From assembly GCA_017624735.1 (NCBI GenBank), contig JAGAMK010000024.1, forward strand, positions 1-47,585: DNA of 47,585 bases. Reading direction: 5' to 3'. This document shows positions 1 to 47,585 of this stretch, piece by piece. The DNA is from Clostridia bacterium. GTDB taxonomy: Bacteria > Bacillota > Clostridia > Oscillospirales > Acutalibacteraceae. Position 1 is the stretch's first letter. Each line of letters opens with the position of its first letter. The position numbers and the translations under genes are program-made. Under the pieces are notes generated by a model. That model made no database searches. It saw only the letters and a program-made list of their open reading frames with translations, and was not told where the DNA came from.

Positions 1-95
1 ATCGCTTTGTGGGATATATTGAAATCCCGTCTAACGCAGATAATTACAAAGCAGATACCCGTCAGGGTGTAGCAGTGGAATATCTCACTGCATAA
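1..95 (+). CDS. C-terminal end of an unidentified protein (partial)
   Basis: The only frame open from the left edge to a sensible stop is frame 3. It reads about 30 residues beginning RFVGYIEIP and ending AVEYLTA, with TAA at 93-95. The start lies outside the window. I do not recognise the family. A short hairpin follows within 10 bases of the stop, which fits the end of a transcription unit. The next gene, an initiator tRNA, is on the opposite strand, so this gene converges on it. Confidence 0.55.
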   Translation, partial: RFVGYIEIPSNADNYKADTRQGVAVEYLTA

Positions 96-102
96 CAAAA
101 AA

Positions 103-122
103 GAGCAGGAAAAAACCTGCTC
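103..122. terminator. Hairpin between convergent units
   Basis: GAGCAGG at 103-109 pairs with CCTGCTC at 116-122 across an A6 loop. On the minus strand the hairpin is followed by a run of six T, so it can stop transcripts leaving the tRNA. On the plus strand there is no T run, so it is at best a weak stop for the partial gene. Confidence 0.6.
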
Positions 123-149
123 GATACACATTGATGAAACTATGAAATT

Positions 150-195
150 AAATAAAAAAGTCGAGTGTTCACACGAAATCCGTAATGAACACTCG
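150..195 (-). terminator. Terminator of the initiator tRNA
   Basis: The inverted repeat CGAGTGTTC at 162-170 and GAACACTCG at 187-195 lies just downstream of the tRNA on the minus strand. It is followed there by ACTTTTTTATTT. Confidence 0.75.
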
Positions 196-198
196 AAA

Positions 199-274
<76 letters not shown>

Positions 275-307
275 ATATTTAACTGTTACTCTCTCGAGTG
301 CCTTATA

Positions 308-336
308 ATAATACACTTTAAAATCGAATTTGTCAA
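308..336 (-). promoter_or_regulatory. Promoter of the initiator tRNA
   Basis: On the minus strand TTGACA (336-331) and TATTAT (313-308) are separated by 17 bases, about 35 bases before the tRNA 5' end. This is a near-consensus sigma-A promoter. Confidence 0.8.
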
Positions 337-425
337 GTGGTTTTTTGTGAAAGATATGATTTTTATTGATTTAATACTATTTTATGGCATTTGTAGCAAA
401 AATATAAATTATTTTTAATAAACCT

Positions 426-462
426 GTTGACATATTGTCAACATTAGGCTATAATGTTGACA
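426..462 (+). promoter_or_regulatory. Promoter with a GTTGACA/TGTCAAC operator
   Basis: TTGACA at 427-432 and TATAAT at 450-455, with a 17-base spacer, form a consensus promoter for the gene at 506. The -35 box is one arm of the palindrome GTTGACATATTGTCAAC (426-442). A third half-site GTTGACA follows at 456-462, just after the -10 box. Half-sites on both sides of the -10 suggest repression by an unknown regulator. Confidence 0.7.
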
Positions 463-505
463 AATCGACACGCGAGAATTAAATGTGAAAATGAGGGGTT
501 AATTT

Positions 506-742
506 ATGAAATATTATGTTTTGAAATGTATGGTAGATGGTGTGGACTATCAGGAAGCAAGTTTTGGGGTACTGATGCTTCATAACGATTTGACTCGTAA
601 GTATATTTGCAATGTCACAACCGATTATAATAGAATAACAGACCTTGTTAATAAAATGAATGAGTTTCATATTGAGCCATGTCATACGGAAAACATTATC
701 GAAGATTTTAAATACACTTTGGCAACAGAGGGGAGTACTTGA
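506..742 (+). CDS. Small protein of unknown function
   Basis: A 78-residue protein with no signal peptide or membrane segment, so probably cytoplasmic. It starts MKYYVLKC and has an alternating beta-like N-terminus (VDGVDYQEASFGVLML), followed by a basic stretch and a helix (RITDLVNKMNEF). The layout resembles short Clostridia proteins of the DUF6514 kind, which is a resemblance from memory only. The ATG follows GAGGGG by about nine bases. It is a single-gene unit with its own strong promoter and a terminator that overlaps its last codons, and it is unrelated in sequence to the iron operon downstream. Confidence 0.75.
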   Translation: MKYYVLKCMVDGVDYQEASFGVLMLHNDLTRKYICNVTTDYNRITDLVNKMNEFHIEPCHTENIIEDFKYTLATEGST

Positions 743-762
743 TTTTTAAGTACTCTTTTTTT
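733..762 (+). terminator. Terminator overlapping the stop codon
   Basis: GAGTACTT (733-740) pairs with AAGTACTC (748-755) and is followed by seven T. The stop codon of the preceding gene lies in the loop. Confidence 0.9.
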
Positions 763-783
763 GAAAAAATTTCCTGTAAACTC

Positions 784-870
784 TTGACAAAAGACTGATA
801 CATCTATATAATTATTGGTAGTTAGCAGTGGCTAACCTATATTTTAGTTTAAATGTTAGCCTACGCTAAT
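784..870 (+). promoter_or_regulatory. feo promoter with two DtxR-like operators
   Basis: TTGACA (784-789) and TATAAT (807-812), with a 17-base spacer, form the promoter. Downstream lie two palindromes, GTTAGCAGTGGCTAAC (821-836) and GTTAGCCTACGCTAAT (855-870). They fit the TTAGnnnnnnCTAA pattern bound by the DtxR/IdeR/MntR family of metal-dependent repressors. The first covers the expected transcription start, so a metal-loaded repressor would block initiation when iron is plentiful. The identity of the repressor is inferred. Confidence 0.8.
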
Positions 871-901
871 TTAATAATAACATTTGTTCAAGGTGACAAA
901 A

Positions 902-1114
902 ATGACATTACTTAATGCTCAAGAGGGAATTGAATATATTATTAAGGATATCGTAACCGATGATGATGAGCTGGACTCGTTTCTTTTTTCACTTGGTTGC
1001 TATGCAGGTGAGCCAATAACCGTAATTTCTCACAAAAAAGGCGGTTGTGTTGTTTCAATTAAAGATTCAAGATATAATATTGACCATCAGTTAGCCGAAG
1101 CCATTTTAATTTAA
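902..1114 (+). CDS. feoA: FeoA, ferrous iron transport accessory protein
   Basis: A 70-residue cytoplasmic SH3-like protein. FeoA proteins are small partners of the FeoB permease, thought to modulate its GTPase or assemble with it. The sequence has the expected opening hydrophobic strand, the GCYAGEPITVI turn, and a closing IDHQLAEAILI strand in which the usual FeoA 'R.G..VAI' ending is loosely kept. The reading frame could begin at a TTG at 884, but ATG 902 sits seven bases after AAGGTG and matches family length, so I chose it. It is the first gene of the feo operon, 97 bases ahead of feoB, with a third operator in that gap. Confidence 0.85.
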   Translation: MTLLNAQEGIEYIIKDIVTDDDELDSFLFSLGCYAGEPITVISHKKGGCVVSIKDSRYNIDHQLAEAILI

Positions 1115-1149
1115 AAGGGCAAAGGTAACTGAATATTTTTTAAAAAATA

Positions 1150-1165
1150 GTTAGCAATCGCTAAC
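1150..1165 (+). promoter_or_regulatory. Third DtxR-like operator, between feoA and feoB
   Basis: GTTAGCAATCGCTAAC is the same palindrome as the two sites at the feo promoter. Its position inside the operon suggests either a roadblock or control of an internal promoter for feoB. No clear -35/-10 pair is visible next to it. Confidence 0.75.
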
Positions 1166-1211
1166 AAACAAATATCATAAAACTGTCTACATAAATTAAA
1201 GGAGAAAAAAT

Positions 1212-3263
1212 ATGAGAATTGCTTTGACAGGTAATCCAAACAGTGGTAAAACCACTATGTACAACGCCTTAACTGGTAAGAATGAAAAAGTCGGAAACTG
1301 GGCAGGCGTTACTGTTGACAAGAAAGAAAGTCCCATAAAAAAGAGTCTTTATAATGGGGAAGAAGAGCTTGTTGCAGTTGACCTTCCGGGTGCGTATTCA
1401 ATGTCGCCATTTACATCAGAGGAAAGTGTTACAAGTGATTATGTGAAAAATCAAAAACCCGATGTAATCATCAACATTGTTGATGCGACAAACTTAAGTC
1501 GTAGCCTTTTCTTCACAACACAGCTCTTGGAATTAGGTATTCCTGTAGTTGTGGCACTTAATAAAAGTGATATCAACGAAAAGAAAGAAACTGAAATCAA
1601 TGTTAATGCTTTAAGCAAAGCACTTAATTGTCCTGTAATTGAAACAGTTTCAACATCTGCGGAGGGTCTTAAGGACGTAGTTGCTGCCGCAGTTGCAAAC
1701 ATTGGCAAGGCCCAGAAAGCACCTTATGTTCAAAGCGATGTTAATATGACAGACAAAAAGTCCGTTACTGAAGCTGATAAGAAACGTTTTAATTTTGTAA
1801 ACGGAATTGTAAAGACTGTTGAAACTCGTAAGGTACTTACAAAGGACAGAAACTTCCAAGATAAAATTGATGATATTCTTACAAACAAATGGTTTGGTCT
1901 CCCGATTTTCGCAGTTATAATGTTCCTTGTCTTCTGGATTTCACAGGCAGGACCGGGTGTTTGGATTGCTGAAGGCTATGAAATGAAAAACGGAACAGTA
2001 ATTCCCGGCCTTGTAACACTTCTTGAAGGTTTTCAGGGTTGGATTGCAGGATTCTTTGAAAATGCAAACCCACTCGTTTCAGCACTTTTAGTTGATGGTG
2101 TAATTGGTGGTGCAATTGCAGTTATTGGTTTCTTGCCACTTGTTATGGTAATGTATTTTCTTATCGCCCTTCTTGAAGATTGCGGATATATGGCTCGTGC
2201 ATCAGTTGTACTTGACCCAATTTTCAAAAAAGTAGGTCTTAGCGGTAAGTCAATCATTCCGTTTGTAATCGGTACAGGTTGTGCAATTCCCGGTGTTATG
2301 GCTTGCCGTACAATCCGTGATGAACGTGAACGCAGGGCAACAGCGATGTTAGCACCATTTATGCCTTGCGGTGCAAAACTTCCTGTTATTGCACTTTTTG
2401 CAGGTGCATTCTTTGAAGATGCATCATGGGTTGGACCTCTTATGTATTTTACAGGTATCGTTATTATCTTCTTTGGTGCACTTCTGGTAAATAAAATTAC
2501 AGGCAACAAAGCAAAAAAATCATTTTTTATTATCGAACTTCCTGAATATAAAGTGCCATCACTTAAAAGAGCATTTCTTTCAATGTGTCAGCGTGGTTGG
2601 TCCTATGTGGTAAAGGCTGCAACTATTATTCTTCTTTGTAATACCGTAGTTCAGATTATGCAGACATTCACATGGAACTTCACAGTGGCAGAATCAGCTG
2701 ACCAGTCAATTCTCGCTTCAATTGCAGGACCTTTTGCATATGTGCTTTTTCCTGTTGTGGGTGTACTTTCGTGGCAACTTGCAGCAGCAGCGGTTACAGG
2801 ATTTATTGCCAAGGAAAATGTTGTTGGTACATTGGCAGTTTGCTTTGTAGGACTTGAAAACCTTATTGATACAGAGGAATTAGCCCTTATGGATGGTGCG
2901 GGCACAGAGGTTGCAGGAGTAATGGCAATAACAAAAGTTGCGGCTCTTGCATATCTGATGTTCAACCTTTATACTCCTCCTTGCTTTGCTGCAATCGGTG
3001 CTATGCGTTCAGAAATGAAGAGTGCGAAATGGCTCTGGGCAGGTATAGGACTTCAATTTGCAACAGGATTTACAGTATCGTATCTCGTGTATACAATAGG
3101 TACTCTTTTGACAGATGCATCACTTCTCAATACTAAGTATGCAATTGCAGGACTTGTGGCTGTATTAGTTTTTGTGGTTATTATTGGTGCACTTTGTGTC
3201 AGTGGAGACAAAAAGGCACAGAAGGCGAAAATGAATAATAAGAAAAGAGTAGCAGTAAAATAA
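1212..3263 (+). CDS. feoB: FeoB ferrous iron permease
   Basis: A 683-residue inner-membrane Fe(II) transporter with an N-terminal GTPase domain. GTPase motifs are in order: GNPNSGKTT (G1, residues 7-15), the switch I region VGNWAGVTVDKKE, DLPG (G3) and NKSD (G4). A helical spacer covers about residues 165-225. The rest is the membrane part with the repeated gate-type segments, including GTGCAIPGVMACRT and AAVTGFIAKENVVGT, each with the Cys or conserved polar residues seen in FeoB. The length is slightly short for the family but complete. GGAG lies just upstream of the ATG. It follows feoA and precedes the Cys-rich FeoB-associated peptide, a common Clostridia arrangement. Iron-dependent repression is expected from the operators. 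Confidence 0.97.
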   Translation: MRIALTGNPNSGKTTMYNALTGKNEKVGNWAGVTVDKKESPIKKSLYNGEEELVAVDLPGAYSMSPFTSEESVTSDYVKNQKPDVIINIVDATNLSRSLFFTTQLLELGIPVVVALNKSDINEKKETEINVNALSKALNCPVIETVSTSAEGLKDVVAAAVANIGKAQKAPYVQSDVNMTDKKSVTEADKKRFNFVNGIVKTVETRKVLTKDRNFQDKIDDILTNKWFGLPIFAVIMFLVFWISQAGPGVWIAEGYEMKNGTVIPGLVTLLEGFQGWIAGFFENANPLVSALLVDGVIGGAIAVIGFLPLVMVMYFLIALLEDCGYMARASVVLDPIFKKVGLSGKSIIPFVIGTGCAIPGVMACRTIRDERERRATAMLAPFMPCGAKLPVIALFAGAFFEDASWVGPLMYFTGIVIIFFGALLVNKITGNKAKKSFFIIELPEYKVPSLKRAFLSMCQRGWSYVVKAATIILLCNTVVQIMQTFTWNFTVAESADQSILASIAGPFAYVLFPVVGVLSWQLAAAAVTGFIAKENVVGTLAVCFVGLENLIDTEELALMDGAGTEVAGVMAITKVAALAYLMFNLYTPPCFAAIGAMRSEMKSAKWLWAGIGLQFATGFTVSYLVYTIGTLLTDASLLNTKYAIAGLVAVLVFVVIIGALCVSGDKKAQKAKMNNKKRVAVK

Positions 3264-3276
3264 TCAGGAGAAATAT

Positions 3277-3441
3277 ATGGAGAATTTTATTGTTATAGCA
3301 GTTGTTTTAGTTATATTAGGTTGTGCCATTGGTTATATAGTTAAAGCTAAGAAAAAAGGTGTAAAATGCGTTGGATGTCCCTATGCAGATTCCTGTGGAA
3401 ATGGCGCTAATAATTGCTCTTGCAACTGTAATATGAATTAG
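3277..3441 (+). CDS. FeoB-associated Cys-rich membrane protein
   Basis: A 54-residue protein. Residues 4-22 form one transmembrane helix (FIVIAVVLVILGCAIGYIV), followed by a basic KAKKK stretch and a Cys-rich tail with cysteines at 31, 34, 40, 47, 49 and 51. This is the layout of the small 'FeoB-associated Cys-rich membrane protein' family found after feoB in Firmicutes. The cysteines may bind iron or a redox cofactor, but the function is not settled. It begins 13 bases after feoB, with CAGGAG as its ribosome binding site, and ends just before the operon terminator. Confidence 0.88.
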   Translation: MENFIVIAVVLVILGCAIGYIVKAKKKGVKCVGCPYADSCGNGANNCSCNCNMN

Positions 3442-3454
3442 TGTAACTTGTAAA

Positions 3455-3484
3455 GATGAGGCGGGGTCTTGACCTCGTCTTTTG
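3455..3484 (+). terminator. feo operon terminator
   Basis: GATGAGG (3455-3461) pairs with CCTCGTC (3473-3479), including one G-T pair, and is followed by a T-rich tract. Confidence 0.8.
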
Positions 3485-3586
3485 ATTTTAGCGGAGTAAA
3501 AGCGAAATCATAAATTGTACTCTCTAATCTTGGGTTTCTATAACTTGTATTCTAATAGGAAAAATTTACAAATTAACCACAATCTG

Positions 3587-3615
3587 TTGATTTTTGGGAT
3601 TATAGGTAGTATAAT
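3587..3615 (+). promoter_or_regulatory. Promoter of the dockerin protein gene
   Basis: TTGATT (3587-3592) and TATAAT (3610-3615) are spaced by 17 bases, 41 bases before the start codon. Confidence 0.7.
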
Positions 3616-3656
3616 TAAATTATTCCAAAAAAATAAAAGTTGGGAGATGTGGAAAA

Positions 3657-5060
3657 ATGAAGAAAACATTATCAATTTTATTAGCAATTATTATGATTTT
3701 CTCAATGTTTGCCTTGGGTGGAGTAACATCATCTGCGTCAGGTACATATGGTGAGTGCGGAGAAAATATCAGATGGGATTATTCGGAGTATGATAAAACT
3801 TTATCAATTAGCGGATTGAATTATGAAGGTCCTATGGATGACTTTACAATTGGGAATCGTCCGTGGGAAGCGTTTGTAGACGAAATTGAGCATGTTTTAA
3901 TTAATGATGTCACTCACATAGGTGCTTATGCATTTGCAGAAATGCCGAAACTTGGAGGCATAACCTATATGCTTGGAACTCTTTTGACTATTGGTGAGGG
4001 TGCTTTTAAATCATGCGAAAACCTAAGCTCATGGTTTGTTCCGGAAAGTGTTGTTGCAATCGGCCCATCCGCATTTGAAGGCTGTAAGAAATTGAATATT
4101 CTTAGAATAAGCAAAAATACAATATACATTGGTGACAACGCCTTTGAAGGTTGTCCTTTGGGTTATATTATATATACAGGAATTCCTGAACAAGCAAACT
4201 TGATATATTTTGAGGATGAATCTGAAATACCACATAATGTTATTTATGCAGATACAGAATATGACGTTGCTGTACAATTAGGAGAATATCAAGTTTTGAC
4301 AGTGGTTGGCCTTGAACCGTTCACCTTCAAGACAAAGAGTGCTAATATTGCACCAATTTTAGAAACAGAATATGGCACAGTAACGGAAGATGGAGTGCAA
4401 TACTACTATGGTGCAGCTGCGGTTTACGGAGAAGGTGAAGGACTCACAACAATAACTGCCGTTAATAACAATGGTGACACAATAGGTGCTTTTAGTGCTA
4501 TAGTTGGCAGATGTGCTAATTCACATACTCAAGGAGACCAATATACTTTAAAACCTGCAACTTGTTATGAGCAAGGAATTCAGATTTATGAATGTGAAAA
4601 TTGTTCTCATAAATGGACGAGTTTAATAAGTAATGAACCACATTCATTTGTTTACGAGACTGTGACAGAGGCTACTTGTGAGTCAGTTGGATTAGAAAAA
4701 GGTGTTTGTTCCGTGTGTGATGAGGAATTTGAAAGAGAAATTCCGATAGCAGACCACAATTGGACGGATTGGGTAGTTACTGTTGCCCCAACTGAAGAGG
4801 CAGATGGCGAAAGAGAGCATAAATGCACTATGTGCGAAATGGTAGAAAAGGAAATCATTCCTGCGCTTTCAACCGTTATCGGTGATGCAAACGGTGACGG
4901 TAAGGTTACAGCTATGGATGCTCGTTGGGTATTGCAATATGCTGCGCTAATGAGAGATTTGGATGAACATCAGCTTAAATTAGCAGACGTAAACAACGAC
5001 GGAAAGGTTTCTGCTATTGATGCTCGTAAGATTTTGCAGATGGTTGCAAATCAGGTATAA
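3657..5060 (+). CDS. Secreted leucine-rich-repeat protein with C-terminal type I dockerin
   Basis: A 467-residue exported protein. Residues 1-28 are a signal peptide (basic MKKT, hydrophobic core, small residues SSASG). Residues about 85-175 contain BspA-like (LRR_5) repeats of the form 'I..GAF.GC..L..' (for example IGEGAFKSCENL, IGPSAFEGCKKL and IGDNAFEGCPL). Residues about 285-400 carry two copies of a Cys-pair repeat (CENCSHKW, CSVCDEEF, CTMCEMVE) that is common in surface proteins of Ruminococcus relatives. Residues 407-467 form a type I dockerin with two calcium loops, DANGDGKVTAMD and DVNNDGKVSAID. The protein should bind a cohesin and so join a scaffold or the cell surface. No enzymatic domain is visible. 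It is a single-gene unit with its own promoter and a shared terminator. Confidence 0.92.
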   Translation: MKKTLSILLAIIMIFSMFALGGVTSSASGTYGECGENIRWDYSEYDKTLSISGLNYEGPMDDFTIGNRPWEAFVDEIEHVLINDVTHIGAYAFAEMPKLGGITYMLGTLLTIGEGAFKSCENLSSWFVPESVVAIGPSAFEGCKKLNILRISKNTIYIGDNAFEGCPLGYIIYTGIPEQANLIYFEDESEIPHNVIYADTEYDVAVQLGEYQVLTVVGLEPFTFKTKSANIAPILETEYGTVTEDGVQYYYGAAAVYGEGEGLTTITAVNNNGDTIGAFSAIVGRCANSHTQGDQYTLKPATCYEQGIQIYECENCSHKWTSLISNEPHSFVYETVTEATCESVGLEKGVCSVCDEEFEREIPIADHNWTDWVVTVAPTEEADGEREHKCTMCEMVEKEIIPALSTVIGDANGDGKVTAMDARWVLQYAALMRDLDEHQLKLADVNNDGKVSAIDARKILQMVANQV

Positions 5061-5068
5061 AAATGAAA

Positions 5069-5094
5069 GACCACTAGGGGAAACCCAAGTGGTC
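5069..5094. terminator. Bidirectional terminator between convergent genes
   Basis: GACCACT (5069-5075) pairs with AGTGGTC (5088-5094), and an inner GGG/CCC pairs around a GAAA-type loop. T-rich sequence follows on both strands, serving the dockerin gene and the decarboxylase gene. Confidence 0.85.
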
Positions 5095-6423
5095 TTATTT
5101 TATTACATTGATTTTATTGATATTATACTTTTTAAATAACTTAATATGCTTTTCGGTAATTCTTTCGCCACTAACTGCAATCGGAATAGCAGGGGGGCAG
5201 GAAACAGTAGGACTTGCACAGATTCTGTTTAGTGCATTTTCAACATCAATTTCTTCACTCTCACTGAAAATCGCTTGACGGATTGTTACAACTCTCTTTG
5301 CGATTTCAAATTCTGTATTTTCAATGTTTTTAGGCTTTTCAACGTTAAGATTTTCAATTGCCTTTTTCAGTTTTGCAAAATCTTCTTGAGAATTCTGTGG
5401 GGAAAGCATAAACACAACAAAATTGTCGTCTGCATATTCGAACTCAATGTTGTAATTCCTGAAATATTCTGCAAAATCGAAATCAAATTCACGGAAATCT
5501 GCAGTAATCTTTAAAGGTTCATCTGAAAGATTAGCAACACCTTTTTTACTCATTATGTCTTTGATTTCATTACATTTTTCAGTACAGATTTTTATATTTT
5601 CATGAATTTTATCATTAATGTATTTGTTGCATAAATCCAATGACTGTAAAATCAAATATGACGGACTTGTTGAACCGAAAATCGCCATAGCGTTAATTGC
5701 ATTTTGTGAAAAACTATATTTATCATCTTTGGCAATATGTAAGTATCCACCACCTGTAAGGACGGGGAGTGTTTTGTGTGCTGAGTCGCAACACATATCT
5801 GCACCAAGACTTATTGGGTGCAAATCTTCTTCACAGAATTTAAGGCAACTACCGTGAGCATTATCTACGAGTAGGGGGATATCATGTTTCTTGCAGACCT
5901 TTGAAATACTTTCAATATCACATATTTTACCTAAATAATCAGGGCTTGTGATATAAACTGCAAAAGGTTTATTTTGGAGTGAGTTTAACTTTTCTTCAAC
6001 TTGCTTTGCAGTAACAACGCAAGAACAAATACTGTCAGTTGTTTCGGGGTAAAGCCATTCAACATCTGCATCCAGTTTTGCAAGAGCATAAATAAAAGAT
6101 TTGTGAGCATTTCTCCCTGCAAGGACAAAAGTTCCTTTTGTCTTGTCTGCTCTTAAATATGCCAAATAAAGCATGGCATTTATACTTTGACTTGACCCTC
6201 CTGCAGAATAAATTGTTTTTGATGTGCCATAAAGTGAACTTGCATTTTCTTCACTTTCTTTGATTATTCCGTCGGGTGCATAAAGCTCATCTGCACCACG
6301 GATTTCAGTAATATCGGCACATTCACAGCCTAAAAAAGACACACCCTTATGACCCGGCATGTGGAGTCGGGCAGTATTACTTTTAATGTAATTCTGCACA
6401 AAGTCAAAAATTGGTGTGTCCAT
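5095..6423 (-). CDS. Orn/Lys/Arg decarboxylase family PLP enzyme
   Basis: A 442-residue cytoplasmic fold-type I PLP enzyme related to the SpeA/YaaO-type short decarboxylases that turn arginine, lysine or ornithine into a polyamine or diamine. It opens with the family phrase TARLHMPGHKG. It also has GGSSQSINAML in the cofactor-binding region, DNAHGSCLKF, and the Schiff-base lysine in CDSAHKTLPVLTGG. The substrate cannot be told from the sequence. The frame extends upstream of 6423, but the ATG at 6423 follows AAAAGGA and gives the normal N-terminus. It lies 14 bases after the SCIFF maturase gene on the same strand, so it is probably co-transcribed. Whether it has any role in peptide maturation or only shares the transcript is unknown. 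Confidence 0.9.
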   Translation of the reverse strand: MDTPIFDFVQNYIKSNTARLHMPGHKGVSFLGCECADITEIRGADELYAPDGIIKESEENASSLYGTSKTIYSAGGSSQSINAMLYLAYLRADKTKGTFVLAGRNAHKSFIYALAKLDADVEWLYPETTDSICSCVVTAKQVEEKLNSLQNKPFAVYITSPDYLGKICDIESISKVCKKHDIPLLVDNAHGSCLKFCEEDLHPISLGADMCCDSAHKTLPVLTGGGYLHIAKDDKYSFSQNAINAMAIFGSTSPSYLILQSLDLCNKYINDKIHENIKICTEKCNEIKDIMSKKGVANLSDEPLKITADFREFDFDFAEYFRNYNIEFEYADDNFVVFMLSPQNSQEDFAKLKKAIENLNVEKPKNIENTEFEIAKRVVTIRQAIFSESEEIDVENALNRICASPTVSCPPAIPIAVSGERITEKHIKLFKKYNINKINVIK

Positions 6424-6437
6424 TTGTTTTTCCTTTT

Positions 6438-7805
6438 TTATTTTTCTTCTGCTTCTGCCACTTGAATCATAACAGCACACTCGATTCTCTTTTTAAAGAG
6501 TTCACAGCCGTACTCATAAATACCTGTGATTTTGCCCGATGCGTGATATGAGTTTGCAGCACAACCACCTGAGCAATAAAGTTTTGCCCAACAGTCATTA
6601 CATTCAGGTCTTGCATAAGCATTACAAAGTTTGAATTCATTCTGAATTTCCTTGTTTGTAACACCATCCCAGATATTGCCGAGTAAGTATTTTGTGTCAC
6701 CAACAAATTGATGACAAGGGTAAAGGTCACCTGTTGGAGTAACTGCCATATATTCAGTACCTGAACCACAACCTGAAATTCTCTTGTAAATACAAGGACC
6801 GTTTTTAAGGTCAAGCATGTAGTGATAGAATGTGAAAGGTCTGCCTTCTTTTTTTCTCTTAATCATTTCTTTTGCAAGAAGTTCATATTGCTCATAAAGG
6901 ATTGGCAAATCTTCTTCAGTCAATGCACTTGCATCTTCGGGAGCACAAACAACAGGCTCCATACTTAGTTCAGTAAATCCTAAATCAGCCATGTGGAAAA
7001 TGTCGTTTGTGAAATCTACATTCTTATGTGTGAATGTGCCACGCATATAGTAATTTTTATCACCACGACGTTTAACAAATTCTTGAAATTTAGGAACGAT
7101 AGTGTCATAACTGCCACGGCCCATATAGTCAACACGAAGTCTGTCGTGAACGTCTTTTCTTCCGTCAAGGCTTAAAACAACGTTGCTCATTTCACGATTT
7201 GAGAATTCAATAACATCGTTGTCAATGAGCATGCCGTTTGTTGTGAGTGTAAAACGGAAATTCTTGTTGTGAATTTTCTCCTGAACTCGTGCGTAAGAAA
7301 CAAGTTCTTTAACAACATCCCAGTTCATAAGTGGTTCGCCACCGAAAAAGTCAACCTCAAGATTTCTTCTTGTACCTGAATTTTCAATAAGGAAATCAAG
7401 TGCACGTTTACCAACTTCAAAACTCATTAAAGCACGTTCACCGTGATATTTACCCTGACTTGCAAAGCAGTATTCACAGTTGAGATTGCAAGTGTGAGCA
7501 ACGTGAAGACAAAGAGCCTTAATCACAGTATTTCTGTTCTTGAAATCAAAAGCCATACCTTCATAAGTATCAGGTGTGAAGAGTTTTCCGTTTTCTTCAA
7601 GATATTTTACATCTTCAAGGCATTCAAGAACATCCTTTGGGGTTATATCACTATATTTTTCTGTAATCTCATTAACGATTTCGTCAGCACTCTTGTCTTT
7701 ATAAAGTGCAATTATATCGTAAGCCACTTCGTCAACTGTATGTACAGAGCCACTGCAAGTGTCAAGAACGATATTGTAACCGTTTAATTTGTATTGATGT
7801 ACCAT
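6438..7805 (-). CDS. scfB: SCIFF ranthipeptide maturase, radical SAM/SPASM
   Basis: A 455-residue enzyme that forms thioether cross-links in the SCIFF precursor peptide. Residues 1-80 resemble a PqqD-like peptide-recognition (RRE) domain. The radical SAM cluster motif CNLNCEYC is at residues 106-113 (C106, C110, C113), followed by FFGGEPLMNW. The C-terminal SPASM region binds auxiliary 4Fe-4S clusters through many cysteines, including CGSG, YPCHQF, ECNDCWAKLYCSGGC and GCELF. Length and order match the CteB/ScfB family. The start ATG at 7805 has only a weak ribosome binding site, and a hairpin with a T run lies between it and the precursor gene. Together these would keep the enzyme well below its substrate in amount. 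Confidence 0.95.
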   Translation of the reverse strand: MVHQYKLNGYNIVLDTCSGSVHTVDEVAYDIIALYKDKSADEIVNEITEKYSDITPKDVLECLEDVKYLEENGKLFTPDTYEGMAFDFKNRNTVIKALCLHVAHTCNLNCEYCFASQGKYHGERALMSFEVGKRALDFLIENSGTRRNLEVDFFGGEPLMNWDVVKELVSYARVQEKIHNKNFRFTLTTNGMLIDNDVIEFSNREMSNVVLSLDGRKDVHDRLRVDYMGRGSYDTIVPKFQEFVKRRGDKNYYMRGTFTHKNVDFTNDIFHMADLGFTELSMEPVVCAPEDASALTEEDLPILYEQYELLAKEMIKRKKEGRPFTFYHYMLDLKNGPCIYKRISGCGSGTEYMAVTPTGDLYPCHQFVGDTKYLLGNIWDGVTNKEIQNEFKLCNAYARPECNDCWAKLYCSGGCAANSYHASGKITGIYEYGCELFKKRIECAVMIQVAEAEEK

Positions 7806-7824
7806 AAAAACAACTCATTTCAAC

Positions 7825-7854
7825 AAAAAACAGGTAATACAAACGCATTACCTG
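7825..7854 (-). terminator. Intercistronic attenuator between scfA and scfB
   Basis: On the minus strand CAGGTAAT (7854-7847) pairs with ATTACCTG (7838-7831) and is followed by TTTTTTG. It lies between the precursor and maturase genes, where a leaky terminator would allow much precursor mRNA and little maturase mRNA. Confidence 0.8.
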
Positions 7855-7877
7855 CTTTCAGCAATTAGATTTTTTAA

Positions 7878-8027
7878 TTATTTGCTTTCGCAGTTTTCGC
7901 ACTGCTGGTTAGCAACACCACAAGATGTCTTGCAAGCTGACTGGCAAGATGTCTGGCATTCACCACAACCGCCTTTTGTGGCAGAAGCTGTAAGGTCTCT
8001 TGTTTCGATTGTCTTAATTCTTTCCAT
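7878..8027 (-). CDS. scfA: SCIFF ranthipeptide precursor
   Basis: A 49-residue peptide beginning MERIKTIETRDL. Its core has cysteines at 21, 24, 28, 32, 36 and 43, spaced CX2CX3CX3CX3CX6C, with the family phrases CGECQTSCQSACKTSCGV. This is the 'six cysteines in forty-five' (SCIFF) precursor that is nearly universal in Clostridia. The N-terminal leader is recognised by ScfB. Unusually, the usual C-terminal CEN is extended to CENCESK, adding a seventh cysteine at position 46. The ATG follows AGGAGAT by six bases. The gene leads the operon with its own promoter. Mature SCIFF products have been linked to signalling in some clostridia, but their role here is unknown. Confidence 0.95.
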   Translation of the reverse strand: MERIKTIETRDLTASATKGGCGECQTSCQSACKTSCGVANQQCENCESK

Positions 8028-8070
8028 AGTAATATCTCCTATCTGAATAATATCAAATATTTACAAAAAA

Positions 8071-8099
8071 AGTATATCACAAGCCACATTGACTGTCAA
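8071..8099 (-). promoter_or_regulatory. Promoter of the SCIFF operon
   Basis: On the minus strand TTGACA (8099-8094) and TATACT (8076-8071) have a 17-base spacer. The start codon is 44 bases beyond the -10 box. Confidence 0.8.
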
Positions 8100-8175
8100 G
8101 TGAATAATTATTATAATGTATTTGAAACAAAATTCATTTTTTAACACTCTTATATAATGAAAGGGGAAAGGAAAA

Positions 8176-8559
8176 ATGAAGAAAGCACTTGTTATAATTA
8201 CATCAATTATTCTGGTATTTATAGTCTTTTTCGTTGTTTGGTTTAACTATAAGCCAACAAAAACCTCTTATGAGGATTTTTCCTATGCAGAAGATTGCAA
8301 AATATATATTGCAGGTGAATCAGGTGTAAAAACTACGAGATTTGTGAACATAACTGACACGGAAATTAGCAGTATTGATGATGCCATTGAACGAGCAAAA
8401 AATGAATGTACTATTCAATGGGATGGTGTTACAACTTATTTTGATGCAAAGGAACACATTTGGAAAGTGTTGTTTTATACTAAAGGAATACTTGGAGGCG
8501 ACCAAAGTGTTTATTTGGATGAGAATGGAAAAACTGTGTTAATCGTATATGGTGAATAA
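8176..8559 (+). CDS. Small membrane-anchored protein, PepSY-like outer domain
   Basis: A 127-residue protein. Residues 4-24 form a signal-anchor helix (ALVIITSIILVFIVFFVVWFNY). The rest (about residues 30-127) faces outward, with a helix IDDAIERAKNE and paired strands TTYFDAKEHIWKVLFYT and QSVYLDENGKTVLIVYG. That helix followed by 'W.V.....G....Y.D..G' strands resembles PepSY or small immunity-type folds, but I cannot name a family. The first 31 residues are nearly identical to those of the next gene. A good ribosome binding site (AAAGGGGAAAGG) precedes the ATG. It is probably monocistronic or co-transcribed with the next gene, 61 bases on. Confidence 0.75.
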   Translation: MKKALVIITSIILVFIVFFVVWFNYKPTKTSYEDFSYAEDCKIYIAGESGVKTTRFVNITDTEISSIDDAIERAKNECTIQWDGVTTYFDAKEHIWKVLFYTKGILGGDQSVYLDENGKTVLIVYGE

Positions 8560-8620
8560 TTATTATAATCTAGTTTAAAAACACTTTTTGACTACTTATA
8601 TGTAGAAGGGAGAAATGAAA

Positions 8621-9370
8621 ATGAAAAAAGCACTTGTTATAATCACATCACTTATTCTGGTATTCATAGTCCTTTTCGTTGCTTGGTTTAATTATGAACC
8701 AACAAAAATGTCTTCTTTTGTTGGCTGTGTTGAGAGTACGATTAACACTGAAAACTTGTCTGAAGTCATTGGTATCAATGATTATGTTTTTGTGGGCTTT
8801 GTTGAAGATGTTTATGACTATAATCACGATAGATTTTTTCATAAATTTCCCGAAATCATTGATTACTATGGTGGACCATTTACTGAATGTAAGGTTAATG
8901 TGATAAAAAGCATTAAAGGTAGTATTGAGCCAGGAACAACATTTTCTTATTATAAAGTCGGTGGTGTAAATTGGCTTAGAACAAGTATTTATCTTCCGGT
9001 GGAAGAAGGGAAAACAGATTATTATCCTGAAACGGGTAAATATTATATTTTCCGTGGCAGTGCACATCCTGACGGCACCGTAACAGGTGGCGGAACGTAT
9101 AGTACGGATATGTTGGAAGAGGGAATTGATTCAACTAATTATGAGCAATCTGCAATCTATCAAGAATGGGTTAAGGCTTACGAAAATCAGATTTTATCAC
9201 GATATGATGACTCATATCACTATCTATGCACAGCAGACGTGTATTATGGTGACGGCACATATAATGCAAAAGTGTATGCAGATTATCTTGAACACCGTGA
9301 AGAAAACGGTAGTAGTGTGGATAAGGATTTCCATAAAGCAGTAAAGAAAGGTAATCCAAAAATTAAATAG
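8621..9370 (+). CDS. Membrane-anchored protein of unknown function
   Basis: A 249-residue protein. Residues 1-24 repeat the signal-anchor of the preceding gene almost exactly. The outer part (about residues 30-249) has the look of small clostridial exported proteins: an INDYVFVGFVEDVY strand pair, a KVNVIKSIKG strand, then GKYYIFRGSAHPDGT and a charged helical tail. I do not recognise a named domain. ATG 8621 is preferred to the in-frame ATG at 8615 because AAGGGAG is nine bases from the former and only two from the latter. The gene ends 31 bases before a strong terminator. Confidence 0.75.
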   Translation: MKKALVIITSLILVFIVLFVAWFNYEPTKMSSFVGCVESTINTENLSEVIGINDYVFVGFVEDVYDYNHDRFFHKFPEIIDYYGGPFTECKVNVIKSIKGSIEPGTTFSYYKVGGVNWLRTSIYLPVEEGKTDYYPETGKYYIFRGSAHPDGTVTGGGTYSTDMLEEGIDSTNYEQSAIYQEWVKAYENQILSRYDDSYHYLCTADVYYGDGTYNAKVYADYLEHREENGSSVDKDFHKAVKKGNPKIK

Positions 9371-9401
9371 TGTACAATATGTTGCTTTTGTAGTGTTTAG
9401 G

Positions 9402-9425
9402 GCGGGGTTTCGACCCCGCTTTTTT
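9402..9425 (+). terminator. Terminator GCGGGGT-TTCG-ACCCCGC
   Basis: A perfect 7-bp stem with a TTCG loop is followed by six T. Similar GCGGGG/CCCCGC terminators recur at 28017 and 32531. Confidence 0.9.
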
Positions 9426-9436
9426 ATGTGTAAAAC

Positions 9437-9621
9437 GAATTTGAATTTGTCGGGACGATTACCAACATACTAAACCGATTGTAATGTAGGGTCGGGTCTC
9501 TGTGCCCGACCGCAAATTCTATATAAAACTACGGGCAGGCACGGGTGCGGGTGTCCGGTGGACACCTCTGCGAAGCAGAAGCACCGACCGAGCCGGCAGG
9601 CGAGACCTACCTGCCCCTACA
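9437..9621. repeat. Dispersed hairpin repeat, copy 1
   Basis: It begins with GAATTTGAATTTGTCGGG, the same end sequence as the copies at 42443 and 45687. Inside are TGTAGGG and, at the other side, CCCCTACA, enclosing GC-rich hairpins: GGTCGGG/CCCGACC, GGGCAGG/CCTGCCC and GGTGTCC/GGACACC. The GC content is well above that of the neighbours. I see no ORF that would be expressed. The matching right-hand end found in the other copies is not visible here. The rest of the gap to 9740 holds only short repeats of TGCACTTTGC type. Confidence 0.7.
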
Positions 9622-9741
9622 ATGCACTAATTTGGTTTTATTATAATATTGCAACGCAGTTCCTACATTCTGCACTTTGCGTTTTGCACTTTGCACTCAA
9701 TCCGATGCCCCCAAAAAAATCTGTCTAACAAGTCATTATAC

Positions 9742-9770
9742 TTGACTTTTATTACTCAAAATGATATTAT
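9742..9770 (+). promoter_or_regulatory. Promoter of tRNA-Leu
   Basis: TTGACT (9742-9747) and TATTAT (9765-9770) are spaced by 17 bases, 22 bases before the tRNA. Confidence 0.75.
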
Positions 9771-9792
9771 TATCAAGCAAAATTTAAAGTAT

Positions 9793-9880
9793 GCGGATGT
9801 GACGGAACTGGCAGACGTGCAGGCCTCAGACACCTGTGGATATTACTTCCTTGTGGGTTCAAGTCCCATCGTCCGCACCA
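9793..9880 (+). tRNA. tRNA-Leu (CAG)
   Basis: An 88-base class II tRNA with an encoded CCA end and a long variable arm. The acceptor stem GCGGATG pairs with CGTCCGC (one T-G pair), the D-arm contains GGCAGAC, and the T-arm is GTGGG-TTCAAGT-CCCAT. The anticodon loop CTCAGAC gives anticodon CAG, with a C/A mismatch at the loop-closing pair. A strong terminator starts immediately after the CCA end. Confidence 0.9.
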
Positions 9881-9920
9881 AAATCAAAAAGGTCACTTCT
9901 CGTGACCTTTTTTGATTTTT
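9880..9920 (+). terminator. Terminator of tRNA-Leu
   Basis: A 17-base arm ending GGTCAC pairs through a TTCTC loop with GTGACC and its T-rich continuation. The A-rich and T-rich outer parts also pair. Confidence 0.9.
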
Positions 9921-10078
9921 AGTATGTGATAATAAAGGGACTTGAACCCTTGGGTTTGTGCGTTAAGAAAATGATTCGGTGAATCATTTTTAGCACAAGA
10001 CGGTTGGTGGGTACCGAATTTCGTAAGAAATTAGGTCGCCAAGCGAATAGTATGCAAGGCGAAAGCCGAAGCAGACTG

Positions 10079-10147
10079 TCAAGTCCCATCGTCCGCACCA
10101 AAATCAAAAAGGTCACTTCTCGTGACCTTTTTTGATTTTTAGTATGT
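10079..10147 (+). repeat. Direct repeat of the tRNA-Leu 3' end plus terminator
   Basis: 69 bases here are identical to 9859-9927, exactly 220 bases upstream. The repeated piece covers the last 22 bases of the tRNA (from TCAAGTCCC through CCA) and the whole terminator. The 151 bases between the copies contain hairpins (AAATGATTC/GAATCATTT inside TTGTGC/GCACAA; GAATTTC/GAAATT; GGC/GCC) and no convincing ORF. The second copy lacks the rest of a tRNA, so it is not a functional gene. The arrangement resembles the two att sites left by an element integrated at a tRNA 3' end. Confidence 0.9.
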
Positions 10148-10193
10148 AATAATTTTATCGTTTCACCATACAATATTTGTATAGTGAAAAATC

Positions 10194-10221
10194 TTGACAA
10201 AACAGATTTTTTTGTTATAAT
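10194..10221 (+). promoter_or_regulatory. Promoter of the aspS-gatAB operon
   Basis: TTGACA (10194-10199) and TATAAT (10216-10221) have a 16-base spacer. Transcription should begin near 10228, at the start of the T-box leader. Confidence 0.8.
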
Positions 10222-10227
10222 ATTTTG

Positions 10228-10445
10228 CAGAGACTCGGCTTTTGTGGAAAGTCTGTCAGGGAGAACACGTCATCGACTGAAAGCGTGTTTGAGATGAGTA
10301 GTAAGCTTGGGAACACTCTAAAGGCAAAAACTAATTTAATATTAAAAGAGGATATGCTTTTGCGTATCAATGCGGGTGGCACCGCGGGTATTTATTTTAA
10401 TTACTCGTCCCGGGAATATTTTAAGTATTCCCGGGGCTTTTTATT
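10228..10445 (+). promoter_or_regulatory. T-box riboswitch leader
   Basis: The T-box core GGGTGGCACCGCGG lies at 10374-10387. It is followed by an intrinsic terminator, CCCGGGAATA (10409-10418) pairing with TATTCCCGGG (10426-10435), and a T run. Uncharged tRNA would pair its acceptor end with the T-box bulge and favour the antiterminator, turning on aspS-gatA-gatB. Upstream, AGAGACTCGG and GTGGAAA resemble the AG-bulge and distal-loop part of stem I. A candidate Asn specifier AAC lies in GGAGAACACG near 10261. The 5' strand of the lower stem I expected before the AG bulge is missing if transcription starts at 10228, so the stem I reading is uncertain. Confidence 0.85.
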
Positions 10446-10477
10446 TTGTTTCGGGAGAAAAATTGGAGGTAAATACT

Positions 10478-12556
10478 ATGTACAGAACACTATTCTGTAA
10501 CGACATCTGTGACAAACACATCGGTCAAACTGTTCAGCTTGCAGGTTGGGTTGATGTTGTACGTGACCACGGTGGCGTTATCTTCGTTGACATTCGTGAC
10601 TATACGGGTGTCACTCAGGTTGTTATTCACAACGAGGAATTAGTTAAAAATGTAAACCGCGAAACAGTAATTTCTGTAAGTGGTGTTGTTGAAAAACGTG
10701 ACCCTGATACAGTAAATGAAAAAATTGCAACAGGTTACGTTGAGCTTGTTGCAGACAGTTTACAGATTTTAGGTAAGAGCAAGAATATGCTTCCGTTTGA
10801 TGTCAGAGCATCAAGACAGAGCAAGGACGAAGTGCGTCTTAAATATCGATACCTTGACCTTCGTAATCCAAAGAACCATGATAATCTTGTAAAACGTTCA
10901 ATGATTATCCGTCATCTCCGTAACAAGATGGAGGAAAAAGGCTTCCTTGATATGCAGACACCAATTCTTACTGCATCATCACCTGAAGGTGCTCGTGACT
11001 TCCTTGTACCATCAAGAAAGCATCCGGGCAAGTTCTATGCTCTTCCACAAGCTCCACAGCAGTTCAAACAACTTTTAATGGTTTCAGGTTTTGACCGTTA
11101 TTTCCAGGTTGCACCTTGTTTCCGTGATGAAGATGCTCGTGCTGACCGTTCACCTGGTGAGTTCTATCAGCTCGACTTTGAAATGGCATTTGCAACTCAG
11201 GAAGAAGTTCTTGATGTTTGTGAAGACTTAATTTACGACACATTTAAAGCATTCACAGATAAAAAGGTTACACCTAAGCCATTCCGCAGAATCACTTATG
11301 CAGATGCTATGATGACTTATGGTTCAGACAAACCTGACCTTCGTAACCCACTTCTTATCTGTGACCTTACAGATTTCTTTGCAGGTGTTGATTTCCCTGC
11401 ATTCAAGGGCAAGCCGGTTCGTGGTATCGTTGCTGATTGCACAGGAAAATCAAAGAAATTCTTTGAAGATTCACTTAAATTTGCAACATCAAATGAAGTT
11501 GGCCTTGGTGGTCTTGGTTATATCACACTTAAAGACGGCGTTTTTGCAGGCCCTATTGCTAAATTCTTAAGCGATGCACAAAAGGTTGAAATTACAGAGC
11601 TTACAGGTGTTAAAGAAGGCGAAACACTCTTCTTCATCTGTGATGAAAAGAAGAATTCAACAGAGAAAAAGGCAGGTATGATTCGTACTTGGCTTGCAGG
11701 CAAAGAACAACTTAACTTAATCACAGATGATGCGTTTGAATTCTGTTTCGTTGTTGATTTCCCAATGTATGAAAACGATGAAGAAACAGGCGAAACAATC
11801 TTTACACATAATCCATTCTCAATGCCACAGGGTGGTATGGAAGCGCTCCTTACAAAGGACCCAACTGAAGTTTTGGCTTATCAGTATGACCTTGTATGTA
11901 ACGGTATTGAGTTGGCATCCGGTGCTGTTCGTAACCACGATAACGAAATTATGAAAAAGGCATTTGAAATTGCAGGTTATGACGAAGAAGAACTTAAAAA
12001 GCGTTTCAATGCTTTATATACAGCATTCCAGTATGGTGCACCACCTCACGCAGGTATGGCACCTGGTATTGACCGTATGGTAATGCTTTTAACTGACGAA
12101 GAAAAAATTCTTGATGTTATTGCATTCCCGCTTAACGGTAATGCTCAAGACTTGTTACTTGGTGCTCCAAGTGAGGTTACAAATCAACAACTTGAAGATG
12201 TTCATCTTCTTGGCAACGGTAGTGCTCTTGCACAGCGTCAGGCAGCTGTTGGTGGCACATCAAAGAAAGCACAAGGTAAACGCTCAACATTCTCAAATGC
12301 ACAACAGCTTAATCAGTTGTCACTTACAGAGGATGAAGAAACAGTTATGCAGGGCATTTTTACTGCTATGCTTAACAGTGAAGCAAAACTTAAAACTATT
12401 GATACAGAAAATATTGAAGAAATGGTACACGTAATGCCAATGACAAACGTACTTCGTGAAGATGTACGTAAACAGAGTTTCTCAAGAGAAAGTCTTCTCG
12501 AAGGTGCTCCTGAAAGAAACGAAGACAGTTGGCAAGTACCAAGACTTGTAAAGTGA
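10478..12556 (+). CDS. aspS: Aspartyl-tRNA synthetase fused to a GatC-like domain
   Basis: A 692-residue cytoplasmic class II synthetase. Residues 1-576 are a complete bacterial AspRS: an OB-fold anticodon domain (GWVDVVRDHGGVIFVDIRD), motif 2 as FRDEDARADRSPGEFYQLD, the inserted GAD domain, motif 3 as GMAPGIDRMVMLL, and the usual ending LLGAPSEVTNQQLED. A Gln/Ser/Lys-rich linker follows. Residues about 612-692 match GatC: LSLTEDEE..., VHVMPMTNVLREDVRKQSF, EGAPE and a final VPRLVK. No separate gatC is present, so the fusion would tie Asp-tRNA(Asn) synthesis to its amidation. His31 in RDHGG is the residue found in non-discriminating AspRS of Pseudomonas (from memory). ATG 10478 follows GGAGG; the frame upstream runs through the T-box and is not coding. 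Confidence 0.95.
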   Translation: MYRTLFCNDICDKHIGQTVQLAGWVDVVRDHGGVIFVDIRDYTGVTQVVIHNEELVKNVNRETVISVSGVVEKRDPDTVNEKIATGYVELVADSLQILGKSKNMLPFDVRASRQSKDEVRLKYRYLDLRNPKNHDNLVKRSMIIRHLRNKMEEKGFLDMQTPILTASSPEGARDFLVPSRKHPGKFYALPQAPQQFKQLLMVSGFDRYFQVAPCFRDEDARADRSPGEFYQLDFEMAFATQEEVLDVCEDLIYDTFKAFTDKKVTPKPFRRITYADAMMTYGSDKPDLRNPLLICDLTDFFAGVDFPAFKGKPVRGIVADCTGKSKKFFEDSLKFATSNEVGLGGLGYITLKDGVFAGPIAKFLSDAQKVEITELTGVKEGETLFFICDEKKNSTEKKAGMIRTWLAGKEQLNLITDDAFEFCFVVDFPMYENDEETGETIFTHNPFSMPQGGMEALLTKDPTEVLAYQYDLVCNGIELASGAVRNHDNEIMKKAFEIAGYDEEELKKRFNALYTAFQYGAPPHAGMAPGIDRMVMLLTDEEKILDVIAFPLNGNAQDLLLGAPSEVTNQQLEDVHLLGNGSALAQRQAAVGGTSKKAQGKRSTFSNAQQLNQLSLTEDEETVMQGIFTAMLNSEAKLKTIDTENIEEMVHVMPMTNVLREDVRKQSFSRESLLEGAPERNEDSWQVPRLVK

Positions 12557-12567
12557 GGTGAATAGTA

Positions 12568-13749
12568 ATGAAATATTATGCAACACAGATTAACGAAAAT
12601 GGTAATATCGCAGTTGACGATACAATTCTTGTAAAAGATGTTGTTACAACTGCAGGCTCACGCATTTTAGATGGTTTCAAGCCACTTTTCAGTGCAGAGG
12701 CAGTTACACGTCTTGAAGATAAAGGCTATACAGTAGCAGGTAAAACAAATGTTGGCGAATTCGGTCTTGACCTTGTTGGTGAATTTTCTTACTATGCACC
12801 ACAGGAAGACAAACTCGAAGGTTCAGCAGCATCTCTCGTTGCAAATGGCGATGTAGTTGCAGCACTTGGCGTTGATATGAATGGTTCAACAAGACGTGCA
12901 GCAGCACTCAGCGGTGTTGATTTCTTAAAACCAACTTATGGTACAGTTTCTCGTTATGGTGTAATTTCTTGTGCAGCATCAGGTGAGCAAATTGGTGTTT
13001 ATGCAAAGAATGCAGAAAAAGTTGCAGAGATTATGGACGTAATTGCAGGCCACGATGATAAAGATGGCACAAGCCTTCGCAACGATAGTTATGACTATGC
13101 AATTACAGATGTAAAAGGTAAGAAAGTAGCAATTAACAAGTATCTCCTTGACAAAGCAGATGACGAAACAAAGGCAAAAGTTCTTGCATTTGCAGATAGT
13201 CTTCGTGCAAACGGTGTTGACGTTACAGAAATCACTTGTGATATGGTTGAAATTGCAAACACAGCTTGGCAGATTCTTATGTGTGCTGAAACTTGCAACA
13301 ATGTATCCCGTTATGACGGTGTTAAATTCGGTCACCGTGCAAAAGAATACAAAAACATTGATGAATTATATGTGAACACAAGAACAGAAGGCTTTAACTT
13401 CCTTACAAAAGCAGTTATCCTTTATGGCTCAGATGTTCTTTCAAAAAATCGTTATAAAGATTGTTTTGATAAGTCACTTCGTGTTCGTCGTGTAGTTGCA
13501 GAAGGACTTCAGAAAGCATTCAGCGAGTTTGATGCGATATTGACACCTGCTTGTAGCAAAGCAGAATATGAATCATACGACATCAAAGATGCATTCGGTA
13601 AAGTATTTGCAGAAAGCGTGTTTACAGCAGTACCAAACCTTATTGGTATTCCTGCTCTTGTTACAAATGGTGTTCAGCTTATGGGTAACCATTTTAGTGA
13701 AAGCACACTTTTAAGTCTTGCTCATTGTGTTGAAAAGGAGGGCAAATAA
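12568..13749 (+). CDS. gatA: GatA-like amidotransferase subunit, shortened and with an eroded amidase motif
   Basis: A 393-residue amidase-family protein in the gatA position. GatA releases ammonia from glutamine for tRNA-bound Asp or Glu. Alignment by eye with normal GatA (about 485 residues) shows that the first 55 or so residues are missing. The catalytic Lys is kept (VKDV, Lys23), as are the GKTNVGEFG segment, the nucleophile Ser in DMNGSTR, and KPTYGTVSRYG. The glycine/serine motif GGSSGGSAA, which supplies the cis-Ser, is replaced by KLEGSAAS, so the middle residue of the Ser-cisSer-Lys triad seems lost or moved. The ATG follows GAGGTG, 11 bases after aspS, and the gene ends 1 base before gatB. 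It may be a divergent but working GatA, or one using free ammonia. Confidence 0.85.
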   Translation: MKYYATQINENGNIAVDDTILVKDVVTTAGSRILDGFKPLFSAEAVTRLEDKGYTVAGKTNVGEFGLDLVGEFSYYAPQEDKLEGSAASLVANGDVVAALGVDMNGSTRRAAALSGVDFLKPTYGTVSRYGVISCAASGEQIGVYAKNAEKVAEIMDVIAGHDDKDGTSLRNDSYDYAITDVKGKKVAINKYLLDKADDETKAKVLAFADSLRANGVDVTEITCDMVEIANTAWQILMCAETCNNVSRYDGVKFGHRAKEYKNIDELYVNTRTEGFNFLTKAVILYGSDVLSKNRYKDCFDKSLRVRRVVAEGLQKAFSEFDAILTPACSKAEYESYDIKDAFGKVFAESVFTAVPNLIGIPALVTNGVQLMGNHFSESTLLSLAHCVEKEGK

Positions 13750-13750
13750 T

Positions 13751-15172
13751 ATGAAATACGAACTTGTTATGGGCCTTGAAACTCACGTTGAGTTAAGCAC
13801 CGAATCAAAGATTTTCTGTTCATGTGGTGGCCATTCTGCTGCAAACGAACCAAATGATTGCATTTGTCCTGCTTGTTCAGGTATGCCGGGAATGTTGCCG
13901 GTTATGAACAAACGAGTTGTTGAACTTGCAGTTACTGCAGGTCTTATGCTCAACTGTAACATCAATCGTTACACAACATTTGATAAGAAAAACTATTATT
14001 ATCCTGACCTTCCTTGTGCATACCAGATTACACAGATAAATCATCCAATTTGTACTGATGGTTGCGTAACACTTAAAACAAGTGAAGGTACAAGAGATAT
14101 CAGAATCAAGCAAATCCATATGGAAGAAGATGCAGGTAAGCTTGTTCATAGTGGCAACTCATCATTTGTTGACTTTAACCGTACAAGTGTTCCGCTTATC
14201 GAGATTGTTACACAGCCTGACTTCCGTAGTGCTGAAGAAGTTGTAACATACCTTAACAAACTCAAATCAATGTTCCGTTCAAGTGGCATTTCAGAGTGTG
14301 AAGAGGGTGCAATGCGTTGCGATGTTAATATTTCTGTTCGTCCTGAAGGTAGCACAGAATTCGGTGTTCGTACTGAAATCAAAAACATGGCATCATTTGA
14401 AGCTATTGAAAGAGCAATTAAGTATGAATCACAACGACATATGGATGCTCTTGAATATGAAATCGAAGAGCTTGTTCAGGAAACAAGACGTTTTGATGAT
14501 GTGAGTGGTAAAACATTTGCAATGAGAAATAAGGAAACTGAAGCAGATTATCGTTATTTTCCTGATGCAAACCTTATGCCGATTATCATTGACGATGCTT
14601 GGCTTGAAGAGATTAAAGCAAATAAGCCTGTTGCTGTTGACGAAAAAGCTGAACAGTATCGTGAAGCAGGAATTTCTGAAAAAGAAATTGATATGCTTAT
14701 TTCAAACCATAAGATTGCAAAAATGCACGAAGATATTGTTGCTATGGGATGCAATTCAAAGGATGTTGCTGCATGGATTCTTACAGACTGTGCAGGTGTT
14801 CTCCGTAAAGATGGCAAAACACTCAATGACCTTACAATGACTGCAGAAACACTTGCTACAATCATCAAGATGGTTGATAGCGGTGAAATCAACAGAAATG
14901 CAGGTAAGAAAGTTCTTATCGCGGTTGTTGAAGACAATGTTGACCCTGTTGAGTTCGTTAAGGCACAGGGACTTGATAAGAAATTCGATTCATCCGCTAT
15001 TGATAGCGTAATTGATAAGGTTATCGCAGACAATCTAAAAGCAGTTGAAGATTTCAAGAATGGTAAAACAAAGGCTTTACAGGCTCTCTTCGGTGCTTGT
15101 ATGAAAGAACTTCGCGGTGCAGGTGACCCATCTGTAATCAAAGAACTTCTTGAAAAGAAAATGAATGGTTAA
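13751..15172 (+). CDS. gatB: GatB, Asp/Glu-tRNA amidotransferase subunit B
   Basis: A 473-residue protein of normal GatB length. GatB binds the misacylated tRNA, activates its carboxylate with ATP and transfers ammonia from GatA. Family phrases are intact: MGLETHVELSTESKIFCSC, CPACSGMPGMLPVMN, FDKKNYYYPDLPCAYQITQ, HMEEDAGKLVHS, and the C-terminal YqeY-like tail domain that contacts tRNA (residues about 325-473). The Cys residues of the zinc site are present. ATG 13751 follows AAGGAGG; the frame extends upstream to 13718 but would overlap gatA. It is the last gene of the T-box operon. Confidence 0.97.
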   Translation: MKYELVMGLETHVELSTESKIFCSCGGHSAANEPNDCICPACSGMPGMLPVMNKRVVELAVTAGLMLNCNINRYTTFDKKNYYYPDLPCAYQITQINHPICTDGCVTLKTSEGTRDIRIKQIHMEEDAGKLVHSGNSSFVDFNRTSVPLIEIVTQPDFRSAEEVVTYLNKLKSMFRSSGISECEEGAMRCDVNISVRPEGSTEFGVRTEIKNMASFEAIERAIKYESQRHMDALEYEIEELVQETRRFDDVSGKTFAMRNKETEADYRYFPDANLMPIIIDDAWLEEIKANKPVAVDEKAEQYREAGISEKEIDMLISNHKIAKMHEDIVAMGCNSKDVAAWILTDCAGVLRKDGKTLNDLTMTAETLATIIKMVDSGEINRNAGKKVLIAVVEDNVDPVEFVKAQGLDKKFDSSAIDSVIDKVIADNLKAVEDFKNGKTKALQALFGACMKELRGAGDPSVIKELLEKKMNG

Positions 15173-15179
15173 AAGAAAA

Positions 15180-15204
15180 GAGGGAGTTAAACTCCCTCTT
15201 TTTT
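15180..15204. terminator. Bidirectional terminator after gatB
   Basis: GAGGGAGT (15180-15187) pairs with ACTCCCTC (15191-15198), with T runs on both sides. The stop codon of the convergent GH43 gene lies within the hairpin. Confidence 0.9.
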
Positions 15205-16092
15205 AAAATATGCTTTTATAAGTCTTTCGTATTCTTCATCAGTAATGTGCATTACTGACCCATGTCTTGGCTTTAGGTGGTCAAGACTTATTTTTTCTTT
15301 TGGTACTGCAGTAAAATGAATCAAATCGGTGGTTTCTTGCATAAAGTAACCGCCTTTTTTAAATTGGTCTGCAATAAGCACATGTTTGTCCGTACCTAAG
15401 ATTTTATATGTACAATGTCCCTCAAGTGCAGTATCAGCAACAGAAATCTTGTTGTTTTCAGGCTCAGTATAAGGACCGTCCAACTTGTCTGAAACAAGAT
15501 AGCAAATCCCGTCTTTTTCTTCATCTGCAACATATAAGTAGAAAATGCTGTCTTTTTCGATTATATCACCATCAATGGCAGCCATTCCGCTTTTAGGATT
15601 ATGCAGAATTTTCGGGTTTGTGGTAAGTGTGATAAAATCCTTGGTGTAGGCATACCATGGAATAGTGTGCCACCCCTCATCTGCATTGTTATTACTCCAA
15701 TAAATCATATATTCCTGACGAATCTTATCATAAACAACCTGTGGTGCCCAAACACGATTTGCAGATTTGGTTTCAGGAAATTTGGAAAAATCAATTATTC
15801 TTTCGTTTTCCCAGTTGATTAAATCGACACTATCCCACACAACCATTGAATTGTTATTTGCCCATCCGTCAGCGCTTTTCATATCAGTTGCGATAATATG
15901 AAAAACTCCATCTTCACCACGGAATATGTAAGGGTCACGACAGCATTTCGTTCCAAGATTCTGCTTAATCACAGGCTCATTATTATTAAGTGCAGTAAAG
16001 TTATATCCGTTCTCTGAAACTGCAAAATGCACAGTTTCTTCTTTAGGAGCATTACCCACAAAATAGCAGAATAAATATTTAGTGAATTTCAT
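15187..16092 (-). CDS. GH43-like glycosidase (beta-propeller), intracellular
   Basis: A 301-residue protein with the five-bladed propeller pattern of GH43 and related families. These include arabinofuranosidases and xylosidases that trim hemicellulose side chains. RDPYIFRGEDGVFHIIATDM near residue 51 matches the first blade with the catalytic aspartate. Later blades show VWAPQVVYD, YMIYWSNN and a possible acid/base segment, GHCTYKI. There is no signal peptide, so it would act on imported oligosaccharides. ATG 16092 is chosen over an upstream in-frame start that would overlap the previous gene. It is the last gene of a four-gene operon that also encodes a GH2 enzyme. The exact substrate is unknown. 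Confidence 0.85.
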   Translation of the reverse strand: MKFTKYLFCYFVGNAPKEETVHFAVSENGYNFTALNNNEPVIKQNLGTKCCRDPYIFRGEDGVFHIIATDMKSADGWANNNSMVVWDSVDLINWENERIIDFSKFPETKSANRVWAPQVVYDKIRQEYMIYWSNNNADEGWHTIPWYAYTKDFITLTTNPKILHNPKSGMAAIDGDIIEKDSIFYLYVADEEKDGICYLVSDKLDGPYTEPENNKISVADTALEGHCTYKILGTDKHVLIADQFKKGGYFMQETTDLIHFTAVPKEKISLDHLKPRHGSVMHITDEEYERLIKAYFKKEGV

Positions 16093-16096
16093 AATC

Positions 16097-17215
16097 CTAT
16101 TTACCAAATTCCTTCGCAACATCTTTTAAAAGTTTTCTGATTTCAAGATGTTGCGGACAAGCCTTTTCACATAAGCCACATTCAATACAGTCAGATGCTT
16201 TTCCTTTACCCGCTGTGTGTACATCTTCATAGTAGTATTCAGCATTCCAGTCTTTAAACTGCTTTCTGTCATTCATACAAGCAAAAATCTCGGGAATGGG
16301 AATGTTTTTTGGACATCCGTCAACACAGTAGCGACAAGCGGTGCAGGGAATAAGATGCTGTGCATTCATAATCTTACAAACTTTGTTTACGGCTTCATAT
16401 TCTGCATCACTAAATGGCACAAAATCTTTCATAAAGCTGATGTTATCATTCATCTGCTCCATATCGCTCATACCTGAAAGCACCATAAAAATGCCTTCAA
16501 AACTTGCTGCGAAACGAATAGCATAACTTGCAGGTGAGCCACCATTAAGGTCATTAAGCACTTTTTTAGCCTCGTCAGGCAACTTTACAAGACTACCACC
16601 CTTAACAGGCTCCATAACGATAATTGGTTTGTTGTGTTTACGGCAAACTTCGTAGCATTTTCTGCCCTCAACAGACTCGTCATTGTAGTCAAGGTAGTTA
16701 AACTGAATTTGTACAAATTCAATTTCAGGATATTCAGTAAGAATTCTGTCAAGTACATCCGCCTTATCGTGGAAGGAGAGTCCTACGTGACGAATTTTAC
16801 CTTCTTTTTTAAGGTCAAATGCAGTTTCATATGCACGACATTTCTTGTATTTTTCAAAGTTTGTGGCATTTTGTGCGTGCATTAAGTAGAAGTCAAAATA
16901 CTCAACACCACAATTCTTCAACTGCTTTTCAAAAAGTGGTCTAATTTGACTTTCTTTTTTGAAAAAGCCTTCGGATAATTTATTTGCAAGAATATAACTT
17001 TCTCTTGGATGACGGGAAGTAAGGCACTTTTTGAGTGTAGCCTCATTTCGCATTTCCATATAGCCGTGTGCTGTGTCAAAATAGTTAAACCCGGCATCTA
17101 AAAATGTGTCAATCATTTGTTTTGCCTGTTCATAGTCAATAAGCGGACCTTTGCGAGGAAGTCGCATACAGCCAAAACCAAAATTCTTTTTTACTTCAGG
17201 AAAATAGTTGTTCAT
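16097..17215 (-). CDS. Aldo/keto reductase with C-terminal 4Fe-4S domain
   Basis: A 372-residue cytoplasmic oxidoreductase. Residues 1-270 form the AKR barrel, with FGFGCMRLP at the start, DTAHGYMEMRNE carrying the catalytic Asp and Tyr, and KLSEGFF with the Lys. Residues about 285-350 are ferredoxin-like, with two cluster motifs: CTACRYCVDGCPKN and CIECGLCEKACPQH. This class of 'predicted oxidoreductase' is common in anaerobes, and its physiological substrate is mostly unknown. It begins ten bases after the methyltransferase gene and ends five bases before the GH43 start. AAGGGG precedes the ATG. Confidence 0.93.
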   Translation of the reverse strand: MNNYFPEVKKNFGFGCMRLPRKGPLIDYEQAKQMIDTFLDAGFNYFDTAHGYMEMRNEATLKKCLTSRHPRESYILANKLSEGFFKKESQIRPLFEKQLKNCGVEYFDFYLMHAQNATNFEKYKKCRAYETAFDLKKEGKIRHVGLSFHDKADVLDRILTEYPEIEFVQIQFNYLDYNDESVEGRKCYEVCRKHNKPIIVMEPVKGGSLVKLPDEAKKVLNDLNGGSPASYAIRFAASFEGIFMVLSGMSDMEQMNDNISFMKDFVPFSDAEYEAVNKVCKIMNAQHLIPCTACRYCVDGCPKNIPIPEIFACMNDRKQFKDWNAEYYYEDVHTAGKGKASDCIECGLCEKACPQHLEIRKLLKDVAKEFGK

Positions 17216-17225
17216 AAGTTACCCC

Positions 17226-18071
17226 TTATTTTTTAGTACCCGAAACCTGATACATTTTTTCATTTGAAATCATAATATCCACATTGAAATATGATTCAAG
17301 CATTTTTGCAAGATTATCACAATCAGGAAGAATGTTTGAAACCTTACCTGCCGATTTCATATGGATTTCATCAAGTTCTTTTTTACTCATACCGTGAGCA
17401 ATAGTAAATCTTCCGCCGGTTTTCAATGACTTTGAAAGATTGCTAATGACCTTTTCAGGTTCAGGGAAATGCGGAAAAGCATTGTAAATCACAATACAGT
17501 CAAAATTCCTGTCAAATGTAATGCTTTCTGCATCTCCACAGATAACGTTTACTTGCGGAAATTTAGATTTCGCAATTTTCACCATTTCAGGGGAAAGGTC
17601 TATTGCTGTAATACTCTTTACATTTCTTTCGAGATAGTAGGGAAAGAGTACACCTGTACCGCAAGCAACATCAAGCACATCAGCATTTTCTTTAATGCCA
17701 CCATTATCTAGAATTGTATCAATTATTTCCTTGTCAGCAATTGGCTCATTATCCCAATGAGGTGCAAGATTATCAAAAAAGTCCTTAATAATTTCTTTGT
17801 TCATTTGTTGAGCTTCTTTATACTTCTCTATTGTTTTAAATGCATTGTAAATAAAAAGCAGAACACAAAGAATACCAAGTACTAATAGTATTATACTTTT
17901 GTCTTTTATAGCCCAAAAGATACAAAATGCAGAAATGCCAATATGACACAAACTCACAATAATAAAAACAACTAAAATCCTTTTGCGAGTTTTAGACGAA
18001 ATTTTTTTATTACCGACTAAATCAGAAGAACCATATATCACTATATCAGAGAGGAGTTCAAGTAAATCCAT
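17226..18071 (-). CDS. Membrane-anchored SAM-dependent methyltransferase
   Basis: A 281-residue protein. Residues about 30-72 hold two close transmembrane helices (ILVVFIIVSLCHIGISAFCIFW and ILLVLGILCVLLFIYNAF). Residues about 95-245 form a class I methyltransferase with motif I DVLDVACGTGVLFPYYL, the acidic AIDLSPEMV that holds the SAM ribose, and CIVIYNAFPHF at motif IV. The substrate is not evident. A lone methyltransferase of this type is usually cytoplasmic, so the hairpin anchor is unusual and suggests a membrane substrate such as a lipid or quinone. AAAAGGAG precedes the ATG, and the gene begins six bases after GH2. Confidence 0.85.
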   Translation of the reverse strand: MDLLELLSDIVIYGSSDLVGNKKISSKTRKRILVVFIIVSLCHIGISAFCIFWAIKDKSIILLVLGILCVLLFIYNAFKTIEKYKEAQQMNKEIIKDFFDNLAPHWDNEPIADKEIIDTILDNGGIKENADVLDVACGTGVLFPYYLERNVKSITAIDLSPEMVKIAKSKFPQVNVICGDAESITFDRNFDCIVIYNAFPHFPEPEKVISNLSKSLKTGGRFTIAHGMSKKELDEIHMKSAGKVSNILPDCDNLAKMLESYFNVDIMISNEKMYQVSGTKK

Positions 18072-18077
18072 GAATTA

Positions 18078-19826
18078 TTACTCCTTTTCAATAGCAGCAA
18101 TCTGTGTATTTACTGCAATAATTCTGTCGTAAATCTTATCGTCAAATTTCTTTTCACGGTCATATGTGTAAAGTCCGTTTTGTTCTTGCTCAATATCATA
18201 AAGTTGAGTATAACAGAAACCAAACATCTTGTAATTGCTCATGATTACATCTGTAAGACCAACATATCTGTCGGCAAATTCTTCTGGAGTTTTAACATCT
18301 TTACCATAACCCCATGATTTAATTGATTCGTCACTGACCCATTTAATTCCACCGTATTCACTGATGAATACAGGTTCACCATTATATTTCTGACGACCAG
18401 GATTATCAACTAAAACATGTTCATAGAGATAATTTTCTGTCATAAAACGGTCATAGTTTTTCTTGAAAAATTCCACATCATAGCTGTAATCGTGCAAATC
18501 ATAAATATCTGTTTTTACGTGGAAATTACCGCTTGTGTCAATGCAGGGACGCGTTGAGTCAACTGACTTTGTATAGTCGTAAACAGTTGCAAGAAGTGGG
18601 TCATATTGCTTTCTCTTTTTGTAGTCCCAAGTTTCATTGAATGGACACCAACCGATAAGGGCAGGGTGGTTGAAATCACGCTCAACAGCCTCTTTCCATT
18701 CATTGAGGAAAACATCAACACTTTTTGGATTTGAGTAGTCAAGTCCCCAGTTAGCATATTCACCCCAAACTATGTAACCTAACTGGTCAGCATAGTAAAG
18801 AAATTTAGGGTCGAATACCTTTTGATGAAGTCTTGCACCGTTAAAACCGAGTGCCATTGAAAGTTCAATATCCTTGATTAAATCTTCATCACAAGGTGCG
18901 GTGTAAATACCTTTTTTATAAAAACCTTGGTCAAGAACAAGACGCTGAAAAACACTCTTTTCATTTATTAAGAACTTGTATCCGTCAAGTCGAACGTTGC
19001 GAAGACCAAAATATGTATAAACTTTATCTTCGTCAAATGTGATTTCAAGGTCATAAAGTCTGCCGTTACCAACTTCCCAAAGGTGAGTTTCACAGAGCTT
19101 AATCTGTACAATCTCATTGCCACTAGCATCTTTAAATTCAGCCTTGCCCACACTCTTACCATTATAAAATGCTTCACATGTAAGATTTCCTTTACCTATA
19201 AGGCTGAAATTGATAGTAACAAGACCGTTTTTGTGGTCAGGGTAAATTTTAAACTTTTCAACGTGATTTACAGGCACATATTCAAGGTAAACACTTTGCC
19301 AGATACCTGTTGTTCTTGTGTAGTCGCAACCATGACTCTTTTTCCATTCGCTTTGCTTTCCACGGATAACAAATGGATGCTTTACATTGTCTTCACAAAG
19401 TACAAAAATCTCGTTTTCACCGTCTTTTGCCAAATCAGTAATGTCAAACCTAAAAGACGTATAACCGCCTTTATGACGACCTGCACACTTGCCGTTTACA
19501 AGCACAGTTGTAATATGGTCAGCAGCACCAAAACATAAGAAAATACGATTTCCGTTCTTTTTAATATCAACAGTTCTCTTGTACCAAACCATATTTAAGA
19601 AATCTTTGTACTGAATGCCGGAAAGTTCACTTTCAATGCAAAAAGGTACGTTGATTTTATGTGTAAAGTTATTACTGTTTCTTATTTCAACTGCTCTTTT
19701 TTCGTCAGTTGAAAAATTAAAGCCCATTTTTGCTTTTTGAAACCCAAAGTCCCATACTCCGTCAAGAATTTCAATTTCTTTTCTTTCAAACTGTGGATTT
19801 GGATGTCTTGCCATTTTAATATTCAT
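18078..19826 (-). CDS. GH2 family glycoside hydrolase
   Basis: A 582-residue protein without a signal peptide, so intracellular. It shows the GH2 order: a sugar-binding jelly-roll (VPFCIESELSGI, FLCFGAADHITTVLVNGKCAGRHKGGYTSF), an immunoglobulin-like domain, and a TIM barrel. The barrel has the acid/base glutamate in GWCPFNETWDY and the nucleophile glutamate in VFISEYGG. It lacks the long C-terminal domain of LacZ. The family includes beta-galactosidases, glucuronidases, mannosidases and arabinosidases, and the substrate cannot be fixed here. It leads the operon GH2, methyltransferase, AKR, GH43, transcribed from a promoter divergent from the Gfo/Idh gene, which hints at a shared sugar pathway. 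Confidence 0.92.
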   Translation of the reverse strand: MNIKMARHPNPQFERKEIEILDGVWDFGFQKAKMGFNFSTDEKRAVEIRNSNNFTHKINVPFCIESELSGIQYKDFLNMVWYKRTVDIKKNGNRIFLCFGAADHITTVLVNGKCAGRHKGGYTSFRFDITDLAKDGENEIFVLCEDNVKHPFVIRGKQSEWKKSHGCDYTRTTGIWQSVYLEYVPVNHVEKFKIYPDHKNGLVTINFSLIGKGNLTCEAFYNGKSVGKAEFKDASGNEIVQIKLCETHLWEVGNGRLYDLEITFDEDKVYTYFGLRNVRLDGYKFLINEKSVFQRLVLDQGFYKKGIYTAPCDEDLIKDIELSMALGFNGARLHQKVFDPKFLYYADQLGYIVWGEYANWGLDYSNPKSVDVFLNEWKEAVERDFNHPALIGWCPFNETWDYKKRKQYDPLLATVYDYTKSVDSTRPCIDTSGNFHVKTDIYDLHDYSYDVEFFKKNYDRFMTENYLYEHVLVDNPGRQKYNGEPVFISEYGGIKWVSDESIKSWGYGKDVKTPEEFADRYVGLTDVIMSNYKMFGFCYTQLYDIEQEQNGLYTYDREKKFDDKIYDRIIAVNTQIAAIEKE

Positions 19827-19843
19827 AAACCATCACCACCAAA

Positions 19844-19891
19844 ATGATAACATAATTTTTACTGTTCATCAACAATTATTTGTGATATAAT
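19844..19891. promoter_or_regulatory. Divergent promoters, GH2 operon and Gfo/Idh gene
   Basis: For the minus strand, TTGATG (19872-19867) and TATCAT (19849-19844) are spaced by 17 bases. For the plus strand, an extended -10 box TGATATAAT lies at 19883-19891 without a good -35. The two promoters are back to back within about 50 bases. Confidence 0.6.
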
Positions 19892-19907
19892 ACAGTAGGT
19901 GATGATT

Positions 19908-20882
19908 ATGTCAAATAAGTTTAATTGGGCAATTTTAGGTTGCGGAAATATTGCAAACGATTTTGCTCGAGAAATGAACAAAATGGGCGGTAAAGTTTAT
20001 TCAATTGCTAACCGTACATACGAAAAAGCAGTAGCCTTTGCCGAAAAGTATAGTATTGAAAAGATTTATGAAAACATTAATGATTTGTTTGTGGATGATA
20101 ACGTTGATATTGTATATATCGCAACCCCACACAATAAGCATATTGAGTATATCCTCAAAGCATTAGAAAATGGTAAACACGTTCTTTGTGAAAAGGCGAT
20201 TACACTCAATAGTGATGAACTTAACAAAGCGGTAGCACTCGCAAATGAAAAGAACCTCATATTAGCCGAAGCCATGACAATTTATAATATGCCACTCTAT
20301 ACCAAACTTGAAAAAACTATCAATTCAGGTGCTTTGGGTGAATTTCGTCTTGCCCAAGTGAATTTTGGCAGTTTTAAGGAATACGATATGACAAATCGTT
20401 TCTTTAATATGGAATTGGCAGGCGGAGCATTATTAGATATAGGGGTTTATGCACTTTCTCTTGTGAGAATGTTTATGGAAACTGAAAATGCAGAAATCCA
20501 TTCGCAAGTAAGATTTGCCGAAACTGGTGCGGACGAGCAGTCAAGTATTATTATAAAAAATGATAAAGAGCAGATGGCAAGTGTAACCCTTTCACTCCAC
20601 GCAAAACAGCCAAAACGAGCAACAATCTGTTATGATAATGCTTATATCGAGATTTTTGAATATCCAAGAGCAGATAAAGCTGTTATTACATACACGAACG
20701 ATAATCATACAGAAGAAATTGTAGCCGGTAAGTTAGAAGATGCTATGTGCTACGAAATTGAAAATATGGAAAACGCTATTTTAAATGGTAAAAACACAAT
20801 GCGACTCCAATACACAATTGACGTAATGAATGTTATGACAAAATTACGAAACGATTGGAATATGAAATACCCTGAAGAATGA
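19908..20882 (+). CDS. Gfo/Idh/MocA family NAD(P)-dependent oxidoreductase
   Basis: A 324-residue cytoplasmic dehydrogenase. The N-terminal Rossmann fold carries WAILGCGNIANDFA, then VYIATPHNKHIEYIL and CEKAITLNSDEL, where the Lys of the family EKP-type motif is present as EKAI. The C-terminal part is the GFO/IDH substrate domain with GGALLDIGVYALSL. Such enzymes oxidise or reduce sugars, inositols or their derivatives. ATG 19908 is preferred to the in-frame GTG 19899 and ATG 19902 because AGGTGAT lies six bases before it. It is divergent from the glycosidase operon, which suggests a role in the same sugar pathway. Confidence 0.92.
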   Translation: MSNKFNWAILGCGNIANDFAREMNKMGGKVYSIANRTYEKAVAFAEKYSIEKIYENINDLFVDDNVDIVYIATPHNKHIEYILKALENGKHVLCEKAITLNSDELNKAVALANEKNLILAEAMTIYNMPLYTKLEKTINSGALGEFRLAQVNFGSFKEYDMTNRFFNMELAGGALLDIGVYALSLVRMFMETENAEIHSQVRFAETGADEQSSIIIKNDKEQMASVTLSLHAKQPKRATICYDNAYIEIFEYPRADKAVITYTNDNHTEEIVAGKLEDAMCYEIENMENAILNGKNTMRLQYTIDVMNVMTKLRNDWNMKYPEE

Positions 20883-20884
20883 AA

Positions 20885-20935
20885 AAGCCTCCCTTGTTAA
20901 AGGGAGGGGGACCACCAAAGGTGGTGGAGGGATTC
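20885..20935. repeat. Dispersed palindromic repeat acting as terminator
   Basis: It contains CTCCCTT-GTT-AAAGGGAG followed by ACCACC-AAA-GGTGGT and GGAGGGATTC, then TTTTA. The same plan (CTCCC hairpin, variable hairpin, closing GAGGG-TT) recurs at 28030-28084. It lies between convergent genes and can end both transcripts. Confidence 0.7.
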
Positions 20936-20977
20936 TTTTATGTTTTATGAACTTTCTTGATAAAAGAAGGTTCTTTT

Positions 20978-21850
20978 TTATTTTATTATTACACCAAGGG
21001 CTTCACCAAAGATGCCACCGTTTTTTATGAAATCAATAGTGCTCTTTTGTAAAGAAGATTTTTGTGGGAGTTCATCAAGGTGTCCGTAATTTCCTGTTTC
21101 CTTTCTGTTTTTGATAAGTTCAGCATTCTTGAATTTCTGTCCATAAAGCCAGAGATATGCTGATTCAGGGTCTTCGTTTTCTTCGATAATGTCGTATAAA
21201 CTTGCAAATTTTAAAATGTTGCTTCCCTCAGGCATAAAGTTTTTGTTTCCCGGATATAAAAGCCAGCTGTGACACGCATATTTATTGTTTGGAAAATCAG
21301 GAAAATATTTTGTAAAAAATTCTTTTGCCATTTCAAGTGACTTAACACATTCGTCGTAGTCAAGTTTTGCACCACGAGGGATGTGCATATTTATAAATTT
21401 ATCTCCCAACCCAATTTTAACACCATTTTTATTGTATGTAGTTTTAAAATACCATATAAGCTTTTGATACTGTAATCTGCCAACCTTAAAAATATTAAGA
21501 TTCATGTGATGCATAATCCAATGAAGTTCAAAAAGTCCATCTTCATCAGTTCTCGCCCTATGGTCATCAATCCAGATTTTAATATCAGTCATTGTGTCCC
21601 AGAAAATTTCTTCAGGAATATTTTTTTCTTTGTATCTGTCCCAAACAGTAGGTAAGAAAGCATAAACTAAACTAAGCTTCATCATAGGTTTTTGTTTGAG
21701 TGTTACTTCCCAACGATTTTTCTTGCAGAATAAAAGGAAAAATTTAACTTTTGTTTCGTGACGACCTATATAATATTCTATTTTATTAGCAAGCCTTTCA
21801 CTTGGATAAATTTTCAAAAAAATCTCTCTTGAACGGTTAAAATCAATCAT
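20978..21850 (-). CDS. Acyltransferase-like protein (GNAT_C-type domain)
   Basis: A 290-residue cytoplasmic protein. The stretch from WIMHHMNLNIFKVGRLQYQKLIW to NMHIPRGAKLDYDECVKSLEMAKEFFTKYFPDF, CHSWLLYP and EGSNILKFASLY matches from memory the acyltransferase domain pair (NAT_N/GNAT_C, formerly DUF5596) found in Clostridia. Its acyl donor and acceptor are unknown. The C-terminus (residues 250-290) looks like an additional short helical tail. The ATG follows GGGAG. It is a single gene, convergent with the Gfo/Idh gene. Confidence 0.75.
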   Translation of the reverse strand: MIDFNRSREIFLKIYPSERLANKIEYYIGRHETKVKFFLLFCKKNRWEVTLKQKPMMKLSLVYAFLPTVWDRYKEKNIPEEIFWDTMTDIKIWIDDHRARTDEDGLFELHWIMHHMNLNIFKVGRLQYQKLIWYFKTTYNKNGVKIGLGDKFINMHIPRGAKLDYDECVKSLEMAKEFFTKYFPDFPNNKYACHSWLLYPGNKNFMPEGSNILKFASLYDIIEENEDPESAYLWLYGQKFKNAELIKNRKETGNYGHLDELPQKSSLQKSTIDFIKNGGIFGEALGVIIK

Positions 21851-21961
21851 ATTTAATTCTCCCTTAATTTGTTATTTTTATTCTATCATATAAACAAGAA
21901 AATTTAAACAGTAATTTTATAAAAAATAGTGGGCAATAATACTAATGCGAGGTGAGAAAAA

Positions 21962-22135
21962 ATGAATAATCAAAACAATAACAACAAAAACAATGTTCAA
22001 AACAACAAAAACAATCAGCAGAACAACAATCAGAACAATAACAACAATAATAAAAAATCTCCAACAAACAATCAGTGGTCAAACCAGAAAAACGGCCCTG
22101 ATATGAAGAATGAGAACAAGCAGGGAAACAGATAA
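21962..22135 (+). CDS. Small asparagine-rich protein
   Basis: A 57-residue ORF, more than half Asn and Gln, with Lys and a C-terminus SPTNNQWSNQKNGPDMKNENKQGNR that is no longer a simple repeat. There is no signal peptide or membrane segment. AGGTGAG seven bases before the ATG supports translation. It is flanked by minus-strand genes and has no strong promoter that I can see. It could be a structural or sporulation-related peptide, or a low-complexity accident, and nothing in the neighbourhood settles which. Confidence 0.5.
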   Translation: MNNQNNNNKNNVQNNKNNQQNNNQNNNNNNKKSPTNNQWSNQKNGPDMKNENKQGNR

Positions 22136-22157
22136 TTGCGGAATCTTCAATTCTGCA

Positions 22158-22292
22158 GCGATATAAATCCTTACGGATTTGCGATATACACGGTTGTGTA
22201 CGCGGATTTGTGCCATATCTCATTTGAGCAAAGCGAAAACATATCGTTTTTTTGTAATAAAAATATCGCGTTGAAATTATTCAAGATATCGC
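22158..22292. repeat. GCGATATA-spaced hairpin array
   Basis: GCGATATA occurs at 22158 and again at 22181. Each copy opens a small hairpin: AAATCC-TTAC-GGATTT, then TACAC-GGTT-GTGTA. The reverse form TATCGC occurs at 22264 and 22286, closing the region. No ORF of interest is seen. It looks like a modular palindromic repeat; a related TATATCGCG lies near 32566. Confidence 0.65.
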
Positions 22293-22297
22293 TAAAT

Positions 22298-22329
22298 CAA
22301 AAAAGGATGCAGATACGGTCTGCATCCTT
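22298..22329 (-). terminator. Terminator of the PlsC-type gene
   Basis: AAGGATGCAGA (22303-22313) pairs with TCTGCATCCTT (22319-22329). On the minus strand a run of six T follows. Confidence 0.9.
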
Positions 22330-22335
22330 AATCTT

Positions 22336-23517
22336 TTATTTGTAATCTTTCCCTATAAGATGACGCCATGCGGCAACATATTTTGCAGCTGCTGTCGGAT
22401 TTTTACTTTTTACATACAAGAAATGCTCAGAATCAATAAACATTAGAGACTGAACAGATACATTTAAAACAAGCTTAAGGTTTCCTACAGGCATTACAAT
22501 GGTCTGTTTTGGATTAAGAATGAGTTCAAATCTGTCTTTATAAAGACGCATTGTAGCATTATCAGAAAGCTCAACGCGTTTACGCTTAATCATAGTGTAA
22601 ACAATCTGGTCTTTTTCTTCAAAAATCAATTCGCCATCTTTTGCATCAAGAACTTTTTGTTTCCAAACCGGTTTCTGCCATTTGTCCCAGTCAAGGATAT
22701 TATCAAAAACAACTTCCTTTTGACTTGGGTGGAAGAATCCGTCTCTGCCAAATTCTACTTGGTATCCACAATCGCAAGTAAGATAGTTACCCTTTGAGTG
22801 CATTGTACCAACTTGTTCACAATATGGGCAAACGTATAAAACTCTTTCAACGTGTTCGGCGAGATTTTTACCCTTGTAAATTCGTGGTTTCTTACGTTGT
22901 TCTTCAAAAGCATTAACATAAATATCTTTTTTGATTATTTCGTTAACCTCTTCACCGGTCATACGGCTTAATTCTTCTGCAGAGTATTCACCCATAACTC
23001 TACCACGAATAGGACCACGACGAAGACCTGTGCCCCATCTTGGAGTGTGGAAAAAACCACCTTTGATACGGTAGGTGATAAGTGACACACCAAGGTCTTT
23101 TACAAACTGACCTGTTCTTGGTGAGAAAAAGCCTGTTTCACCATTTGGAGTAATTGTACCTTCAACAAAAATTCCGGTAGGTACACCTTCGTCTGCAGCG
23201 GCTTTCATATCATTGAAAAGTACGGATGCAGGGTTATCTCTACCTTTTATTATCCAACCTGATACATCTTTAAAGAAAAATTTTGCCCAAGGATTTAAAA
23301 TTGTATGGTCACCTGCAACAAAGCGAATGTATTTCTTTAATGAACAAGTAATATATATTGGGTCAAGTCCGTCAGAATGGTTGGCGATAACAATAAAATT
23401 CTTGCTTTTTGGTTTGTACTTTTTTATCTTTGCTCGAACAATAATTAAAACAATCCAGTAGAAAAATATTCTCACAAAATTTGTACAAGTTTTATTGACA
23501 AATGTTTTGTATTTCAA
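22336..23517 (-). CDS. PlsC-type 1-acylglycerol-phosphate acyltransferase with zinc-ribbon tail
   Basis: A 393-residue protein. After a short N-terminal hydrophobic helix (FVRIFFYWIVLIIVRA), the acyltransferase motifs are NHSDGLD (the H-X4-D catalytic dyad) and FVEGTITPNG (acceptor phosphate binding). The domain ends near residue 200. The remaining part carries a CPYC...CDC zinc-ribbon-like segment (residues about 235-262) and a beta-rich PH-like tail, which is more than the family minimum. It probably acylates lysophosphatidate or a related lipid at the inner membrane. The start appears to be TTG at 23517, which follows AAGGAAG by ten bases; no ATG or GTG fits better. Confidence 0.88.
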   Translation of the reverse strand: MKYKTFVNKTCTNFVRIFFYWIVLIIVRAKIKKYKPKSKNFIVIANHSDGLDPIYITCSLKKYIRFVAGDHTILNPWAKFFFKDVSGWIIKGRDNPASVLFNDMKAAADEGVPTGIFVEGTITPNGETGFFSPRTGQFVKDLGVSLITYRIKGGFFHTPRWGTGLRRGPIRGRVMGEYSAEELSRMTGEEVNEIIKKDIYVNAFEEQRKKPRIYKGKNLAEHVERVLYVCPYCEQVGTMHSKGNYLTCDCGYQVEFGRDGFFHPSQKEVVFDNILDWDKWQKPVWKQKVLDAKDGELIFEEKDQIVYTMIKRKRVELSDNATMRLYKDRFELILNPKQTIVMPVGNLKLVLNVSVQSLMFIDSEHFLYVKSKNPTAAAKYVAAWRHLIGKDYK

Positions 23518-23636
23518 TATATATCACTTCCTTTGTTTTTGAATCGCATACACAAATAATTTTATGATAAATTCAATGTTATGTCAAGAAAATAAGGAAA
23601 AATAACAATATTATTATTGCTGTCTACGATATATTA

Positions 23637-23665
23637 TTGCAAAAAAACATAATTTAATGTAAAAT
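23637..23665 (+). promoter_or_regulatory. Promoter of the radical SAM-ADH-M20-SDR operon
   Basis: TTGCAA (23637-23642) and TAAAAT (23660-23665) are spaced by 17 bases, 18 bases before the start codon. Confidence 0.65.
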
Positions 23666-23682
23666 ATTTGCGGTGATACAAG

Positions 23683-24585
23683 TTGGGAAGATATTATTCG
23701 TTAAATGAATATTTAAAACAAACTTTTGGCGAAAAAGTGTATAAACTTGCATTGGATATAGGTTGTACTTGTCCTAATCGTGATGGCACTCTAGATACTC
23801 GGGGTTGTATTTTTTGTCATAACGGCTCGTCCCACTTTGCTGAAATTGGTGATAATATAAACACGCAGATTGAAAATGCCAAGAGCAGAGTTAAGAATAA
23901 GAGTAAAACCAACGAGTTTATAGCATATTTTCAAAGTTTTACCAACACCTATGGTGATGCCCGGTACCTTGAGGAAACTTTTAATACAGCAATTAAACGT
24001 GACGATATTGTTGCATTATCAATAGGTACAAGACCTGATTGTCTGCCAAACAATATTCTTGATATGCTTGAAAAATTAAATAAAATTAAGCCCGTTTGGG
24101 TTGAGTTGGGACTTCAAAGTACAAAGCCTGAAACTGTAGAATATATACGTAGAGGGTACGACAATTCTATATATGAAAATGCTGTAAAAGAACTGAAAAA
24201 ACGCAACATTATTGTCATAACCCATATTATAATTGGTTTGCCAAATGAAACAAAGACCGACATTTTTAATACTGTTGATTATGCAATCAAATGTGGTACT
24301 GACGGACTGAAACTTCAATTATTACATATTTTAAAAGATACAGATTTGTACGAAGATTTTAAACAAGGATTTGTAACACCATTAACACTGGATGAGTATA
24401 TGGATATTCTTTTTGATTGCATTGAAAGAATACCTGAAAATATTGTAATCCACCGAATAACAGGGGATGCACCTAAAAAATGTCTTGTTGAGCCACAATG
24501 GAGTGCTGACAAGAAAAAAGTGCTTAACACAATTAACAGAGAAATGGAAATAAGAAATATAATTCAAGGGAAGTGTGTAAAATGA
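23683..24585 (+). CDS. YhcC-type radical SAM protein (TIGR01212 family)
   Basis: A 300-residue cytoplasmic protein. The N-terminus YYSLNEYLKQTFGEKVYKLALDIG is typical of the family. The cluster cysteines appear as CTCPNRDGTLDTRGCIFCHNG (C-X11-C-X2-C type spacing), followed by QSFTNTYGDARYLEE, SIGTRPDC and ELGLQSTKPETVEYI. The biochemical role is not established. The start is TTG at 23683, preceded by GGTGAT; no better start is available. Its stop overlaps the next gene's start in ATGA, so translation of the two is coupled. Confidence 0.93.
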   Translation: MGRYYSLNEYLKQTFGEKVYKLALDIGCTCPNRDGTLDTRGCIFCHNGSSHFAEIGDNINTQIENAKSRVKNKSKTNEFIAYFQSFTNTYGDARYLEETFNTAIKRDDIVALSIGTRPDCLPNNILDMLEKLNKIKPVWVELGLQSTKPETVEYIRRGYDNSIYENAVKELKKRNIIVITHIIIGLPNETKTDIFNTVDYAIKCGTDGLKLQLLHILKDTDLYEDFKQGFVTPLTLDEYMDILFDCIERIPENIVIHRITGDAPKKCLVEPQWSADKKKVLNTINREMEIRNIIQGKCVK

Positions 24586-25706
24586 GTTGGGAATTTTCTT
24601 TACCTGTAAAAATTTATTTTGGAACAGATAAAATAAATGAGTTACCAAAGATAATAGAGGAATACGGATACGCAAAAGGTGTATTGGTTTGCTCAAACAC
24701 TCTTAAAAAGAATGGCGTAGCAGATGAAATTATAAAAAAATGTAAGGGTAAAATTGTAGCAGTTTTTAGCAATATAAGACCTAATCCAACGACTGATAAT
24801 GTTAATGATTGTGTTAAGGTTTTAAGAGAAAATAAAGCGGATTTTGCCGTTGCCTTGGGTGGTGGCTCACCGATGGACTGTTGCAAAGCAGCTTGTGCAA
24901 TTGCAAAGGGTGATGATGTAGTTGAAAGTTATCATACAGGCGGAAAACCCATTAATAAAGACGAAGTTATTCCAATGATTGCTGTTGCAACAACGAGTGG
25001 TACGGGTAGCGAAATTACTAATATCTCTGTTCTTACAGATTTAAGTAAAAATGTTAAATCAACTATGAATGACCCTTTGATGTATCCAAAAGCAGCTATA
25101 GTTGACCCAAGACTTACGTTGAGTGTTCCGCCAAAAGTTACAGCATCTACGGGGCTTGATGTACTCGCTCACGCACTTGAAAGTGTTTGGAGTGTTCTCC
25201 ATCAGCCTATTTGCGAAAGTTGTTCAGTTCACGCAACAAAACTTGTTTTTGAGTGGCTTTACAAAGCATATTGCGAACCTGACAATCTTCTTGCACGCGA
25301 AAAGATGGCAGAGGCATCAATCGTGGCAGGTGTGGCATTTTCTAATCCACGAACAGCAGGTAGCCATGCATGTTCATTTCCACTTACAAACCTTTATGGA
25401 GTTCCCCATGGTGAGGCTTGTGCAATGACTCTTGATTTCTTTACAAGATACAATGCAAAGGCAGAAGATGGAAGATTAAGCAAATTTGCACAGAATTGTG
25501 GCTTTAAAGATGCTTATGAAATGGCAGATGCTATTACTGAACTTAAAAAGAAGATGGGAATGGCTTGCACTTTGTCAGAAATTGGTGTAAAATCTAATGA
25601 GGAAATTGAAAAACTCACCGAAATGAGTATGACTCCACTCATGGAAAGAAATATGATACCACTTTCTTATGACGATATAAAAGCAATGTATCTTTCAATG
25701 ATGTAA
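24582..25706 (+). CDS. Iron-containing alcohol dehydrogenase
   Basis: A 374-residue cytoplasmic dehydrogenase of the group III family (BdhA/YqhD type). The Rossmann-like half has ALGGGSPMDCCKAAC, which binds NAD(P), and AVATTSGTGSEIT. The metal site is formed by Asp in STGLDVLAHALES with its following His, and by His residues in AGSHACSFPL and GVPHGEAC. It reduces aldehydes to alcohols or the reverse, and the substrate is unknown. ATG 24582 overlaps the previous stop and follows AAGGGAAG. It is the second gene of the operon. Confidence 0.94.
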   Translation: MSWEFSLPVKIYFGTDKINELPKIIEEYGYAKGVLVCSNTLKKNGVADEIIKKCKGKIVAVFSNIRPNPTTDNVNDCVKVLRENKADFAVALGGGSPMDCCKAACAIAKGDDVVESYHTGGKPINKDEVIPMIAVATTSGTGSEITNISVLTDLSKNVKSTMNDPLMYPKAAIVDPRLTLSVPPKVTASTGLDVLAHALESVWSVLHQPICESCSVHATKLVFEWLYKAYCEPDNLLAREKMAEASIVAGVAFSNPRTAGSHACSFPLTNLYGVPHGEACAMTLDFFTRYNAKAEDGRLSKFAQNCGFKDAYEMADAITELKKKMGMACTLSEIGVKSNEEIEKLTEMSMTPLMERNMIPLSYDDIKAMYLSMM

Positions 25707-25717
25707 GGGGACTGAAA

Positions 25718-27154
25718 ATGATTATACTTTTTATTGTTCTTGCAATCGTGTTGTGTTTAGTTGCAATCCTTGTTGCCAACACAATAATTGCAAAAAACAA
25801 GGCGAGAAAACTTGCTGAATTCAAGCCTTTTTATAATGATGAAGAAATTGAATATTACGTAACCCGTCTTCAAAAGATGATTCAATGCAAGACAGTTTCC
25901 GTCAAAGACAGTTATGATGATACAGAGTTTGCAAAACTTCGTAATGTTATGGAAGAGTTATTTCCTACATTACATAAGGTTGCCGAAAAAATGAATTTTT
26001 CTGACGATTGCTGGATATATAAAATCAAAGGCAAGGACGAAAACCGTAACATTATGCTTATGTCCCACCACGACGTTGTTGATGTAAGTGGCGAATGGGA
26101 ACACGAAGGATTTTCTGGTGAAATTGCTGACGGAAAAATCTGGGGCAGGGGAACAGTTGATACAAAAACGCCTCTTTTTGCGGAGTTTTCAGCACTTGAA
26201 GAACTTCTCAACGAGGGCTTTGAGCCACTTTGCAATATCTGGATTGGTTCATCTCACAACGAAGAACTTGGCGGTGACGGAATTCCAACAGCCTTGAAGT
26301 ATTTCCAAGAGAATAACATTACATTTGAAGTTATCCTTGATGAGGGTGGAGCACTTATTGAACCACCAATCGGCGGAATGGAAGCAGATAAATGTGGAAT
26401 GGTTGCAGTCCACGAAAAGGGAAGAATCAGTCTTATCTGTACTGCAACTGCTGATAACGGACACGCAAGTCTCACAGCAGCATCAAAAGCAACTCCCGTT
26501 GAAAGAATGTCTGCTTTTGTAAATGAAATTACAACTAACGATATTTTTATCCGTCGCATAAATCCTCAAGTTGAAGCAATGTTCAAACATTTAGGACCAT
26601 ATTGTGGTTTCCCTATGAATATGCTCTTTGCAAACTTGTGGCTTTTCGGTGGAATTATCAAAAAAGTAATGCCTAAAATAAATGCACAGGCAGGCGGACT
26701 TATCGGTACAACTTGTACATTTAATAATATTGAGGGTAGTACAGCATCAAAGAAATGTACTGCAAAAGCATTTGTTCGCCCTGTTGATGAAAAAGATTTT
26801 GAAGAAGACTTGAAAGCATTTAAAGAAATCGCATCAAAATATGACATTACAGTTGAAATGACTGAAGACAGCGAATATCACGGTCCTGCAGATATGTCAA
26901 AACCGCAGTTCCAATATACAATGAACTGTATCGGTGAGATTTTTCCACAATATCCTGCATCACCATTTATACTTCCTGCAGGTACGGATGCAAGAACACT
27001 TACTGATGTTTGCGAATGTGTACTTCGTTTTGCACCAATAAAACTTTCTGCACAGCAATTAGCATCAGTTCACGCTGAAAACGAGAATATTGATGTTGAC
27101 TCAGTTGCCAACTGTGTCGCATTTTATAAACACTTTATAAAAAATTATAAATAA
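25718..27154 (+). CDS. Membrane-anchored M20 family metallopeptidase
   Basis: A 478-residue protein. Residues 2-24 are an N-terminal helix (IILFIVLAIVLCLVAILVANTII), followed by a basic segment. The M20 metal ligands are in SHHDVVDV, GRGTVDTK (bridging Asp), SHNEELGG (catalytic and bridging Glu), ILDEGG and the C-terminal HAENENIDVD. The dimerisation domain lies at about residues 230-345. It resembles carboxypeptidase S-like and Xaa-dipeptidase relatives. Its substrate is probably a peptide or N-acyl amino acid. It starts 11 bases after the alcohol dehydrogenase gene. Confidence 0.92.
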   Translation: MIILFIVLAIVLCLVAILVANTIIAKNKARKLAEFKPFYNDEEIEYYVTRLQKMIQCKTVSVKDSYDDTEFAKLRNVMEELFPTLHKVAEKMNFSDDCWIYKIKGKDENRNIMLMSHHDVVDVSGEWEHEGFSGEIADGKIWGRGTVDTKTPLFAEFSALEELLNEGFEPLCNIWIGSSHNEELGGDGIPTALKYFQENNITFEVILDEGGALIEPPIGGMEADKCGMVAVHEKGRISLICTATADNGHASLTAASKATPVERMSAFVNEITTNDIFIRRINPQVEAMFKHLGPYCGFPMNMLFANLWLFGGIIKKVMPKINAQAGGLIGTTCTFNNIEGSTASKKCTAKAFVRPVDEKDFEEDLKAFKEIASKYDITVEMTEDSEYHGPADMSKPQFQYTMNCIGEIFPQYPASPFILPAGTDARTLTDVCECVLRFAPIKLSAQQLASVHAENENIDVDSVANCVAFYKHFIKNYK

Positions 27155-27166
27155 GGGAGATATATT

Positions 27167-27997
27167 ATGAGTAATTGGATTGACAACAAAACAGTAATTA
27201 TTACAGGCGCTTCTGCTGGTATCGGTAAGGGTGTTACAGAAACACTTATTAAAAAGCATAACTGTAAAGTTATCGGTATTGCAAGAAGTCAGGAAAAAAC
27301 AGAAAAATTTGTTGAGGAATTAGGTGAGTATGCAAAGAATTTCTCATACAAACTTTTTGATGTATCCGTTAAAGAAAACTGGTTTGAATTTGCAGAATAT
27401 CTTAAAGAAAACGATATTCATCCAGATGTTCTTATTAATAATGCAGGTATTTTGCCAAAGTTCAATAAGACACAGAATTACTCAATCGAAGAAATCGAAA
27501 GAGTTATGAATATTAACTTCTATTCAGCAGTTTATTCAATCAAAGCATTGTTACCAATGCTCCTTGAATCAAGCACACCTGCTATTATCAATGTTGCCTC
27601 TTCAGCGGCTTTAATGTCACTTGCAGGCACATCTACATATTCAGCAAGTAAAGCAGCTCTCAAGTCATTTACAGAGTCTTTAAGAGAAGATTTAAGAGGT
27701 AAATGCTATGTTTCAGTTGTTTGTCCGGGCTTTACAAAGACTGATATTTTCCGTAATCAGGATTCAAACACAGCAAAGGGCGAAAAGATGATTAACGCAA
27801 TCAGTACTGACTGTGACAAGATGGTTAAGATGATTTGCAACGGTATTGAGAATAAGAGAGAACTTATGATTTTCGGTTTTGATGCAGAGTTCATGAAGAT
27901 TTTTGGCAGATTAACTCCTGTACAGGGTGGACGACTTTTCAGTGCAGTTATGAAAATGTCAAAACTTCCATTGTTCGACGCAGTTTTTAAAGACTAA
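27167..27997 (+). CDS. Short-chain dehydrogenase/reductase (SDR)
   Basis: A 276-residue classical SDR. It has TGASAGIGKGV for cofactor binding, NNAG at the end of strand 4, catalytic Ser in NVASSAALMS, and YSASKAAL with the Tyr-X3-Lys pair, then CPGFTKTDIF. The C-terminal 50 residues extend beyond the minimal fold. The substrate is unknown. It is the last gene of the four-gene operon, starting 12 bases after M20 with GGGAGAT upstream, and it ends before a terminator that contains an inserted repeat. Confidence 0.94.
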   Translation: MSNWIDNKTVIITGASAGIGKGVTETLIKKHNCKVIGIARSQEKTEKFVEELGEYAKNFSYKLFDVSVKENWFEFAEYLKENDIHPDVLINNAGILPKFNKTQNYSIEEIERVMNINFYSAVYSIKALLPMLLESSTPAIINVASSAALMSLAGTSTYSASKAALKSFTESLREDLRGKCYVSVVCPGFTKTDIFRNQDSNTAKGEKMINAISTDCDKMVKMICNGIENKRELMIFGFDAEFMKIFGRLTPVQGGRLFSAVMKMSKLPLFDAVFKD

Positions 27998-28016
27998 TAA
28001 TTATAAACAATCATTT

Positions 28017-28098
28017 AATGGCGGGGTCTCTTGGCTCCCCTGAAAGGGGAGCTGTCATTTTCATAGAAAATGACTGAGGGGTTTCCCCGCCATTATTA
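28017..28098 (+). terminator. Terminator with a repeat in its loop
   Basis: AATGGCGGGG (28017-28026) pairs with CCCCGCCATT (28085-28094) and is followed by ATTATTTT. The 58-base loop holds GCTCCCC-TGAA-AGGGGAGC and GTCATTTTC-ATA-GAAAATGAC, plus a closing TGAGGGGTT. The outer stem matches the simple GCGGGG/CCCCGC terminators elsewhere in the window. Confidence 0.85.
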
Positions 28099-28111
28099 TT
28101 TTAAAAAATTG

Positions 28112-28136
28112 TGACCAAAATAGAATTTCTGCGTCT
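28112..28136 (+). promoter_or_regulatory. Possible ECF-type promoter of the sigma-serpin pair
   Basis: TGACC at 28112-28116 and CGTCT at 28132-28136 are 15 bases apart. They resemble the -35 'TGAAC' and -10 'CGTC' boxes used by many ECF sigma factors, which would make the pair self-activating. There is no good sigma-A promoter alongside it. This is an inference from motif resemblance. Confidence 0.5.
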
Positions 28137-28179
28137 ATATAAGTGAAAGGACTTTCAAATTAAAGTTGGGGGTGGATTT

Positions 28180-28737
28180 ATGGATGATGAAAGAATAATA
28201 GAACTTTATTGGCAACGAAATGAAAACGCAATCAGCGAAACAAAAGCTAAATATGGAAAGTATTGCTATTCTATCGCATACAACATTTTAAAGAATAATG
28301 AAGATGCAGAAGAATGTGAAAACGACACATATTTAGAAGTATGGAAAACCATTCCACCACAAAAACCAAAAATTCTTTCTGCATATCTTGGTACAATCAC
28401 CCGACGAAAATCAATTGATAAATGGCGTAAGAAAACGGCAGAAAAACGTGGTGGTGAGGTTCAGCTTTCTCTCGATGAACTCGAAAACTATCTTTCCGAT
28501 GACAAAGGTATATGTGATGAATTTATAGCAGAAGAAATGGCAAAGAAAATAGCTGAATTCTTAAGGACATTACCTGAAAAAGAATGTAATGTATTTTTGA
28601 GAAGATATTGGTATTTCGATTCCATAACAGAAATCTGTAACAGATACGGTTACGGACAAAGTAAAGTTAAAATGATGTTGAAACGAACGAGGGAAAAATT
28701 GTTTTCTTATCTTGAAAAGGAGGGAATGTTAATATGA
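28180..28737 (+). CDS. ECF-type RNA polymerase sigma factor
   Basis: A 185-residue sigma-70 family protein with only regions 2 and 4. Region 2 (about residues 20-90) includes YCYSIAYNILKNNEDAEECENDTYLEVWKTIP and the DNA-melting segment FLSAYLGTITRRKSIDKWRKK-like stretch. Region 4 (about 120-180) has LPEKECNVFLRRYWYFDSITEICNRYGYGQSKVKMMLKRTREKL, a helix-turn-helix that reads the -35 box. GGGGTGG precedes the ATG. Its stop overlaps the start of the membrane serpin gene (ATGA), the usual layout for a sigma factor and its membrane anti-sigma partner. The likely targets are its own promoter and unknown others. Confidence 0.93.
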   Translation: MDDERIIELYWQRNENAISETKAKYGKYCYSIAYNILKNNEDAEECENDTYLEVWKTIPPQKPKILSAYLGTITRRKSIDKWRKKTAEKRGGEVQLSLDELENYLSDDKGICDEFIAEEMAKKIAEFLRTLPEKECNVFLRRYWYFDSITEICNRYGYGQSKVKMMLKRTREKLFSYLEKEGMLI

Positions 28738-30293
28738 AATCAGATAAATTATTAGATGCTATTGGTATGATAGATGCTGATTTAATAGCACAGGCTGATA
28801 AAACGGTAAATAAAAGCAACATACGATATCTGAAATGGGTAGTACCTGTTGCAGCGACATTATTGATTGTGGTTGCAATTATTCCGTTTTTGAAACAAGA
28901 TAAACCTGATATTGATAATCCAATAATTGAGCAAACAACAGGTGGTGATAATTTTTCAGGAGGACAAACACAACCAAACGAAGATGAGCCATCAACAGAA
29001 ATTCCCGATTTGCCAATAATAATACCATCTCTTGATGACAATCCTTTAAAGCCTATGGTTTACAGCATAAAAAGGGCAGAATATCCTGAAATGGTTAAGT
29101 ACCCGTCCGATTGGATGAATTCGGATTGGGATAGTATGCAAGCATGGTATAACAGCAAAAAAGAACGTAGAAAATATTATGGTTCGGGAAAGAATCTGAA
29201 TATGTTCCTTACAAAAACTTTTAGTGAATTTCTTTCGGATTCAAATAATGAAAACAGACTTTATTCGCCCTTGAATGTGTATATGGCGTTAGCAATGACT
29301 GCTGAAATTACTGATGGAGAAAGTCGTCAACAGATTTTAGATTTGTTAGGTGCCGAAAGTATAGATGCTTTGCGTAAACAGGCGAATTCTATCTGGAATG
29401 CAAATTATAGTGATGATGGTGCAGTTACAAGCATTCTTGCAAGTTCAATATGGCTTAATAAGAGCATTAAGTTTAATGAAAAAACTCTTGAATTTCTCAC
29501 AACAAATTACTATGCATCATCATATCAAGGTCAAATGGGCTCGGATGAAATGAATATAGCATTCCGTAGTTGGTTAAATGAACAGACAGGTGGAATGTTG
29601 AGCAATCAGATTGACAATATGGAATTAGATGCAGAAACTGTTATGGCGTTAGCAACAACAATTTTTTATCAGGCAAGATGGGATTTAGAGTTTCAGGAAA
29701 AAAATACAGAAAAAGGCATTTTTCATTCTCCAATAGGGGATATAACCTGTGATTTTATGTGTCACAAGGAATACAATGATGATTATTATTGGGGAAATAA
29801 GTTTTCAGCAGTAGGCAGAAAATTGGCAAACAGCGGAAATATGTTTTTTATTCTTCCCGATGAAAATGTAAGTGTTAATGATTTGTTGTCAGACAATGAA
29901 GCATTATCGTTTATGGCATCAAACGGAAAATGGTCAAACAGCAAAAGAATAAGAATAAATCTATCTGCTCCCAAATTTGATGTTTCATCAAATATTGACC
30001 TCAAAGACGGGTTGATAAGCCTTGGAGTTACAAATTGTTTTGATAGCCGAAAATCAGATTTCAGTCCGCTTTGTAATAACGATGGTTTGAGCATTTCAAA
30101 GGTTGAACACGGTGTGAGGGTAACAATAGATGAAGAAGGTGTAGTTGCATCTGCTTTCACTGTGGAACCACTTGCAGGTTCAGTACCACCATCTGATGAA
30201 ATAGTTGACTTCATTCTTGACAGACCATTTATCTTTGTCATAACAAGTGAGGATGGCTTACCATTATTTACAGGTGTAGTAAATCAACCATAA
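28734..30293 (+). CDS. Single-pass membrane protein with extracellular serpin domain, putative anti-sigma partner
   Basis: A 519-residue protein. Residues 1-33 are cytoplasmic (MKSDKLLDAIGMIDADLIAQAD), like the short N-termini of ECF-linked proteins in Clostridia. Residues 35-53 are a transmembrane helix. Residues 54-105 form an acidic, Pro-rich linker. Residues about 150-519 form a serpin: LYSPLNVYMALAMTAEITDGES, then the reactive-loop hinge DEEGVVASAFTV, and the closing DRPFIFVITSEDGLPLFTGVV. Aligning the loop on its PP pair puts P1 at Gly or Ser, which would suit elastase- or subtilisin-like proteases. The small hinge residues needed for loop insertion are mostly present, so it could be inhibitory. 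Translational coupling to the sigma gene suggests an anti-sigma role, so protease attack outside could be signalled inside. Confidence 0.9.
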   Translation: MKSDKLLDAIGMIDADLIAQADKTVNKSNIRYLKWVVPVAATLLIVVAIIPFLKQDKPDIDNPIIEQTTGGDNFSGGQTQPNEDEPSTEIPDLPIIIPSLDDNPLKPMVYSIKRAEYPEMVKYPSDWMNSDWDSMQAWYNSKKERRKYYGSGKNLNMFLTKTFSEFLSDSNNENRLYSPLNVYMALAMTAEITDGESRQQILDLLGAESIDALRKQANSIWNANYSDDGAVTSILASSIWLNKSIKFNEKTLEFLTTNYYASSYQGQMGSDEMNIAFRSWLNEQTGGMLSNQIDNMELDAETVMALATTIFYQARWDLEFQEKNTEKGIFHSPIGDITCDFMCHKEYNDDYYWGNKFSAVGRKLANSGNMFFILPDENVSVNDLLSDNEALSFMASNGKWSNSKRIRINLSAPKFDVSSNIDLKDGLISLGVTNCFDSRKSDFSPLCNNDGLSISKVEHGVRVTIDEEGVVASAFTVEPLAGSVPPSDEIVDFILDRPFIFVITSEDGLPLFTGVVNQP

Positions 30294-30304
30294 CAATAAG
30301 CAAA

Positions 30305-30340
30305 ACAAAAAGAGGAGAGTGAAAACTCTCCTCTAATTTT
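30305..30340. terminator. Bidirectional terminator
   Basis: AGAGGAGAGT (30311-30320) pairs with ACTCTCCTCT (30325-30334) around a GAAA loop, with T-rich sequence on both strands. It separates the serpin gene from the convergent flavoprotein gene. Confidence 0.88.
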
Positions 30341-30354
30341 GTGTCTTTATTGAA

Positions 30355-32418
30355 TTATAATTTCATTGCAACGTCCCAAGCGCCCCAGATAACTGTACGA
30401 AGATTACCAACTTTGTTAGCATCGCCGATAACGTGTACGTGTTTTGCTTTTTCAGCAACAGGAGCAGGTTTGTAACCAACTGAAAGGATAACTGTGTCAG
30501 CTTCAACGTCGATTGTTTTGCCGTCTTTATCCATAATTGTAACACCATTATCACGGATTTCAGTTGTACGGCTTTCAAGATAAACAGGAACTTTGTTTGT
30601 CTTGAAGAAATCACGAAGATAACTTGTGTTAGCAAGAGCAACACCGGGAGTTGTAATAAGGTCATCCTGCATTTCAATAATAACAGGCTTCTTGCCCTGA
30701 AGATATAGTTCGTAAGCGATTTCACAACCTGTAAGACCACCACCAACAACTACTACCTTGTCACCTGCAAGTGAGTTGTCAAGAAGGAAATCAACTGCTT
30801 CAATTGCCTTTTCTGCACCTTTTACAGGAATCTTGTTAGCAACTGAACCAGTTGCAACGATAACCTCGTCAGCTTGGAGAGAAGCAATATCTTTAACCTC
30901 TGTGTTCATGTGAATTGTAATTGCATCATAGCGTTTGATTTCACGGTTGTACCATGCAATAAGGTCACGGTCTTTTTCTTTGTATGATGGAGCAGCAGCG
31001 GCAATAAATACACCACCGAGCTTGTCGCTCTTTTCGTAAAGGTCAACCTTATGACCACGTTGTGCACAAACCATAGCAGCTTCCATACCACCAATACCGC
31101 CACCGATAACAGCAATCTTCTTTGCTTTCTTAGCAGGTTCAATCTTGTATTTCTTTGACTGCATTGTCTTTGGATTAAGAGCACAACGAGAAAGTCCCAT
31201 TGTATCGAGAAGGTCCTGAGTATTTGCGTGACCCTTTGAAGATGAGAAGTTAAAGCAACCTGCGTGACAGCAAATACAAGGTTTGATTTCTTCAATTCTA
31301 TCTTCAATAATCTTTGTAATCCATTCAGGGTCTGTAAGAAACTGACGAGCAACACCAACACCGTCGATTTTGCCATCTTTGATGGCTTGAGCACCAACAT
31401 CAGGTTCCATTCTACCTGCACAAACAACAGGAATATCAACGAATTTCTTGATGTGTGCAACATCTTCAAGGTTACAGTTCTGTGGCATATACATTGGTGG
31501 GTGACACCAGTACCAAGAGTCATATGTACCATTGTCAGCATTAAGCATATCGTAACCTGCATCCTGAAGGTATTTAGCAGCCTTTTCAGATTCTTCCATA
31601 TCACGGCCAACTTCTGTGTATTCTTCACCGGGCATTGCACCTTCACAGAAGCCCTTCATCTTTGATACAGCAGAGTAACGAAGAGAAACAGGGTAGTCAC
31701 TACCACAAGCCTCTTTAATAGCCTTAACAACCTCAACTGCGAAGCGGTATCTGTTTTCAAAGTTTCCACCATATTCGTCTGTACGCTTGTTAAAGAATTC
31801 AATAGCAAACTGGTCAAGAAGATAACCTTCGTGAACAGCGTGAACTTCAACACCGTCAACACCTGCATCACGGCAAAGCTTTGCAGTCTTTGCAAATGCT
31901 TCAATGATTTCGTGAATCTGTTCCTTTGTCATTTCAGGACAGATAATATCGTGAGCCCAACGAGAAGGTTGTGGACTTGGAGATGCTAATTCGTGAGATG
32001 TGTCAAGAATTGGTTTAATAAGAGCACGTGTAAACTTGTTTCTGTGAAGAGGTGCTACGAGTTCAGTAATAGCCCAGCTTCTGCCCATACCTGCTGTAAG
32101 CTGAACGAATAATTTTGCACCTGTCTTATGGATTTCATCCATAAATTCTTTAAGTTCTTCGAACATCTTTGGATTCTGCCAAAGCCATTTGCCCCAGAAA
32201 GTATCACGAAGTGGTGCAATACCGGGGATGATAAGACCAACATTATTGTTAGCTCTTTCCAAGAAAAGCTTAGCAGCTTCCTTGTCAAAATGACAACCGC
32301 CAAGTTCAAACCAACCGAAAAGTGATGTACCACCCATAGGACACATAACAATACGGTTTTTGATTTCCACATTACCTATTTTCCAAGGTGTAAACAGTGA
32401 TTCATATTTTGAATCCAT
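30355..32418 (-). CDS. Old Yellow Enzyme-type NADH:flavin oxidoreductase with 4Fe-4S and FAD domains
   Basis: A 687-residue cytoplasmic enzyme of the 2,4-dienoyl-CoA reductase/trimethylamine dehydrogenase class. Residues 1-375 are an FMN barrel (FTPWKIGNVEIKNRIVMCPMG, then AGVDGVEVHAVHEGYLLDQF with its catalytic region, and VCAGRMEPDVGAQAI). The cluster cysteines are in CICCHAGCF and the later SRCALNP. Residues about 430-687 hold two dinucleotide folds, IAVIGGGIGGMEAAMVCAQRGH for FAD and VVVGGGLTGCEIAYEL for NAD(P)H. It probably reduces an enoyl or enone substrate; bile-acid enzymes BaiCD and BaiH share the same plan, but no specific substrate can be claimed. It has its own promoter and terminator. 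GAGGAGG precedes the ATG. Confidence 0.93.
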   Translation of the reverse strand: MDSKYESLFTPWKIGNVEIKNRIVMCPMGGTSLFGWFELGGCHFDKEAAKLFLERANNNVGLIIPGIAPLRDTFWGKWLWQNPKMFEELKEFMDEIHKTGAKLFVQLTAGMGRSWAITELVAPLHRNKFTRALIKPILDTSHELASPSPQPSRWAHDIICPEMTKEQIHEIIEAFAKTAKLCRDAGVDGVEVHAVHEGYLLDQFAIEFFNKRTDEYGGNFENRYRFAVEVVKAIKEACGSDYPVSLRYSAVSKMKGFCEGAMPGEEYTEVGRDMEESEKAAKYLQDAGYDMLNADNGTYDSWYWCHPPMYMPQNCNLEDVAHIKKFVDIPVVCAGRMEPDVGAQAIKDGKIDGVGVARQFLTDPEWITKIIEDRIEEIKPCICCHAGCFNFSSSKGHANTQDLLDTMGLSRCALNPKTMQSKKYKIEPAKKAKKIAVIGGGIGGMEAAMVCAQRGHKVDLYEKSDKLGGVFIAAAAPSYKEKDRDLIAWYNREIKRYDAITIHMNTEVKDIASLQADEVIVATGSVANKIPVKGAEKAIEAVDFLLDNSLAGDKVVVVGGGLTGCEIAYELYLQGKKPVIIEMQDDLITTPGVALANTSYLRDFFKTNKVPVYLESRTTEIRDNGVTIMDKDGKTIDVEADTVILSVGYKPAPVAEKAKHVHVIGDANKVGNLRTVIWGAWDVAMKL

Positions 32419-32463
32419 AAAAACACTTCCTCCTCAAATCTGAGCATAAATTTTTACATTATA

Positions 32464-32492
32464 AGTATATAAAAATATCTATTTTATGTCAA
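32464..32492 (-). promoter_or_regulatory. Promoter of the OYE-type flavoprotein gene
   Basis: On the minus strand TTGACA (32492-32487) and TATACT (32469-32464) are spaced by 17 bases. Confidence 0.8.
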
Positions 32493-32530
32493 GAAAATTT
32501 GTTAATAAAATAACAAGATACAAAAGATAG

Positions 32531-32597
32531 GGCGGGGATAAAACCCCGCCTGTGTTGTTTAGATATATATCGCGTAGTGGCAGGCTTCCATGCCTGC
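32531..32597. terminator. Two hairpins after the XRE regulator gene
   Basis: GGCGGGG-ATAAAA-CCCCGCC (32531-32550) matches other terminators of this genome but has only a weak T tract. GCAGGC-TTCCAT-GCCTGC follows at 32580-32597. TATATATCGCG between them recalls the hairpin array at 22158. Confidence 0.55.
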
Positions 32598-32611
32598 GTT
32601 AGAGGTTAAAA

Positions 32612-32905
32612 TTATTTTGTTAGTGTATTAAGAAAATCCGCTAATTTTAATTGTTCCTCTGTTTCTAATTTTGAAACAGCACTTGCTAAAAATGGGTGAA
32701 TATCTGATTCGCCAGTTGTAAAGAAATCTTTTAATGAAATGTTTAATGCCCAACAAATATATTCCAAATATTCTACAGTAGGTTGCTTGTTTCCCAATTC
32801 TATTTCTCTGAGATAACTTTGTGAAACACCCGCTAAATTTGCAAGTTTATTAACAGTAATATTTTTCTGTTCACGAAAATATTTTATTCTTTCACCAACA
32901 TTCAT
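32612..32905 (-). CDS. XRE family helix-turn-helix regulator
   Basis: A 97-residue DNA-binding protein. Residues 5-60 are the Cro/CI helix-turn-helix: IKYFREQKNITVNKLANLAGVSQSYLREIELGNKQPTVEYLEYICWAL. The C-terminal 35 residues are a short helix likely used for dimerisation. A GGAGGG ribosome binding site precedes the ATG. It is divergent from the lipoprotein gene at 33050, and paired CTATAG sites in the shared 145-base intergenic region are candidates for its operator, so it probably represses itself and its neighbours. Confidence 0.9.
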   Translation of the reverse strand: MNVGERIKYFREQKNITVNKLANLAGVSQSYLREIELGNKQPTVEYLEYICWALNISLKDFFTTGESDIHPFLASAVSKLETEEQLKLADFLNTLTK

Positions 32906-32935
32906 AAAGCACCCTCCGTAATTTAGATTTTATTC

Positions 32936-33014
32936 CTATAGTGTTAAGTATAAGCAAATTTTATCAATAGATTACAACTATAGAATTGACATGTTAAATC
33001 AATAGTGATAAAAT
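32936..33014. promoter_or_regulatory. Divergent control region with CTATAGT/ACTATAG inverted sites
   Basis: CTATAGT at 32936-32942 and ACTATAG at 32977-32983 form a wide inverted pair. The plus-strand promoter follows with TTGACA (32986-32991), a 17-base spacer and TAAAAT (33009-33014). The second site touches the -35 box. Binding by the adjacent XRE protein is inferred. Confidence 0.6.
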
Positions 33015-33049
33015 TAGAATGAACTAGGAATATGTGAGGAGGATTAATT

Positions 33050-34207
33050 GTGAAAAAAGTAAAAATATTCTCAGTTTTATTAGCTATTGTAATGCTGATT
33101 ACGACTTTTTCAGCTTGTGGTGGCAATAAGGTAAAGAAAAATGATATTGTGGGTCAGTGGTATGCTTCGGACGGAGAAATGGAAATTGATGTCCGTAAAG
33201 ATGGAACGTACGATGATGGTGGTTATGGTACCGGAACATGGAAATACCTTGATGACGGTGTAACAATTGAATTCAAGGATTTTTATGGTTCAACAAAAAA
33301 GACTACTGTAGTTAAGGATGAGTATGGGTATTCAATTTACAATGGAAGATACTACAGGGATGAGTATCCTGCAGAGAAACTGACAAACAATAATACCAAT
33401 TCTAATTCTGGTTCTGTTAATGGTAATGAAAATAATAATTTATCAAATGAAGTTTCCACAGGAACACAAAAAATTACAGTTGATGCATTTGCTGGAATTA
33501 GTTATGAGATAACAGGAATTTCACCATATTGTAAAATTTCAATAAACAATAGTGGCTGTAGTGCTGATGCACAGCAGAGAGTTACATATAAATTAGACAA
33601 AGAATACTATGCAAATGGTGAAACAGCTGTAATAACTGCATCAGTAATAAGTTATAAAGCAAAAGATGGAAACAATGAATATATTTTGAAAAATGAACAA
33701 TCGACTTATTCTGTATCAAATCAGCCAGAATATATAAAAACGATTGATAAAACAATAATATCAACTATTCAGAATGAGTTAGATGACTACGTGACAACCA
33801 GTGTTGCTAACGCAGTTAAAGCAGGACAAGGTGGCTGGATGGTTTCCAATTTGTTGGGATGCAATGTCAGTTCTGAAATGAAAAGTGTTAATAGTATTAA
33901 ACAGGGAGATATTTATTTGTCTGTTTTGAAACTTAACAAAGACCCTAATAGCAGATATAAAAATATGATATCCTTTACATATCAAGCAGCATATACTGGA
34001 AAGTATAAATCAGGGAATGTTTATTGCACAATTAATGCTGTTAACGTTGTTAAATATCCTGACGGCACAATTAAATGGGGTACAAAGAATACGGACGACC
34101 TTGATTTTGTTGCTGAAGGTACGGAAAATGGTGGAATGGAAAATTGTGTAACCACCTTAATTATGTGTAACAGTTCAGATTATAACATTTCAAAAGTTAC
34201 ATTGTAA
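33050..34207 (+). CDS. Lipoprotein of unknown function
   Basis: A 385-residue exported lipoprotein. Residues 1-23 are a signal peptide ending in the lipobox TFSAC, with Cys23 the lipidation site. Residues about 30-105 form a beta-rich domain, IVGQWYASDGEMEIDVRKDGTYDDGG...GTWKYLDDGVTI, of the lipocalin-like 'W....G...' type. A 30-residue Asn/Ser-rich linker follows. The C-terminal 250 residues start with ITVDAFAGISYEITGISPYCKISINN and contain a second beta-rich domain I do not recognise. GTG 33050 follows GAGGAGG. It is co-transcribed with the membrane protein 15 bases downstream and divergent from the XRE regulator. Confidence 0.8.
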   Translation: MKKVKIFSVLLAIVMLITTFSACGGNKVKKNDIVGQWYASDGEMEIDVRKDGTYDDGGYGTGTWKYLDDGVTIEFKDFYGSTKKTTVVKDEYGYSIYNGRYYRDEYPAEKLTNNNTNSNSGSVNGNENNNLSNEVSTGTQKITVDAFAGISYEITGISPYCKISINNSGCSADAQQRVTYKLDKEYYANGETAVITASVISYKAKDGNNEYILKNEQSTYSVSNQPEYIKTIDKTIISTIQNELDDYVTTSVANAVKAGQGGWMVSNLLGCNVSSEMKSVNSIKQGDIYLSVLKLNKDPNSRYKNMISFTYQAAYTGKYKSGNVYCTINAVNVVKYPDGTIKWGTKNTDDLDFVAEGTENGGMENCVTTLIMCNSSDYNISKVTL

Positions 34208-34222
34208 AAAGGAGAATTAAAT

Positions 34223-34792
34223 ATGAGTAATAAAGACAAAAGAATACTTGAACTAAATGATACAGTAAGAGAAAATCTCAAAAAGATGTATATTATTCTA
34301 TTAGGATTACAGATTGTAAAATTAATTTTGTGGTTTATGGAAACCTTCATTTCAAAAGTTTCTGTTGAACAAATGGATTATGAATACAGCAGAAATCATT
34401 CGTTTTATTCCGGTTATTCAGGTGGACCGATTATAAATATAATTGCTATTTTTGTTTCAATTTTATCTATTTTGTTGTGTGTATATGCTATTGGTAAAAA
34501 GTGTTTTGATAATAGATTATTTGCAAAAATATTGAAACCAATAATGTTAATTTCATGTGTTCATTATGCATTTTATCTCAGTCTTAGCATCGCAGAAACA
34601 ATGACCAACAGCAATAATCTTACTTCTGCGTATGGCGAGGGTATGGCTAAAGTTTATTCAGGTCCGAATTTCTTTGGAATAATACAGTTTATGGCGATAC
34701 TTGTTTCAACAGTAATTACATATAATATTTCCTCTAAAACAAAAGCCATTGCAAATTGGAAAAAAGAACAGGAAAAATTGACAACAATCTAG
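34223..34792 (+). CDS. Four-helix membrane protein of unknown function
   Basis: A 189-residue integral membrane protein. Helices are visible near residues 22-40 (MYIILLGLQIVKLILWFME), 70-90 (IINIIAIFVSILSILLCVYAI), 105-125 (ILKPIMLISCVHYAFYLSLSI) and 150-170 (FFGIIQFMAILVSTVITY), with charged ends inside. I recognise no family. AAAGGAG precedes the ATG, and the gene sits 15 bases after the lipoprotein gene, suggesting the two work together at the membrane. Confidence 0.75.
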   Translation: MSNKDKRILELNDTVRENLKKMYIILLGLQIVKLILWFMETFISKVSVEQMDYEYSRNHSFYSGYSGGPIINIIAIFVSILSILLCVYAIGKKCFDNRLFAKILKPIMLISCVHYAFYLSLSIAETMTNSNNLTSAYGEGMAKVYSGPNFFGIIQFMAILVSTVITYNISSKTKAIANWKKEQEKLTTI

Positions 34793-34800
34793 TAAACAAC

Positions 34801-34830
34801 AAAACCGCAGGTAGTTGCCTGCGGTTTTTG
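34801..34830. terminator. Bidirectional terminator
   Basis: CCGCAGG (34805-34811) pairs with CCTGCGG (34818-34824), flanked by A and T runs, between convergent genes. Confidence 0.9.
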
Positions 34831-34841
34831 TATGTTCTTAT

Positions 34842-36323
34842 TTAGTTATAATACAAATTATCGTTCTTTTTATATGGCTCATAAGTTGCATTAGTGCCGA
34901 GCTTACGGAGTGTTTCTTTATCAGTATCTGAAAGAACAACAGTTGCGTGAACATCGCATCCCTTTAAGCCTTTAATAGCTTCAAGAGCCTGTTTAGCAAG
35001 AGGGTTCATTGTAGCACATATTGAAAGAGCAATAAGAATTTCATCAGGATGAAGACTTGTATCCATCTCGTGCATTTTAACCTTCAATTTCTTGATAGGC
35101 TCAAAGACAGTAGGGGAGATAAGGAGAACATCATCACCGATATTAGCAAGTGCTTTAAGTGCATTAAGAAGCATAGCAGATGATGAACTTAAAAGGTCTG
35201 ACGCCTTACCGGTAATAACTCTGCCATCGTGCAATTCAATTGCAGTAACAGGAGCATTTGTTGTTTCAGAAAGATTCAGAGCAGCGGCAACAACCGGTCT
35301 GTCATCAGTGCTTATGTTCAACTGTTTCATAATGAGCTCAATTTTATAAAGTTCATTTGAAACATTTTTATTATTCTTCTGCTGAACAAGGTAATTACAA
35401 TGACGACGCAAAATTTCTTTCTTTGACGCCATCAAAACAACTTCATCGTCAATAATGCAATTTCCTGCCATATTAACACCCATATCAGTAGGTGATTTAT
35501 ATGGTGATTCGCCGTAGATTTCTTCAAAGATTGTGTTAAGCACAGGGAAATTTTCAACATCTCGATTATAGTTAACTGTTGTTACACCATAAGCTTCAAG
35601 ATGGAATGGGTCAATCATGTTAACATCGTTAAGGTCTGCTGTTGCTGCCTCATAAGCAAGATTTACGGGATGCTTAAGTGGTAAATTCCAAATAGGGAAT
35701 GTCTCAAATTTAGCATATCCTGCCTTGATTCCTCGCTTGTGCTCATGATAGAGCTGTGAAAGACAAACTGCCATTTTACCACTACCGGGACCGGGTGCTG
35801 TAATAACAACAAGTGGATGAGTGGTTTCAATATAGTCATTCTTACCGTATCCGTCGTCACTTACAATAAGTTGAACATCAAGAGGATAATTCTCGATAGG
35901 GTAGTGACGATAAACATTTATACCAAGATTCTGAAGTTTTTGTTCAAAGGCAATAACAGATGGTTGGTTTGAATACTGAGTGAGCACAACACCGCCAACA
36001 AAAAGTCCGAAACCATGATAGATATCAATCAAGCGTAGCACGTCAAGGTCATATGTAATGCCAAGGTCACTACGGATTTTATTCTTTTCAATGTCCTTTG
36101 CACAGATTGCGATAATGATTTCTGCATCATCTTTAAGTTGAAGAAGCATCTTCATTTTACTGTCCGGTTTAAAACCGGGAAGAACTCTTGCAGCATGGTA
36201 GTCGTCAAAAATCTTACCACCAAATTCTAGGTAGAGCTTACCACCAAATTTACTTATTCTTTCCTTAATATGTTCCGACTGCAGTCGAAGATATTGGTCG
36301 TTATCAAAACCTAATTTACGCAT
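34842..36323 (-). CDS. DUF1846 family protein
   Basis: A 493-residue cytoplasmic protein matching from memory the DUF1846 family: MRKLGFDNDQYLRLQSEHIKERI at the start, a Rossmann-like centre with VVITAPGPGSGKMAVCLSQLYHEH (a P-loop-like phrase), then KFETFPIWNLPLKHPVNLAYEAATADLNDVNMIDPFHLEAYG. The C-terminal half contains ATM and LHP segments typical of the family. The function is not established. ATG 36323 is preferred over an upstream GTG because AGGTG lies eight bases before it. It begins 18 bases after the AI-2E-type gene and may be co-transcribed with it. Confidence 0.9.
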   Translation of the reverse strand: MRKLGFDNDQYLRLQSEHIKERISKFGGKLYLEFGGKIFDDYHAARVLPGFKPDSKMKMLLQLKDDAEIIIAICAKDIEKNKIRSDLGITYDLDVLRLIDIYHGFGLFVGGVVLTQYSNQPSVIAFEQKLQNLGINVYRHYPIENYPLDVQLIVSDDGYGKNDYIETTHPLVVITAPGPGSGKMAVCLSQLYHEHKRGIKAGYAKFETFPIWNLPLKHPVNLAYEAATADLNDVNMIDPFHLEAYGVTTVNYNRDVENFPVLNTIFEEIYGESPYKSPTDMGVNMAGNCIIDDEVVLMASKKEILRRHCNYLVQQKNNKNVSNELYKIELIMKQLNISTDDRPVVAAALNLSETTNAPVTAIELHDGRVITGKASDLLSSSSAMLLNALKALANIGDDVLLISPTVFEPIKKLKVKMHEMDTSLHPDEILIALSICATMNPLAKQALEAIKGLKGCDVHATVVLSDTDKETLRKLGTNATYEPYKKNDNLYYN

Positions 36324-36341
36324 AAAATACACCTACACAAT

Positions 36342-37544
36342 CTATGGGATAATCTGTTCGGAAACAGTTGCTTGTTCATCGTCATTTTCTTCCGCAACGG
36401 TGATGTTCTCTTTTTTTGAATTTAACCATTTTGTAATAATCGCATATATGGCTGAGGCAGTAGGTACTCCTAAGAGAATACCCATAATTCCACCAAGATT
36501 TCCACCTATAATAACTGCTATAAGAACAATAATTCCAGGTAAACCAACAGACTTACCAACAATTTTTGGATAGATAAAATTATTGTCTATAGCTTGGAGA
36601 ATAAGAACAAAAACAAGGAAGAATAAGGCTTTTATTGGACTTTCCATAAAAATTATGAAACAACCAACAAACTCGCCAATCAATGGACCAATAACAGGAA
36701 TGAGGGCAGTAACGCCGATAATTACAGAGATAACTGCTGCATTTGGAAATCTGAAAATACTCATTCCTATAAAGCAGAGAATCGCTAAAACAAAAGCGTC
36801 TGTAAACTGTCCACCAATGAAACTTGAAAAGGATGTTGATGTTATGTTGCAGATTTCACAACCCTTATCAAATGCTTTTTCAGGGAGTAATGCGTGAAAA
36901 AACTTCTTTGCAAAGCTGAGAATTTTTTCTTTTTCAGCAAGCATATATATTGAAACTATAAGCCCAAGAAGGATGTTTGTGAATCCTGATACAAGAGAGG
37001 ATGTGAAACTAAAAGTTGTGTTAACAATGCTGTTTGTATTTTCAAAAGTTAAGTATTTATCAGCCATCGCAACAAATTTATCAATATTGACACTTGGGTT
37101 ATGAAGCATTGAAGTGTCAAAGTCTATGTTGAATTTGGTAATAAGCTTTTCTACAAACAAAACAATTGATTTATAATATTGAGGTACTCTTTCTGCAATC
37201 AATTCAAAAGAGTTTTTAAGTTGAGGAATAATGGCGAAAAGCATGAGTGCGATGAATCCCAAAGAAAGAACAATCGTAAGCAAAAGTGAAATTGGACGCA
37301 CAAACTTGTTAACGATTTTTTTGTTGCTTTTGCTCATGGGACTAAGTAATTTTTTCTCTATTATAGTCATTGGTATGTTCAAAATAAAGGCAAGACAAAA
37401 TCCTACAATTACGGGAGCAAGAATTTTTAATAATTTAGCCCAGACAATAGCAACAACTGAAAGATTTTGAGAAATTGTAAAGACAACAATGGCAAAAGAA
37501 ATTAATCCAAGAATAGTCTTAATATTTTTCTTTGAAAAATCCAT
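36342..37544 (-). CDS. AI-2E family transporter
   Basis: A 400-residue integral membrane protein of the former DUF20 family. It has the usual three N-terminal helices (LGLISFAIVVFTI, LAPVIVGFCLAFILNI, LLLTIVLSLGFIALMLFAI), a long soluble middle segment, then GFTNILLGLIVSIYMLAEKE and the conserved C-terminal block with GVTALIPVIGPLIGEFVG, QAIDNNFIYPKIVGKSVGLPGIIVLIAVIIGGNLGGIMGILLGVP. Members export or exchange various solutes, and the name does not prove AI-2 transport. A short acidic tail (EENDDEQATVSEQ) follows. It leads the two-gene minus-strand unit with DUF1846. Confidence 0.93.
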   Translation of the reverse strand: MDFSKKNIKTILGLISFAIVVFTISQNLSVVAIVWAKLLKILAPVIVGFCLAFILNIPMTIIEKKLLSPMSKSNKKIVNKFVRPISLLLTIVLSLGFIALMLFAIIPQLKNSFELIAERVPQYYKSIVLFVEKLITKFNIDFDTSMLHNPSVNIDKFVAMADKYLTFENTNSIVNTTFSFTSSLVSGFTNILLGLIVSIYMLAEKEKILSFAKKFFHALLPEKAFDKGCEICNITSTSFSSFIGGQFTDAFVLAILCFIGMSIFRFPNAAVISVIIGVTALIPVIGPLIGEFVGCFIIFMESPIKALFFLVFVLILQAIDNNFIYPKIVGKSVGLPGIIVLIAVIIGGNLGGIMGILLGVPTASAIYAIITKWLNSKKENITVAEENDDEQATVSEQIIP

Positions 37545-37647
37545 TTTTTCACCTCAAGATTCCAAATTACCTAATAATTACACATAAATACAATTATAAT
37601 TATTATATACAAATTAATACATAAATTCAAGAGATTATCCCAAGGAA

Positions 37648-37683
37648 ATAAAAAAGAGATGAGAGAAAAAACTCCCATCTCTT
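37648..37683 (-). terminator. Terminator of the ketopantoate reductase gene
   Basis: AGAGATGAGAG (37655-37665) pairs with CTCCCATCTCT (37672-37682) with one mismatch. On the minus strand TTTTTTATTT follows. Confidence 0.85.
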
Positions 37684-37701
37684 TGGTTGTTTTGTATAAA
37701 A

Positions 37702-38718
37702 TTAAAGAAGGTCATCGAAAAGGTTGATGTTTTTTGCTTCTGCTTTGAGTTCACCGTTTTGAATTTTCTTAATCACTTCTACAATACGGTCATTGATAGG
37801 TGTTTTTACATTGTACTTTCTACCAAAATCACAAACAACACCATTGATTGCATCAACTTCACAAGGCTTACCTTTTTTCAAATCTTGAAGCATTGATGGT
37901 TCAATATCTCGGTGCTTTTTAAGTGCGATAGGGAGTAAGAAACAACCAAATGCTCTCTTTAAAGCACCTTTCCAATAGAAAAGACTAACAATGTTTTTGC
38001 CCTGTACAGGTGCGAACTGGACACCTGATGCGTGACCAACGTCAATGATTTCTTTCATACAGCGAATAGCAACTTTTTGTCCTGCCTTGTTTTCGGTAAC
38101 ATCTCCGAAAACACCGCCAACAACTGTACCAAGACCTGAGAATGTGGAGTTGATAAGTAACTTTGACCAACGAGCACCCATAAGATTTTCTTCTTCATGC
38201 ACAGGACACATCATTTCGAGTAAATCTTTAACCGTTTTGAACTGAGCATCTGTAATGCCATCCATTTTACCCATGTGGAATGAAAGAGAATCTTTATCGC
38301 TTGTAAGTTCACAAACACCAGGTTCAACAAGTGCTGCGCCCCATTCTACAGCACAACCCATTGTGTGTTCTGTGCCGATAATTTCTGCGATGCCGGGTTC
38401 AGGAATACCATTCTGTAATGTTACAACAACACCATCATCAGTAAGATAATCTTTAAGCATTGTAACAACTTCTTTGTTGAATAACTGCTTTGTAAGAAGA
38501 ACGATTACATCATATTTTCCTTCCATTTGGTCAGGTGTAATAGCCTTAACTGGTACTGTCATATCAACTGTACCAATAATTTTTGCTCCTTTTGTGTTAA
38601 GTGTTTCAACATGAGCCTTATTTCTGTTAATAAGGTCAACCTGACCACCATTTTTTGTGATGAACGCACCGAGTACAGTGCCCAATGAACCTGCACCGTA
38701 AATCGCATATCTTGCCAT
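37702..38718 (-). CDS. 2-dehydropantoate 2-reductase family protein (PanE/ApbA)
   Basis: A 338-residue NADPH-dependent reductase. ARYAIYGAGSLGTVLGAFI binds the cofactor, VIVLLTKQLFNKEVV and TLQNGIPEPG lie along the active-site cleft, and MGARWSKLLINSTFSGLGTVVGG contains the Lys/Asn/Ser of the catalytic region. It would reduce ketopantoate to pantoate in coenzyme A synthesis, or a related 2-oxo acid. ATG 38718 gives the normal N-terminus; the longer frame from 38736 lacks a ribosome binding site. It is a single gene. Because the family contains enzymes for other substrates, I have not given it the symbol panE. Confidence 0.9.
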   Translation of the reverse strand: MARYAIYGAGSLGTVLGAFITKNGGQVDLINRNKAHVETLNTKGAKIIGTVDMTVPVKAITPDQMEGKYDVIVLLTKQLFNKEVVTMLKDYLTDDGVVVTLQNGIPEPGIAEIIGTEHTMGCAVEWGAALVEPGVCELTSDKDSLSFHMGKMDGITDAQFKTVKDLLEMMCPVHEEENLMGARWSKLLINSTFSGLGTVVGGVFGDVTENKAGQKVAIRCMKEIIDVGHASGVQFAPVQGKNIVSLFYWKGALKRAFGCFLLPIALKKHRDIEPSMLQDLKKGKPCEVDAINGVVCDFGRKYNVKTPINDRIVEVIKKIQNGELKAEAKNINLFDDLL

Positions 38719-38797
38719 AATAGAACCCCATTTCAAGTTGTTATTTTTTTATCAAAGTCATTATATACTCATTTTAATAAAATTTCAATAGAAAGAC

Positions 38798-38830
38798 ATA
38801 AATAAAGGACGACAGTAGTTACTGCCGTCC
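38798..38830 (-). terminator. Terminator of the GH3 gene
   Basis: GGACGACAGT (38807-38816) pairs with ACTGCCGTCC (38821-38830) with one mismatch. T-rich sequence follows on the minus strand, but the plus strand also has TTTTT after it. Confidence 0.75.
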
Positions 38831-38841
38831 CAATTTTTGTT

Positions 38842-41448
38842 TTACATTATAATTCTTACAACAAGAATAATTGCATTTACAACATTTTTGAAGAGATATA
38901 AGATGTTTGAAACAGTATATGGCTCTTCAAATTCCCATTCATCAGGTTTAATGAAAAGGTCTGTAAGATAAGGAGCATCTTCACTTGGCTCAAGGAAAGC
39001 TTTTGTCTTCATCTTAACATTCATAATGTTTCTGCAAGCCTCGCGAAGTGCTGTTCCGAATCCAATAGGGTCGTTGTAGTATGCTTTTTCCATTTCAATA
39101 ATATGGGATGGCATACTGATAAGCCACAAACCAGTAAGCATTGTGTCGTTACCATTGTAAACACCAACAGCAGGACTCATGTAACCTGAACCTGTCATAT
39201 TGCTTGAATAGTCGGAAACAACATAGCCTGTGTAGCCCCATTCAGTTCTCAAAAGGTCATTAAGAAGCTCAGAGCAACCGCCACACCAGTTAGTGCCGAT
39301 TCTGTTATAAGCAGACATGATTCCGTCACAACCTGCTTCTTTAACTGGAATTTCAAATGCCCTTAAATAGATTTCACGCATTGTCTGTTCATCAGCCCAA
39401 GTGAAAATACCATTACGATGTGACTCTTGTTCATTCAAAGCAAAGTGCTTGATAGTTGTAATAAGTCCTTGAGATTTTGCACCTGCAACAATACCTGCAG
39501 CCATTCTACCTGAAATAATTGGGTCTTCGGAGAAATATTCAAAGTTTCTTCCACCCATAGGGTTTCTGTGAATATTTGCACCGGGTGCATACCAGATATC
39601 TGTATCCATTGCATCTGCTTCAATACCGGCACTTTCACCCATTTTATATGCAAGGTCATCATTCCATGTACAAGCAATTGCAGTAGCACAAGGATAAGCA
39701 GTACCACAATCAAAATATGTTTGACCGTGAGCACCTTTAACGCAGGATGGACCATCGTTATCATAAGTTTTTGGAACACCAAGTCTGTCAATTCCCTGTG
39801 TCTCGTAACCACTGTGGCAAACAAGCCAAATCATTTCTTCAAGAGTTAACTGGTCAAGGAATTTGTCCATAAGTTCAGGGTTTTCATAAACCTCCTGAAG
39901 CATAATAGGAGTTTCATATTCAACACCCATTTTTGGTGCTTCACCTACGAGCGTAGGCTCAGGGAGTTGGTCGGGATTCAAAATATCATCAGTAGCAGTA
40001 AGCTGTCTTGCAACAGGATATGTACCATCATAATCATTTCTTGAAAGAATAGTGAAATCACTGTATGCAAAATCAAAGAGATTCTTGATTTCGTTACCTG
40101 AAACAGCATCATATTTAACTACAACATCGTCTTTTACTGTGTATGTAAATGAATCAATGTGTTCACGGACATTTTCGCCAAGGATAATCTCATAATCACC
40201 CTTTTCAAGAATCCATGCTTCAAGATTGTCCTTATCGTAAGACATCATGTCGCTGATTTTGAATTCTACGGATACTGTTTCACTCTTTCTTGGAGCTAAC
40301 ATACCGGTTTTTCCGTATCCTGCAAGGCAGATTGCACTTTTTTCAATTCCACCTTCATAGTATGGTGCACTGTAATAAATCTGAACAGTATCTTTACCGC
40401 TGACATTACCTATATTTGTAACTTTAACATTAACAGTTATAGTTTCATCACCAATGTCGTAAGAAACTAGTTCTTTTTCAAAATTTGTGTATGAAAGACC
40501 ATAACCGAATGGATATTGAACCTTGTCTTTTGCAAATGTTTCAAAGTAACGATAACCTACGTAAATACCTTCAAGATATTCAACGTAATATCCGCCACCA
40601 TCATATTCATGAGTGCCGAAACATTCACTTGACGGATGGTCACTAATTTTGTAAGAAATTGTATCAGTAAGTCTGCCTGATGGATTAACTTCACCTGTGA
40701 GCATCTGTGCAACTGCTCTCATACCGAACTCGCCTGGAATCCATACCATAGCAGCAGCCTTAATGCTATCATACTCTTCGAGCCAACCCATTTCCATAAC
40801 ATTACCTGTGTTAAAGAGAACAATAACATTCTGGAATGAAGATGTAACTTTTTCAACGAGTTTAACTTCTTCTTCGCTGAGTCTAAGAACCTCCTCAGGA
40901 ATATCTGCAGTTTCCCTACTTGTACGGCTAATCATGATAATCGCAGTATCAGAAAAAGCAACTGCATTCTGCATGATTTCATCAGTAAGTTTATCACAAA
41001 CCATTTCTTCAAGGGAATTCTTTGCAAGAACTAATTGGAGAAGATTGTTTACAACAGTGTTACCTGTTTTTGGAGTTTCATTTCCACTACATTCTTGTTC
41101 ATAAAGAGCTCGGAGTTCAGGATTGTAGTTAATACCATTTTCGTCGAGTGCTTCGTAAAAAGTTACAGGGTCATCAGTTGTAATTGCACCTGAACCTGCA
41201 CCACCTAAAAATGGTACAACAGAACCTGCACCGAAGATGTTTACTTTTTTATTGCCAAGAGGTAAAACATTATCCTCGTTTTCAAGAAGAACAATTCCTT
41301 CTTGTTCAAGTTCAACAGCAACCTGACTTGACATAGCAATAATATCGGTAGGTACATTACCGCTGACTGCCACAGAAGATAATGGCAAACATGACAACAG
41401 CATAATAACTACCAATGTTATAGCAATTATTCTTTTGCTTTTTTTCAT
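38842..41448 (-). CDS. Secreted GH3 glycosidase with swapped domain order
   Basis: An 868-residue exported enzyme. Residues 1-28 are a signal peptide. Residues about 40-290 are the alpha/beta sandwich domain normally found second in GH3 (EQEGIVLLENEDNVLPL, AAAMVWIPGEFGMRAVAQML, GEVNPSGRLTDTI). A fibronectin-III-like domain follows at about 300-450. The catalytic barrel comes last (about 520-800), with DNDGPSCVKG, HRNPMGGRNFEYFSEDP, IKHFALNEQESHRNG and the nucleophile Asp in GYVVSDYS. The swapped order is known in some rumen bacteria's beta-glucosidases. The tail ends in a hydrophobic helix (ILYLFKNVVNAIILVVRIIM) that may hold it in the membrane. The sugar specificity is unknown. Confidence 0.93.
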   Translation of the reverse strand: MKKSKRIIAITLVVIMLLSCLPLSSVAVSGNVPTDIIAMSSQVAVELEQEGIVLLENEDNVLPLGNKKVNIFGAGSVVPFLGGAGSGAITTDDPVTFYEALDENGINYNPELRALYEQECSGNETPKTGNTVVNNLLQLVLAKNSLEEMVCDKLTDEIMQNAVAFSDTAIIMISRTSRETADIPEEVLRLSEEEVKLVEKVTSSFQNVIVLFNTGNVMEMGWLEEYDSIKAAAMVWIPGEFGMRAVAQMLTGEVNPSGRLTDTISYKISDHPSSECFGTHEYDGGGYYVEYLEGIYVGYRYFETFAKDKVQYPFGYGLSYTNFEKELVSYDIGDETITVNVKVTNIGNVSGKDTVQIYYSAPYYEGGIEKSAICLAGYGKTGMLAPRKSETVSVEFKISDMMSYDKDNLEAWILEKGDYEIILGENVREHIDSFTYTVKDDVVVKYDAVSGNEIKNLFDFAYSDFTILSRNDYDGTYPVARQLTATDDILNPDQLPEPTLVGEAPKMGVEYETPIMLQEVYENPELMDKFLDQLTLEEMIWLVCHSGYETQGIDRLGVPKTYDNDGPSCVKGAHGQTYFDCGTAYPCATAIACTWNDDLAYKMGESAGIEADAMDTDIWYAPGANIHRNPMGGRNFEYFSEDPIISGRMAAGIVAGAKSQGLITTIKHFALNEQESHRNGIFTWADEQTMREIYLRAFEIPVKEAGCDGIMSAYNRIGTNWCGGCSELLNDLLRTEWGYTGYVVSDYSSNMTGSGYMSPAVGVYNGNDTMLTGLWLISMPSHIIEMEKAYYNDPIGFGTALREACRNIMNVKMKTKAFLEPSEDAPYLTDLFIKPDEWEFEEPYTVSNILYLFKNVVNAIILVVRIIM

Positions 41449-41549
41449 AACAAATTTCCCCTTACATTGTTAATATATTTATTTAATCACAAAGCAAATT
41501 AAAAGACAATAGCAAATATACATAATGTACACATATTTATAAACTGACG

Positions 41550-41577
41550 AAAAAAAGAGGGTAGATAACTACCCTCT
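41550..41577 (-). terminator. Terminator of the alpha/beta hydrolase gene
   Basis: AGAGGGTAG (41556-41564) pairs with CTACCCTCT (41569-41577), followed on the minus strand by seven T. Confidence 0.9.
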
Positions 41578-41582
41578 AAAAA

Positions 41583-42425
41583 TCATTGTTCAATTGAGTT
41601 GAAGAAATCGTGTGCCAATACATAGGCTTGTTTACCATCCTGAGAAATGTATGATGAGTGATTTCCGCCTTTGATAATGGCTATTTTACTATCTTTGATG
41701 CTTTCGTGGATAAGCACTGAATCTGAAAGCCACATAATATCATATTCTCCTGCAACGATGTAAGCAGGGCAGGTGATTTTTGACAATAATTCTTCATTCA
41801 TCTGTGGTTGAGTAAGCATCATATCATTTAATTTGTTTGGATTGAAAATGTCATTTACTTTAACCCCAATCGTGAAATATGGCTTAAATGTGTCAGGTGT
41901 TGTATTAGCACCACAGGAGATAAAACCACCAAGTAAATCAGGGTATGTGAAAGCCACAGTAAGTGCATTTATTCCGCCGTCACTATGTCCCATAAGATAT
42001 GGCTTTTCAAGATTTAATGCCTCAATAAAATCCTTAATGTCTTTAGCCATTAAGTCGTAAGAAATAACTCCCGGGTCACTGCTTTGTCCGTGACAACGAC
42101 TTTCAATAACATATACAGTATAATTATTCGCGAGATATGTTGCAGCCTCTTTTAGCGAATTCTGACTACCTCCATTACCGTGTACAAGAATCAAAGGATG
42201 CCCTTTTTCGCCATAAACTGAATAGTGCATTTTAACTTCGCTCAGCTGAATGTCATCTTCCTTGATAGGCGAGGTAACAGGGGAGGGAACATTACTTGTG
42301 TCAAGTGTAATCATATTGTATTTCTTTGATTGTTGACGAACAACTATTTGCCATATACCTGCACCAACCACTACAGCTAATGCAACCGAGCCAATAACCT
42401 TTAATGCTTTTTTACCTTTTTTCAT
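41583..42425 (-). CDS. Membrane-anchored alpha/beta hydrolase
   Basis: A 280-residue protein. Residues 8-28 form a signal-anchor helix (ALKVIGSVALAVVVGAGIWQIV). The hydrolase core has the oxyanion phrase LVHGNGGSQNS, the nucleophile Ser in GHSDGG, a late Asp in AGEYDIMW and the His in GGNHSSY, completing the triad. The substrate is unknown; esterases, lipases and peptidases share this fold. It stands alone between the GH3 gene and a dispersed repeat, with its own terminator. The anchor helix suggests that the catalytic domain faces outward. Confidence 0.9.
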   Translation of the reverse strand: MKKGKKALKVIGSVALAVVVGAGIWQIVVRQQSKKYNMITLDTSNVPSPVTSPIKEDDIQLSEVKMHYSVYGEKGHPLILVHGNGGSQNSLKEAATYLANNYTVYVIESRCHGQSSDPGVISYDLMAKDIKDFIEALNLEKPYLMGHSDGGINALTVAFTYPDLLGGFISCGANTTPDTFKPYFTIGVKVNDIFNPNKLNDMMLTQPQMNEELLSKITCPAYIVAGEYDIMWLSDSVLIHESIKDSKIAIIKGGNHSSYISQDGKQAYVLAHDFFNSIEQ

Positions 42426-42442
42426 AATTTACACCTTTAATC

Positions 42443-42595
42443 AAATTTGAATTTATCTGGATGATTTTCAATACACCAAATGAGTTAATTGTCATTCTGA
42501 GCGAAGCGAAGAATCTCTTTACCAAATTAGGAGACCCTTCACTGCGTTCAGGGTGACTTAAAATATAAAGAGTTCGACAAACTCCAATTCATTTA
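42443..42595. repeat. Dispersed hairpin repeat, copy 2
   Basis: The left end AAATTTGAATTTATCTGG and the right end GACAAACTCCAATTCATTT match the ends of the copy at 45687, in inverted orientation. The interior holds GTCATTCTGAGCGAAGCG and CACTGCGTTCAGGGTGAC, which form a long imperfect hairpin, and differs completely from the interior of copies 1 and 3. No ORF is seen. Confidence 0.75.
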
Positions 42596-42660
42596 CTTGA
42601 ACATTGCAGGGAGAACACTGCTTAACAATTTTAATTTATCATTGATGAATATTTTTGTCA

Positions 42661-42696
42661 ACAAAAATCAGCAGTAAGGAGTATCTTACTGCTGAT
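42661..42696 (-). terminator. Terminator of the BlaI-BlaR unit
   Basis: ATCAGCAGTAAG (42667-42678) pairs perfectly with CTTACTGCTGAT (42685-42696). T-rich sequence follows on the minus strand. Confidence 0.92.
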
Positions 42697-42700
42697 AATA

Positions 42701-43297
42701 CTATGCTTCTATATTATCTTCATCTGCAATCGTCTCATTTGTTTTAAGATTTTTTCGCAGCTGATTTAAAACTATCATTATATAAATGCCGACAATTAAG
42801 TAGATTATTGAAATGGCAAGTGGTATATAAATCCATAGTTCATCCGGCAAAAAATTGAAGTTGCTGATAACTAAAATAACTGTAAGCAAGATAGTTTGTG
42901 CTGTTCTGTATCTTAGTAAACTTTCGTTGAACATACAACCATCCCATTGATGTTTTTTTGCAATAGAAGCAATATTTGTTATAAATTGGAAATGAAAATA
43001 CAGATTTACCAATCCGACAATAAGTGTTACAAATTTCCAATTGCTGTTAAAACTGTATCCGATACAGTTAGCTAACCATTCTACTACATCCCACACCGCT
43101 AAAATTAAACCTAATGTTTTTAAGAGAGAAAGTTCTCGTTCTTCATCCTCCAACAGGTCAATTGCTTTTAGGAATAAGATATACCCCACAAATGACGGAA
43201 GAATAGAGATAGTTCCAAGGCTAATGTTGAAATAAAGGAAAAAATAACCCCAGATTGCTTTTGAAATACCGTCATATATTTTTTGATAATCCGTCAT
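42701..43297 (-). CDS. Multi-pass membrane protein of unknown function
   Basis: A 198-residue integral membrane protein with about five helices: IWGYFFLYFNISLGTISILPSFVGYILFL, LLKTLGLILAVWDVVEWLA, FVTLIVGLVNLYFHFQF, TILLTVILVISNFNFL and IPLAISIIYLIVGIYIMIVL, with a charged C-terminal tail. I recognise no family. It begins two bases after the BlaR-type gene ends, with GAGGAGG upstream. It is probably the effector or a partner of the BlaI/BlaR switch, since it is in the same unit. Confidence 0.8.
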   Translation of the reverse strand: MTDYQKIYDGISKAIWGYFFLYFNISLGTISILPSFVGYILFLKAIDLLEDEERELSLLKTLGLILAVWDVVEWLANCIGYSFNSNWKFVTLIVGLVNLYFHFQFITNIASIAKKHQWDGCMFNESLLRYRTAQTILLTVILVISNFNFLPDELWIYIPLAISIIYLIVGIYIMIVLNQLRKNLKTNETIADEDNIEA

Positions 43298-43299
43298 TA

Positions 43300-45228
43300 T
43301 TATTCCTCCTCTAAATGCAATTCCATCTGAGCATATAATTCGTTATTTATATATAAATCCGCAACGTAATATTCAGGAGTATTAACATTAAGTAATTGTG
43401 AGAATGTTCCTCCTCCACCTCCACCTGATAAATGTACTGTGGGTCCCCAACCTTGCTGAACACTTGTTGTAGAAGAACTGTAACCGTCACTACTTGAAGA
43501 ATGGATATTCTGACAACCAATGGCAGGAGGCAGTTCTCCGGGTCTTTCCTGACCGGGATAAACAGATGCAACAGAAACACCAATTCTGTTGACTAAATCT
43601 CTTTCTTCCTGAGTACCAAGGTGCGTTAAAGTAGATTCATGATTATCGTATGCCATGCTGAATTCAGCATTTAATATTGGGACTTTGTTATAAGAGTATG
43701 AATTACCGAACATAGAAGAAAAAACATCGTCATCATTGGTAATTTTATTGTCTACAACATAAATGGTCTGGAAGAGAATATCTATTTTATAATCATTTTG
43801 TGTTCCTGTAAAAGTTGTGGCAGGTAGTTTATCGCATCCATAGTGAAGCCATTCATCATTTGTTTCCGCATATTGAAATTCCTCCAATGGTATTGTAACC
43901 CATCTGCCTTTTTCTTTGTAAACACGAATTTTTTGGTATGCCACAAAGAAACTTTTTTCTAATTCCCATTCCATACTGTCAGGTTTATTGACAAGCTTTA
44001 ATACGAGTACACCTTCAAAAACGTCTTTATCAATAGTTTCAACATTGTAAATGTAATAATCATCACCCGAACTACATGTTCCGTCAAGTCCGCCATTCCA
44101 TCTGCCATTAGTGGACTTAATCAAATCGGTTTGTATATTTTCAGGAGCACACATTATTCTGTAGTTGTTGCTTTCAGTAATTACTGCTTTAGCATATGTG
44201 TCAAATGCCCCCACATAGGTTGTGCAATATGAACTTTTAGCAGAAGCCATTGACCAAGAATCATTTTTGTACGATTTAGGAATATTTACTGCCTGAACAC
44301 CAATTATCAGCGAACAGCCAAGTGCAATAATAACGCAAACAGATACAAGGCTCATTCCAACGGGATACTGCTTAAAACGTGCGATGTTCTCTATTCGTTT
44401 GCGTATATTTTTGCCACCATTGTTTATACAGGTACTACCCGGAGTTTTTGCAAATTGCTCATTGGACATTGAAAGCAAGATTTTACCGTAATCCCTGCGT
44501 TCTTCACCCTCAAGCTGTTCGAGAACAAACTGGTCGCAACGTGATTCCATATCGTTGATTGCAAGGTTTGCACAGTAGTTTATAAGTGGATTGCACCAAT
44601 GAAGACAACGCAATAAGCATATTAAAATGCTCCAGAATGTGTCTTTATTCTTTAGATGAAAAAGCTCGTGAAGAATTACTTTTTCATCAAGTTGTTTTTC
44701 AGGCACAACAAGTACGGGACGGATTATACCACAAACAAAAGCACTTGGAAGACCGGAAACAACAATAACCCGACAAGGCTTAATATTGTATTTGTGTCCG
44801 ATTGTGTTGATAGTTGAAATCGTCTCAATATCAGGTGAAATTCCTTTATGTAAAACAACTCTGAGTCTTATATATGAAATGAGATATATAAGAAGGCTTA
44901 TACCCACACCAGCAACATATACGAAGAAAACCCATTCTGCAAAGCTGTGTGGAACAGTTTTTATAACAGGGAAGGGGAATAATACTCGTGAAAAACTGTA
45001 ATCTTTTACAAGAATCTTTATAAACTCAATAACTGTCTGCCAGTTAAATAAAGAATATCTGCCAAATATTCCTGCGGGGAATAAAATCATTATTCCAAGA
45101 ATACTCCATACGGAAAAATGCCATTTTGGAGGCAGCTTGTCTTTTAGAAGTGCTTTTATAATTAAGAGTAAAACTGCAACACCTGAAACGTTAAGTGTTT
45201 GTAAAATAAAACCCCAAATATCAAACAT
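43300..45228 (-). CDS. BlaR1/MecR1-like M56 membrane metalloprotease with atypical sensor
   Basis: A 642-residue membrane protein. Four transmembrane segments lie within residues 1-125 and near 285-305 (VCVIIALGCSLIIGVQAV). The M56 protease motif HELFH is at 187-191, followed by HLKNKDTFWS. When triggered, such proteins cleave the BlaI-type repressor. The outer domain (residues about 310-642) lacks an obvious penicillin-binding SxxK...KTG layout. It is instead beta-rich with the phrase GGGGGGTFSQLL near the end, so the signal is probably not a beta-lactam. It starts two bases after the blaI-like gene. GGAGG precedes the ATG. Confidence 0.88.
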   Translation of the reverse strand: MFDIWGFILQTLNVSGVAVLLLIIKALLKDKLPPKWHFSVWSILGIMILFPAGIFGRYSLFNWQTVIEFIKILVKDYSFSRVLFPFPVIKTVPHSFAEWVFFVYVAGVGISLLIYLISYIRLRVVLHKGISPDIETISTINTIGHKYNIKPCRVIVVSGLPSAFVCGIIRPVLVVPEKQLDEKVILHELFHLKNKDTFWSILICLLRCLHWCNPLINYCANLAINDMESRCDQFVLEQLEGEERRDYGKILLSMSNEQFAKTPGSTCINNGGKNIRKRIENIARFKQYPVGMSLVSVCVIIALGCSLIIGVQAVNIPKSYKNDSWSMASAKSSYCTTYVGAFDTYAKAVITESNNYRIMCAPENIQTDLIKSTNGRWNGGLDGTCSSGDDYYIYNVETIDKDVFEGVLVLKLVNKPDSMEWELEKSFFVAYQKIRVYKEKGRWVTIPLEEFQYAETNDEWLHYGCDKLPATTFTGTQNDYKIDILFQTIYVVDNKITNDDDVFSSMFGNSYSYNKVPILNAEFSMAYDNHESTLTHLGTQEERDLVNRIGVSVASVYPGQERPGELPPAIGCQNIHSSSSDGYSSSTTSVQQGWGPTVHLSGGGGGGTFSQLLNVNTPEYYVADLYINNELYAQMELHLEEE

Positions 45229-45230
45229 AA

Positions 45231-45593
45231 TTACACCTCCATATTATCAAGAATTTGTCGTAAATTTTCTATGTCCTCCTGTGAAATGCGTTCTTCCTTT
45301 AGAAAAGCTGCTATTAAATCGCTTGCTGAACCGCTGTAAACACGATTAAGAAAACTTTGTCTTTCTTTCTGTTGACAGCTTTCTCGGTCAATAGTAGCAC
45401 AATAAACGTGGGGGGACACATCTTTATTGATTGCTACTAATCCTTTTGTTTCCATTCGTGTAAGGTATGTGAGAACGGTATTGCGATTCCATTTGGTATA
45501 TGGGTACAATTTGTTGACAATTTCACCTAATTCTGCACCATCAGTTTCCCAAAGTACATTAAGTACAGTCCATTCTCTTTCAGATAAGTTCAT
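45231..45593 (-). CDS. BlaI/MecI family transcriptional repressor
   Basis: A 120-residue winged-helix protein. LSEREWTVLNVLWETDGAELGEIVNKL and WNRNTVLTYLTRMETKGLVAINKD make up the DNA-binding part (residues 3-65), and the helical tail DLIAAFLKEERISQEDIENLRQIL forms the dimer interface. In the family the repressor is cut by its BlaR partner. It leads the unit blaI-blaR-membrane protein. Two operators with the family's TACTACA...TGTAGTA half-sites overlap its promoter. Confidence 0.95.
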   Translation of the reverse strand: MNLSEREWTVLNVLWETDGAELGEIVNKLYPYTKWNRNTVLTYLTRMETKGLVAINKDVSPHVYCATIDRESCQQKERQSFLNRVYSGSASDLIAAFLKEERISQEDIENLRQILDNMEV

Positions 45594-45604
45594 AATAAAA
45601 CCTC

Positions 45605-45656
45605 CTACAAGTGTAGTATCTAACTATATACTACACTTGTAGTAAATGTTTGTCAA
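45605..45656 (-). promoter_or_regulatory. BlaI-type promoter with twin operators
   Basis: On the minus strand TTGACA (45656-45651) and TAGTAT (45633-45628) have a 17-base spacer. TACTACACTTGTAGTA at 45629-45644 lies across the spacer and -10 box. A second site, CTACAAGTGTAGTA at 45605-45618, covers the early transcribed region. Both have the TACA/TGTA core known for BlaI/MecI operators. Confidence 0.88.
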
Positions 45657-45686
45657 TAGCTTTTTGCATTTTACAATTATCCCAAC

Positions 45687-45840
45687 AAATTTGAATTTGT
45701 CGGGGAGATTAAATGTAGGGGCGGATGTCCACATCCGCCCGCAATAAGTTTATATATAAATTAAAACGGGACGATGTGGGCATCGTCCCCTACAAATTCT
45801 GCTGAATTAAATAATCAATCATCCCGACAAACTTCAATTT
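45687..45840. repeat. Dispersed hairpin repeat, copy 3, with inverted ends
   Basis: The left end AAATTTGAATTTGTCGGG and the right end CCCGACAAACTTCAATTT are inverted repeats of each other. Inside are TGTAGGGG and CCCCTACA, enclosing GGGCGGATGT-CC-ACATCCGCCC and GGGACGATG-TGG-GCATCGTCCC. The size is about 154 bases. It has the build of a non-autonomous MITE-like element. No ORF is seen. Confidence 0.8.
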
Positions 45841-45842
45841 AT

Positions 45843-45874
45843 CAAACAAAAATAGCAAGGTAAACAAACCTTGC
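45843..45874 (-). terminator. Terminator of the propeller glycosidase gene
   Basis: GCAAGG (45855-45860) pairs with CCTTGC (45869-45874). TATTTTTGTTTG follows on the minus strand. Confidence 0.8.
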
Positions 45875-45884
45875 CATTTTGCAC

Positions 45885-46844
45885 TTATTCAATTTCTGTC
45901 TCATAAAATCCGATACATTCTCTGCCTGTCAAATTGTTTGAAACATTACGTGCGTTAAAATAAAGCCTCAAATTACCTTTGTAATATGTAAGACAACAAG
46001 CATAAACATATTGTTTCATCCAGTTGCTGTTTCCTTGCATTTGTGGAACTAAGAATGGCTTTACAAACTCAAAATTCACACCATCATCTGATTTTAAAAG
46101 CATAATTGCAGAGTGACTTTTACCTTTTTCTTCAAAAAGACCATTCTGTAATCCTATATAGCAATCTTTCAGCTTATAAACCTTTAAACAACCTGAACAA
46201 AGATTGAGATAATGAACATTCTTATCAGGGCTGATTATAGGCTTTTCTCGTGATATATAGCCATCAGTGATGTTTTTACTTTCTGCAAAACTTATGTGAG
46301 TAGGCTCACAGAAACCGCAATCCTTAATAAAAGTTTGTCCACAGGAATAGTACATACGATATCCATTTTCAGTCTCTAATAAAAACGGATTTGAAATAGC
46401 AATTCCTTGCTTGCATTCTTCGTAATCACGTGTTTTACCAATAACTAAAAATGGTTTTGACCAATCTACTAAATTTTTTGATGTCACACAGTAAATTTCC
46501 GATTTCCACTTCGCACCAACAAGGCTTAAAAGGTTAAAAATCACAGGTCTTGTTCTCTCAAAAAACAGATAATAAGTACCATCAATATAATTGATATTTG
46601 GTCTCATGGCACGATTGACGATTTTCCCTTTGTTATTGAAATCAATACCATTATCGCTTTCATATCTGTAAACACCAAAAAATGTGTGACAAAAAAGATG
46701 CCATTTTCCATCGTGGGATACATCGGGAGTAATAACACTGGGGTCTGCAACAACAAAGCTATTAAGTGGATTTTTAATTATGGGATTATTTTCAAATAAC
46801 TTAAATTCAGCATTATTAACCTGCTCAAATGTAAGATTATGCAT
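45885..46844 (-). CDS. GH43/GH32-like five-bladed propeller protein
   Basis: A 319-residue cytoplasmic protein. Blade motifs include SFVVADPSVITPDVSHDGKWHLF (the first-blade Asp), YIDGTYYLFFER, ISNPFLLETENGYRMYYSC and YYKGNLRLYFNARN, a pattern shared by GH43, GH32 and mannoside phosphorylase-like families. I cannot choose among them, and the substrate is unknown. ATG 46844 is preferred; the longer frame from 46910 would add a hydrophobic leader without a ribosome binding site. It is a single-gene unit. Confidence 0.8.
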   Translation of the reverse strand: MHNLTFEQVNNAEFKLFENNPIIKNPLNSFVVADPSVITPDVSHDGKWHLFCHTFFGVYRYESDNGIDFNNKGKIVNRAMRPNINYIDGTYYLFFERTRPVIFNLLSLVGAKWKSEIYCVTSKNLVDWSKPFLVIGKTRDYEECKQGIAISNPFLLETENGYRMYYSCGQTFIKDCGFCEPTHISFAESKNITDGYISREKPIISPDKNVHYLNLCSGCLKVYKLKDCYIGLQNGLFEEKGKSHSAIMLLKSDDGVNFEFVKPFLVPQMQGNSNWMKQYVYACCLTYYKGNLRLYFNARNVSNNLTGRECIGFYETEIE

Positions 46845-46894
46845 AGTATCATCAACCTTTTTATTAATTGTAGCACAAAGACAACAAAAATACA

Positions 46895-46954
46895 ATAAAA
46901 ACCCCTGCATAAGACGGTGTTAAAACAAAAACTTAATACCGACCTTAGCAGGGG
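46895..46954 (-). terminator. Terminator of the wall-anchored protein gene
   Basis: On the minus strand CCCCTGC (46954-46948) pairs with GCAGGGG (46908-46902), with further pairing GGT/ACC and TTAAG/TTAA in the long arm, then TTTTTATT. The stem is longer than most here. Confidence 0.8.
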
Positions 46955-46979
46955 ATAAATCATATTAAGATTTTAAAAG

Positions 46980-47585
46980 TCAAATAATTTCATGCTCTTT
47001 TTTTCGATATGTAAGAAGTACAATTCCCATAGCACTTAAAAGCAAGAGAATAAAATACCATTCAATATTAGAATTTGCATCTGTGTTTGGTGGTGTACCT
47101 TGCTCAGGGTTGCTAGAATTGTTATTTGAATCACTATCGTTTGGTTTTTCACCATCATTTGGTTTTTCACCTTCGTCTGGTTTTTCACCTTCGTCTGGTT
47201 TCTCACCATCGTCTGGTTTCTCACCATCGTCTGGTTTCTCACCATCGTCTGGTTTCTCACCATCGTCTGGTTTCTCACCATCATTTGGTTTTTCGCCATC
47301 ATCTGGTTTTTCGCTATCTTCTTCCATTTCTTTACCACAAATACAATGATTATCTACGAAGTTGTGAGGAGCAACGTCTTTCTTATCACCACAATCACAT
47401 TCATGCCAGTGGTTATCATCGTCAGATTCCCAGTTATCTTCATCATAGTCATGTTGGTGTGTTGCAGGAATTACAGTACCTTTTTCAAGAAGTTCGTCAC
47501 AATCCTTACAGTACTTGTCACCAGTGTAACCATCTTCAAATTCAGTAGCAGGTTTCTGGTCTCTTATTTCTGTATTACCTGTATG
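46980..47585 (-). CDS. C-terminal part of a cell-wall-anchored surface protein (partial)
   Basis: The frame is open from the right edge of the window to a stop at 46980, giving the last 201 residues; the start is outside. It begins with Cys-pair segments YCKDCDELL and ECDCGDK and CICGK, the same style of repeat as in the dockerin protein at 3657. Ten EKPDDG-type hexapeptides follow (47133-47312), then an Asn/Ser-rich linker. The end is a sorting-signal layout: PPNTD, a hydrophobic helix (WYFILLLLSAMGIVLLTY) and a basic tail RKKEHEII. PPNTD is not a standard LPXTG motif but sits where one is expected. The protein is probably displayed at the surface, with the acidic repeat acting as a wall-spanning spacer. 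Confidence 0.85.
   Translation of the reverse strand, partial: HTGNTEIRDQKPATEFEDGYTGDKYCKDCDELLEKGTVIPATHQHDYDEDNWESDDDNHWHECDCGDKKDVAPHNFVDNHCICGKEMEEDSEKPDDGEKPNDGEKPDDGEKPDDGEKPDDGEKPDDGEKPDEGEKPDEGEKPNDGEKPNDSDSNNNSSNPEQGTPPNTDANSNIEWYFILLLLSAMGIVLLTYRKKEHEII
47133..47312 (-). repeat. Tandem 18-bp coding repeat, ten EKP[DN][DE]G units
   Basis: Ten in-frame units of 18 bases encode EKPDDG with variants EKPNDG and EKPDEG, the last ending EKPNDS. Middle units are near identical in DNA, which suggests recent expansion and likely length variation between strains. Confidence 0.92.

Follow-up and report, generated by a model that had tools for sequence, protein, structure and literature searches.

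The DNA analysed here, called the window, is a stretch of 47,585 nucleotides from a Clostridia bacterium of the Acutalibacteraceae (assembly GCA_017624735.1, contig JAGAMK010000024.1, forward strand). It contains a gene for a small sigma factor followed on the same strand by a gene for a membrane-anchored serpin (Table 1). The two genes overlap by the nucleotides ATGA (28734-28737), as a reading made from the sequence alone had stated, and because the next gene (30355-32418) sits on the opposite strand, the transcription unit consists of these two genes. The sigma protein matches the profiles Sigma70_r2 (Pfam, E 9e-11) and, above its cut-off, TIGR02937 sigma70-ECF (E 2e-17), while the match to Sigma70_r4 (E 1e-4, 22.1 bits) lies slightly below the Pfam cut-off of 24.1. 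Its small size and its restriction to regions 2 and 4 are those of an ECF sigma factor.

Table 1. Features of the sigma-serpin locus (positions in the window; aa, residues of the serpin protein unless a length is given)
Feature	Position	Strand	Length or residues	Evidence
ECF-type promoter: -35 GTGACC (28111-28116), 15-nt spacer, -10 region CGTCTATATA (28132-28141)	28111..28141	+		family motif
Palindrome TGAAAGGACTTTCA near the expected transcription start	28144..28157	.		inverted-repeat scan
ECF sigma factor gene	28180-28737	+	185 aa long	ORF reading, profile matches
Gene of membrane-anchored serpin	28734-30293	+	519 aa long	ORF reading, Pfam Serpin
Inner (cytoplasmic) segment	28734..28835	+	aa 1-34	partner HMM, coevolution
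Proposed anti-sigma helix (LLDAIGMIDADLIAQA)	within 28734..28835	+	about aa 6-21	coevolution of residues 13 and 17
Single transmembrane helix	28836..28892	+	aa 35-53 (about)	hydropathy maximum 2.59 over 19 residues
Pro-rich acidic linker	28893..29081	+	aa 54-116	sequence
Conserved YPEMVKYP-type N-terminal extension	29082..29195	+	aa 117-154	serpin alignment
Serpin domain	29196..30290	+	aa 155-519	PF00079, E 1.8e-60
Reactive-centre loop, hinge P17 (E467) to P1' (V484)	30132..30185	+		hinge pattern

Hydropathy, sequence and Pfam bear out the layout proposed for the second protein in the sequence-only reading, in which a short inner N-terminus is followed by one membrane helix, a proline-rich acidic linker and a full serpin. 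The PF00079 match covers profile positions 3-370 of 370 and the domain runs to the last residue, which places the protein in the serpin superfamily; tengpin, conserpin and alpha-1-antitrypsin are among its solved relatives, the best of which, tengpin included, match at E about 1e-32. By hydropathy, 97 residues separate the membrane helix from the serpin domain. The YPEMVKYP-type extension is a trait of this serpin clade, and most of the aligned serpins encoded without a sigma gene have it too. A gene adjoining the sigma gene, one membrane helix and an inner N-terminus are the features of a membrane-bound anti-sigma factor. In the Pfam search of the window protein the serpin was the sole profile above cut-off, with no match to an anti-sigma domain, an RsgI domain or an RsiV-type outer domain. 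At 34 residues, the inner part is also shorter than class I anti-sigma domains (ASDI), for which the available text of PMC7406223 gives a length filter of about 50 residues or more.

The pair is patchily distributed. A search of 300 genomes of the family with the serpin found a serpin match of some kind in 95, reaching E 1e-80 or better in 27, and a class-level search gave matches at E 1e-40 in 12 of 391 genomes. A scan of GTDB genome contigs yielded 11 loci, from gut metagenomes of goat, roe deer, sheep and apparently rabbit and from other sources. Within the window's genus, the serpin was found in none of the 3 other genomes searched and a sigma factor of this family in 1 of 5, hence the system is patchy even at this level. 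Searches with the sigma factor gave matches in 32 of 120 genomes at E 1e-15 and in 129 of 398 at E 1e-35, and the partner was a serpin at 5 of the 56 sigma places listed by the E 1e-15 search, a further partner cut by a contig end clustering with the serpins. Among 227 pooled loci, 176 distinct sigma genes could be read together with a partner downstream; 3 more, for which no partner could be detected, were left out. In 143 of these 176 pairs the overlap is exactly four nucleotides. The partner is a serpin in 35, a share enriched because serpin searches supplied the pool; the possibility raised earlier, that homologous sigma genes would never lie beside a serpin, is thus contradicted. Pairs of the same kind also occur beyond the family: L243 comes from a different family of the order, L232 and L238 from other families of the class. 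The window's own genome has one more pair, L002, whose outer domain differs. Recurrence of the sigma-serpin pair across many genomes excludes a chance neighbourhood.

What the partners have in common is their N-terminus. Nearly all of them carry the consensus L..AiG.IDD.lIeeA whatever their outer part, a strict expression for this motif matching 129 of 176 partners, and 173 of 176 exceed the hydropathy limit for one membrane helix. A hidden Markov model of the inner segment, trained on 132 non-serpin partners only (overlap and hydropathy filters had reduced the 176 pairs to 167), recognised 34 of the 35 serpin-partner N-termini at 14-38 bits, the remaining one scoring 2.0. Controls scored 5.2 bits or less in 700 shuffles and 0.7 bits or less in nine serpins of the same clade that lack a sigma gene. 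The N-termini of these nine, judged by eye, are of the lipobox, signal-peptide or plain membrane-anchor type. The idea that the serpin merely kept a generic lipoprotein N-terminus was rejected on the scores of these nine relatives with the anti-sigma model. In one orphan serpin (L233) the inner segment is kept and the sigma gene is absent.

The outer parts, by comparison, are highly diverse. Among the 164 of 176 partners taken for comparison they fall into 58 components at E 1e-4, a number that distant kinship may reduce, which agrees with the earlier proposal of one N-terminus joined to different outer domains. Pfam, applied to 45 partners, recognised two serpin partners and one DUF4179, with only isolated weak matches otherwise, and nothing rose above cut-off for 9 representative outer domains. 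A tree of 55 serpin rows needs a minimum of 8 changes of the label 'sigma' (14 in shuffles); the tree was built by a quick method and has many weak forks, its well-supported branches force only 3 changes, and L233 was labelled 'sigma' on the strength of its inner segment. From these changes it is probable that the coupling of serpin and sigma factor, and their uncoupling, happened several times.

Whether the inner segment meets the sigma factor was addressed by mean-field direct coupling analysis of 167 sigma-partner pairs (effective number 150). The strongest couplings between the two proteins join sigma L140 to partner I13 (2.77) and sigma A125 to partner L17 (1.97), the former nearly equalling the best contact inside sigma (2.94), while the maximum in 30 random re-pairings was 1.84. 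When the serpin pairs were removed (132 left), the same two couplings ranked highest, at 2.43 and 2.25 against at most 1.88 in 40 re-pairings. With couplings derived from the non-serpin pairs, the 35 serpin pairs held out scored higher than random re-pairings did (z 4.3, p 5e-5). Ranking of individual partners was weak all the same, the true partner coming first in only 4 of 35, and part of the signal can stem from relatedness. Re-pairing within sigma clusters (60 runs) gave no more than 1.69 overall and 0.83 for the 140-13 pair, a partial control since the largest cluster holds 111 of the 167 pairs. Columns of the membrane helix, which share the same phylogeny, reached 1.37.

Only partner residues 13 and 17 surpass the null. 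Residues 10 (1.27) and 20 (1.38), on the same helix face, come next, yet residues 14 (1.38), 38 (1.37) and 2 (1.31) rank alike and lie off that face. On the sigma side, couplings to region 4 exceed the null whereas those to region 2 (32-14 and 71-10) stay within it. The coupled residues fall in the stretch 124-146, where region 4 begins (Pfam r4 spans 128-174), close to the known binding site of the beta-flap of RNA polymerase; occlusion of region 4 is therefore the likely manner in which the inner segment would block sigma. This coevolution, which persists without the serpin pairs, makes the inner segment very probably an anti-sigma element. Together with the presence of the segment in non-serpin partners, it also supports the earlier suggestion that the N-terminus binds sigma, as far as covariation can indicate binding.

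Upstream of the sigma genes, a shared motif of TGACC or CAACC, 15-16 nt, then CGTCTATA followed by GGTGAAAGG was recovered by a two-block model; plain word-pair enumeration had failed to isolate it. Across 78 regions the model reached a median of 12.1 nats, compared with 5.8-5.9 in three shuffled sets, and an information content of 15.3 bits, compared with 7.6-8.0. Using the resulting matrix (trained on 78 of the 174 upstream regions kept from the 176 pairs), 128 of the 174 regions exceeded the 99% null score, among them 24 of 35 serpin pairs. The 46 regions below threshold, 11 of them from serpin pairs, include some with a wrongly chosen start and perhaps some that are truly promoterless. In the window, one match was found at up to 3 mismatches where 0.15 were expected; it stands where the interval of the sequence-only reading opens (28112). 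The pattern GTGACC-N15-CGTCTATATA matched once in the 2.04-Mb genome at up to 2 mismatches, before this very pair (reversed control 0), bearing in mind that so strict a pattern could miss weaker targets. An upstream ECF-type promoter permitting self-activation, as first proposed for this locus, is hence supported as a prediction by the family motif and by this sole match.

The same promoter precedes the orphan serpin L233 (score 19.3). The 99% score of 7.8 is exceeded by two of 16 serpin genes that lack both sigma gene and inner segment, L030 (10.9) and L036 (8.3), the highest shuffle reaching 13.0. A strict expression, less sensitive than the matrix, found no promoter near the start of 10 serpin genes without sigma, the only matches being far ones in L022 and L023. 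In view of the scores of L233, L030 and L036, the regulon may include further serpins in some genomes. Inverted repeats (arms of at least 5, centre of 0-2 nt) occur at the position of the window's palindrome in 46 of 103 promoters, compared with 2.2% of shuffles and 8.6% in a control region; the 103 are those of the 128 promoters with enough sequence after the site.

The reactive-centre loop of the window serpin has the small-residue hinge from P15 to P10 that marks inhibitory serpins, and its P1, counted from P15, is S483. An inhibitory-type hinge (P15 Gly, P12 Ala or Gly, P11 and P10 Ala, Ser or Thr) is present in 39 of 39 anti-sigma-type serpins, L233 included. The search expression itself imposed P15, P12 and P11, so this count means that each serpin holds such a hinge at the expected loop. 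P14, P12 and P10 are uncharged, P14 being Val, Cys or Ile, and P9 is aromatic; Val or Cys at P14 and an aromatic P9 depart from the classical animal hinge. In 31 of the 39, P1 is one of the small residues Ala, Ser and Gly. Relatives without a sigma gene also have small P1 and P1' residues, and 14 of 16 fit the hinge pattern while 2 of 16 do not. Considering the hinge and the mostly small P1, elastase-like or subtilisin-like proteases are predicted as targets of serpins of the window type. One serpin of the set bears a C-terminal extension.

The computation thus supports the architecture, its conservation, a modular anti-sigma segment, coevolution with region 4, a family-wide promoter and an inhibitory-type hinge. 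The reading that we favour, and hold to have a little better than an even chance, is that of a self-contained switch of ECF sigma and anti-sigma factor, the latter doubling as a protease inhibitor and being spent on attack. At rest, the serpin protein would dock with its short inner helix on sigma region 4 and keep sigma off RNA polymerase, while the outer serpin, held on one membrane helix, would trap an attacking elastase-like or subtilisin-like protease. The used or cut anti-sigma factor would then be removed, probably via regulated intramembrane proteolysis, and sigma released. Freed sigma would use the promoter at 28111 to transcribe its own operon, and the fresh serpin would both renew protection and shut sigma off again. 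Protease inhibition, loss of the anti-sigma factor upon attack and the route of its removal are the parts of this scheme that we infer. An intramembrane protease of the M50 type is matched in the genome (209 bits), as it is in 14 of 14 control genomes, so its presence says little, and no common site-1 cleavage motif was established among the relatives. Across 39 relatives, membrane and serpin domain are 43 to 129 residues apart, a variation that favours loss or cleavage of the anti-sigma factor over rigid mechanical transmission of the serpin's shape change through the linker. A bolder version of the same idea, to which we give somewhat less than an even chance, is that of a consumable anti-sigma factor: the irreversible spending of a suicide inhibitor would itself be the signal, the only detected promoter target would be its own replacement, and the serpin would be one module of a wide switch family of gut Clostridia with a common inner segment and promoter and with exchanged outer sensors.

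The main rival, which we regard as unlikely while taking it seriously, assigns the signal to the linker. The serpin would only inhibit, shielding the cell surface and its own tether, and protease in excess would cut the linker and thereby trigger intramembrane proteolysis, the cut linker and not the shape change being what is sensed. A stretch of variable length and often low complexity among relatives suits a cleavable tether, and the M50 protease could complete the pathway. However, some of these stretches are short (43 residues in L031 and L238, 46 in L040, 47 in L015), and the proposal leaves unexplained why the inhibitor sits on the anti-sigma factor itself. In another reading, the inner segment would just limit sigma so as to hold a set amount of serpin in the membrane, with the serpin as cargo and no sensing of proteases. 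The sole genome promoter match lies before the pair, making output and inhibitor one protein as such a homeostat would have it, and the same inner segment bears many mutually dissimilar outer domains. Yet outer domains that vary over a constant inner segment and sigma factor have the look of sensor exchange, and RsiV, as the available text on it describes, shows that one domain can be inhibitor and sensor at once. We therefore judge this dosage reading rather improbable.

Some serpins switch through loop insertion without inhibiting, and a non-inhibitory serpin that inserts its loop in response to a small molecule or peptide would accommodate the unusual aromatic P9 and the Val or Cys at P14. 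The Gly at P15 and small residues from P12 to P10 in all 39 serpins, the uncharged P14, P12 and P10, and the agreement of the relatives without sigma in hinge and in P1/P1' speak against it, and such a ligand sensor is very unlikely. Slighter still is the case for chance neighbours with no functional link, ruled out by the conserved overlap, the common inner segment and the coevolution. If the favoured scheme of an inhibitor spent on attack is right, a bacterial serpin would, beyond its role as a shield, sense protease attack and signal it to transcription, with a built-in refill loop. The role of a bacterial serpin and the sensing of host or microbial proteases by gut Clostridia would then be testable with one two-gene construct. 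The survey also reveals a large modular sigma/anti-sigma family, few of whose scanned non-serpin outer domains match Pfam.

In a literature search that took in few subscription papers, no title or abstract described an anti-sigma factor that carries a serpin. The available texts of PMC12484212, PMC3413522 and PMC10059941 treat serpins and sigma/anti-sigma systems only separately, and the word sigma is absent from a comprehensive serpin phylogeny (PMC8233489). The serpin-bearing anti-sigma factor is best described as a variation on the known ECF/anti-sigma theme, with no earlier report found in the literature searched. Other bacterial serpins are known as inhibitors. According to the parts available, neutrophil elastase and proteinase 3 are inhibited by siropins, serpins that the gut commensal Eubacterium siraeum makes (PMC5127057), and subtilisin-like proteases by PinA, a cellulosomal serpin from Clostridium thermocellum (PMC12484212); these parts mention no link of either to a sigma factor. 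In Bifidobacterium breve, proteases induce transcription of the serpin, an induction that is only proposed for the pair described here; unlike this pair, B. breve relies on a separate two-component system beside the serpin operon, as far as the accessible text goes (PMC8012564).

Several sigma/anti-sigma systems share single features with the pair. To our knowledge, SigI is not an ECF sigma factor. The SigI-RsgI biomass sensors of C. thermocellum and its relatives likewise combine one inner anti-sigma module with swappable outer sensors, but the outer domains of RsgI sense polysaccharides, as outlined in PMC12484212 and PMC3413522, and the window protein has no RsgI domain. The very short inner part recalls the class II anti-sigma factor of CnrH-CnrY in Cupriavidus. 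CnrY is part of a metal-sensing system. Helix 1 of class I anti-sigma factors and the first helix of CnrY bind sigma 4, according to the available portion of a coevolution study (PMC7406223), and the couplings predict the same contact here; unlike CnrY, whose two short helices contact sigma 4 and sigma 2, the window protein has no support for a second contact with sigma 2.

The nearest logic, by analogy, is that of SigV-RsiV in Bacillus subtilis, with proteases in the place of lysozyme. There too an ECF sigma factor is held by a membrane anti-sigma factor whose outer domain both inhibits and senses the attacker: in the text available, RsiV is lysozyme inhibitor and receptor, adds some lysozyme resistance itself, and is cut by signal peptidase and then by RasP (PMC5014341). 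Unlike RsiV, the window protein has an inner segment of 34 residues, no RsiV-type Pfam domain and, as its outer domain, a serpin, which is an irreversible trap.

Serpins seem to have been duplicated around the sigma/anti-sigma switch. One related contig (L038, which is probably one and the same contig as that of locus L003) carries two sigma-serpin pairs in tandem, and at locus L027 another serpin gene lies behind a sigma-serpin pair. At locus L233 (G708:C14), a serpin bearing the anti-sigma segment lacks an upstream sigma gene. The ECF-type promoter is nevertheless present there, with a score of 19.3 nats, and the same genome holds a complete sigma-serpin pair at another place (L243). The anti-sigma serpin of locus L098 measures 644 aa and has a long C-terminal extension beyond the serpin domain. 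In addition, an open frame at locus L029 (G036:C18) joins a sigma-like start of about 50 aa to the second half of a serpin, which reflects either a genomic deletion or an assembly join.

The window's own genome contains a second pair of the same family (L002), and a Pfam scan of the outer domain of its partner protein gave no match above the cut-off. The intergenic repeat next to the window promoter has 56 matches within this genome, the window copy included, and many of them sit at contig ends.

Features of the promoter region and of the second pair
Feature	Position	Remark
Palindromic intergenic repeat	28015-28095	a short way upstream of the promoter
Palindrome TGAAAGGACTTTCA	28144-28157	directly 3′ of the -10 element
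Second sigma/anti-sigma pair, same family as the window pair	L002:950-2208 (G000:C19)	partner of 236 aa

The palindrome behind the -10 element has counterparts at about the same position, namely TGAGAAGACTTCTCA, GAAGAGGCTCTTC and AAAGCGCTTT, in which the arms are altered yet still matched. Equivalents were found in 46 of the 103 family promoters examined, versus 2.2% of shuffles and 8.6% of a control region. The left arm of the palindrome belongs to the pattern by which these promoters were detected, but the right arm lies outside it. A centre of just 0-2 nt leaves too little room for the loop of an RNA hairpin, so the palindrome may be the target of a dimeric DNA-binding protein. Some copies seem to resemble CcpA cre sites.
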